Shown here: positions 1 through 64,000 of the stretch, piece after piece
Position numbering within the stretch: position 1 is the first letter of the stretch
Layout: every line of letters starts with the position of its first letter
Source of the DNA: Erinaceus europaeus
Taxonomy: Eukaryota; Chordata; Mammalia; Eulipotyphla; Erinaceidae
Reading direction: 5' to 3'
NCBI RefSeq assembly: GCF_950295315.1
Contig: NC_080162.1
Coordinates: forward strand, 76,194,701-76,258,700
Length of the DNA stretch: 64,000 nt
Notes under the pieces: generated by a model
What the model was told of the DNA's origin: nothing
The model's database searches: none
What the model saw: the letters and a program-made list of their open reading frames with translations, nothing else
Program-made: the position numbers and the translations under genes

Positions 1-59
1 GCAGACATGGTCTGTAGGAATCCATTTACTGGGTTTGCTGTGTTATCTAAAAATTTTTT

Positions 60-352
60 TAAGATTAAAAAAATTTATTTATTTATTCCCTTTTGTTCCT
101 CTTGTTGTTTTATGGCTGTAGTTATTATTGTTGTTGTTATGGATGTCATTGTTGTTGGAAAGGATAGAGAGAAATGGAGAGAGGAGGGGCAGCCAGAGAG
201 GGGAACAGAGACATCTGCAGACCTGCTTCACTGCTTGTGAAGTGACTCCTCTGTAGATGGGAAGCCAGGGCTCCAACCTTGATCCTTATGCTGGGTCCTT
301 GCACTTTGCGCTGCATCCTCTTAACCCGCTGTGCTACTGCCTGACTCCCTGT
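60..352 (-). mobile_element. tRNA-derived hedgehog-type SINE
   Basis: Minus-strand copy with the ACAACAATAATAACTACA-like tail at left, CTGCAGACCTGCTTCACTGC core and TTAACCCGCTGTGCTAC head at right. Confidence 0.8.
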
Positions 353-1646
353 TGGGCTATCGATACACACTCTCCCAAAGTGTATGTTGTTGACACTGTC
401 CGTCCCTCATTATTATCTATTCATACTTTATTTCAGCCTGCATGGTGCTGGGCTGGGCAGGCTGGATGTTCACTCTGAGAATCATGAAGAAATGCTTCCT
501 TTTGCCCTTTACCGTTGTCCCAGTGTGCATGAGTGACAAGCAAGAGCAGTGCAGCCGACAGTATCACAGTATCATCCCTGAGTGAGTCTGTGCTGTGGAA
601 TCATTCAGCTTCTGCTCTCCAGTGGACCTATTTTTGTTTCTTCACCCAGGTTAGAGATATCAAATCCAAAGTTCTTTGATCTCACATTTAAGAAGTCCTC
701 TATTAATGGAAAAGCCTCTTTAGAGATACCAATTCAATTTGGTCTGCATCTTCAGTAAGTAGCAGCTGCAAGGCTGAGGTAAATACCATCCATATACACA
801 TGTGTGTGCTGTGGAAAGCAGCCATACTGAACGGTGGCCTGCCTCACAAGATTCACTGTGACGCTGTAAGGAAATGCTCATTCTTTGGGGGAGGGGCGCT
901 GGAGCACTCAAGTTCAGAGATAGGAGCCTGAGGGTGATTCTGTATTGAGACCCATCCTGGGAACCTGCATGTGTGTGGGGGTGGGTTGGGGGTAGGGTGA
1001 GGGGCTGGAGGGAGTATTATGATCTGATTCCCTACCCCAAATCATCCAGAAAGCCCTTACTTGGTCAACATGTACCCACTTGGCTCTAACTGAATATGGT
1101 TTAAAAGGAGAACTCAGAATCCACTCTGATCCCATCTTTCAGTTGCCTCACAGCCTTGAGATGGCCCACAGAGATCTGTTGCTTCTGTTGTGGGTGTCTT
1201 TTCAGAGAGCAGAGGCAGCCTTCAGTTCCTCACAGCCTTCCCCTCTCCCTGTGAATCTAGATCCCGGTCTACACCCATTTCCATTTCTAGCCTGTCCCTT
1301 GAGGCAATGGATCTTGAGACTTCTGGGAAAGTATGTTCCAAGGTCACTGATTCTTGTGGATTGTGTGGTTTTGCTTTTCTTTTTTATTAGATGCCCTAAT
1401 GGTCCCTAGACAGAGGCAGCAGGCAGAGTCATTGGCCTTGAGTGGAGAGACCCATCAGGTTTAGCCACTGACATGGATGCATGACTTGGAGAAAGCCATT
1501 CCCTTTATCTCACCCTAAATCACTTCTCCTGGAAAATGAGGGAGAACATGACCTTCACAAAGTGATGTTGGGAGCCCAGTCAAGCAAGGGGGCTGTCATA
1601 ATGTGAGTGTGATAAGTTATCTGGATTTCACTCTCCCCTTCCACAG
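353..1646. other. Intron or upstream sequence of the first BPIFA gene, nothing recognised
   Basis: No repeat and no exon matching the missing N-terminal BPIFA exons was recognised here. Confidence 0.5.
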
Positions 1647-1793
1647 GACCCCATTGTTTAATGACAAATGTAAAGTCAGCACGATCATAAAAGGCATGGC
1701 TTCTTTCATGAGAGATCAGAATGGCTATGATCGAATCGTCTTTGAGGATTGTGGGATCGTGCCTGAGTCTGTACAGATCACCTCTGAGAAGTC
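1647..1793 (+). CDS. BPIFA paralogue exon, homologue of BPIFA1 coding exon 4
   Basis: Acceptor ccacag, donor gtgagt. It encodes TPLFNDKCKVSTII ... VFEDCGIVPESVQI, which aligns with the TPLVG ... [13 protein letters not shown] exon of BPIFA1. Incoming and outgoing phase match; it is one codon shorter than the 150-nt paralogous exons. It carries the first disulphide cysteine. Confidence 0.75.
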
Positions 1794-2897
1794 GTGAGTC
1801 CCCCATCCTTCCATGTCTGGATCCATCTTGTCATGATGAAGGGTCTCAGTGAGGTGTCACTTGGAAGGTGTCAGCAACCACACAGAACTAATCAGAGGCA
1901 GCCTCTTGCCATATGGGGCTGTGTGTCTTATAAATAGAGCTTTTATCCATTTAAATATATTCTCCTAATAAAAGCTACAATTCCACAAAAAGAATTTCCC
2001 TGCATAGAATAAAGGAAAAGAAAGCTGACTATTACTCCTATTATAGCAATTTCTGTACTTTTTTTTTTATTATCAACAATCCTGAGAGGGTGAGGAGGTG
2101 GCATAACGGTTATGCACAATGAGTTTCAGGCCTGAGGCTCCGAGGTTCCAAGTTCAGTCCAAAGCCACCAAAAACTAGACCCGAGCATTGCTCTGGATAA
2201 AAAAAATAATAAAAGTGAACTAATAAAATGAAGAAAAATAAATAATCCTGAAATGAACCTTTGCTATACAGGAAGTTTATTCCATGATAAAAACATTTTA
2301 TTTGTTATATTTTCTTCAAATTAGGGAGAATATATGAACAGTTAGCTTTACAAATCAAATATTTTAAATTATTTAATAGTTGTAAGGTATGTCAAAGCAA
2401 TTACTTTGCCAACAGAAATGTGTTTGTAGTTTACATTGGTCCATCACCTTTCATACTTATTAAGGATTATACCAATTCCCACTACACTACATGGATTTCT
2501 TTCTTTCTTCCTTACTTTCTTTCATACTTTCTATTAGATAAAGGCTTGTGGTGGAGGGTGAGCCCATAGATTTCATTAATTTTCTGCACAGAAGTATTTG
2601 CAGAGCTAGAATTTTGTCATTTTCCCCCTAGTTTATGATACTTCCTCTCAGGAGAATGGTCTTTAGATTAATAGGTTTACCCTTTAGTGACTAGAGTTTT
2701 ACTATTTTCTGCTATACTAATAACCTGTCTTTTTACACTCTACTTTATGATTTACTATATATTTTTATATCTACTGTTTGGTCACAGTATCAGGGATCCA
2801 TGTTGGGAGTTTGGGAATGTCGCTCTCATTCTCTCATCCTTCTCTCTCAACTCTCCATATATATCAAATAAATAAAATCAAATGTTAAAAAAGTAAG

Positions 2898-2950
<53 letters not shown>

Positions 2951-3521
2951 GCATTTGCTTGACAGCTAGCTAACCTTGATCTTTAGGACTTACTGTTAAT
3001 TTAGGCAGATATGTAGAATCGAATAAATACAGAGCCCATGAAAATATGTCTTGTATCATGTTTCTCTTTCAATATTTTATTTATTTTATTATTGTATAGA
3101 TATAGAGAGCAATTGAGAGTGGAAGGGGAGACAGGGAGGGAGAGAAAATTGCCATCCTGCTTCACCACTTACGAAACCTCCCCCCTACAAAGGAGGACCA
3201 GAGGCTCAAATCTAGGACCTTGAACACTGTAATGTGTGTGATTAACCAGGTACACCAGCACCTGGCCCTTTTTAAATTTTGTTTTGTTTTCTATAGTTAA
3301 CTTATATTTTTTAATTCACTAATAATTTTAATTTTTTGAATTAGTAATTTAACCTTGTTTTATAGAACTATAAGATTTCAGGAGTATTCTCCTACACACA
3401 CTTCCTGCATGCAAGTCACCACACCACCCAGCTAAGTTCTGTGTACCCAACATTTACTGCCTCCACCCTGTTACCATCATAGTTCTCACATTTTAAGAGA
3501 GAGTCCAGTTTATCCCTTCAC

Positions 3522-3608
<87 letters not shown>

Positions 3609-4749
3609 CTTTAAGTTCCTTTGTTTTAGTCATCTATACTCCAAATATGAGCAAAACCATCTGGCAGCTGCCTTTTAATCTTTACTTATTTCACTTTGAA
3701 AAGTCACCTTCAGTTAGTTCTACCCAAATTGTTCCAAAAAATACACTATCACCTTTTTTGATTGTAAGTGTTCCCTCTTGATTTCTCTCTATCTCTCAAA
3801 AGAGAAGCAAGGAAGGGGTGGGGGAGAGTAACAGGTATAGACATCATACTACTTTGGGTCACCTGAGCCAAAAAGTGACATGAAGGAAGGAGCGTTAATC
3901 AATTCTACAAATTTCTTTCATTTTAGATTCAGCTTACTGGGACGTGCACCAAACTTGGAGAGCAAATTTAAAGGGATCATATCCCAACAAGTGGTGAGAG
4001 AAGTAAGTGCGTAAAGCAAGTTTTCAGCCTAAGACTCTAGTTTGGTGCAATTATTTTCTTAATCATCAAAAAAGAAATCTCCCAGGAAGGAGAAATAGGA
4101 AGAGAAGAAGTGGCATTTATGAACCTCCCATTCTGAAAACAGAAAAAGCCTTGAAGTGTGTTGAGTTGTCCAGTTCTTCAAGTCAAAATTTGCATCTGTT
4201 GAGAGAAGTGAACTAATGAACTTGTCCAAGACTCAGTTTCCTCTCCTGAAAAGTAACTACCTTATTACAAAAGTAGCGACTACTGTTCCTTATGCCTGCA
4301 GGCACTGTCCTAAGTATCTCAAGGGCATTTTTCAACTCATCCCCGTAAGAATGTCATACTCCAGGAAACAATATCATCTATCCCACCTTTGGGGTTTTAA
4401 GAAAAAGTTCCAGAGAGGGACATTGACTTAACCAGTCACACAGCTGTCAAATGGCTCAACTGGCATGTGACCACCAGGACAGACTGTCCCACCAATTTTT
4501 TTTTCCAAGTTTTTCCCTAGCATATGTTGAGCAAAAAAGGGAGAACTTGCCTAGAGAACCTCATTCAGGACCTGGTGGCAGGGTCCCCTTTCTGACATTT
4601 GTGTATTTCCTTGTGTTTCAGCTATGCAACTCCCTCAATACAATGATGACTAAATTACCTCCAGAGTTCGTCAGTTCCATTAGAAGTAAGTGCTGGCGTA
4701 GGGAGGGACAGGAAGAGAAAGAGAGAGAAAGAGGGGCGGGGGGGGGGGG

Positions 4750-4801
<52 letters not shown>

Positions 4802-6432
4802 AGGGATTTCCAGGGCCATGCTATGATTCACCCAGTTAAACATACATAGTACTATGTGCAAGGACCAGCCTAAGTACCTGGGTTGGAGACCTTGCTATCC
4901 ACTTACAGGAAGAATGCTTCACAAGTAGTGAAGCAAGTCAGCAGGTGTCTTTCTTTCTCCTTCTCTATCCCCCCTCAATTTCTGTCTTATCCCATAAAAA
5001 GAAGAAAAAGATGGTGGCTGGGATTGGTGATTCATACTGTGGACACCAAGCCTCAGCAATCACCCTGGAGGTAAAATGAATGAATGAATGAATGAATGAA
5101 TGAATGAATGAATGAATGAATGAATGAATGAGTGAGTGAATGAATGAATGTGTTCCCAGGTTCCTGCTTTATCTCCTCTCCTTTTTCCTGAGACCGTGCA
5201 CCCTATTTAGGGTTAGGCACTGACCCTGCACAGATATTAATTTTTTCATTTAAATTATTTATCTCATTGCAGAAATGTTGTTTTACATGTCTTTTTATCT
5301 CAGTGTCAGTCCAGTGATCCCCAGTAGGGGCCAGCACACATCCCCACCACCACAGATTGACATTTCCTTGAGCCTTAGGACTCAGGTCCCCCAATCTCCA
5401 ATAAACTCTACCCCATCCCTCCTCTTTTTTGAATCTTCAGTCTGCTACAACAGAGCTTTGAGTGTCATTAACACAGGCTGTTTTTACTTCTGTTCTTCTG
5501 CTGCAAGTCTACAGAAGCTGAGACAGGCATGGGGACTTCTCTGGAAGATGAGGGCTGCCCAATTCCTCCTTTGTTCTCCTTCTAAAGTGTATCGTGCTAA
5601 AGTGTATCGTGCTGCATTCCGAGTAGAAAATTAACCAGATTTCAGACTAGAAAAAAAATAAATAAATAACCTACCTTATGCTAGTAGCTTTTACCTCTAG
5701 GCATGCAAAGTACCTGTATGTCTCTAGAACATGTAGCTGCATTGAATTTCAGCAGAAGAAGTTTCCAATGTGACTGTGAACATCAAAAGAACAACAAGCT
5801 TGAAAGGACTCTTCATTCAACTGAATATGAACAGACCTAGACAGGAAAAGCACAGCCCTATAAAATGACTTGCCAGCAAGCAGTTTTCTGGCTACTGCTC
5901 ACATGCCTTCATTGATAGGGAGCTCAGTGCCTTATGCTGGGGAGTGTGAGGTGGTTCATTTGAATGAGACTGAAGGCTCCCAGAACTAGGCTTTCAGGCC
6001 CCCACAACCAATGTGAGAGGAGTAGCTGAGCCAACACCCTTGCTCTGCTGGTATTTGGTCACCACTCAGGAGTAGTGGCCAGGAGGATGGGACTCTGGCT
6101 GCTGTGATGCCAACACCAACTATTGGTGGCGTTCAGTGCACAGCTCTTGAGTGACTAGTTTGGAAGGCAGCAATTGTTCCCAGTTGACACTCAAAGAGCC
6201 AAGACCCAGGATTGTCAGGGCAGTGACTGGACTTTGCCTCAGACAAAGCAGAGCCTCCATCCAGAGTCTCTTGTGTCCCAGTGTCTGTTTCATTCTCTGA
6301 CCTGCTCTGTCCCCAGAAGGAGCAGGGAAATCTTCTTTGGATTCTTGGCTCCTCCTTCACTCCCACTGTGTGAGATAACTGCTTTGCTTTCTAGGGTCTC
6401 TGCCTGAAGGTGATGTCAAGATCTCCATCTAA
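1647..6432 (+). CDS. BPIFA-family gene (BPIFA4/latherin-like or BPIFA2), last four coding exons only
   Basis: Join of 1647-1793, 3927-4002, 4622-4685 and 6395-6432 (TAA), giving about 107 C-terminal residues. All junctions are GT-AG and keep frame. Exon lengths and phases (147, 76, 64 and 38 nt) parallel BPIFA1 (150, 85, 64, 41) further along this window, so these are the last coding exons of a PLUNC-type secreted, lipid-binding BPI-fold protein. The two family cysteines are present, in FEDCG and LCNSLN; they form the single disulphide in PLUNC proteins. The usual CP after the second cysteine is CN. The tail (LCNSLNTMMTKL ... EGDVKISI) resembles horse latherin (BPIFA4) more than human BPIFA2 from memory, and BPIFA4 is the neighbour expected before BPIFA3. 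The signal peptide and N-terminal exons must lie upstream; I found no convincing exon in 1-1646. No frameshift or stop is seen. The family call is firm; which paralogue is inference. Confidence 0.75.
2083..2235 (+). mobile_element. tRNA-derived SINE, second family
   Basis: GGTGGCATAACGGTTATGCA head and GAGCATTGCTCTGG core; the copy at 27283-27405 matches. Confidence 0.6.
2899..2947. repeat. (TA)n microsatellite
   Basis: Uninterrupted AT dinucleotides. Confidence 0.95.
3075..3272 (-). mobile_element. tRNA-derived SINE (short hedgehog type)
   Basis: Minus-strand copy with CCTGCTTCACCACTTACGAA and ACCAGGTACACCAGCACCTGG. Confidence 0.65.
3525..3607. repeat. (CT)n(CA)n microsatellite
   Basis: CT run directly followed by a CA run. 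Confidence 0.95.
3927..4002 (+). CDS. BPIFA paralogue exon, homologue of BPIFA1 coding exon 5
   Basis: Acceptor attttag, donor gtaagt. It encodes SFSLLGRAPNLESKFKGI and onward, matching the [15 protein letters not shown] exon of BPIFA1. It is three codons shorter than the 85-nt paralogous exons and keeps phase. Confidence 0.7.
4622..4685 (+). CDS. BPIFA paralogue exon, homologue of BPIFA1 coding exon 6
   Basis: Acceptor gtttcag, donor gtaagt. It is exactly 64 nt, as in BPIFA3 and BPIFA1. It encodes LCNSLNTMMTKLPPEFVSSI with the second conserved cysteine. The family VCPL/LCP motif has become LCN. Confidence 0.75.
4749..4797. repeat. (TG)n microsatellite in BPIFA paralogue intron
   Basis: TG run preceded by a G-run, about 65 bp after the 64-nt exon. 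Confidence 0.95.
4852..5075 (+). mobile_element. tRNA-derived hedgehog-type SINE, followed by (GAAT)n
   Basis: TGTGCAAGGACCAGCCTAAG, GTGAAGCAAGTCAGCAGGTG and AATCACCCTGGAGG are family blocks; diverged. Confidence 0.65.
5076..5150. repeat. (GAAT)n microsatellite
   Basis: Tetranucleotide run at the 3' end of a SINE. Confidence 0.95.
5151..6394. other. Last intron of the BPIFA paralogue, nothing recognised
   Basis: Apart from short A/T runs I see no repeat or exon-like sequence. Confidence 0.5.
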
Positions 6433-6469
6433 CTATCCCCAAACAAAGAAGCAGCATTTGCACCAATCG
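6395..6469 (+). CDS. BPIFA paralogue last coding exon with spliced 3' UTR start
   Basis: Acceptor ctttctag. Coding runs to TAA at 6430-6432 and ends EGDVKISI. A donor-like gtgaga follows 37 nt after the stop, much as in BPIFA1 (35 nt after its stop), so a separate non-coding last exon is likely. I could not place that exon; AATAAA at 8220 is only a candidate signal. Confidence 0.6.
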
Positions 6470-9400
6470 GTGAGAGATAACAGAGCATATTTCCATTGCC
6501 TCGGGCTCTAGGGATCATTCTTAGTGCTTCCCTCATGGGTCAGATTTCAGCTGAGCATCCGCTATAGGCTAGATGGTAAGGCCACAGCTGTAAAACCACA
6601 CAAAGGCTCTGTTCTCCTGCAGTTATTGTCTTAGTGGGAATGTGGACAGTGGATTAGGAGAAGAGCAAGTAGCCAGTGGAATTCCAGGAAGAAGTGGCTA
6701 CTGTCAGTAAGCAAAGTAGAAAGATGTGAGACAGAGTATCTGGGGTGGGACCAGGGAGAAAGGTGTGAGATTAAGAGAGTTAGGCTGACAGAAGACTTTG
6801 AGAAGAGCAGCCATGTCAGTTGAGGTTAAACGATGAGGTAAGGACTATGCATAGCCAGCAGAAGGGGGAGCTTGTGCAGACACCCTGAGGCTGCAGTGAC
6901 ACCCTACCCCACCCTGAAGGTAAAGAGAAAGGGACCCAGGGCTGTGCTGTGAAAGTGGTCTGTTTTGAAGGCTTCACAGTGCATCTTTACAAGGATAGTG
7001 TTTGGGAAAGGGAGGAATTTTCTTTCCTAGGATATGTGCTCATTCATTTCTCTTGCATTTATCTGTGACCACCTGTGCTGAGTACACTCTGCCCCATGTT
7101 GCCTTCTCAGGTCTCGCAAAAGTGGCATTTCTACTCTTTCCTGCTCTGCTTTTCTTCACCGCATTCATCACTGTCTGACTTCCCACTTGTTCCTCTTCCA
7201 TCTTCTCTACTAAAAGGTAGATTTCCTGAAGGCAAAGGCTTGTCCTTATTGCCTGTATTATCCCAGGTGCCAGAATGCAAAGATAAGTCACACTGGCCCC
7301 TGATCTCAGGAACCTCCACCCTAGTGAGGGATGAGACAAAGGGGAGACTTTGTGTGCAGTGAGCTGCTGCTGGGGCTGAGACTCTGAGCAAGGGAGGTTG
7401 CAGGTGGGGGGAGTGGCAAGAGTCATGGCCTGCTGGGGACTTCCAGTGCAGGGCTTCATAGAGGATTTAAACTGGACATGAGTGATAATTAAGATTTTCT
7501 CTGTGGAGAAAATTATTAAAAGTAGATAATATCAAATGTGAAGATACTCTGGGAGTCTAAGAAGTCCTGATGGTCTGAATAAGGGAGAGAAGCTTTGGGA
7601 ACTAGTCCTAGGAATCAAGGTGGGTGGGGCATGGTAGTGGTGAGAGCTGTTTCCTCTGAGAGGTACAGGAAGTTTTGTATGAACTGTACTCATGCTTTCT
7701 GAGGACAATGATGTATGTGGTGAGTTGAGCCTAAAATATGACACAGCCCATGTAGTGAGGCATTAAGCAGTGTCCAACCACAGGCAAAAGAACTCACTTG
7801 GAGAGTGTGCTGCTTTGCCCTGTGTGTGTCCCTGGTTACAGCCTCATTGAAGGAAGCCTCCATGCCTCCTCCTCCTCTCTCTCTCTCTCTCTCTCTTCTT
7901 CTGTATCTCTCTCTCCTCCCCTCTATTTCTCTATATATTCCTCTCCTGCTGTCATAATTTAAAAACCGTACTGGCTAACTTCATAATTTGCTTTGGATTT
8001 AACAGCTTTCTTGTATAATACTCTGTCAGAAGTGGGAAAACTTTTTCTGCAAGGCCCATTTGGATACTTATGGCAACACTGTAGACCACACAAAAGGATC
8101 AACTTAGCACTTGTTATGGCAAAAGCCAAGGTTGCTTTGGCAGAGCTTGGGAAAATGGATTTGACAGTCTTCTATATTCTGTGGGCATTCTACACCAAGC
8201 TCTAAACTAATGCTGTCCAATAAAAATGTTACATAAACATACATGCAATTTTAAGCTTGCTAGTAATGAAATTTAATTAGAGAAACAGTAATGAATATGT
8301 AATAACATGTTTTATTCATCTAATACAATCAAGTATTATGTCAATATATCAGTGAAATCTGATCATTTATGTTTATGGCATTAAGTCCTTGATATCTAGT
8401 GTGCATTTTGTACTGACTGCACATCTAGTTAGCACTAGCTGTATTTCATCTTCTCACTAGCCAAGTGTGGTGAATGGCTGCTGTGTTGGATAGTTTGCTC
8501 TATGGCAAGCACAGCTCTAGGCTAATTCGTTGGTAGATACAAAACTTCCAATGACCTGGAACATTTGACTTTATTCCTACCTTCTATTTAGGCAGCCATC
8601 TATCACAGAAATCCTAAACTGTGCCCCATCACACACAGCTTTTAGATATATTGGATTCAATCTAGAAAGCATTTTCTAAGTGTGGATAAGTTGCCAAGAT
8701 AAGAAGCCTTTTTTTATCGATGGCATCTGGCAGGATTTTTCACACTTGTGACTTGCACTGGACTCATGGAAAGAAAAATATTCATCTTAGCTGTTGAGAG
8801 GCAATGTAGGGAACAGAAGGAAAGTTGTACCCAGGGATAGACTGCAGATGGCTTTGGAGTGGATTGTGGTTCAGCACCATGAACAGTGGACAGTGCAGCC
8901 CATTAGAGGGGGTGTGGGGAGAGGAGTATCTCAGCTCTGACTTTCAACTAAAGAAAGGCATGAGTGGAATAACAAGGTGATTACCTTACAGAGAATCGGG
9001 TCCTGCTTGCTGGTCTCCTTCCTGAAATGTCCTCCACACTCCAGGTCAACACCTATGTCATATTCATGTTGATTATTCAGCTGCTGCCTGGAGTTTTATC
9101 ATTCACCCTGGATGCCAAGATCCCCTCCTGCCTGGAAGTGGGAGCTGTTCCCCTGTAAATCCTCACCAGAATCTCCGTTATCTCTAATCTCCCCTCAATA
9201 AATTCTGTTGCAATCCCAACTGTGGACTGTCCTGCTTCCAAAGTGCCGTGTAAGTGGAAGCATCCTGCGTGCTGGGCGGGGGGGGGGGGGGGGGGCACTC
9301 ATGGTGACCCAGTGTGGAAGGTGGGGGAGGACACCTGTGTCACCTCAGCCTTTGAGTCACAAATGCCTGGACATTTGGGCTAGTGTCCCCAAGTTATAGA

Positions 9401-10187
9401 ACAAGGCTGCCTATCTAGGTCTAAGATAATTTCAGTGTGGGAAATCTCAGGCCCCACGGACACAGTGACCAGGCTTCTGTCACATGAACATCCCAAGACC
9501 AACTGAATCCAAATAATGACCGTAATCCTCTGCCTTTGGTCTGGGTTTGGTTTAGATGAGGAGGGGGAAGGAAAAACACCTGAGGGGAAGTAACTATTAT
9601 AGAATAGATGTAGGAGTAGCTTTAGGTAAAGGAGAGAACACCTGGGGAACAGAGGTGCAATAGAAGAGAATCTGCTGATTTATATGGACCAAGGAGAAGT
9701 TCATTCCTGGTGGGATAAGGACTAGGAATAACTAGAGGAAAGGATTTGGCAGGGACCACATTCTCAGTGGTCCTCATGTGCCTGTGCACAAGCTTTCTGC
9801 TTTTCACTCAATAAATTCTGTGGCTGCACACAATCTTTCTCTTTTCTTGAATAAAATTTCATCACCTGATCAAAGAAGTCTCCTTTCATTATTCCAAGGT
9901 GATTTTTTTTTTGTCAGACTGGACTTCAGGACTGGTCCCTAGGCCTCATCCTAGAGCCAGGGCCAGGATCCCTCACAGCTTCACTAATTCTGTGACTGTG
10001 TAACTTATCTCCCCCACCTCCCTCCTAGTCACTGTGCCCTCACTATGAAGTAATGGTCTCATCCTCAATGTTCCTCAAGTTAAGAATAATCTACACAGTT
10101 GTGGTTTGTGGGAGAGAATTCACTTTGTCCCTAGTAACCACATTTTCCTTCCCTTTCTCAGCAAGCTTACAATACAGATATCTGTAT
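6470..10187. other. Intergenic between the BPIFA paralogue and BPIFA3
   Basis: Mostly unrecognised. A SINE remnant (7790-7945), a G-run (9279-9295) and two LTR-like ends with CTCAATAAATTCTGT (near 9193 and 9807) suggest old ERV LTRs at roughly 9000-9240 and 9540-9900. AATAAA near 8220 could be a poly(A) signal of the upstream gene. Confidence 0.4.
7790..7945 (+). mobile_element. SINE remnant
   Basis: GAGAGTGTGCTGCTTTGCCC and CATTGAAGGAAGCCTCCATG followed by CT-rich sequence, as in the SINE at 27500. Confidence 0.5.
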
Positions 10188-10310
10188 CCTAGGAGGTGGC
10201 ACAGTGGAGAAGGTGTTGGACTCAGAAGCCTGAGGGCCTGAGTTGGATCCCTGACATCTCAGGGAGGGGTCTAAGCACAGTATTTGTATGCGGGTCTGTT
10301 ACTCAGACAC
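10188..10310 (+). mobile_element. tRNA-Lys-like SINE
   Basis: AGGAGGTGGCACAGTGGAGA, GTGTTGGACTCAGAAGCCTG and CTGAGTTGGATCCC resemble a tRNA head; a matching copy is at 63300. Confidence 0.6.
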
Positions 10311-10321
10311 CCACACTTTTT

Positions 10322-11545
10322 TGTTTGTTTGTTTGTTTTATTTTATTTATTTATTTTTATTTTTTTATTTAAGAAAGGATTAATTAACAAAACCAAGGGT
10401 AGGAGGGGTACAACTCCACACAATTCCCACCACCCAATCTCCATATCCCACCCCCTCCCCTGATAGCTTTCCCATTCTCTATCCCTCTGGGAGCATGGAC
10501 CCAGGGTCATTGTGGGTTGCAGAAGGCAGAAGGTCTGGCTTCTGTAATTGCTTCCCCGCTTCTTCTTCTTCTAGCGTTTGCCCTTCTTCCATAGCCAGTC
10601 AACAGCGTCAGGTTGAACCTGATGTAAAGTTTTGAGACCTCCTTTGAATCTGGAGAGGTGGCAGTCGTTGACTATGTGGGTCATAGTCTGTCTGTAGCCG
10701 CAGGGGCAGTTCGGGTCGTCTCTGGCTCCCCAGCGATGGAACATAGCGGCGCACTGGCCATGGCCTGTTCAATAGCGATTGAGGAGGGCCCAATCATAAC
10801 GTGCTAGGTCAAAGCCGGGTTGACGCTTGCAGGGGTCTGTGATGAGGTATTTGTTCTTTACCTCAGTTGACTGCCAACTCTGTTTCCAAGAGTCTGGAAC
10901 AGAGAAGTTCAGTGTAGGCGTAGAGGACCAGATTGGGTGACGAGACGTCAAGCGTTGGACAGGGTGGGCGAAGATATCCGCGTATATTGGCAGGTCCGGT
11001 GGAGCGTAGACGTGGGAAATGAACTTAGATGATGCTGCATCTCGACAAATATCTGGTGGGGCGATGTTGCTAAGAACTGGCAGCCATGGAACCGGGGTGG
11101 AACGGATGGTTCCAGAAATGATCCTCATGGAGGAATATAATTTGGAATCAACCAAGTGAACATGGGGGTTACGGAACCATACTGGGGCACAGTATTCTGC
11201 AGTGGAATAGCATAATGCCAGAGATGATGATCGTAGTGTGGAAGCGCTCGCGCCCCATGAGGAGCTGGCCAGGAATAACATGCAATGATGTTATTCCTCG
11301 TGCTAGGGATTAGTTGCCATTTTTTACAGTAATCAGATATCAGAAACATGTCTTTCGTGAGTGTTTCCTCCAGGATGTCGAACTTTGATGCCTGAGTTGC
11401 ACAGCAGATGTCATCGGAGTAGATGAACTTCCTTGAAGAAGTTTCTGGGAGGTCCATACTGAACATGGGCATTGACTGGTCGGTCCATACTCCCAGTCTG
11501 CCTCTCTCTTTTCCTAGTAGGGTGGGTCTCTGGGGAAGCTGAGCC
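10322..11545 (-). mobile_element. Chimeric retroelement: Jockey-like RT fragment joined to an L1-type 3' end, with target-site duplication
   Basis: Read on the minus strand, 11545-10571 is a Jockey-like coding fragment ending in TAG and (GAA)n. At about 10559 it runs straight into an L1-type 3' UTR that ends in an A-rich tail (poly-T on + at 10320-10370). The whole unit is bracketed by CCACACTTTTT at 10311-10321 and 11546-11556. On the minus strand the target reads TTT|AAAAAGTGTGG, an L1-endonuclease-type site. One duplication around both parts means one insertion event, best explained by L1 template switching onto the Jockey-like RNA. Confidence 0.8.
10571..11545 (-). pseudogene. Jockey-like non-LTR retrotransposon protein, RT to C-terminus, internally deleted and frameshifted
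   Basis: From the minus strand: MDLPETSSRKFIYSDD (catalytic YSDD at 11410-11421), then SDYCKKWQLIPSTRN, a deletion of roughly 70 codons with a frame change, WGASASTLRSSSLALCY, STAEYCAPVW, MRIISGTIRSTPVPWLPVLS, DLARYDWALLNRY, then TGHGQCAAMFHRWGARDDPN and CPCGYRQTMTHIVNDCHLSR to KKGKR and TAG. The stop after NRY is TGA where the copy at 11705 has CGA, a CpG decay. The order (YADD box, thumb-like STAEYCAPVW block, C-terminal CxCG...H...C zinc-knuckle-like motif) fits Jockey-like elements common in arthropods, molluscs and fish. The endonuclease region is absent here. This is a retrotransposon protein, not a host gene. Confidence 0.8.
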
Positions 11546-11556
11546 CCACACTTTTT

Positions 11557-12670
11557 AAACTGTGTGAGTAGGTATCTGGATGCTCTCAGTCCTGAGCTCA
11601 GCTCTGAGATGGAAGAGATTCCTATTCTCATTCAGGGCCAGTTTAAAAGCCCCACACCCTCTGTGGTAACCCCAGCAGGAGTTTGGGACTATTAGCATAC
11701 AAATAGAGAACGCGTTTGGCAAAGAACAGCCCCTCAACATTAAGTTGGAGGACTCGAAGAGCAGGACCAACAGCTTGAAAGCTGGCAGGAGCTGCTTGTT
11801 GCTGGCTTTGAAAGTGACTGGGATCCATGTGGATTCAGTCGGCTAGGAAGGATCGTCAGTTTCCCCAATGAATGGGTACTCACGAGATGCACCACGGGAA
11901 GGTTGATCCAATGCATCCCAGTCAGCTGAGGTAAAGAACAAACACCTCATCACAGACCCCTGCAAGCATCAACCCGGCTTTGACCTAGCACGTTATGATT
12001 GGGCCCTCCTCAATCGCTATCGAACAGGCCATGGCCGATGCGCCGCTATGTTCCATCGCTAGGGAGCCAGAGACGACCCGAACTGCCCCTGCGGCTACAG
12101 ACAGACTATGACCCACATAGTCAATGACTGCCACCTCTCCAGATTCAAAGGAGGTCTCGAAACTTTACATCAGGCTCAACCTGACGCTGTTGACTGGCTA
12201 CGGAAGAAGGGCAAACGCTAGAAGAAGAAGCATACAAATGACCTCACCCTGAGGAGGTGCTTCAGAGAAGGGGATGTATAAAAGCAGGAACTTTGAACAC
12301 ATGGGCTCTCTTTGGCTACTGCTGCTGCTACTGCTTCTGGTCAGAAGCTTCTTCTGGTCAGGTATCCGCCATGGCTGTTTCTCCTGGGAACTGAACATGT
12401 GTGACTCTGTTAGCCGGTAAACTTTTAGACCCCTCTACAGCCATGAGCAACCTTTACAAAAGCTTTTAATTGTTTATCTTATGGGACTAAACTTTGATAA
12501 CCATATTCAGACTTTATAGACCTAGCGTACACTTAACCCTTGATGATAAGTGCTTATTTTGCCTTTTACCTGTTTCACCCTAATAAACCGTGTATTGATT
12601 AAACCAGTTCCCAGCTACGGCTGTGAATTCAAGCAGCCCCAACCCCCTTACCTCCTTTTAAGTTAATTTA
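11557..12670 (+). mobile_element. ERV LTR interrupted by the Jockey-like copy at 11705
   Basis: The outer parts (about 11557-11704 and 12240-12660) read as one LTR: a U3-like stretch, TATAAAA near 12270, and CTAATAAACCGTG near 12581. The 5' edge is uncertain and no duplication was found. Confidence 0.5.
11705..12228 (+). mobile_element. Jockey-like element, 5'-inverted (twin-primed) copy with target-site duplication
   Basis: Flanked by AGCATACAAAT at 11694-11704 and 12229-12239. The right part (about 11915-12221, +) encodes EVKNKHLITDPCKHQPGFDL through LNRYRTGHGRC and CPCGYRQTMTHIVNDC to TAG, then GAAGAAG. The left part (11705 to about 11905) is inverted: on the minus strand it begins near ATG 11828 and reads ALRVLQLNVEGLFFAKRVL, the start of the endonuclease domain. 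Inverted 5' part, direct 3' part and a duplication around both is the signature of twin priming. Confidence 0.8.
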
Positions 12671-12746
12671 CAACAACCCTCCACAAAGTCACTGAAGGCA
12701 CAGTGACCTCAGAAACACTCAGAGGTTATGATGGGTGGGAATAAAT

Positions 12747-13255
12747 TGTTAGCGAGCAAAAACCAGACCACCATCCACTGCAAGGAAGCAAAGATGTTTA
12801 TTACAGATTCGAATCTGGGCCGAGCGGTGACTGACAGCAGTCCACCAAGGCTCGACCCCGAACAGAGCTCAAACCACACAATTTATAGGATTTCAGAGTA
12901 CACTCTGGGGGAGGGGGGGTATGTAAAACGAGGATTTTATAACACATTCAATAACATTCTATAGAAAACGCAGGATCCAATCATTTCAAACATTGCAACA
13001 CACTAAGCAACCTATAGGAATTATCTAGTTTCAAGCCTTTATGCAAAATAGGTTTACCACACTTTCCCATTATCAGCTAAAACCACCTGGCTATCAGCTC
13101 CCTCGACCTTGAGCAAGCGGCTGGGTTTCAAGGACTTGGGTTTGCAGTTAAGCTAGCTATTTCCTTCAAGACAAACAGCAGGTGGTTTATATATTGGTAT
13201 GGTTTTTGTCTAGCCCCGTTTCATAAAGGGGGATACAGGAATTTTCCACTTCACA
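12747..13255 (-). mobile_element. Solo ERV LTR (minus) upstream of BPIFA3, 5-bp target-site duplication
   Basis: TG...CA ends, flanked by TAAAT at 12742-12746 and 13256-13260. On the minus strand it has a TATAAA-like element (complement near 12882-12887) followed by AATAAA (complement at 12797-12802). It ends about 530 bp before the BPIFA3 start codon and is oriented away from it. Confidence 0.75.
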
Positions 13256-13261
13256 TAAATG

Positions 13262-13365
13262 TTCTCAGAACCACCATAAAACAGGACTGAGCAGTGTTCT
13301 GGTCTTTCTGTGTATCTTTCTCTCTGTATCTCTAATAAATAAATAATTTTTTTAAAAGAAAGAAA
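13262..13365 (+). mobile_element. SINE 3' part
   Basis: ACCACCATAAAACAGGACTG and CTCTAATAAATAAATAA match the second SINE family. Confidence 0.45.
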
Positions 13366-13783
13366 TGTGAGAAACAGATGTCCAGGCTTAATCAGAGTGC
13401 CTGGAACTATTTATATTTCATATTCATTCATTCATTCATTCATCCAGACCCCCTAACATCCAGCCAGAGCAGGGCATGGTAGAGGACTCCTGCTGGATGA
13501 CCCAACAGTGGGCTCCACTGGGTGTCTCCCAGCAACAAGACCTCCTCCCCCCAGAGCACTGGAGTCCCCACAGAGTTCTACCTGCTTCCCTCAACATGTG
13601 AGCTAGCTCCAGTGGGCACCACCCCAGCCCATTGGGACACCTTTTCACAGCATGCTGGGGGCTTCTCTGGTGTCATCCTCCCACAGAAAGCCACAGGCTC
13701 ATCCACCTGAGCAGCAGCCCCCTCAACCACCTGCCTGGACACTACCTGACCCTTCCTGATACCCACAGGTTCCAGAATCCAAG

Positions 13784-25565
<11,782 letters not shown>

Positions 25566-25735
25566 GTCCTACCAGTCCTCCATATGCTGGGCTGGAGTAT
25601 CTTCCAGTTGCCTACTGATGACTGAAAGAAGATTCCACATCTTGGCACCTTACAGCAGTGTGGACATTAGAGTGGAGCTTTTGCTGCTTCAAGACACCTC
25701 TACCATAGGCCCTGTGAAATCCTGGCCCCTCTTGT

Positions 25736-25741
25736 AATAAA
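25736..25741 (+). terminator. BPIFA3: BPIFA3 poly(A) signal AATAAA
   Basis: AATAAA, 171 nt after the BPIFA3 stop codon. Confidence 0.75.
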
Positions 25742-25760
25742 TCCTAGCTCTGAAGGGTAC

Positions 25761-26364
25761 AGTAGCCCCCTGCCTGGTCTTGAGGTTTGGGTTCCAGAAG
25801 TCACACCTTGTGAAGATATTTTCTGGAGCTTATAAAGCCAGCCCAAAGCCCAACTCAGATTTGCTCACCATTGAGGGAGGATTCTGTTGAAATGTCCTAT
25901 CCCCTCATTTATTCAATTTATATTGACTGAGAATTTACTGAACCAGAAACCTCAGGCATGAAAGACTGATTCTCAATCAGTTGAGCTCTTCCCCCAGTAC
26001 ATAGAGCACACACATTAAGCACTTAGCATATGTCAGTCTTGGTACTCAGAGCCTACAAGCGCATCTTTGCCAAAATCCTCACAGAGACTCCATGAGGTAC
26101 TAAATCAATCTCTTATTTTTATACTTGAGGACTTTGAGCATCAGAGGGAGAAAGTCGTTGCTCATATGGTTGCACAGCAAGGAAATAGGGTCAGCACTCA
26201 TGCAGCAAGACTCTAGAACTCAGACTTTTTTTTTGGTGCTGGTGCTAGAACCTACAGGTTTATACATTTTAAATAGAACCCACTCTCTTGACTACTGTGA
26301 ATTTCCCACTCCCTCCAAACATTCCCCCAAACAGCAAGCACGTGCGCACACAGACACACACACA

Positions 26365-26418
<54 letters not shown>

Positions 26419-27282
26419 AAATGGTGAAATAGGCATTGACAAGGTTGACAAGCTCAAACAAGGACCTGTCAACAGCTCAGCTGTGAGAATAGGGCTTGGG
26501 AGTCTCCTGTCTCCATCTTTCAATGCAGGCGTCCTAATCCAAAATGCTGTTGCACGGATTTGCAACTCTAAACCCCCATGTCCACACAGATAATTTCCTT
26601 TGGTAGCTTTCCTTTGTGGGGTTTTCCTGCTCATGATTCAATAAGTAAATATATGAGGTTGGGCCCATGGGTGCCTTGGCCCCCTGGGCTTCTCATCTTC
26701 TTCTTCCCCTTTTCATTTTAAGGTTAATAGATCTGTAGCCTCCTTGAGTTCATTCCTGGCAAGGTGGCAAAAATTTGTTGCATAATAGAGCTCTGTTATG
26801 ATACCAGTGTCCAGGCTGGGGGTATAATGGAAGTGGAAATTCAGCACCAAAAGGCTTGAAGATCCTGCAGGCCTTGCCAGCTTGTGCCTGTCCATCTTAG
26901 AGCTCTGTGCCAGGGAGCAGCTACTTCCCCCACAGCCCCAGGGAGTGGGTACTGTCAGCTCCACGGTACAGGTGAGGAAACTGAGTCTGGAGGGGGAGGA
27001 GCAGCTTGGCCCTAGGCGAACCCACTGAGCTGGGGGTGGAACTGAGGAGGGTCCAGCGGAGAGGCCACGGAGGACATGAGTGAAGCAGGCACATTCTGAA
27101 CTGAAGACCCTATGACAAAGGCTTTCATACAGGCTTACACTGAAGCTGGGTGACAGTCTAGCTGAACCTCCTCTTAGCTGAGGGGATCCTCAGCAGGTGA
27201 CTGTCCTTCCCCAGCCACAGTGTCCCCAGAGGGCTATTGGAGATCATGTAAAGCTCTAAGTCTTATAAAAAATTATTCTTTA
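25761..27282. other. Intergenic after BPIFA3, mostly unrecognised
   Basis: Only the CA microsatellite at 26348 stands out. Confidence 0.4.
26348..26415. repeat. (CA)n microsatellite
   Basis: CA run with two G interruptions at its left. Confidence 0.95.
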
Positions 27283-27405
27283 AGGGTAGATAGTATAATG
27301 GTTATGCAAAGAGACTCTCATGCCTGAGGCTCTGAAGTCCCAGGTTCAATCTCCCTGTACCACCATAAACCAGAGCTGAGCACTGCTCTGGTAATATATA
27401 TATAT
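27283..27405 (+). mobile_element. tRNA-derived SINE, second family
   Basis: ATAGTATAATGGTTATGCAA, CCCAGGTTCAATCTCCC, GAGCACTGCTCTGGTAA. Confidence 0.65.
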
Positions 27406-27499
27406 TCTCATTATCTGGAAGTGAAGATGGTGAGACTAATCTCCAAGCTAAGGGACACTTGCCTCAAGCAAAATATGCTTAACAAATTGTTGGGGGAGG

Positions 27500-27680
27500 G
27501 TAGAAGGACAGTCAGTGAAGTAGTTCATCTGCACAGTTCACTGCTTTGCCATGTGTGTGACACATGTGCCATGTGTGTAAATCCAGCTCCTAGTGCATTG
27601 AAGGGAGTGTTTGTACTGTAGTCTCTTTCATTCTGCTATTCTCTCTCTGCTTTCTATATCTCTATCTAAAATAATTTTAA
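27500..27680 (+). mobile_element. tRNA-derived SINE
   Basis: TTCACTGCTTTGCCATGTGT, GCATTGAAGGGAGTGTTTGT, CTATCTAAAATAATTTTAAA. Confidence 0.6.
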
Positions 27681-27689
27681 AATTAAAAT

Positions 27690-27975
27690 TAACACAAAGC
27701 ACAAGGACCGGCGTAAGGATCCCGGTTCAAGCTCCTGGCTCCCCACCTGCAGGGGGGTCACTTCACAGGAGGTGAAGCAGGTCTGCAGGTATCTTTCTTT
27801 CTCTCCCCCTCTCTCTTCCTGTCCTCTCTCAATTTCTCTCTGTCCTATCCAACAACGACAACAATAATAATGACAATGGGCAGAAAAAGGTAAAAAATGG
27901 CCTCCAGGAGCAGTGGATTCATAGTGCAGGTACTGAGCCCCAGCTATAACCCTGGAGGCAAAAAAAAATTAAATT
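27690..27975 (+). mobile_element. Hedgehog-type SINE
   Basis: AAAGCACAAGGACCGGCGTA, CCCGGTTCAAGCTCC, CCACCTGCAGGGGGGTCACT, CAACAACGACAACAATAATA, TATAACCCTGGAGGC. Confidence 0.85.
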
Positions 27976-29149
27976 AAACCTATTTAGAATATTTTTTCAT
28001 CAAAACTTTGAGTGCTCACACTTTTTTCCCCTCAGCCTCACAGCAAAACTACTAGAGCTTCCTAGCACATCTGATGAGCCCCCTCAAACCTAGCCCTGTG
28101 ACCCAGGAAGCAGAACCAGCAATCCCCTTCCAAGCCCCAGGGAACAGACCTGGTGGAGGTCTGTTCAGTAGAGAACTTGGAACATTATCCCTGCCCTGGG
28201 CCTGTGGACTCCTAAGACACAGTGAAGGTTCCCAAATGCAGGCTAGCATCTGCTGCATGGGAAGAAGTGGACACCACTTCCAGATTCTGAGAAGCACACT
28301 GGGAAAACATTAGTGTCGCCACGTGGAAAATGCTGCCTTAAAGTGTGAGTGACATGTCCTTCCGTGACCCTGATGTCCATGCACCTGCTCAAAACAGAGA
28401 AAAATCCACTGTTTGTGACTTTAAGCAATGATGGCTGCTGTGGAAGCAAAGACACCTTTGAATTTCCAGATCTTGAATTCTTGACTAAATAGCAACGACA
28501 GAGACCAGGGCAATAGCTGTTGGCTCAAGGGGTGTGGGCAGACCTCATAAGGGCAGCATGCAGGTGTTTAGGGGAAACTATAGGAATTTCTTTGTATCTA
28601 GACAAGGATGGTGGTGGTATAAAATTGTGCATGTATTGAAATTTAAGTCTACATGCACATAGACAATCTGACTGTAGGTTAATTAAGCCTGGGTTTTTCA
28701 GCTTCAAAAATCTCCACCCCAAGGATACACTAATACAGCATAATATGAAAAGTTGAAGCAAGCTAACCTACCCACCCACAGGACTGGACAGTTCCCCCAT
28801 GTTGGAGCCGGTAAAGGGAGAAATCCAAGAGACAGGCAGGGAGCACAGTTCTGGTGGATTCTGAGAAGCATTCCCTTCTGAGAAGTGCCCTTACCACTGC
28901 ACAACAGCTTCAGAATCAGGGGCTGAGGGACACCACAGAAAGCCCAGTTAGATGAGTCAGGTAGGAGAGCACTGAATATCTGTGTTCCCTCAGACCTAAA
29001 GGAGTGGGACCATGCCCCATGGAGAGATGGTTAGCAGCGCGGGGGGAGGGGGGCATCTTGGAGTAAGTGAGGTGGGACTGCACCTCTCACCACAAACACG
29101 AACCTAAGACTCAAGGAATTGAATAAAAGCAGGAAAGTCTGTGGGTTTT
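27976..29149. other. Intergenic, unrecognised
   Basis: No repeat or gene seen. Confidence 0.4.
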
Positions 29150-29370
29150 TTGTTTTTTATAAAATAGAAACATTGACAAGACCTTAGGATAAGAGGGTAC
29201 ATATCCACACATTGCCCACCCCCAGAGCTCCATATCTAATCCCCTCCCTTGATAGCTTCCCTATTCTTTATCCATCTGAGAGTATAGACCCAAGATCTTT
29301 GTGAGGTGCAGAAGATGGAAGGTCTGGCTTCTGTAACTGCTTCTCTTCTTAACATGGGCATTGGCAGGTT
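29150..29370 (-). mobile_element. L1-type 3' end fragment
   Basis: On the minus strand it shares ACAGAAGCCAGACCTTCCATC and the CTCAGATGGATAAAGAATAG block with the 3' UTR family above and with 10375-10555. Confidence 0.55.
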
Positions 29371-29769
29371 GAAAGTCTGTGGTTTTTAGTAAGGAGGTAG
29401 AAAGGAGATACTAAATGCAAAAGGAGAGGCTCTCCTTTGGATAATCAGGATATTTGGATAATCAGGGTGGAGAGGGAAGATGGTATAGAATAACCACTGC
29501 ACTTCAGGTCAGAACCTGAGCCCAGCAGCCTCCTTCAGCTGCCTGGCCCAGAAGAGAGCCTGAAGGAAAATGGAGGTGCTTCTGTGTCTAGCAAAGCAGC
29601 ATTTGAAGTGGTGGTTAATGTTTAAGGCCATATCAGCCTGAATGCATGATCTTGTCTGAAATGATGACTAAGTGACTGAAACATACAAGATGAATATGTG
29701 AAAATATACAATTGTATTGTGAAAGCTCACACCAGCTCCCCAGACATGATCCCTGTAGCTCTGAGACAG

Positions 29770-29965
29770 ATTTTGCTCTTGCATTTTATTTATTTTATTT
29801 GATCATTTTATGAGACAGAGAAGCAGGGAGGCAGAGAGAGAAAATACAAGGCCACAGCACCAAAGATTCCTTCAATACACTGTTCACTGGGCTAAAGCAT
29901 GGGTCAAGTGGGTCAAGTGCGTGACAAAGCAGCACACTATCCAGTGAGCTATTTTGCTTGCCCAT
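29770..29965 (-). mobile_element. tRNA-derived SINE
   Basis: AGACAGAGAAGCAGGGAGGC, CCACAGCACCAAAGATTCCT, GCAGCACACTATCCAGTGAG, minus strand. Confidence 0.6.
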
Positions 29966-30834
29966 TCTCTCCAATTTGTAGATGAGACTAAAGCTCAAGG
30001 TGTTGGGGTGACTTATTTGGGACCACAGGAATTGAACCTGGAAGATGTGCCATAGCCCCCCCCCTTCTGCCATGCACATATACACCCTCCTGGCTTCAAA
30101 TCAGGCACTGTCATCTGTCCAATCAGTGACCACACAAACCTGAATCTGCCTCTCGAACTTATCTGCCTCAGTTTCCTCACAAAGATAGTAGCAGTCTGAC
30201 CTAAACCACAAGAGTTATAGCAAGATAACAGTAACAACAAGAAGGGAGCCCCTCGAAGATGACTGACAGCCCACGAGCTAGGTGTCAAGTGCATGTTTGC
30301 AGGGATCACTGGGTTCGATGTCCTGTCTGGCCCACTGGGGCAGCAGTCAAGACCCTTCAAGGACAGTTCTCATGAAGGCCAGGCAGAAAGGGAGTCAGCC
30401 TGGCTCTCTGATTACAGGACCCCCTGACACAGGGGCATGTCTGGACTCCACAAGCATCACTTGTGTCCCTAGGAAGGAGTCGCCCTCCCAAACCTCTCAT
30501 CAAACCTCAACCACTTCTGATGAAAAAAACACGCCCTGTGTGAGAACACTTGGCACATAGTAAGTGTTCCCACAACTGTGCACATTCCCTCCGTGCTTCT
30601 GCTCACAGAGTGGTTTGCCTCCCAGGGATACTCTCATGGGGCTGAGACCTGACCTCACTGAGCCTCAGTCTCTTCATCTGTGACATAGATTCTGGTGTCC
30701 CAGTGGGTGGGGACAAATACCTAATCCTTCACTGGGGAGGGGGGAAGAGTCAGGATGAAAGCAGGATGTAGCAGGACCCTTCAGGTTGGGAGCCTGGCAT
30801 GGCTTTTCCAGGTGATAAAAGTGGCATTTCCAGA

Positions 30835-31015
30835 CCTTCCACCTTCTTCATCCCACAATGACCTTGGGTCCATACTCCCAGAGGGATAAAAAATAGGAAA
30901 GCTATTGGGAGGGGATGGGGTACAGAGATCTGGTAGTGGGTATTGTGTGGAGTTGTACCCCTCTTATCCTATGGTTTTGTTAATGTCTCCTTTCAAAATA
31001 AATTTTTAAAAGTGG
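30835..31015 (+). mobile_element. L1-type 3' end fragment
   Basis: CCTTGGGTCCATACTCCCAG, TGTGGAGTTGTACCCCTCTT and an AAATAAATTTTTAAAA end match the same 3' UTR family. Confidence 0.6.
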
Positions 31016-31822
31016 CATTTCACCAGAGTGTCACACTCATGGGTATGAGAATGGGTATGTACACAATGTCATGTCCCCGCATAGGGATTCAGAGAAAAGT
31101 GGAGCTGGGGTGCCTCAGGACCATGGTCACTGACCCATCACTTTGCATTCTAAGTGTCATTGTAATGTGGGGGTGCTCATCCCTTCCCACACAGGGCTTT
31201 AAGGAATTGTGAGGTGCTGCCTATGAAAACAAGGCAGAAACTAGCACTCAGCAAGGTCTTGGGTACTTGTCCCCATTGGGCCTCAGTTTCCTCCTCTACA
31301 AAGTAGAAATAGCATCCTCCCTCTCCCCATAGTGAACAGAGGAAACTCAGCCCCAGCACATGACTATCCTGCAAGTGAGACTCAGAAGACAGAACAGAAG
31401 AGGTGCCCAGACCCAGGAAAGCAGAGGTAGGTTGGCTCTTCAGACTGTTGGAAGCAAGAGTACTCCAACTGAAGAGAAGGAGCTGGAGCAGGAGAAGAAA
31501 GGCATTTGGCAATAAGACAGAGGGCCCTGCCAGGCTTCGGCTGACTCTGTCTTTGGGTGTACCAGCCTGACCTTCCGAGCCACCCTGAGTTTGCCTACAA
31601 ACCCCACCCCCTAAGCCTCTCTCACCAAACTGTGAAGTCTTGAGTAACATCCCCATCTCAGGTGTTTCTCTGTTTAACTTATGATCAAATGACATAAATG
31701 CCCCATCTTCTAATATGATTTGCAATTATTTGCTTTGGAGAGCCCTGAAAGATGCACCCAGGTTGCAGAATTCTAAGTACTCTAGGAACCCCTCATCCGA
31801 TCACATTTCCTGATCCACGCAC
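31016..31822. other. Upstream flank of BPIFA1
   Basis: Unique-looking sequence before the TATA box; likely proximal regulatory DNA, but no specific site is claimed. Confidence 0.35.
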
Positions 31823-31829
31823 TATAAAA
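31823..31829 (+). promoter_or_regulatory. BPIFA1: BPIFA1 TATA box
   Basis: TATAAAA about 30 nt before the purine-rich start of the non-coding first exon of BPIFA1. The spacing is that of a TATA-driven promoter. Confidence 0.7.
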
Positions 31830-31852
31830 GAGGCTGCTTGCTGGCAGATGCG

Positions 31853-31901
31853 AGAGGAGAGGAAAGAGGACACCTGGGCTGCTTGGACCTCTGAAACTCA
31901 G
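31853..31901 (+). other. BPIFA1: BPIFA1 non-coding exon 1 (5' UTR)
   Basis: The sequence between the TATA box and a consensus donor (ACTCAG|gtgaga). Its GGCTGCTTGGACCTCTGAAA resembles the human BPIFA1 5' UTR (GCTGCTGAGACCTCTAAGAA) as I recall it. The 5' edge is inferred from TATA spacing. Confidence 0.6.
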
Positions 31902-32094
31902 GTGAGACCTGCCACTCTGTACCCACTCCTTCATCTAGGGACAGTGGTGCCAGGCTTTTTGCTGTGGGGTAGGTGCTGGTCCCCTCACTAAGGATGACTC
32001 AATAGAGAATCAGGGCTGCAGACTTGGGGGAGGAGGGGGCATAGAGTAGCCATTCAGTCCCAAGAGACTAGTAACAGTGATGCAGAAATATTTC

Positions 32095-32355
32095 CAGGGG
32101 GGCAGGCAGTGGCACACCTGGTTGACTGCTCACATTACAGTGTGTAAGGACACAGGTTCAAGCCCCAAGTCCCCACCTGCAGGGGGCAAGCTTCATAGGT
32201 GATGAAACAGTGTTGCAGGTATTTATGTGCCTCTCTCTCCCTACTTCCCCCTTTCCTCTCAGCTTCTTTTTGTCTCTCTCCAAAATAAATTATATATATA
32301 GATAGATATAGATATAGATATAGATATAGATATAGATATAGATATATAGATATAT
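32095..32355 (+). mobile_element. Short hedgehog-type SINE with (GATATA)n tail
   Basis: GGCACACCTGGTTGACTGCT, CAGGTTCAAGCCCCAAG, CCACCTGCAGGGGGCAAGCT; (GATATA)n at 32297-32345. Confidence 0.75.
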
Positions 32356-33289
32356 CTCCAGCAGGGAATCTGACAGCAATGGGAGCACAGGGTGAAAGTG
32401 TACACTGCTGAAATTCCAGATCAGCTTCTCTTCCTCATGGGTGTGTTGTTCCTATTCTATACCAAAAACTCTATGCCAGAGCTTTAACTTGAGGCTGCCA
32501 TATGAATTCAGACCACCAAACACTCTAAGAACACTCCCATTACGTACATTTAGGTGTACTTCTCTGAGACTAGGCCCCTTAACTTCCAATGGATTCTTAA
32601 AAGCTCCAATTCCCAAAGGACTCAGAGTCCCTGATAAAAGTTTGCTGCCATTGGGAGGCCACAAATGGATCTTTGGGCCAAAAATTTCTCAATTCCAGGC
32701 AGTCATATTTGGTTGAATCAACTTATTGATGGAAATTTGCCCAGAGCAACCAAGAATTTCCAAAGTATTGATACCAACTCCAGCTTTGAATACTATTACA
32801 ACTACCAAATAGGTCCAAGAGAGGTTTGGTGTCATCTAGAGAGTGGGGGACAGCCTGTGGAAGAAGAGGCAGCAGAGCTGTGGGGCTGCCCACAGCTCTC
32901 TCCAGGACAACTCAGTGGAGAACAAAAAGGGATATGAGAGAAAGAGAAAATGAGCAGACACTTCCCTCAAGTCTTAGCTCTGCTATTAGTTTGTTGTGTG
33001 GCCTTCGACAAGCCACTACCTTTCTGTCGCCCCTGACTTTCCTGGGATTTTGAGTGACCTCAAGATTGCCTCAAACTAGTCTAGGTAGGGTGGTGGCTAA
33101 AACTGGGGGATCTCTGATCCCTCTGTCACTTGACAAGTCTTCCTGAAACCATCACAAGCTGAAAGCAGAACAGAGGGCTTAATGGGGATAGTGGCAAAGC
33201 ATTTCAGCCATCAGACGCCAGCATGATCAAGTTTTTTCAATTAAACTAAATGTAGAGTCAATTGGGGGAACTCTGAGGTCAGTTACTTT
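32356..33289. other. BPIFA1 intron 1, unrecognised stretch
   Basis: No repeat recognised apart from the SINEs on either side. Confidence 0.4.
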
Positions 33290-33475
33290 CATTTTTATTT
33301 ATTTTTACTTGTTTACTTTTTTATGAGAGAGAAAAAGAGTGGGGGGATGATGAGATGGAGGGGGAGAGGGAAAGATAACCAAATTTTCAGTCTGGCATAT
33401 ATGACGTTAGGATGCAACTCAGAACCTCATACTTAAAAGTACGGCTCTTTATCCACTGCGCCACCTCCCAGGTCA
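33290..33475 (-). mobile_element. tRNA-Lys-like SINE
   Basis: GCAACTCAGAACCTCATACT, CTTTATCCACTGCGCCACCT, minus strand. Confidence 0.6.
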
Positions 33476-33794
33476 TGAGGTCAGCTACTTTCAAAAGAGG
33501 GCTCTGCATCAGACAGACGTGGCTTCAAATCCCACCTACATTGTGGACTTGCCTCCTTGGGGGAAATTACCTAAACTCACTGCCCCCCATTTCCTCACCT
33601 GGACAGTGCACCTCAAGGTGTGCAAAGGTGAACTTATGAGCACAGGGAGAAGCCCCCAGTCTGGCACTGGCACACAGGGAATGCTGGGGTATTGGTGGAG
33701 TGTCGGTTTTACCCCGGCATCCTGAGAGGAAGGGAGAGAGATACTTGGGTTCCTCCAGGGTGTCCATGCCATGGGGACCATCCTTCCTCCACAG

Positions 33795-33969
33795 GCAGCA
33801 AGAGAGATGTTTCAAATTGGGGTCGTCCTTGTCTTCTGTGGGCTGCTGGCACAGACCTCAGCGCTACCACAGGTCTTACCACTGGGCCTGGGCCCAAGCC
33901 TCCTGCCCTTGCCTGAGACTCCAGGTCTGCCTGCAAACCCCACAGACATTGCTGGAAGCTTGACAAGTG
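33795..33969 (+). CDS. BPIFA1: BPIFA1 exon 2 (start codon, signal peptide)
   Basis: Acceptor ctccacag; coding starts at 33807; donor gtaagt. Encodes residues 1-54 to DIAGSLTS. Confidence 0.93.
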
Positions 33970-34205
33970 GTAAGTGAAAGTCTGTGACAAATTCTTTCAG
34001 AAAAAAAATGTATTTATGAAAGGAGCAATTATGTATAAATGTAGACAGATAGTTGTAGAGATGATGGTTGGCCCATGTCTACCTTAGGGGTATTGTCGTG
34101 GCTTGCAGTGGGGAGACTGAAGATTCAGTGAGGATTTATACTCCCGTTGACATGTAATTTTCTAAAAACAATATTAAATCACTAATAATTTTTTTAAAAA
34201 AAGAA

Positions 34206-34265
<60 letters not shown>

Positions 34266-37200
34266 TCACACATTTCTCTAAAGAGGGAGGTGAGGAGAGA
34301 TAAAAGAGGAGAAAGGTCAAGGATCTAGTTGTGTTAGGTCTGACCATCAAAGCCCCTATCTCATTTCCAGCTCTCACCAATGGCCTGCTCTCTGGTGGTC
34401 TGCTGGGATCTCTAGAGAACCTTCCACTCTTGGACATCTTGAAGAATGGAGGAGGCCCTTCTGACAACCTTCTTGGTGGTCTGCTTGGAAAAGTGACTTC
34501 TGACCTTCCTCTCTTGAACAACATCATTGAGTGAGTATTCCTCACTCGAGGGCTTTGCCCCCACCAGGAGACTCTCAGTAGAAGTCTGACATCTAGGCAG
34601 CAACCCTGAGGAAGGAAAGGAGTGGCCCACACACAGGATCAGAACTCAGTTCTGAGATGGTTCTCACAGCCTGACCGGGAACACCAGCCCTCTTGTGCCA
34701 GTAGTTGTCCTCAGAACCACACAGACCCAGTATCATTCACAGTCCTTGGGACAACCCTCTAAGGTTAATTTACTCGTCTCCAGTTTATAGAGGCAAAGAG
34801 AGAGGAGCCTGTGCTCACACTAGAATGAGGAATCCAGTTGAATTTACTTCATTCCAAAACCAAGACTGTTCCCATTACTCAATGGAAATTTTTTTCTCAC
34901 CTTTAGAACACAGGGAACTGGGGCTGGGTGGTGGCACACCTGGTTGAGTGCACATGTTACAGTGCACAAAGACCCAGGTTCAAGCCCCCAGTCCCCACCT
35001 GTAGGGGGAAAGCTTCACAAGTGGTAAAGCAGGGCTTCAAGTGTCTCTGTGTCTCCCTATCTCCCCCTTTCTCTCAATTTCTGGCTGTCTCTATCCAAAA
35101 AATAAATAAAAATTTAAGAAAAAAAGAACGCAGGGAACCTTTCATATCAGCAAACGTGTATACGTGAATTCCCTTGTGATACTATCAGTGTGACCAAAAC
35201 AACGTGATGTCCATGGAATGACCTAACACAGCATTTCACATGACAGAGCTGACTGACAGCTGTCTGACTGAGAAGCAGTCATGGAAGATACATGTCAGTG
35301 AGTCAGCACACCATGGACCTGTGGTAGGGTCAGGTCAACACCATTTCCAAGATGCTTCCCACCTAAGTTCTTGCCCAGGACATAGGGACACATAGGCGGC
35401 CTTGAGGCTGACTTCCAAGTGCACCTTGTACTTGCTGAGTGACATGGGCCAGGACCCTCAGTCTCTGGGCTTAGCTTCTTCATCTGAGAAGTAGAGATTA
35501 TGGTAGCCACAGGGAAAAGCTTGGGGGAGTACTAAAGAAGATTAAAATCCCCCAATTGCCCCAGAAAAGAGGTTCACTTCTCTCCTCTTCCCATTCTCCT
35601 TGACTGTTGGCTCCTCCATCTCCATGAAGCACATTGCTGATTCACCTGCCATTGAAGAGCTTAACTGGATGTGTATAACTACGCACAGATGTTTGTGAAG
35701 GATTTACTCCAGCTGTCTACAAGATATCATTCACTCTCCCTTTACTATTCACCCATTCATAGGCCCATCCTCCCTCCACCTACTCTCTATCTCATGCGTC
35801 CACTCACATGTCCATCTGCCCAGTTTGTATTAATCCACAGAGTCAACCAATTTTGAGTAATCCCTTTCTTTGTAAGACTTTGAGTTACCATACAGGATGT
35901 GACTATAGTCTAGACACAGCCTCTTTCCTGAAGGTGAGATGCTGGAGATGAGGAGAGGGCATGGGTGTATCAGGACCTGAGCCAGAGCAGAGTGTGACTC
36001 AGACCCCATGTGGTTCTCACTGTAAGACCCTTTCCTGTCCCCCATCCCTCGTCATGGGTGGCTTCACCTCTGAGATGGGCAAGATTGGGCTGAAGGTCAT
36101 TTCCAGGTTTGCAGTCTAAAGGAGCTAATATTTCTCCCTCTTGTGTTGTTTTGTGGATAGTTTGAAGATCACTGATGCTCACCTGCTGGAACTCGGCCTG
36201 GGGCAGAGCCCTGATGGCCATCGTCTTTATGTCACCATTCCTCTAGGCCTGACCCTCAATGTTAAAACGTGAGTAACTTCATAGGGGCTGGGAGAGTGAC
36301 CAAAGGGGAGTCTGGTGGCCACCAGTAGCCAGTAAGTACTTGGAGCCTCACAGACAGGACTTGCTAGTTACAGCTCATTGCTGCTATGCTGAGTGATATT
36401 GGGTCACTTTGTAAATTCTAATTAGCTATTTAAGCCTTTGTTTCTTTATTAGGATGTAAGATGTTTACAATTGCAGGCAAGATAGAGTGAGGTGAGGGTG
36501 GCTTTCCTGGAAAAAGGAAAAGTCTCCTCTGTCTTGGAATGTGGTCAATTCTTATGCATGAGCTATCTCCTCTCCAGGCCCTTGGTTGGAAGTCTATTAA
36601 AGCTGGCTGTGAAGTTGAACATCACTGCAGAACTCATAGCTGTGAAGAATGAGCAGGGCAAACTGCACCTGGTCCTTGGCGACTGCACCCACTCCCCTGG
36701 CAGCCTGCAAATCTCCATACTTGAAGGGTGAGGCCAAAGGGGTGGCCTATCCTGGCCAGTGTCTATAGAGTGAGCTAACAGGTGGTGGTTCTGAAGATAA
36801 ACCAATGAGAAGGTGAAAAAGTGGCACAATAGGAAGAAAGGAACAGAGATGGATAGATGGATGGATGGATGGATGGATGGATGGATGGATGGATGATGGA
36901 TGGATGGATGGATGGATGGATGGATGGATGGATGGACAGTTGGGTGGGTCTATAAATGGGAGGAGAGAGAGAAGGAGGGGTAAATAATAGGTAGATGAGT
37001 CTTAAATAGTTACATGTCCCTTCTTGGACTGGGCTGAGCTGTGTTGAGCTGGGTCAGGCAAATGAAATCAGAGTTTGTGCCATAGAAAGAGCTCACATGG
37101 ATAGTGATACCATGACACATGTTTGGCCCACTTTGAATGTTCTCCCCACCCTCTCTGTGTGTCTCTGCCTTACAAAATAAAACTAAGAACTCTGAGTGAA

Positions 37201-38924
37201 AGCCCCAGCTATCAGAGGACAGGGGAGAATGGAGGCTGCTGTGTGAACTTGGACAGGGTTTCACCAACTTGATTCTCCATTTACTCAGACAACTAAATAT
37301 AGAGTTATATGGGGTTATTGATAGGACCCAGTAAGATAACATGTGTGAGCATGCTTTGTCCCCGTGAGGGGTAAAGCACCCATGGAGCCAACCTGAGTTA
37401 TGCATTTCTGTCACCTTTCACAAGGGAGACAGCCACATACAGCAGGCAGGAGTCATTCCCACTGTGGCCACGTTCACTGAGCACAGGAACCATCTGCTGT
37501 ATCCTCATAGCATCAAAGCACTAAGCACCGTTGACCCCTTATGCATCCCACAGAGCAACCGTCTACTCACCAGAATTGTGTGCTACTTTACATGCACCTA
37601 CTCTGTGCAGTCGGGAGCAGGGTGGCTCCCCCTTGGCTATTCCCCAGGTGTATGCCTGCATGGGGCTGTGGATGGACAAGAACCACTTTCAGTTACTTAG
37701 TACTGAGCACAGTGACCCCTCTGAAGGATTTCTGGGGACCATCCCCATGTCTGTGCAATACCCCATGGCCTTTCTCTTTCAGGCTTGGCCCCCTTCCCAT
37801 TCAAGGTCTTCTTGATAGCCTTACTGGGGTCTTGAATAATGTGCTTCCTGACCTGGTGCAGGGCAAGGTGAGTTAAAAAATCAGATACCTCCTGAGGCTT
37901 TCAGAGCACCTCAGGATGAAGTAGTCTTCTGGTGTGAGACTTTCAGAGTCTCTCAATCTGATAAGGAACTTCCATACATGGTCTCTCTGTCTATTTATCT
38001 ATCTGGCCACATTCCTTCTGTCCATCCTTCATGATGCATCCACTGGCTCCTGCTCTAGGCAGGTCCCCTTCTTGCCCACGTGTGGTTGCAGTGGGCTGTT
38101 CCCACCCCAAGCATCTGCAAGTTTCTGTGGCCAAAGACAAACACTTGTCCAGCTATGCTGAAAGCCCCACCCCCGTCCCCCACTCCCAACCACAGATTCC
38201 TCGTCACAGAGCATCCACCCCAGTCAGGGGCAGATCAGCTCAGACTGAGAAGGGTTTGCCGTGTGACCAGGCACATCACTATGTGCTTCGACTTCCCCTT
38301 CTCCCAAATGTGCATCTCAGAGCATTCACCTGTGGATGTGCTCAGAGTTAAACAATAGAGAAAAAAATGATAGAGAGTCTCCACAGAGACTCAGCCCTGG
38401 GCATGCTGCTGCCTATTCTCCACAGATGCCCCACTGTTCTCTCTGTCCCCTCAGGTGTGTCCTCTGGTCAATGATGTGCTCAGCAAATTAGACTTCACCC
38501 TGGCACATTCTGTGATTGGTGAGTACTTCCCTTGGAGGCCTCTCCTCTCTCCACCTGCAGGCACAGTGATGATTCCCCCAGGAGTTCAGCTCCTGCACAC
38601 AATAGGATAGCCAGGCCCTCAGCTTCAGCTCTTCCCAACCCAGGTTCCTCTCTGCCCTTGAGCCCCCCACTCCCCCCCCCCCCGTTATGCTATGATACAG
38701 AGCCTGCCCCCCCCCCCCCCCGTCCACCCTGACTCTAGGAACATGGAAATGGTTGATGAGGGAAGTGTGGCCCCTTAAGCTCCATTCAAGCTAAAGAGAC
38801 ACCCAGAGTGCATCCCCAGGTGAAGGGGGATGTAGAAGTCTTCACAGAGACTCTCACTGCTCCATGTGGTCTTTTCTCCCTAGACCTGCTGATCCACGGG
38901 CTAGAATTTGTCATCAAGGTCTAA
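33807..38924 (+). CDS. BPIFA1: BPIFA1 (SPLUNC1/PLUNC)
   Basis: Join of 33807-33969, 34371-34530, 36161-36268, 36578-36727, 37783-37867, 38455-38518 and 38884-38924: 771 nt, 256 residues, the same length as human BPIFA1, intact. Residues 1-19 are the signal peptide ([19 protein letters not shown]). A proline/leucine-rich stretch (20-50) follows, then the BPI fold with [76 protein letters not shown] and VCPL, ending HGLEFVIKV. Cys180 and Cys224 match the known disulphide positions. The family protein is secreted onto upper-airway surfaces, binds lipid and LPS, lowers surface tension and limits ENaC activity. The ATG lies 12 nt inside exon 2, after a cctccacag acceptor. Oddities: the region that in human carries the ENaC-inhibitory S18 peptide is highly diverged, and a sequon at Asn158 (NIT) replaces human DIT. 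Confidence 0.97.
34010..34195 (+). mobile_element. L1-type 3' end fragment in BPIFA1 intron 2
   Basis: Matches 44060-44225 (ACAGATAGTTGTAGAGATGA, GGTTGGCCCATGTCTA, CGTTGACATGTAATTTT). Confidence 0.6.
34207..34261. repeat. (TG)n microsatellite in BPIFA1 intron 2
   Basis: TG run about 110 bp before exon 3. Confidence 0.95.
34371..34530 (+). CDS. BPIFA1: BPIFA1 exon 3
   Basis: Acceptor atttccag, donor gtgagt. Encodes [20 protein letters not shown] through LPLLNNII, nearly identical in pattern to human. Confidence 0.95.
34920..35125 (+). mobile_element. Short hedgehog-type SINE
   Basis: GGGGCTGGGTGGTGGCACAC head, CCAGGTTCAAGCCCCCAG, TATCCAAAAAATAAATAA tail. Confidence 0.8.
35126..36160. other. 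BPIFA1 intron 3, unrecognised stretch
   Basis: No repeat or exon seen. Confidence 0.4.
36161..36268 (+). CDS. BPIFA1: BPIFA1 exon 4
   Basis: Acceptor gtggatag, donor gtgagt, 108 nt. Encodes [20 protein letters not shown] and [16 protein letters not shown]. Confidence 0.95.
36578..36727 (+). CDS. BPIFA1: BPIFA1 exon 5
   Basis: Acceptor tctccag, donor gtgagg, 150 nt. Encodes [20 protein letters not shown] and [16 protein letters not shown], with Cys180 and the Asn158 sequon. Confidence 0.95.
36851..36937. repeat. (GGAT)n microsatellite in BPIFA1 intron 5
   Basis: GGAT tetranucleotides with one interruption. Confidence 0.95.
37783..37867 (+). CDS. BPIFA1: BPIFA1 exon 6
   Basis: Acceptor ctttcag, donor gtgagt, 85 nt. 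Encodes [20 protein letters not shown] through DLVQGK. Confidence 0.95.
38455..38518 (+). CDS. BPIFA1: BPIFA1 exon 7
   Basis: Acceptor ccctcag, donor gtgagt, 64 nt. Encodes [20 protein letters not shown] with Cys224. Confidence 0.95.
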
Positions 38925-38959
38925 GACTTCTGAGAAGGAACCTGGCCTCTGCTGAGCTG
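38884..38959 (+). CDS. BPIFA1: BPIFA1 exon 8: last coding residues and start of 3' UTR
   Basis: Acceptor tccctag. Encodes [13 protein letters not shown] then TAA at 38922-38924. A donor gtgggt follows 35 nt after the stop, close enough to avoid nonsense-mediated decay. The non-coding final exon follows at 39441. Confidence 0.9.
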
Positions 38960-39440
38960 GTGGGTGCTGTTCTCTGATCCTCAGAAGTTGGGGCCTGGCT
39001 GCTCTCCTGGTCATGGGCAGTAGAGGCTCTGGACAGCTAAAAAGAGAAACAACCACAGAGAGAGATTCAAAGAGGAGTCTCCAGAGATGTTAACAGAGAT
39101 GGAGAAACACAGGCAGCAGCAGTACACAGTCACACAGAGGCACAACTGATTACAGGGACACAGTCTTTCATGTACACACAGAGAGAGAAGTGCCTAAGTA
39201 CATGGTGACTCAGACACACTTACAGATGCACACTCTTATGCCAACACACTCACACTCATGTATGCACGTGTACAGATCTCACACACAGGTCCATTACACA
39301 CATACACACACACACACACCCTTCCCCTGGGTTGGGTGACCTGGCTGAGGTCAGATCTCTAGCAGTTTTGAAATGGGCCCAAACCCACTCAGGTCAGTGA
39401 CCTGAAGCCTCCACTCTGACTAGGCTCTTCTCCTAACAGA

Positions 39441-39592
39441 ATCACCTCCTGCTGTTCAATGACCAGGTCCTAGACTGTGACACAGTTGCTGTTTGAAAAC
39501 CAGAGCAACTTCTCCCGGGAAACTGCTTCCTCCCCCTCCCCACCAGGCCTGTGTCACAGCCACCACCAAATAAAACTATCTTCCCTGCATGA
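39441..39592 (+). other. BPIFA1: BPIFA1 non-coding terminal exon with poly(A) signal
   Basis: Acceptor cctaacag, then about 130 nt to AATAAA at 39569-39574. A split 3' UTR after the stop codon matches human BPIFA1 organisation. The 3' edge is estimated. Confidence 0.7.
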
Positions 39593-40613
39593 GAACTTTG
39601 TTGTTCTTCACTGTCTGTCAAGAGCTCCTGGGTAGATGGAGCTGGTGTCTGGAGCCTGATTTCAGACTGGAGCTCTGGGTAGAGGCACAGAGTGGGGGAG
39701 CTGTCTTGTGCCTGCTCTGCTGTCCTGGGGAAAGACTCCATGCACTGAGAGATAACTGGGCCTCCCTAGGTTCACTCCCAATGTGCTCAGCTGTGGGCTG
39801 GACTCTATATATAGGGAGACATGGCATTAGGTGACAGACAGCCATCAAGAACTTACTTAGAAGCCATCAATCTGAACATGTCCATCACTGTGAAACATCC
39901 CACCCTCCAGAGCAAACATACTTGCCGAGAAGGCTCCAGGGATTAGGGTCTAGGGACTCATGTGATGGCTTGGTCAATAATCAAACTCAAACTACATATC
40001 ATAACTGTCAGAGGAAGGAGGGCCCTAGGGGACATGGAGCCTGAGAGAGGTGGACAGTGTTCCTGACTGTCACTGAGGCTCCTGTCCTGTTCTGAAGGGC
40101 CCCTTCCTGTCCCCTGAGTGAGGGGCTATGGTACAGACACTACTCTGTCTGCTCTGAGTGCAGGTGAGGGAGCCAGTGCTCTGGGCTCAGCTGGGAGAGC
40201 CTGGTCTGCCTGCTCCCTTCCTGCTGCCTGAGCTGGATAGTGCCCAGCTGTGTCCAGGCCCCACTCCCTGCCATGTGACAGTCTCTGACACTGTGACACC
40301 ACATTGGCACAGACACCCTAGGGTCCCCACACACTCCTTAGGCTGCAGGGACTGTAATGTCAGAGGAGGAAACATAGCCTCAAAGGAGGAGACATGCTGC
40401 CCAGGGCTCAGAGCTGGCCCATGTAGAGTCAGGGCCTGAATCTCATTCTGCCAGGCAGTTCCCAGGCCTGTGAGCTGACATCTGAATTCTTCTTTTAGAG
40501 CAGAGCCAAGGCCTCCTTGCTGGATGTGAAAAGAGAGTCCCCAAGCAGCACTCTGTGTGCTGCTCAAGGTTCCTGGGTAGGTGTCTCCATTTGCTGCATA
40601 ACCATGGGAACAC
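39593..40613. other. Intergenic after BPIFA1, unrecognised
   Basis: GC-richer single-copy-looking sequence; no coding exon recognised. Confidence 0.4.
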
Positions 40614-40651
<38 letters not shown>

Positions 40652-40692
40652 TACCATACACACACACACACACACCCCATACACACACACAT
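40614..40692. repeat. (CA)n microsatellite, compound
   Basis: CA runs broken by TACATACC and CCCATA. Confidence 0.9.
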
Positions 40693-40934
40693 ATACTCAA
40701 GCCTTAATTTAAAAAACGTATTAAGACAAGCCTTTCAGATTCTTCTAATATTTCATATTTCAGGCAGAATAGAGTCATGGATCAGAGTATGTGAAAGAGA
40801 CCACAGCACTCAAGCCTCTTTCAGTGTATTGGGTGCTATACTCAAACCAGAGTTGCACACAAAGCAAAGAAGTACACTAACAATGTGGGCAATTTTTCCA
40901 ACCTTACAACAAGTTATTTTTAAAATGCAGTAAT

Positions 40935-41096
40935 GTAGGGATGGGTGGTACATTTGCCAGCAGAGCACACATTACCCTGTATGAGGACCCATGTTCAAGC
41001 CTTTGGACCCTCTTTGCAAGAAGGAGTCTTCTCAGATGGTGGAGCAGTGCTGCAGGTCCCTCTTCTTCACACTCTCTCTCTGTCCTGAGTCCTGTA
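40935..41096 (+). mobile_element. tRNA-derived SINE
   Basis: GTAGGGATGGGTGGTACATT, ACCCATGTTCAAGCC, CAGATGGTGGAGCAGTGCTG, CT-rich end. Confidence 0.55.
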
Positions 41097-41860
41097 TGTT
41101 GCCTACTAAACAAGAACTGGCTTCCCCAACCTGTGGATTCAAGGACTCAACCTCGTCGGGGTCTCTGGCGGGGTGATCTCCAGGGGAAAGGTAACAGACC
41201 GGTTCTTTTATCACTTGCGCAAGGGATGACATGAATTAAAGACACCGGGGAGACCTGCAGCGTGCTCAGACCTCAGATCTCAAGTCTCAGGTTTCAGGTC
41301 TCGTTTATTAGCAGGTGGAAAAGGTTTAAGTAGAAAACCAAACAAAGAACATTATTCAAATTTGTCAGAAATTACAGGTTTCTCAAAGGTCAGCTTGCCC
41401 CTATGGTAGGGGGCTGGTATGACAAGAATTGATGCAGATACATAAAGGTCAAGATAATTAGTCTCCTGATGCAGGCATTTAATTAGTTTGAGGGGAGGAG
41501 AGGGGGTTGAACCAGTTAAGGCAAGATAGAAGATAAGCAAGATTTGATGCAAATTGAGAATATCAAAGGGCACTGCTAGGAGTGTGTGATAAGGTGTGTT
41601 CTCCTCTGTGAACTTTGAGTAAGTGAATCTTAAAGTAGGCGGCCATGTGGCCTGCAGTTAATGGGGAGAAGTATTGGGCCCTTATCTCTCAGGTCTCTTT
41701 TCGATGGCATGGGAATAGGGCACATGACTGCCATTGTCTCCTATTGTTCTCCCTGATGTCACCGTGTTCAGCACAGACAATAGGGCCCTGTTCTCCAAAC
41801 ACTGGGTCAGGCCCAGCACACAAAGCCCTTCATTCACACAAAGGGCCTTGCATCTATGTA
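41097..41860 (-). mobile_element. ERV LTR-like sequence (minus)
   Basis: On the minus strand AATAAACGAGACC (near 41303-41311) is followed by about 200 bp of R/U5-like sequence ending TAGTAGGCAACA. The U3 side extends to roughly 41780-41860. No duplication was found and the far edge is uncertain. Confidence 0.45.
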
Positions 41861-42229
41861 TTTTAATTCATTCTCTTTTCATGCTTTTTCTTCAAATCAG
41901 GTGATGTTGGTTTGTAGGTATTTATGACAGATTGCTATGTATGACATTATGACTCAGCATTTCTGTCACAACATGGAAGTCTAGTTTCTTCTCCCATCAT
42001 CATAAAACTGACCTTTCTCACCCTCTCTCATCCCAACTACCATTTCCTTCCAACATATGCTTCTCTGTATATAAGTGTTTGTTCTTTTCTTGTCTGAGAT
42101 TTTTTTTGTTTTCATTTTTTTATATTCTACATAGAAATAAAATAATACTACACTTATCTTTCTCTGTCTCATTTAGCCTAATCCCCCCAAGTGAAAACAT
42201 ATTTGTCCTTTTTCTGACCTGCAATGCAC

Positions 42230-44235
42230 AGGAGATCTAGGAGAAAATACAGCAGCACAGCCACCCAGCATTTTGCTTCTATTGAAATCCTACTATGAAC
42301 TGCAACCAGAGATAGCAGCCTGGGAAGTCAACCTCAAAACTCTTCAAATCTGGTGAGACCTTTCCTAACACATGGGACTACCTACTACCTACAACTTGTT
42401 AGATGGTACATCATTTAGCTAAGTCACAGATACCAGATTAGGCAAGGGTTTAGGGTACTGGATACAGGTGTACATGTATCCATAAACCAGGGACAATCAT
42501 ATAACTTAAAGTCAAAGTGCTTCATAGTCATTGAAGTGTCTACAGAAGGCATCATATATTCTGTAATTGATTGGATTTAGACCAAATTAGCAGGACAGCC
42601 TAGCAAAAAGGCCCAAAGAAGACAGATCCCCAAAACCTAATTCTGGTTGGGCTTAACAAATGATACTCAATGCCTAAACAACTGAGAGAAAATCTAAGAT
42701 TGTTGGTATGCATGAGACCCCTTCTGTTTCATTTGGTTTAAATCCCCCCTGCTTAACACTATTCTATTTACATAACCACTTCATTCTATTTACATAACTG
42801 CTGTTAACAAGCACCTCCCTCCAGGGCATTGGTTCAATCCCCACTGTTTCATGATATGTTTTTGCTCCACCCCCCCCCTCCTTGTCACACCCTGATCCCT
42901 TCTTTATCACACCCTGATTTTCACCAGTCACTTTTCTCTCCACCCTCTCTATGTCACATCCTGTTTCCACCCTACTTGGGAAGTATATATAAAGACAGCA
43001 TTGTGAGTTTTAGAGTACTTTACCTTGAGTTTAGCTTAGCTCGTCTTAGATTGTGCTGCGTCCTGCATGAATAAAGAGATACTGCCTACAGCTCAACCAT
43101 GAGTCCCTGGTTGTCTGTTACCCGCCTGTGAAGCCAGGCCGGCGAAAACAACATAACCCGTCGAAAACAACATAAGATAATCAAATAAAGAGAGGACTAC
43201 AAAAGTTGGATAAGGGCAAGAGACTGGCCCATTCAATAATGACCTGTTTGGTCAATATCACATCATCTGATCCTCTGGGTTCCTAGTTAGGGAATCCTTG
43301 GATTGTCATATACATATGATGGGCCTTGACCTCGAAAGGGTCCCTTCTCTCCACTACCACTGATTGCTTCCATAAGGAACAGTGCCTTGTGGGCCCTCTC
43401 AGGACCTTGGTTCTCCCATAAAGCAATGACGGTAGGGATAACCCCAGTCTCTGAAGGGAGGCTAGGGGTATCGTACCCGGCCACTTGAAAAAAAAAATGA
43501 TCCTGAAGTGAGTGCAGCCTGCAATGTTCCTCATATGTGACTATGAGCTATAAACTCAGACCAATAAGGACTTAGAGGTTACACAGGCTTTGGCATTTAC
43601 ATATGGGCCCTGGAGCAGGTGGATGGAGGTTCCTGTTCATTAACTATCTTGTCTCAACTTAGGTCATGCCACCTTCCAGACACCAGACTGCAGATGCTAT
43701 CATGACTCCACCCCAACTTCTCTGGGCAGATGATCTCACCAATGTGTCTGGCACCCTAACATCTCCAGAGCTCTTATCCAGTAGGGAAAGATAGAAACAG
43801 GCTGGGGGTATGGATCGACCTGTCAATATCCAAGCTCAGTGGAAAAGCAGCTACAGAATCCAGAAGGCCTACCTTCTATTCCCCATAAACAACCTTGACC
43901 CATACTCCCAGAGGGGAAGAAGTGATAGGATGAAGATGAGAGGACTCTGCACTCCAGCTCCATCAGCACCCAGAGAAAAAGAAGGAAAAGGAGAGGGACA
44001 TATAGAGGTAGTTATGATGTCATGAGTGGCTTAGAGAGAAAGAGAGGGTTGAATAAGGAAAAGAAGGGGCAACTATGTACAAATGTGGACAGATAGTTGT
44101 AAGAAGATGGTTGGCCCATGTCTAAAGCTTTAGGGAAACTGTGATGGATTGCAGTGGGGAGAGTGAAGAGTCAGCACTCTGGGAATGGTGTGGATTCAAA
44201 CCGCTGCCGACATGTAATTCTGTATATAAAAAAGT
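42230..44235 (+). mobile_element. Older L1-type 3' UTR repeat (interrupted by the solo LTR)
   Basis: About 1-2 kb repeat with ACAGAAGCCAGACCTTC-like and CATACTCCCAGAGGG blocks and a GTACAAATGTGGACAGATAGT end block. Related copies lie at 54830-56390 and 59621-60475, and 3' fragments at 29150-29370, 30835-31015 and 34010-34195. The L1 assignment is inferred from the 3' ends. Confidence 0.5.
42701..43172 (+). mobile_element. Solo ERV LTR, 6-bp target-site duplication
   Basis: Begins TGTTGG and ends AACA, flanked by TAAGAT at 42695-42700 and 43173-43178. TATATATAAA lies near 42984 and AATAAA near 43070. It is the same family as 53009-53440 and interrupts an older L1-type 3' UTR repeat. Confidence 0.85.
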
Positions 44236-44769
44236 GAAAACACACACACACACACAATTTCATTATTCAAATAAAGCAGCTATTTTGATGAAAGAGAGGA
44301 AGAGAGAAAGAAAGGAAATACAGCAGCACACAGCAAGATTTACAGCACCTTGTTAGAATAAACAAATTAAATAACCACCAAGAAAAGGGCAAGGAGGATA
44401 GTGAAAAGGAGCCAGCTGCCTCACAGGTGAGACAGAAGGAGGCACGTCAGCAAGGAGAGAGCCAGCTGTCTGCTGCTAGGCAGGAGTACACTGGTGATAT
44501 ATGTTTCATGAAAATTGAATTATGTGGGAAAGCAGGGTGAAGGGCTGCTAGCCACCCTTGAGTCCTCAGGGCAGATTTCTGTCCTATTCACTTGCCTTAT
44601 TCAACTGGAATAGCCCTCCCTTTTGATATTCAGAATGACTAGAAGCTGACTGCTAGTTTTTGCATTTGTAAATGTCTTGAGCCTGTGTTTTCACTGGCCT
44701 AGCTCTGAACTGTTACCATTTGTCAGCCTGGCAAAAACCTTATTTATAAAAAAAAAATTAATAAAGTAA

Positions 44770-45030
44770 GTAAAGGGGTACAACGGGTTAAGCACACATG
44801 GTGCGAAGTGCAAGGACCAGTGTAAGATTCCCAGTTCGAGACCCCACTCCCCACCTGCAGGGTGGTGAAGCAGGTCTGCAGGTGTTTATCTTTCTCTTCC
44901 CCGCTTGTCTTTCCCTCCTCTCTCAATTTTTCTCTGTCTTATCCAGCAGTAACAACAACGATAAACAACAAGGGCAACAAAAGGGATTTGTGGTGCAAAC
45001 ACGATAACCCTGGAGGCAAAAAAAAAAAAA
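44770..45030 (+). mobile_element. Hedgehog-type SINE
   Basis: ACGGGTTAAGCACACATGGT, CCCAGTTCGAGACCCC, GGTGAAGCAGGTCTGCAGGT, ATAACCCTGGAGGC. Confidence 0.8.
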
Positions 45031-45059
45031 CCTTACTTATAATTTATTTTATTTTTTAT

Positions 45060-45215
45060 TTTTTTAAGATTTTATTTATTTATTCATGATAAATGATAGG
45101 AGAGAGAGCAAGAATCAGACATCACTCTGGTACATGTGCTGCCAAGGATTGAACTCTGGACCTCATGCTTGAGCATCCAAAGACTTATCCACTACACCAT
45201 CTCCTGAACCACACA
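45060..45215 (-). mobile_element. tRNA-Lys-like SINE
   Basis: ATCAGACATCACTCTGGTAC, GAACTCTGGACCTCATGCTT, minus strand. Confidence 0.6.
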
Positions 45216-45349
45216 CTTATTTATAATTTTATACCACAACATCAGAGTTATATCAATTTATTATTGATTTGGTTCCTTTATATTTAAGGAATATTAACAT
45301 CTCTAGTCATGTTTATTTTGTGGGTCATTCACTGAACTGGAATTTTTTT

Positions 45350-45625
45350 AAATTTATTTATTTATTCCCTTTTGTTGTCCTTGTTCTTTCTTTATTGTTG
45401 TAGTTATTATTGTTGTTGTCATTGATGTCAATGTTGTTGGATAGAACAGAGAGAAATGGAGAGAGGAGGGGAAGACAGAGAGGGGGAGAGAAAGATAGAC
45501 ACCCGCAGACCTGCTTCACTGTTTGTGAAGCAACTCCCCTGCAGGCGGGGAGCCAGGGACTCGAACCTGGGTCCTTGCACATTGTAACATGTGTGCTCAA
45601 CCAGGTGTGCTACCACCTGGCTCCA
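45350..45625 (-). mobile_element. Hedgehog-type SINE, nearly full length
   Basis: ATTCCCTTTTGTTGTCCTTG, ACCTGCTTCACTGTTTGTGA, GGGACTCGAACCTGGGTCCT, minus strand. Confidence 0.85.
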
Positions 45626-46044
45626 AGTAGGAGCCATTTCAAATCCTGATTTTGATAAACTAGAAAAAAAAAAAAAAAAGAAAAGAAAAATCACCTCAAC
45701 AGAATATAGCCAGGATTTATTCAGAAACTCACTAAGCCACAGGTGAGTACAGATATGTATAGCCAGTGAGTGGAAAAGGGCTGAAGAAGAAATCTTCAAA
45801 AAGCTGTACTTGGTGACAGCTGGCTCCAAAGCAGAAGTAAAGCAGCAGACCACATTACCTGGAGCAGGAGAAGACCAAGTACTTTGGTTCTTCATCAGAG
45901 CTCATCTCTCCAAGAACAACGCTTGTCGGAATCTAGATTTAGCTATTGGACAATAGGGGAAAGAATGGGGGGGGGGGCGCCTCCAATTTGTCCCTTTCTG
46001 TTATGTGACCAAAACATTCTTGTTTCTGAGTCACTGTTTTTTTC

Positions 46045-46300
46045 TCTATCTCTCTTTTTTTTTTCATTGCTGTAGTAGTTATTATTGTTGTTGTTGTTAT
46101 TGATGTCGTCATTGTTGGATAGGACAGAGAGAAATGGAGAGAGGAGGGGAAGACAGAGGGGGTAGAGAAAGATAAGACACCTGCAGACCTGCTTCACTGC
46201 CTGTGAAGTGACACCCCTGCAGGTGGGGAGCTGGGGGCTTGAACCTGGATCCTTGTGCTTTGCATCACTTAACCCACTGCTCTACCCCACACACACTCCC
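46045..46300 (-). mobile_element. Hedgehog-type SINE
   Basis: GGATAGGACAGAGAGAAATG, CACCTGCAGACCTGCTTCAC, GGGCTTGAACCTGGATCCTT, minus strand. Confidence 0.8.
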
Positions 46301-46360
46301 TTCTCTATCTCTCTTATCTCTCTCTTATCTGTCTCCTCTCTTAGTCACAAGTGAGTAAAT

Positions 46361-46503
46361 AGTAATAGACTATGACTATGACCCACATAGTCAAGGACTG
46401 CCACCTCTCCAGATTCAAAGGAGGTCTTGAAACTTTACATCAGGCTCAACCTGACGCTGTTGACTGGCTACGGAAGAAGGGCAAACGCTAGAAGAAGAAG
46501 AAG
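46361..46503 (+). mobile_element. Jockey-like element, 5'-truncated copy with 12-bp target-site duplication
   Basis: Flanked by AAGTGAGTAAAT at 46349-46360 and 46504-46515. It holds only the last ~40 codons (MTHIVKDCHLSRFKGGLETL to KKGKR), TAG at 46489-46491 and (GAA)n. There is no poly(A). It differs from the 11705 copy by about two bases over the shared 112. Confidence 0.85.
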
Positions 46504-46639
46504 AAGTGAGTAAATTAAAAATCTACATATAGCTTTAAGAAGCCCTCAAGGCCTGCAGGGAAGGTAAATCATTGCCAAATTCCTTGAGGAATAACAAGGT
46601 ATAAGCAGTTGCCAGCTTCACCCAGGGATTGAGGTAAAG

Positions 46640-47460
46640 CCAAAAGAAAAAAAAAAAAAAACTTAAAATTTACAACTAGGAACTATAGGCAAATGTGATT
46701 AACTGGACTGAAAAATAGGTGACAGAGGGACCCTCCATGACTCAAAAAACCATGATCAGCATACAAGGTGCTATCTTACTGTTCCAGTCCTCTACTTCTC
46801 TCAACTCAAACACAAGAGACCCTACCTCTCTCTCATCTTCCAAAAGTAGGGGTGTCACCACTAGAATTACAGCTCAGCCTACTCCAGAGACACACCAAAT
46901 TACAGCTCAACCTACTAGAATTACAGCTCAACCTACTCCAGAGACACACCAAACTTCCAAGGGTCCAGGAACCAATGACCAGGGATGACCTCACACAATA
47001 CATGAACAGTGGCACCCAGGACACAAATTTCAAAAGTCATCAAATGTAATGGTCAAACAAACAAAAAATTAACCAGGACAGAAGCTCTGAGAGAAATTTC
47101 AACAAGCTAGAAGCAAATAAGAATGAGGAAAATATCTAAAAACTATTTAAGGCAATAATCATAGGAGTAAGGAAAGCTTTTGAGAGAAATATTATCAGAG
47201 ATTGGGAAAGAACAAATGAGACTCTGAAAGAAAATATGAACTCTTTTGAAGGTAATTAGAGAGCTAAAAGCTGAAATAGCCAAATTAAGAGTCCAATTAG
47301 CTGAACAAGCTAACACAGTAAATGAACCATGTAAAAAAATAAACTAAACAGCTGAAGGAAGTGAAAGCAGAATGTCTGAGGCAGAAAACAGAAGTACAAA
47401 AGCTGAGGAAGAGCTAGAGAAAAACTAAAACAACTAGAAAAACAGAGAAAGATGCTACAG
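46640..47460 (+). mobile_element. Old L1 5' region and ORF1 fragment
   Basis: Broken ORF1-like sequence with AELKAEIAKLRVQLAEQANT-type coiled coil near 47260-47325, similar to the ORF1 at 51459. A run of short repeats (ITAQPTPETHQ units) lies at 46865-46955. Confidence 0.55.
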
Positions 47461-47565
47461 GACAGAAGCCTCCTTCCGTGCAGTGGGGGTTCTTGAACCT
47501 GGATCGGGTATATGGCAAAACAAATGTACCAACCAAGCAAGCTATCTTGCCAGTCCAATACATAA
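47460..47565 (-). mobile_element. SINE fragment
   Basis: GGTTCTTGAACCTGGATCGG and CAAGCTATCTTGCCAGTCC, minus strand; diverged. Confidence 0.4.
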
Positions 47566-48494
47566 TAGTTAAAATAGTGCTGCATCTTTGTGAAATGCTG
47601 TTTCATTGGGTAGATCTTTGTGAATGTAGATGGTTGGATAAGTGAATAGATAGGGGGTGGGCGGAAACTGAACAAGCAACAACTGCTGTATTACTCAAGA
47701 TAAACAAGTATTACTGTCATCAGGAACCAAGGACTACTTATGAGTCCTGGGAAAACCTAGAGCTTCATACTAGTCTTGAAACTATTTGGCTGATACACCA
47801 AAAACTGCTGTGTATGCCTGGCACCCAGAAGATGCTCAGTGATCTTTGGAGGCAAGATTCTTCACAAAAAAAAAAAAAAAAAAAAAAAAAAACCCTATGG
47901 GATGGTTGTCATCACAGCCCAAAGATGAGAAAACCAAGAATCAAGGAGGAGGCAAATCAGCATTAGAACCCCAGATCTAGAACTTCAGACACATTTTCCT
48001 TTCCTTTTTTTAAAAAAAATTTTGGGGGGGGGTGTGGGGGGGAGGGTGGTGCAGTCAAAACAGTGTTCTAAAGGAATGTTGTGAGCTGGCTATGGAAGGA
48101 GTCAGATATAACAGCTGTTTATCTATAGTGATCCATACTTCTTAGGTAAGACCTAATCAAAGTGGGAATCAAGTCAGTGATTAATGTGTCCTGTGATGAG
48201 GTCTGAGGTTGGTCAGAGTGGGACTTTCATCCTGGGTAGACAAACCTAGGGCTAACAGAGACAAGATTTTAGACATACCCATCTCATTCTGACTCTAGTA
48301 GGCTTTGCCTTGTCTCTGCATAAATCTGCTCACCTCCCAGGCCCTTAACTCTGAGCTTTGAGTCTTGCTAGTCCACAGGGATTTCCTGTGTTAGTCTACA
48401 GAGGCCATTCAGACCCTGTGAAACTCATATTCAAATATGAAAGCTTTCCGTGCATAGGGAAGGGAAGCCTGCAGAGCTCGCCATAATCATGAGC
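47566..48494. other. Intergenic, unrecognised
   Basis: Contains an A-run (47864-47892) and a G-rich run (48020-48050); otherwise nothing recognised. Confidence 0.4.
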
Positions 48495-48712
48495 ATTTGA
48501 CAAGCTGGGTGGTGGTGCATCCAGTTGAGCCTCCAGTCCCCATCTGCAAGCAGAAAGCTTCACGAGTGTGAAGCATTGGTGCAGGTATCTTTCTGTCTCT
48601 CTGTTCCCCCTTCTTTTCCTGTTTCTCTAGGTCTCTATAAGAAAAAAAAAAAAGCCACCAGGAGCACTGGAGTCATGTAGGCACTGGAGCCCACACAGCA
48701 AGCCCCTTGGGA
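48495..48712 (+). mobile_element. Short hedgehog-type SINE
   Basis: GCTGGGTGGTGGTGCATCCA, AGAAAGCTTCACGAGTGTGA, CT-rich, A-run, CCACCAGGAGCACTGGAGTC. Confidence 0.65.
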
Positions 48713-49139
48713 AACGAACAAACAAAAAAGTATTCTCGACCACTAGGGGGGGCAGACATAGGCCCCCAGCAAACTCTGCATCCTTCTGAGGAAAGACATT
48801 GTCAGGAGAAAAGGAGAAACGAGTGTTATGCATAGTGACCAAGCTTTCAAAGCCACACCTGCCCTGAAGGTTAGCCATCAGGAAGGAGGAAATTAAGTGA
48901 GTTTTGCTGATAGAACACGCATCACAATTCTATTTAATCATTCATTTCTAAAGTCAACACCATGTTTTATCTCTCCCAGGAACATTACCCAATCCCTACC
49001 ACCTTCCTCATGACAGCCTGTCTACTGCCTTTCAGACACTCTTTTCTTTCCTAAGTCTTCACTATGAAAATCCCAGAAGTTTCTTCTGTGACACCTGATT
49101 TCATTCCCTTTCCTATTTCTTTTCTTTTCTTTTTCTTTT

Positions 49140-49615
49140 TTTGCCTCCAGGGTTATTGCTGGGGCTCGGTGCCTGCACTATGAATCCACTGCTCCTGGAG
49201 GCTTCCCCCTCCCCTTTTTTGTTGCCCTTGTTGCTTTGTCGTTGTTGTTGTTACTGTTGTTGTTGTTGTTGTTACTGTTGTTGTTGTTGATATTGATATT
49301 GTTGTTGTTGGATAGGACAGAGAGAAATGGAGAGAGGAGGGGAAGACAGAGGGGGAGAGAAAGATAGACACCTGGGAATTGGGCTGTAGTGCAGCAGGTT
49401 AAGCGCACGTGGCACAAAGCACAAGGACCTGTGTAAGGATCCCGATTCGAGCCCCCAGCTCCCCACCTGCAGGGGTGTCCCTTCACAGGTGGTGAAGCAG
49501 GTCTTCAGGTGTCTTTTTCTCCCCCTCTATCTTCCCCTTCTCTTTCCATTTCTCTCTTTCTTATCCAATGGCACTTCGTGCCAAGTGCGCTTAACCTGCT
49601 GTGCTATCTCCTGAT
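49140..49615. mobile_element. Nested pair of hedgehog-type SINEs
   Basis: A minus-strand SINE (49140-49374 and 49571-49615) is interrupted by a plus-strand SINE (49376-49570) with CGATTCGAGCCCCCAGCTCC and GGTGAAGCAGGTCTTCAGGT. Confidence 0.75.
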
Positions 49616-49695
49616 CCCCCCCCCACCCTTTTATATTTCTAACTCCTTAAATCTAGCTTACATGGTTTCAAAAATGTCTCAGTTCTTAATCCATA

Positions 49696-49697
<2 letters not shown>

Positions 49698-49734
<37 letters not shown>

Positions 49735-49738
49735 ATAT
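49698..49738. repeat. (AAAT)n microsatellite
   Basis: ATAA tetranucleotides. Confidence 0.9.
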
Positions 49739-50224
49739 AAACTCAGAAGCCTTCATTTGGAAAATCATAGCTAAATGTTATAAAAATAAATAACCAAACA
49801 AACTCCATTCCAGTTCACAGGTAAAAAGCAAGAACTTCAAAACTGATCAAAAAATCAGAAACTTATTCTCATTTTTCTCTCTTTAAATCCAGTGCTACCA
49901 CATAATTACAATAAAATTAATTTGCTTGCAAATTAAGTTAAAATCTCCTAAATTTGGTCAGTTGCTTTGCATAAGCAAAGTGAGAACAGAGTTGATCATA
50001 TAGATTTTGTTTTGGGGTTTGCTGGTGGGAACCTCAGTTAGGAGTCTCAGATTGAGCCCCTCTTGGTCTTGAGACCTCCAGGGCCCATGTCACTGTATTC
50101 TCAGGAGGCAGCAGCAGCTTCTGCCTGCACCACTTCCTTTTAAGGTAATTCCTTCTGGTTTGCTAGAGGTTGCCTTTTCTGTCCTCCCTGTAGATTGGAA
50201 GCTTGTGAGCAAGGTATCAAGCAT

Positions 50225-50395
50225 TTCATTTCTCTATCTCTCCCTCTCTCTCACTTCAGAAAGAGGCAGAGAGGGTCAGAGAGAGGGGGGGGTGGGGACC
50301 ACAACACCAAAGCTTCCCTCAATTTCTGGTAGGGCTCAAACCTTGGTCACAGAACATGGCAAAGCAGTTCAATGAGCTATCTTCCCAGGCCTATA
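50225..50395 (-). mobile_element. tRNA-derived SINE
   Basis: CACAACACCAAAGCTTCCCT, GGCAAAGCAGTTCAATGAGC, minus strand. Confidence 0.6.
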
Positions 50396-51458
50396 TCAGG
50401 CATTTCTTCCCCACTGACTCTGAGATCAGTCTTCATTCTAAAGCAACGAGGTCTCTAGTTATAGCAAGAGTTATTCCATTATGTCTATTATAGAGAAAGG
50501 AAAGATTTCCTCCCCCCCCCATTTCTGTAAGCAAGCTTTGGCGTAAAAATACTAATCTTAAAACTGAAACATTTTACACCAACAAATGTATTAACTGTTG
50601 ACTGTAAACCATTAATCCTCCCAATAAACCAATTGAAAAAAAAAAAAAACACCAAACAAAGTTTTCACATTCTGATGATGGTATCCAATAAAAAGTAAAT
50701 GCTGGGACTTCCGGAGGCGGGTCTATGGAGCAGCAGCAGCTGTGTTTCTCTCCTCTCCTCTCCCCGGTCAACTAGGAATACCAAAGTAGACCACCTGGGA
50801 TCACAACAAGACAGGACTAGAATAATTTCAGGAACCCACCAAATCACCGGTGAGTCAAAACACGTGTGGCTCATGGACAGAGAGGAGCCTAAGGAGAGAC
50901 TAAGTGGCTGGTAACAGTCGGGCAGTTTACCAGTTGAGACAACACCTCCAGTCTGTTTTAACAACAAAAAGATGGCTGACGGGAAGAGAGGACTCCCCTA
51001 AGACTCACCAAATGCAACTGTGAGTCTCCATTGCTACTGCCCTCAGAATCTGGAGCAGTGACAGGGAGGCCCTGTGCTGACACCAGGGGACAGAGAACTA
51101 ACCAGGAAACTCAGGAGATCTATATTTTGGTGGTCTTGCAGTGGGGCTGTGAGAGTCTCTTTACATAACCACTGGATTATTTCTGCCACACCCTGCCTTA
51201 TCTCTTGGTCAGGAGTCAGTGATTCAGCTAAGATGCCTACTTATAGTTTAAAAGCCCTCAGGCTCCCATAGTCTACAGGAAAGAAAAAGAACAAAACACT
51301 GAGCTCCAACTCAGGGATTAAAATAATATTGAAACAACTGTCAATTTCCACAACTGTGAACGTTTTGATTATCTTACTTAGACATAAGTAAATCCAGGCA
51401 AGAGTGATCAGTAATTTGAAAAGTACTGAGATAGGGACCTCCTAACATACTATATAGA

Positions 51459-52321
51459 ATGGTTAAAGCAACAAGAAGAAATATTGGAGAAATGAACCAG
51501 GACAAGAGTCCAGCTAAAAGCCCCCCCCCAAAGGTTGAAGCACAAAATAATAAGGTCAACATCCACACACTAGTTAAGAAAATAATCACAAGAGTTAATA
51601 AAGAGTTTGAAAGAATTGTCATCAGAAATGCAGAAACAACAAATGAGACCCTGGAAGAAAACACTAATTATCTCAAGTTTATGAGAGAGATGAAAGCTGA
51701 AAGAGCTGAACTAAGAATACAGCTAGCTGAACAAGCTAAAACAGTATCAGAACAGGGTAAAAAAAATAGATAAACTACAGAAAACAGTAGAGGAGAGATA
51801 GAATAGAATAAATGAGGCTGGAGGCAGAATAAGCAATATCGAGGACGAATTGGAGACAACTAAAAAAGAAGTAAGAGATCTCAAAAAGATCTTAAGAGGT
51901 ACTAAAAATGACAACAGAGACCTATGGGAAATAATATATGCATAAAAGAAATAATATACGCATTATTGGCTTACCAGAGGAAGAATAAAAGAAATAATAT
52001 ATGCATTACTGGCTTACCAGAGGAAGAAGGGGGGGAGAAAGCATTCTTCAGGACATAGTAGCTGAGAACTTCTCTAGCCTAAACAACATAAAAGACATAA
52101 AGGATCAAGAAGCCCAGAGGGTCCCAAACAGAATTAACCCAGACTTAAAGACACCAAGACACATCATATTTAGAATGGAAAGGAATAAGGATAAAGAAAG
52201 GACCCTGAAGGCTGCAAGAGAAAAACAAAGAGTCACCTATAGAGGAAAACCCATAAGATTAGCAGCAGACTTCTCCATACAAACACTACAGGCTGGAAGA
52301 GAATGGCTAGACATCTATTGA
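51459..52321 (+). pseudogene. L1 ORF1 (RNA-binding chaperone), broken
   Basis: The coiled-coil start (LVKKIITRVNKEFERIVIRN, ERAELRIQLAEQAKTVSEQ) is open from 51459 to 51773, then stops and frameshifts follow. The RNA-binding C-terminal part is open again at about 52001-52321 (DLKTPRHIIFRMERNKDKER, LQAGREWLDIY). A 40-odd bp tandem duplication at 51943-52025 repeats ITGLPEE coding sequence and adds to the damage. Confidence 0.75.
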
Positions 52322-52503
52322 GTGCTCAATGAGAAAGGCTTTCAACCAAGACAACTGTATCCTGCTAGACTGTCATTGAGACTAAATGGAGGCAAAAAAA
52401 ATACCTTGTCAGACAAGCAACAGTTGAAAGAATCAACTATCACCAAGCCTGCCATGAAAGAAGTTCTGAAAGTTCTCCTATAAACAGTCAGACCACCATA
52501 AAT

Positions 52504-53793
52504 ATGCCATATATCAGAACACTCAAAAACTCTACAAGAATGCTGTTAAAATATCTTCAATCTTTGATATCAATAAATGTCAATGGCCTGAATTCACCTG
52601 TTAAAAGGCACAGAGCAGGAAGATATATCAGAAAACACAACCTAACAATATGCTGTCTACAGGAAACCCACCTAACTCAACAAGACAAATACAGACTCAA
52701 AGTGAAAAGATGGAAAACTATCATTCAAGCCAATGGACCACAAAAAGGGCAGGAACAGCTATTCTCATATCTGACATGACAGACTTTAAAATAAATAAAA
52801 TTTTAAAAGATAGGGGTGGACATTACTTAATGCTCAGAGGATCAGTCAATCAAGAGGACTTAACAATTATTAACATCTATGCACCCACTGAGAAGCCATC
52901 TAAATACATCAAACATCTACTGAAAGAGCTACAGCAATATATTAACAGCAACACAGTTGTAGTAGGGGACTTCAACACCCCACTCTCTCAACTTGACAGA
53001 TCATCCAGTGTTGAGTAGTATGCCAGCTCCCCTGGCTTAAAGCTTCTTCTCTAATCCTGCTTAACTAAGCACCAGCATGCCTGCAGGGCATTGGTTTGAT
53101 CCCACTTAAAGCTGTGGTCTATTTACATAACCACTGTTAAATAAGCACTACCCTGCCTGCAGGGCATTGGTTTAATTCCCACTGGTTCATGATGTCTTTT
53201 TGCTCCACCCCCCTGATTTACACCAGTCACTTTTTGCTCAACCCTCTCTACATCACATCCTGTTTACACCCTACTTGGCAAGTATATATATAAGGACAGG
53301 ATTATGATTTTAGTTTAGTTTGGTTTAGATGGCTTAGATTGTGCTGCGTTCCGCATGAATAAAGAATAAAGACTGATCTGCGTACAGCTCAGCCATGAGT
53401 CTCTGGTTGTCCATCTCCTGCCCGCAAAGCTAGACCGACAATCCAGGCAGAAAATCAATAAAGACATAAGTGAGCTAAATGAAGAGATAGATAAACTAGA
53501 ACTATTGGACATTTTCAGTCATTCATCCCAAGAAACTGGAATACACATTTTACTCAAATCCGCATGGGTCATTCTCAAGGATAGACCATATGTTAGGCCA
53601 CAAAGACAGCATCAGCCAATTCAAGAACATTGAAATCATCCCAGGCATCTTCTCAGACCACAGTGGAATTAAACTAACACTTAACAACCAACAAAAGATT
53701 AGTAACAGTCCCAAAATGTGGAAGCTCAACAGTATACTTCTTAACAACTACTGGGTCAAAGAGGAAATAAAGGAAGAAATCAAAATGTTTTGA
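52504..53793 (+). pseudogene. L1 ORF2 endonuclease region, broken
   Basis: ISINVNGLNSPVKRHR, CCLQETHLTQQDKYRLKVKR, IINIYAPTEKPSKYI and VVVGDFNTPLSQLDRSS are typical L1 endonuclease blocks, spread over two frames. The solo LTR at 53009 splits them from FSDHSGIKLTLNNQQKISNS. No RT follows. Confidence 0.8.
53009..53440 (+). mobile_element. Solo ERV LTR inside the L1, 6-bp target-site duplication
   Basis: Begins TG (53009) and ends CA (53440), flanked by ATCCAG at 53003-53008 and 53441-53446. It contains a TATATATAA promoter element near 53283 and AATAAA near 53358. It shares most of its sequence with the LTR at 42701. No internal retroviral sequence remains. Confidence 0.85.
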
Positions 53794-54539
53794 GAGTTCA
53801 ATGAAAATGAAGACACAAGGTATCAAAATATTTGGGACTGTTCTCTGTGGAGAACAGTCTGGAGAACTCTCAGAAGGCTAGAAATGAACCTACCCTATGA
53901 TCCTGCAATTCCTCTCCTGGGGATATATCCTAAGGAACGCAACACATCCATCCAAAAAGATCTGTGTACACATATGTTCTTGGCAGCACATAATAGCCAA
54001 AAATAGCCAAAAATCTGGAAGCAAGCCAGGTGTCCAACAACAGATGAGTGGTTGAGCAAGTTGTGGTAAATATACACAATGGAATACTACTCAGCTATAA
54101 AAAATGGTGAGCTCACCATTTTCAGCCGATCTTGGATGGACCTTGAAAAATTCATGTTAAGTGAAATAAGTCAGAAACAGAAGGATGAATATGGGATGAT
54201 CTCACTCTCAGGCAGAAGTTGAAAAACAAGATCAGAAGAGCAAACACAAGTAGAACCTGCACTGGAATTGGCATATTACACCAAAGTAAAAGACTCTGGG
54301 GTGGGTGGGGGGGAGAATACATGTTCAAGAAGGATGACAGAGGACCTAGTGGGGATTGTATTGTTATATGGGAAACTGGGGAATGTTATGCATGTACAAA
54401 CTATTGTATCTACTGTCGAATGTAAAACATTAATTCCCCAATAAAGAAAAAAAAAAGTAAATGCATCATATTTACTCAAAAAAAAAAAAGATGCAAACTA
54501 TAAGTTTGCTACAGGTCAAAATCAGCTAAAGAAAGAAAA

Positions 54540-54770
54540 AGTGGAACCAGACAGTGGTGCACCTGGTTAAACGCACAAATCACAGTGTGCAAGGACCCAG
54601 GTTCAAGCCCCTGGTCTCCACCTGCAGGGGAAAAGCTTCATGAGTGGTGAAGCAGGGCTGCAAGTGTCCTTCTGTCTCTCTTCCTCTCTGTCTCCCCCTC
54701 CCCTCCCAATTTCTCTGTCTCTATAAAATACTAACTAACTAAATAAATAAATATATTTTTTAAAAAGGAA
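54540..54770 (+). mobile_element. Short hedgehog-type SINE
   Basis: CAGTGGTGCACCTGGTTAAA, CCCAGGTTCAAGCCCCTGG, GAGTGGTGAAGCAGGGCTGC, AAATAAATAAATA. Confidence 0.8.
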
Positions 54771-55479
54771 AAAAGTTTTGAATCTGGAAAAAAATTAAAA
54801 GTCATTGTTGACAGTGATTTAACAACTGGGAGAAAGTCTAACTTCATCAGATACAGAATGGACTATCAAAACTGAATAAGGGCAAAAGACTGACTCACTT
54901 TAATGATGGCCTTTTTGGTCAATACCAAGCCACCCCATAATTTAAGGCTCTAGTCAAGCAATCCTTGAATTTCCACATAGATATGATGGGCCTAGAGCTT
55001 TAATAGATCCATCTCTTCACCTTCGCTGGTTACTTCCATCAGGAACATCACCATAAGCCTTTTGGTGGGCCTCTCCAGGACTTTGCCTTCACTGTAGAGC
55101 AGCAATGGTAGGGACTGCCCCACTCTCCAAAGGGAGGCTGAGTCAAACCATTCTGTCACTTGAGGAAGACTGGACCTGAAATGAGTGGATCCTAGAATGT
55201 TCCTACCTGTGACCATGGACTGTGAGCTCAGACTGACACAGGCTCCTGTGCTAAATATGAATATGGATGGGTCCTAGTTCAAATTGAGGGGATAAACAGT
55301 GGTATTTACATACTTTCCTCATGTTTGGGAGCTACTCTCTGCCCTAATCTACCTTTCTAGCCCTTTTCGAAACTTTGACACCATCTTCCCAGACAATATT
55401 TTTAGTCTACTTGTATGTTAGCTATCAAGCGCAGACCAAAACTACTAAAGTCATAAGCCTCTTAGAACATACCTAAAGG

Positions 55480-55692
55480 GGCCAGGTGGTGGCGCACTTG
55501 GTTAAGCACACACACTACAATGTGGAAGGATTCTGGTTCAAGCCCCTGGTCCCTACCTTCCGGGGAAAGCTTCATGAGTGGTGAAGCAGGACTGCAGGTG
55601 TCTCTCTGTGTCTCTCCCTATCTTCCCCAACCCTCTCAATTTCTCTCTGTTTCTATCCGATAATAAATAAATAAATAAATTTTTTTTAACTG
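55480..55692 (+). mobile_element. Short hedgehog-type SINE
   Basis: GGCCAGGTGGTGGCGCACTT, CTGGTTCAAGCCCCTGG, AATAAATAAATAAAT. Confidence 0.8.
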
Positions 55693-56049
55693 AAAAAAAG
55701 GAACATACCTAAAATAGACTTCCTAGCTTTTTCACTCATGAAGATCCCTAGTTTCATCTGCTGTATTCCTACCTTTGGGTTCCAATTTATTAAACAATTT
55801 TTCCTACTTTATATCTTACTGCCTTTCAGCCACCAAGTTGCAGACATTACATGAGGCCATTCTTTCTTCCATGGGGAGACAACCTCACCAGTGTATCTTG
55901 AAATCTCACCTCTCCGGAGCCCTACCCCACTAGGAAAAGATAGAAATAGGTTGGAGTTATGGACTGACCTGCAAATGTTCATGTCCAGCAGAGAAACAAT
56001 TACAGAAGCCAGATCTTCTACCTTCTGCATCCCATAAAGAATTTTGGTC

Positions 56050-56245
56050 CAAGGGCCAGGAGGTGGCGTACCTGGTTAAGTGCACACATTACAGTTCAAG
56101 CCCATGGTCCCCATCTGCAGGGGGAAAGCTTCACAAGTGATGAAGCAGGGCTATAGGTGTCACTCTGTCTCTCTCCCTATCTCCTGCTCCCCTCTCAATT
56201 TCTCTCTATCTCTATCCAATAATAAATAAATAAAACACATTACAA
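56050..56245 (+). mobile_element. Short hedgehog-type SINE
   Basis: GGGCCAGGAGGTGGCGTACC, GTTCAAGCCCATGGTCCCCA, AATAAATAAATAAAA. Confidence 0.8.
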
Positions 56246-56417
56246 ATTTTAAAAAATTTTGGTCCATTCTCTCAGAAGGATAAAGAATAAGGAAGCTTCC
56301 AGTGGAGGAGATATACAGGGAACTCTGGTGATGGGAACTGTGTGGAATTGTACCCGTTATCTTACAAACTTGTTAATCATTATTAAAGCACTAGTAACAT
56401 TTTTTTTATTAAAAAGT

Positions 56418-57569
56418 AATTAATCAGTAGTTTTCTTTTTTGGTTGTGTCCTGTCTGCTTTTTGTATCAGAGTGATGTTGGCTTCATAGAAGCTGGCAGG
56501 GAATATTCCAGTGTCTTCAATCTTCTGGAAGACTTTTAAAAGTAGAGGTATTAGTTCTTCTTTGAAGGTTTTGTAGAATTCATTTGTAAAACCATCTGGT
56601 CCAGGACTTTTATTTTGGGGGAGATTTTTGATAACTGTCTCAATTTCATTAGCTATTATGGGCCTGTTCATATTATCTACTTCCTCTTAGTTTTGGAATT
56701 TGGTAGATATCTAGGAAATCGTCCATTTCTTCCAGGTTCTCTAGCTTGATGGCATATAGTTGTTCACAGAAGCCTCGCATGATATGTTGAATTTCTGTGG
56801 TGTCTGTTGTGATATCTCCTCTTTCATTTAGTACGCAATTTATTTGGGTCTTCTCCCTTTTTTTTTTTTTTTTGTGAATCTGGCTAAAGATTTGTTGATT
56901 TTGTTCACTCTTTCGAAGAATCAACATTTACTTTCGTTGATCTTTTGTATGGTTTTCCTATTCTCAATGTTATTTATTTCTGCCCTAACTATTTTTTTTC
57001 TGTCCTTCTGGTTGCTTTTGGGTTCCTTTGTTGTTCTTCTTCTAGGTCTTTAAGATGTGCACTCAGGTTGTTTATTTGTGCTTTTTCTGGTTTCCTGATG
57101 TGTGTTTGTATAGCTATGAACTTCCCTCTTAGGACTGCTTTAGCTGTGTCCCAAATATTTTGATAGCTTGTGTCTTCATTTTCATTGAACTCTCAAAACA
57201 TTTTGATTTCTTCCTTGATTTCCTCTTTGACCCAGAAGTTGTTAAGAAGTGTACTGTTGAGCTTCCACATTTTGGCACTGTTACTAATCTTTTGTTGATT
57301 GTTAAGTGTTAGTTTAATTCCACTGTGGTCTGAGAAGATGCTTGGGATGATTTCAATGCTCTTGAATTTTCTGATGCTGTCTTTGTGGCCTAACATAGTC
57401 TATCCTTGAGAATGACCCATGAGGATTTGAGTAAAATGTGTATTCCAGTTTCTTGGGATGAATGACTCTGAAAATGTCCAATAGTTCTAGTTTATCTATC
57501 TCTTCATTTAGCTCCCTTATGTCTTTATTGATTTTCTGCCTGGATGATCTGTCAAGTTGAGAGAGTGGG
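56418..57569 (-). mobile_element. L1 ORF2 segment, inverted 5' part of a twin-primed L1
   Basis: On the minus strand it reads RQKINKDIRELNEEIDKLEL, FSDHSGIKLTLNNQQKISNS and on to [20 protein letters not shown] and [13 protein letters not shown], i.e. late endonuclease to early RT. It is directly followed on + by the next part of ORF2. About 30 bp of element sequence occurs at both the left end and the inversion point. Confidence 0.8.
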
Positions 57570-59470
57570 ACAGACAGGGACACAACCAAAAAAGAAAACT
57601 ATTGACCAATATCTCTGATGAACATAGATGTGAAAATATTGAACAAAATTCTAGCCAACCGGATACAACAGTATATCAAAAAGATTGTTCATCATGACCA
57701 AGTGGGGTTTATCCCAGGCATGCAAGGTTGGTTTAATATACATAAATCAATCAATGTGATCCACCACATCAACAAAAACCACATGGTGATATCAACAGAT
57801 GCAGAAAAAGCCTTTGACAAAATCCAACATCCCTCTATGATCAAAACACTACAAAAAATGGGAATAGATGGAAAATTCCTCAAGATAGTGGAGTCTATAT
57901 ATAGCAAACCTACAGCCAATATCATACTCAATGGTGAAAAACTGGAAGCATTTCCACTCAGATCAGGTACTAGACAGGGCTGCCCACTATCACTATTCCT
58001 ATTCAGCATAGTGTTGGAAGTTCTTGCCATAGCAATCAAGCAGGAGCAAGGAATTAAAGGGATACAGATTGTAAGAGAAGTCAAACTCTCCCTATTTGCA
58101 GATGACATGATAGTATACACAGAAAAACCTAAGGAATCCAGCAAGAAGCTTTTGGAAATCATCAGGATATACAGTAAGGTGTCAGGATACAAAATTAACA
58201 TTCAAAAGTCAGTGGCATTCCTCTATGCAAACACTAAGTTAGAAGAAATTGAAATCCAGAATCAATTACTTTTACTATAGCAACAAAAACAGTAAAATAT
58301 CTAGGAGTAAACCTAACCAAAAAGTGAAAGACTTGTATACTGAAAATTATGAGTCACTATTCAAGGAAATTGAAAAAGACACAAAGAAGTGGAAAGATAT
58401 TCCATGTTCATGGGTTGGAAGAATTAACATCATCAAAATGAATATACTACCCAGAGCCAACTACAAATTTAATGTTATCCCCATCAAGATCCCAAGCACA
58501 TGTTTTAGGAGAATAGAACAAATGCTACAAATGTTTATCTGGAACCAGAAAAGACCTAGAATTGCCAAAACAATCTTGAGAAAAAGAACAGAACCAGAGG
58601 CATCACACTCCCAGATCTCAAATTGTATTATAGGGCCAAAACTCCTTGGTACTGGAACATGAATAGACACACTGACCAGTGGAATAGAATTGAGAGCCCA
58701 GAAGTGAACCCCCACACCTGTGGACACCTAATTTTTGACAAAGGGGCCCAGACTATTACATGGGGAAAGCAGAGTCTCTTCAACAAATGGTGTTGGAAAT
58801 AATGGGTTGAAACATGCAGAAGAATGAAACTGAACCACTGTATTTCATCAAATACAAAAGTAAATTCCAAGTGGATCAAGGACTTGGCTGTTAGACCACA
58901 AACTATCAGATACTTAGAGGAAAATATTGGCAGAACTCTTTTCCGCATACATTTTAAAGACATCTTCAATGAAATGAATCCAATTACAAAGAAGACTAAG
59001 GCAAGTATAAACCTATGGGACTACATCAAATTAAAAATCTTCTTCACAGCAAAAGAAACTACTACCCAAACCAAGAGACCCCTCACAGAATGGGAGATCT
59101 TTACATGCCATACATCAGACAAGAGTTTAATAACCAACATATATAAAGAGCTTGCCAAACTCAACAACAAGACAACAAATAACCCCATCTAAAAATGGGG
59201 GGAGGACATGGACAGAATATTCACCACAGAAGAGATCCAAAAGGCTGAGAAACACATGAAAAAATACTCCAAGTCTCTGATTGTCAGAGAAATGCAAATC
59301 AAGACAACAATGAGATACCACTTCACTCCTGTGAGAATGTCATACATCAGAAAAGGTAACAGCAGCAAATGCTGGAGAGGGTGTGGGCTCAAAGGAACCC
59401 TCCTACACTGCTGGTGGGAATGCCAGTTGGTCCAACCTCTGTGGAGAACAGTCTGGAGAACTCTCAGAAG
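57570..59470 (+). mobile_element. L1 ORF2 segment, direct part of the same L1
   Basis: [70 protein letters not shown] (the RT FADD box near 58096), then connector sequence and [20 protein letters not shown]. It is open for 220 codons (57618-58280), then broken by frameshifts. It stops before the ORF2 C-terminus and has no poly(A), so the 3' end is lost. Confidence 0.85.
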
Positions 59471-59481
59471 GCAGGCCACTT

Positions 59482-59609
59482 CTTCTTCTTCTTCTAGCGT
59501 TTGCCCTTCTTCCGTAGCCAGTTAACAGCATCAGGTTGAGCCTGATGTAAAGTTTCGAGACCTCCTTTGAATCTGGAGAGGTGGCAGTCGTTGACTATGT
59601 GGGTCACTA
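59482..59609 (-). mobile_element. Jockey-like element, 5'-truncated copy with 11-bp target-site duplication
   Basis: Flanked by GCAGGCCACTT at 59471-59481 and 59610-59620. On the minus strand it contains the last ~37 codons, TAG (complement at 59494-59496) and (GAA)n. It sits at the boundary of a truncated L1 and an older L1-type 3' UTR repeat. Confidence 0.85.
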
Positions 59610-59620
59610 GCAGGCCACTT

Positions 59621-60475
59621 ATCTCCTGAGACCCTCCCTAGTCAGGGAATCCTGAGATTCCCACACAAACATGATGGGACTAGACCTCTAACAGATCCCT
59701 CTCTCCACTGTCACTGGCCATTTCCATCAGGAATAATGTAATGGACCCCTTTGTGGGCCCCTAGAACACCTTGCTCTCAATGTGAATCAACAGTGGTAGG
59801 AACTGCCCCATTCTCTGAAGGGTGGTCGGACCAAAATCGCTATCACTTGAAGATTATGGGTCTGGCAATGGGTGCAGCCTAGAACACTCCTAGCTATGAC
59901 TCAGAATGTGAACTCAGACCTACAGGGATGCAGAGGTTACACAGGCTTCTGCACTGGATATAGGCCCCAGTTCAAATCAATGGGGTTTACAGTTAATGGT
60001 ATTTATATGCTTTTCCTAGATTTGGGAGCTACTCTCTTCCCTGATCCAGCTTTATAGCCCTATTTCCAACCCTGACAGCATCTCCCCAGACAATATTTTT
60101 GTTCTACCTGCATTTTAGCTATCAGGAACAGGCAAAAATTAGTAAAGTCATGGGCCCTTGGAATATATCTAAAATAGACCTGCTAACTTTTTCCAAAAAG
60201 GAAACTCCAAATTTTATCTTCTATAGTCTTGCCTTTAAGTCCCAGATTATTAAACAATTTGTTCTTTATATCTTAAAGCCTTTTCACACACCAAGTTGCA
60301 GATGCTACCATGATGCCAACCTGACTCTCCAGGGCAGACGACCTCACCAATGTACATTGGAACCACATCTCTCTGGAGCCCTGCCCCACTAGGGAAAGCT
60401 AGAAACAGGCTTGGGAGTATGGATCGACCTGCAAATGCCCATGTTCAGCAGAGAAGAAATTACAGAAGCCAGACC
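59621..60475 (+). mobile_element. Older L1-type 3' UTR repeat
   Basis: Aligns by eye with 54900-56020 (ATGATGGGACTAGACCTCTA, GGGAAAGCTAGAAACAGGCT blocks). The Jockey-like copy at 59482 is inserted at its left edge. Confidence 0.55.
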
Positions 60476-61134
60476 TGAATGCAGGACAATGAAAGAATGG
60501 GCCAACTCAGTCTCCTCTGGACTTAAATTCAACATCTGTTGAATTTTCCGAATTCATGTGCATGTTGATGTATTCAACAAGATAGATGGCAAATGATGAA
60601 ACCAAGTCTGAAAGGCATAAAGCAAAGATGGTGGACAAGCTGAATTGGATGATAGATCGTATTACCTATGAAACCACCTCTGTGCTGGAAAACCTTCATA
60701 AGAATATACTAAGTGGAAGGAAGCTGGTGTTGCCTATAATGCAGAGAGGAAGCTAATGGGGCCAGGCTGGACTCAGAGGAGTGTGAGGAAGCTACTACAG
60801 CTGCCCCAGGCAAGGCAAAATGAAGTCTAAGGTGTCATTTGTGGGGAGACTCAGGAGGAAGTGGGGGTGAATTGTGGTAAGGAATGTATGGAAACAAGCC
60901 AGAAGTCAGGCCTTTTGTGCAAAGAAAACTTTGGGGGAGCTGGCTCTGCCAAGTATAGAGATGGGGTGGGATTGGTGGTTCTGAGGCTGCCCTGTATGTA
61001 TCTTTCTCACCCAAAGGGAAATCTGAAACGGAGCTCCTATATGAGCCCAAACTTTGTCCCTGAGGCAAGTTAATGTGATAAATGGGGGGCATATGAGAGT
61101 CATGTTATCCAAATAGATATGTGTGTATGTATGT

Positions 61135-61178
<44 letters not shown>

Positions 61179-62344
61179 GGAAAATTCCTTCAAAGCAATA
61201 GCAAAGATATTTTATACAAGATCTCTCTTGTCTTCTGTCCCTCATCTCTCATTCAGTTGCAGCAAATAAATACAGTGACAGACAACTATGATGCCAAAAG
61301 CAGCAGGGGACAGGAGACATTACTCATAGGATGCATCTCACAATATCTCTCCAGGGTTCATGTTAATTAATAATTTCACAAACAGGCACTCTGGCACACA
61401 CTTCCCAGAACATTATTTACATCCTTATGCCTTGTTTTCACAATACTATACATTTTCCATTATGTCCTTTTTTTTTTCTTTTTTCTGTCTTTCAGTCTCA
61501 TTTTCACAATAAATATCTCACCAAACAGAATGCCAAGGACAAATCATCTCCAAAGGAGTTGAATCCCCAGTCATGGGGCAGATGACTTGCAAAATAAACT
61601 AGAAGCAAACAAACAAGTGAGACAACATGGAAAAAAGTTACAAACCAATTATGAGATAACCTAAAGAAACACTAATTTTCTCTGCCTCTTTACAGTTGGC
61701 TCCTCTCTACCTTTTGTCTGCTGTGTCTCTCTGTTCAGTGTATTTCCAATAAACATCCCTTTGCCCCTTTCCACACTTTCCCTCTTGTGAATTCTTTCAT
61801 AGACCAAAATATCAGCCATACTCAGAAGCACCTCAACATCTTGTTTTTCTCTAAACTTAAAGAGACAATTAATTACATTTCAAAAAAAATCTGCAAAACT
61901 AGAAAAACTAGGTATCCCCAGCCCTAAAGAAACTTTTTTTTTTTTTTACATCTATGTGACTTGCCTATGTTAGTGTGGTAACTGGGCAAGAAGGGAGTTT
62001 AAAGAAACTCATTTGTTTTAAAATTCTACTTAAGCCCACCTGACAATAGGCTCAGTGCTGGTCCTTAGTAGCTCTCTATCTTCCTCCTATCCTATCTTTC
62101 CAATAAATACTTTCTTCACATCTCCTTTGTGGAAGTCCTTATTTCATTTCTGTAAGAAGAACCGACAGCTAGCTGGTTCCATCCCAGGAGGGCCTATAGG
62201 TTTACCTACAAATATTTCCTTCTTTCCTTGACTCTGGGTGACTAAGTGAGTAAATGTTAGCACATAAACCTAATCCCAAGTGTGTGACTTCAGGGGAGGT
62301 GCCCCATGGGCACCCCCTTCCTTTTCTTTGGATCCCGAGAAATC
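60476..62344. other. Intergenic with LTR-like ends
   Basis: CA microsatellite at 61137. Sequence ending CCAATAAACATCCCTTTGCC (61748) and CCAATAAATACTTTC (62099) resembles MaLR/ERV LTR 3' ends, but edges are not clear. Confidence 0.35.
61137..61178. repeat. (CA)n microsatellite
   Basis: CA run with one AAA interruption. Confidence 0.9.
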
Positions 62345-62467
62345 TATATAAGTAAAGAGCTAGACATTTGAAGCTCTAGAGCCCAGAAAAGGCCAAAGCC
62401 CTTTGAAAACTCACTTCCTGTGTGTGGAGAGCCTTTCCTGGTGCTGGTGGACACAACTGCCCACAAG
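62345..62467 (+). promoter_or_regulatory. Candidate TATA box and non-coding first exon of the next gene (BPIFB1 expected)
   Basis: TATATAA at 62345-62351 is followed by about 95 nt of unique sequence ending in a consensus donor (CCACAAG|gtaaga at 62468). BPIFA1 in this window starts the same way (TATA, short non-coding exon, donor), and the next gene in the mammalian cluster is BPIFB1. I see no coding exon of BPIFB1 before the window ends, so the assignment rests on position and promoter shape. Confidence 0.35.
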
Positions 62468-62494
62468 GTAAGAGATTTGTCACAGGGGGCAGGT

Positions 62495-62712
62495 TTTAGT
62501 GCACCTGTTTTAGTGCACACATTATAGTGCACAAGGATCTGGGTTCAAATCCCTGGCCCCCACCTGCATGGGGAAAGCTTCATGAGTGGTGAAACAGTGC
62601 TACAGGTGTCTCTGTCTTTGTCTCTCTCACTCCCTATCTCCCTCTTCCCTCTTGATTTTTCTCTGTCTCTATCCAATAAATAAATATAAATAAATATAAA
62701 TTATTTTATAAA
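62495..62712 (+). mobile_element. Short hedgehog-type SINE
   Basis: GTGCACACATTATAGTGCAC, CTGGGTTCAAATCCCTGG, GAGTGGTGAAACAGTGCTAC, CCAATAAATAAATA. Confidence 0.75.
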
Positions 62713-62749
62713 AAGACTTATGACAGCTGACTCCTGTCACATGGCTGCT

Positions 62750-63290
62750 GTTAAGCCTTTTCTAAAAAAGAGAGAGAGAGAGAGAGATCTGTCACACATT
62801 CACAGAACACTTCAAAGCATGGCTAGCGTGTGATAGATGGCTCAGTGTGGGGTCCTCCAGGGGCAGCAGGGCCTTCCACACATTGGTGGGAGTGGGGAAA
62901 AAGATTCACCTTCCTACTCTCTCTCAGCCCTACCAATGTGGGAGGCTCAGAGGAATGGTAGCACATCTTCAACCCCCTCCACCATTGCTGCTCTTTAGGC
63001 ACCCACATTGCTACTCAGAGTTCAGCTATGTACTTCTCTTCATCCTCACTGCAACTGGAGAAAGAGATTTTGCCTCTCTATGGGGACTCATTCAAGCCCT
63101 GTGCATACACTGAGGATAAGCAGGCATTCCTCCAGGCACGTGTGTGAGGCTCAGTGGGTGGATGCAGCAGAGGGAGGATCGTGCACATTTTGCCCACTGA
63201 CCAGCACCAGTATCTTTACACAGTCCTGCAGTCACCTGCCATTTTGCAAAGCAAGATGTTTTTCCCCTTTTGTAGTGCTCATTTCCCACC
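62750..63290. other. Intron after the candidate first exon, unrecognised
   Basis: (GA)n at 62770; no BPIFB1 coding exon recognised. Confidence 0.35.
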
Positions 63291-63299
63291 AGAAAGAGG

Positions 63300-63392
63300 G
63301 CCCGGGAGGTGGTGCAGTGGATAAAGCATTGGACTCTCAAGCATGAGGTCCTGAGTTCAGTCCCCAGCAGCACATGTACCTACCAGAAAGAG
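63300..63392 (+). mobile_element. tRNA-Lys-like SINE head
   Basis: CCCGGGAGGTGGTGCAGTGG, AAAGCATTGGACTCTCAAGC, CTGAGTTCAGTCCCCAGCAG. A clear tRNA-like 5' half, but it sits in a repeat family and is not a functional tRNA gene. Confidence 0.7.
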
Positions 63393-63444
63393 AAAATTTA
63401 GTGCAAGGAAGTTTTTTTTTTTTAATTTTTTAAATTTTTTTTTA

Positions 63445-63745
63445 AGTACAGTCACCTCTCCAGTGTTTTATTTTATTTATTTGTTCCCTTTTGTTGCCCT
63501 TGTTGTTTTATTGTTGTTGTTATCATTGCTGTCATCATTGTTGTTGGATAGAACAGAGAGAAATGGAGAGAGGAGGGGAAGACAGAGAGGGGGAGAGAAA
63601 GATAGACACCTGCAGACCTGCTTCACCGCTTGTGAAGCGACTCCTCTGCAGGTGGGGAGTCGGGGCTCCAACTGGGATCCTTATGCAGGTCCTTGTGCTT
63701 TGCGCCACCTGCGCTTAACCCGCCGCGCTACAGCCCGACTCCCAA
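63445..63745 (-). mobile_element. Hedgehog-type SINE, nearly full length
   Basis: TTTATTTGTTCCCTTTTGTT tail complement, ACCTGCAGACCTGCTTCACC, GCGCTTAACCCGCCGCGCTA, minus strand; little diverged. Confidence 0.88.
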
Positions 63746-64000
63746 GGAAGTTTTTAAAAGCATGATTCCATTTATCAAAATGTATGTTGAGTGACTAGTA
63801 ACTGCAGAGGTGGCAAATATGACAAATCATGGAGGCAGATATCACAGATATCACAGGTGCGGGTGTTAATAATGGACACGCAAGAGCACATGTGCAGTCA
63901 CGTGGGGCAGAGCTCATCTGGGCTGCCTGTCCCAGGAGCTTGTGACCTTGAGCAAATCACTCACCTTGTTACACCTCCACTTCTCTGCATCAGGGGTCAC

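Follow-up and report, generated by a model that had tools for sequence, protein, structure and literature searches.

Vingi is a clade of non-LTR retrotransposons within the Ingi/I group, separated from Ingi by the absence of RNase H, and Jockey proper is a different clade. In 2011, Kojima, Kapitonov and Jurka reportedly found Vingi, without RNase H, in two hedgehog genomes, along with 11 families of internally deleted derivatives in the European hedgehog. They are said to have found it missing from 33 other mammals, and to have taken horizontal transfer as implied while keeping a vertical route possible. The family, its host and the horizontal-transfer hypothesis are already in print: entry of Vingi into hedgehogs by horizontal transfer has been called likely, and Vingi-1N3_EE is represented by 311 copies under 1% divergence (PMC3183009). 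Elsewhere Vingi is treated as a clade that includes a locust element (PMC3391268), and according to the literature the human X12_LINE is a Vingi remnant and Vingi also occurs in reptiles; one Vingi protein fossil of pre-amniote age has been described in human (PMC9004415). A 2025 survey of the African hedgehog counted 4,476 I-Jockey copies occupying 2.23 Mb (PMC12026660, Table 1), and Vingi is never named in its main text; this annotation class probably corresponds to the Vingi-like hedgehog element described here. RTE1_Sar of the common shrew is also a recently expanded LINE in a eulipotyphlan that has been ascribed to horizontal transfer, but it belongs to the RTE clade, a nematode donor group has been proposed for it and it was not found in hedgehog (PMC6542046).

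Against this background, we analyzed a 64-kb stretch of hedgehog DNA (the window) for which the original prediction had proposed four copies of a recently active, Jockey-like element foreign to the usual mammalian LINEs. A blastn comparison of positions 10301–12500 with the whole window confirmed that one non-LTR retrotransposon is present at four places, designated A, B, C and D. All four copies share the same 3′ end, and none is intact in its coding capacity for protein. When the final 112 coding bases (GACCCACATAG to CGCTAG) are compared pairwise, the copies show 4, 5, 5, 2, 3 and 4 differences in the six pairs, so that the predicted distance of 2–5 bases over about 112 holds for every pair. 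We read the four copies, with high confidence, as dead non-LTR retrotransposon (LINE) insertions, most likely of Vingi, the family reported in hedgehogs, and likely to have moved by target-primed reverse transcription. The Vingi assignment, as the most likely one, rests on anatomy together with the literature: Vingi-1_EE and its Vingi-1N_EE derivatives reportedly share the host group, an endonuclease and a reverse transcriptase (RT) without RNase H, compactness, youth and internally deleted derivatives. At the level of description, Vingi-1_EE is not known to differ in any respect. Being young and compact and lying outside the LINEs usual in mammals, the element is a clean system for studying twin priming, trans-mobilization and horizontal transfer. 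Our own additions are small: the anatomy of the target sites and of the inversion, a sign that source copies were under selection, and results that speak against an arthropod source. They may overlap with the 2011 paper.

The interval 10571–12228 had been taken as the protein pieces of one family. These pieces do belong to the same element, but they derive from two insertions in different orientation with host DNA between them (11459–11704), and a single element extending over 10571–12228 is ruled out. Copy A (10561–11458, minus strand) comprises element nt 2015–2169 and 2346–3073, corresponding to part of the RT, the thumb and the C-terminus. It is 5′-truncated, ends in an (AAG)n tail and carries a 176 bp internal deletion, a frame change just past the deletion junction and one stop codon. 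A target duplication was looked for at its flanks and not found. The insertion splits a host interspersed repeat, the left half of which lies at 10354–10560 (plus strand; found by blastn, with relatives elsewhere) and the right half at 11459–11545 (plus strand; found by empty-site comparison). Once joined, the flanks 10440–10560 and 11459–11545 align continuously, apart from a gap of 2 bases where they meet, to 55911–56051 and 60376–60476, and a third window copy of the repeat spanning the joint is located at 43782–43915. Of the 59 other loci that were fetched, 16 contain relatives of the split repeat. This host repeat is abundant, with window members at 10354–10560, 29146–29343, 30830–31002, 43782–43915, 55911–56051 and 60376–60476.

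Copy B (overall span 11705–12230 by blastn) begins with an inverted 5′ segment (11705–11919, minus strand; element nt 1 to about 215), whose complete 5′ end lies at 11919, and continues as a direct 3′ segment (11919–12221, plus strand; element nt 2771–3073). Its start codon at 11826–11828 opens the peptide MDPSHF...LRVLQLNVEGL, and its stop codon, TAG at 12219–12221, is followed by the AAG tail. All peptides quoted in the original prediction were found in the window; LRVLQLNVEGL belongs to the inverted segment of copy B and has no place in copy A. An 11 bp target-site duplication, AGCATACAAAT, flanks the insertion at 11694–11704 (5′ side, plus strand) and 12229–12239 (3′ side, plus strand), the latter overlapping the tail by one or two bases. 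The defects of copy B are one stop codon and the inversion itself; an inverted 5′ end followed by a direct 3′ end is the arrangement typical of twin priming in LINEs.

Only the 3′ end, about 115–120 bp, is left of copies C and D. Copy C (about 46374–46503, plus strand) retains the last approximately 118 element bases and an (AAG)n tail, and is flanked by a 12 bp target-site duplication, AAGTGAGTAAAT, at 46349–46360 (5′ side, plus strand) and 46504–46515 (3′ side, plus strand). About 13 extra bases (46361–46373) separate the element from its 5′ duplication; they partly duplicate the first element bases there (gactatga/ctatga) and were perhaps made during insertion. Copy D (59482–59609, minus strand) consists of the last approximately 115 element bases and an (AAG)n tail, flanked by an 11 bp target-site duplication, AAGTGGCCTGC, at 59471–59481 (3′ side, minus strand) and 59610–59620 (5′ side, minus strand). 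It was inserted at the end of the open frame 59193–59525, which resembles the C-terminus of L1 ORF2 on account of a CWWEC motif; Pfam gave zero matches at 59193–59525. Other L1 remains in the window comprise 57606–58280 (plus strand) and 52369–53018 (plus strand, with weak endonuclease matches), in addition to 59193–59525 (plus strand), assigned by the motif only.

These insertion sites bear directly on the possibility that the copies stem from contamination or misassembly, a concern that the prediction itself had raised. Copy A interrupts a host repeat of which the window also holds paralogues with an empty site, copies B, C and D are each flanked by target duplications, and the family is spread over many chromosome-sized contigs. 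The 11–12-base target duplications and the nesting in host repeats strongly disfavor contamination, and we assign it a negligible probability.

We next considered the family across the genome (2.72 Gb, 1172 contigs), using the 65-aa C-terminus of copy A as the query. Scoring covered 150 of the 37,160 candidates from the first look, and all 150 matched, so that the family has at least 150 matches in this genome. Sixty loci were fetched (L001–L060), L001 being the window itself. Among the 30 loci with full upstream coverage (L031–L060), 22 copies are 5′-truncated, four are 5′-inverted, three are full-length and one (L056) is internally deleted. Exact target duplications of at least 8 bp, with a median of 11 bp, were identified in 15 of these 30 loci, and none was found in the other 15. 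Forms that retain only the two ends of the element occur twice in L001–L040, in L022 (nt 8–149 and 3028–3073) and L027 (nt 1–129 and 2814–3073). L022 contains a 3′ fragment and then, within about 280 bases, the separate nt 8–149/3028–3073 derivative, a candidate SINE-like non-autonomous form.

The common 3′ end, the variable 5′ truncation and the target-site duplications are hallmarks of target-primed reverse transcription, and the anatomy of the element supports this mechanism, in which 5′ truncation is frequent and twin priming occasional. In this reading, the cycle would begin with the element protein nicking the target and starting reverse transcription at the tail of the RNA that encodes it. 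An early stop of reverse transcription would leave a 5′-truncated copy, a second priming event inside the RNA may have produced the 5′ inversion of copy B, and internally deleted RNAs could be copied by the element protein in trans.

The full-length copy L032 measures 3,073 bp and consists of a 91-nt leader, one 993-codon frame and a TAG that abuts the (AAG)n tail; the frame holds one internal stop codon. In the three full-length copies the longest open frame reaches 877, 581 and 366 aa, respectively, and none of these three provides a complete working frame. L031, which is 5′-truncated at nt 175, has an open frame of 965 aa with Pfam matches to Exo_endo_phos (3e-10), Exo_endo_phos_2 (1.7e-11) and RVT_1 (4.7e-32). 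An APE-type endonuclease followed by an RT within one frame is seen by Pfam in L031 and in the layout of L032. The 965-aa frame gave no Pfam match to RNase H up to E = 1, and past the CPCG...C stretch 29 residues are left before the stop codon. In the window itself, none of six fragments exceeded the curated Pfam cut-off, and Rfam and tRNA scans of all 64 kb returned zero matches. The predicted RT box YSDD is present in copy A, but is a variant of that copy: most of the other sequences compared read YADD (L031, L032, L034, L035 and a database protein, P0249), and L033 reads YAND.

In a comparison with mammalian LINEs that covered L1, the L031 frame scored 45 bits against PDB chains of the LINE-1 ORF2 protein, as compared to 337 bits for the window RT frame 57606–58280 (plus strand). 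The latter score is in keeping with a mammalian host. The prediction of a Jockey-like family absent from the usual mammalian LINEs is upheld insofar as the element is a non-LTR retrotransposon far from the L1 of the window, but Vingi describes it better than Jockey.

To date the family, we counted differences from the column majority in the 37 of 58 loci spanning nt 2361–3073. Divergence outside CpG columns averages 0.90% (range 0.16–1.75%), and CpG columns hold 285 of the 496 differences. A mean of 0.9% in 37 loci indicates that the family was recently active, as had been predicted. Hedgehog TIGGER1 copies show 28% divergence (PMC3517439), which, over 100–190 My, gives a rate bracket of 1.5–2.8e-9 per site per year and a mean copy age of about 3–6 My, for a sample that leans young because the loci were chosen by protein similarity to copy A.

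The same copies carry a signature of selection in stretches that lie outside the region used for choosing loci. Of the variants shared by at least two copies, 11 of 17 are synonymous in nt 2361–2860 (36 loci; p 0.0025) and 14 of 29 in nt 1900–2860 (20 loci; p 0.019), where about 29% is expected in either case; the two tests are not independent, since the stretches overlap. Single-copy variants are nearer to neutral, with 38 of 104 synonymous in nt 2361–2860 (p 0.06) and 44 of 126 in nt 1900–2860 (p 0.07). A codon-position test on the shared variants gave p 0.021 in nt 2361–2860 and p 0.23 in nt 1900–2860. The synonymous excess in shared variants, next to near-neutral single-copy variants, points to source copies that need their own protein. 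We read this as selection on the source copies for their protein while their offspring decay, which is the behavior of an autonomous LINE.

To place the element among its relatives, we searched about 5.8 billion proteins three times, obtaining 109, at least 1942 and at least 1855 matches at E limits of 1e-3, 1e-10 and 1e-20, the second and third searches drawing on candidate sets capped at about 8,000; the 109, the best 120 of at least 1942 and the best 120 of at least 1855 were listed, for a total of 316 different proteins. One of these, P0249, is encoded on a 2,072-bp ENA metagenome contig and shares 96% identity with L031 across 563 aa. Its identity to the 11 loci matched over at least 420 residues is 93.8–97.6%, comparable to the 91.6–96.3% between L031 and the 15 loci matched over at least 400 residues. 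Its first 20 residues correspond to the antisense strand of the same element, and the contig must therefore carry a junction between inverted pieces, which may be a chimera made during amplification or an insertion in head-to-head arrangement. Because it matches the genome copies as L031 does and begins with antisense element sequence, P0249 is disfavored as a donor and probably represents hedgehog DNA in a metagenome.

Among the 315 matches listed besides P0249, no close donor was found: none exceeds 61% identity to L031 over at least 200 residues. The top matches are P0191 and P0242 (61% over at least 200 residues) and, when at least 100 residues are required, P0086 (67% over 110 aa). The best of the named relatives listed come from an eel (54% identity over 278 aa) and from a turtle (53% identity over 334 aa), with the aphid Macrosiphum close behind (48% over 279 aa), and the other 18 named arthropod proteins listed are 41–48% identical to L031. 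An IMG/VR scan with the relative P0002 yielded three pattern matches, none of which was confirmed.

The idea that a parasitic arthropod, for example a tick or a flea, delivered the element draws on these matches, as 19 of the 21 listed proteins with an organism name are from arthropods and, over one 167-aa stretch, copy A is closer to the aphid (51%) than to the turtle (48.5%). No named tick or flea protein is among the matches listed, however, and the trees, both built solely from relatives found by protein search, point away from arthropods. In the first tree (119 rows), the hedgehog row and P0249 fall in a 51-row set with the eel and the turtle (SH-aLRT 100), the other 47 rows of which are unnamed, and all 13 named arthropod rows included lie outside it. 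After addition of the six named arthropod proteins absent from that tree, the second tree (125 rows) placed 19 of 19 outside the set of the hedgehog with a support of 100. Forcing the hedgehog rows into a 56-row clade with ten named arthropods, a group chosen by reading the tree, cost 129 log units and was rejected (p-AU 0.0046). Two looser tests, which set the hedgehog rows apart from the rest of their set but also allow them at its base, did not reject (p 0.45 and 0.53). The parasite route suggested in the original prediction is not supported by these results, and we regard it as very improbable. The rows nearest to the hedgehog row differ between the two trees, and the hedgehog row would lie either inside or at the base of its 51-row set.

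How the family reached the hedgehog is a question of horizontal entry or vertical survival, and the trees do not separate the two. We lean towards horizontal entry into the hedgehog lineage followed by expansion, which is compatible with the Vingi explanation. In its favor are the patchy distribution of Vingi reported in 2011, the recent activity seen in the 37 dated loci and two precedents, Mariner_Tbel in hedgehog and RTE1_Sar in shrew, in addition to the published view that it is likely (PMC3183009). The 61% ceiling among the matches listed besides P0249, which leaves no near-identical donor, weighs against it, as do the Vingi remnant in human and the occurrence of Vingi in reptiles. The proposal of horizontal transfer is compatible with our results but had been published before, and the data presented here fall short of proof.

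Conversely, the human X12_LINE remnant and the reptile elements make it possible that an old amniote Vingi lineage endured along the line to hedgehogs while disappearing or falling silent in the remaining mammals. We hold this to be the case with somewhat low probability. The pre-amniote protein fossil in human (PMC9004415) and the turtle protein within the 51-row set of the hedgehog are consistent with it. Against it, the sampled copies are all young, with a maximum non-CpG divergence of 1.75%, albeit in a search that favored good matches. Vingi is also reportedly missing from 33 other mammals. Returning to horizontal entry, a more specific version, in which the element jumped into hedgehog ancestors from a vertebrate or other aquatic-animal lineage rather than an arthropod parasite and is still jumping, strikes us as tentative and, taken as a whole, rather unlikely. 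If true, hedgehogs would be mammals that harbor a living LINE other than L1 and RTE.

Finally, two of the fetched loci, L028 (C90:59132069-59135263) and L029 (C90:59171372-59174566), lie 39 kb apart and show one difference in 3,195 bases. The pair represents either a segmental duplication of very recent date or a duplicate introduced by the assembly, and L029 was left out of the divergence counts.
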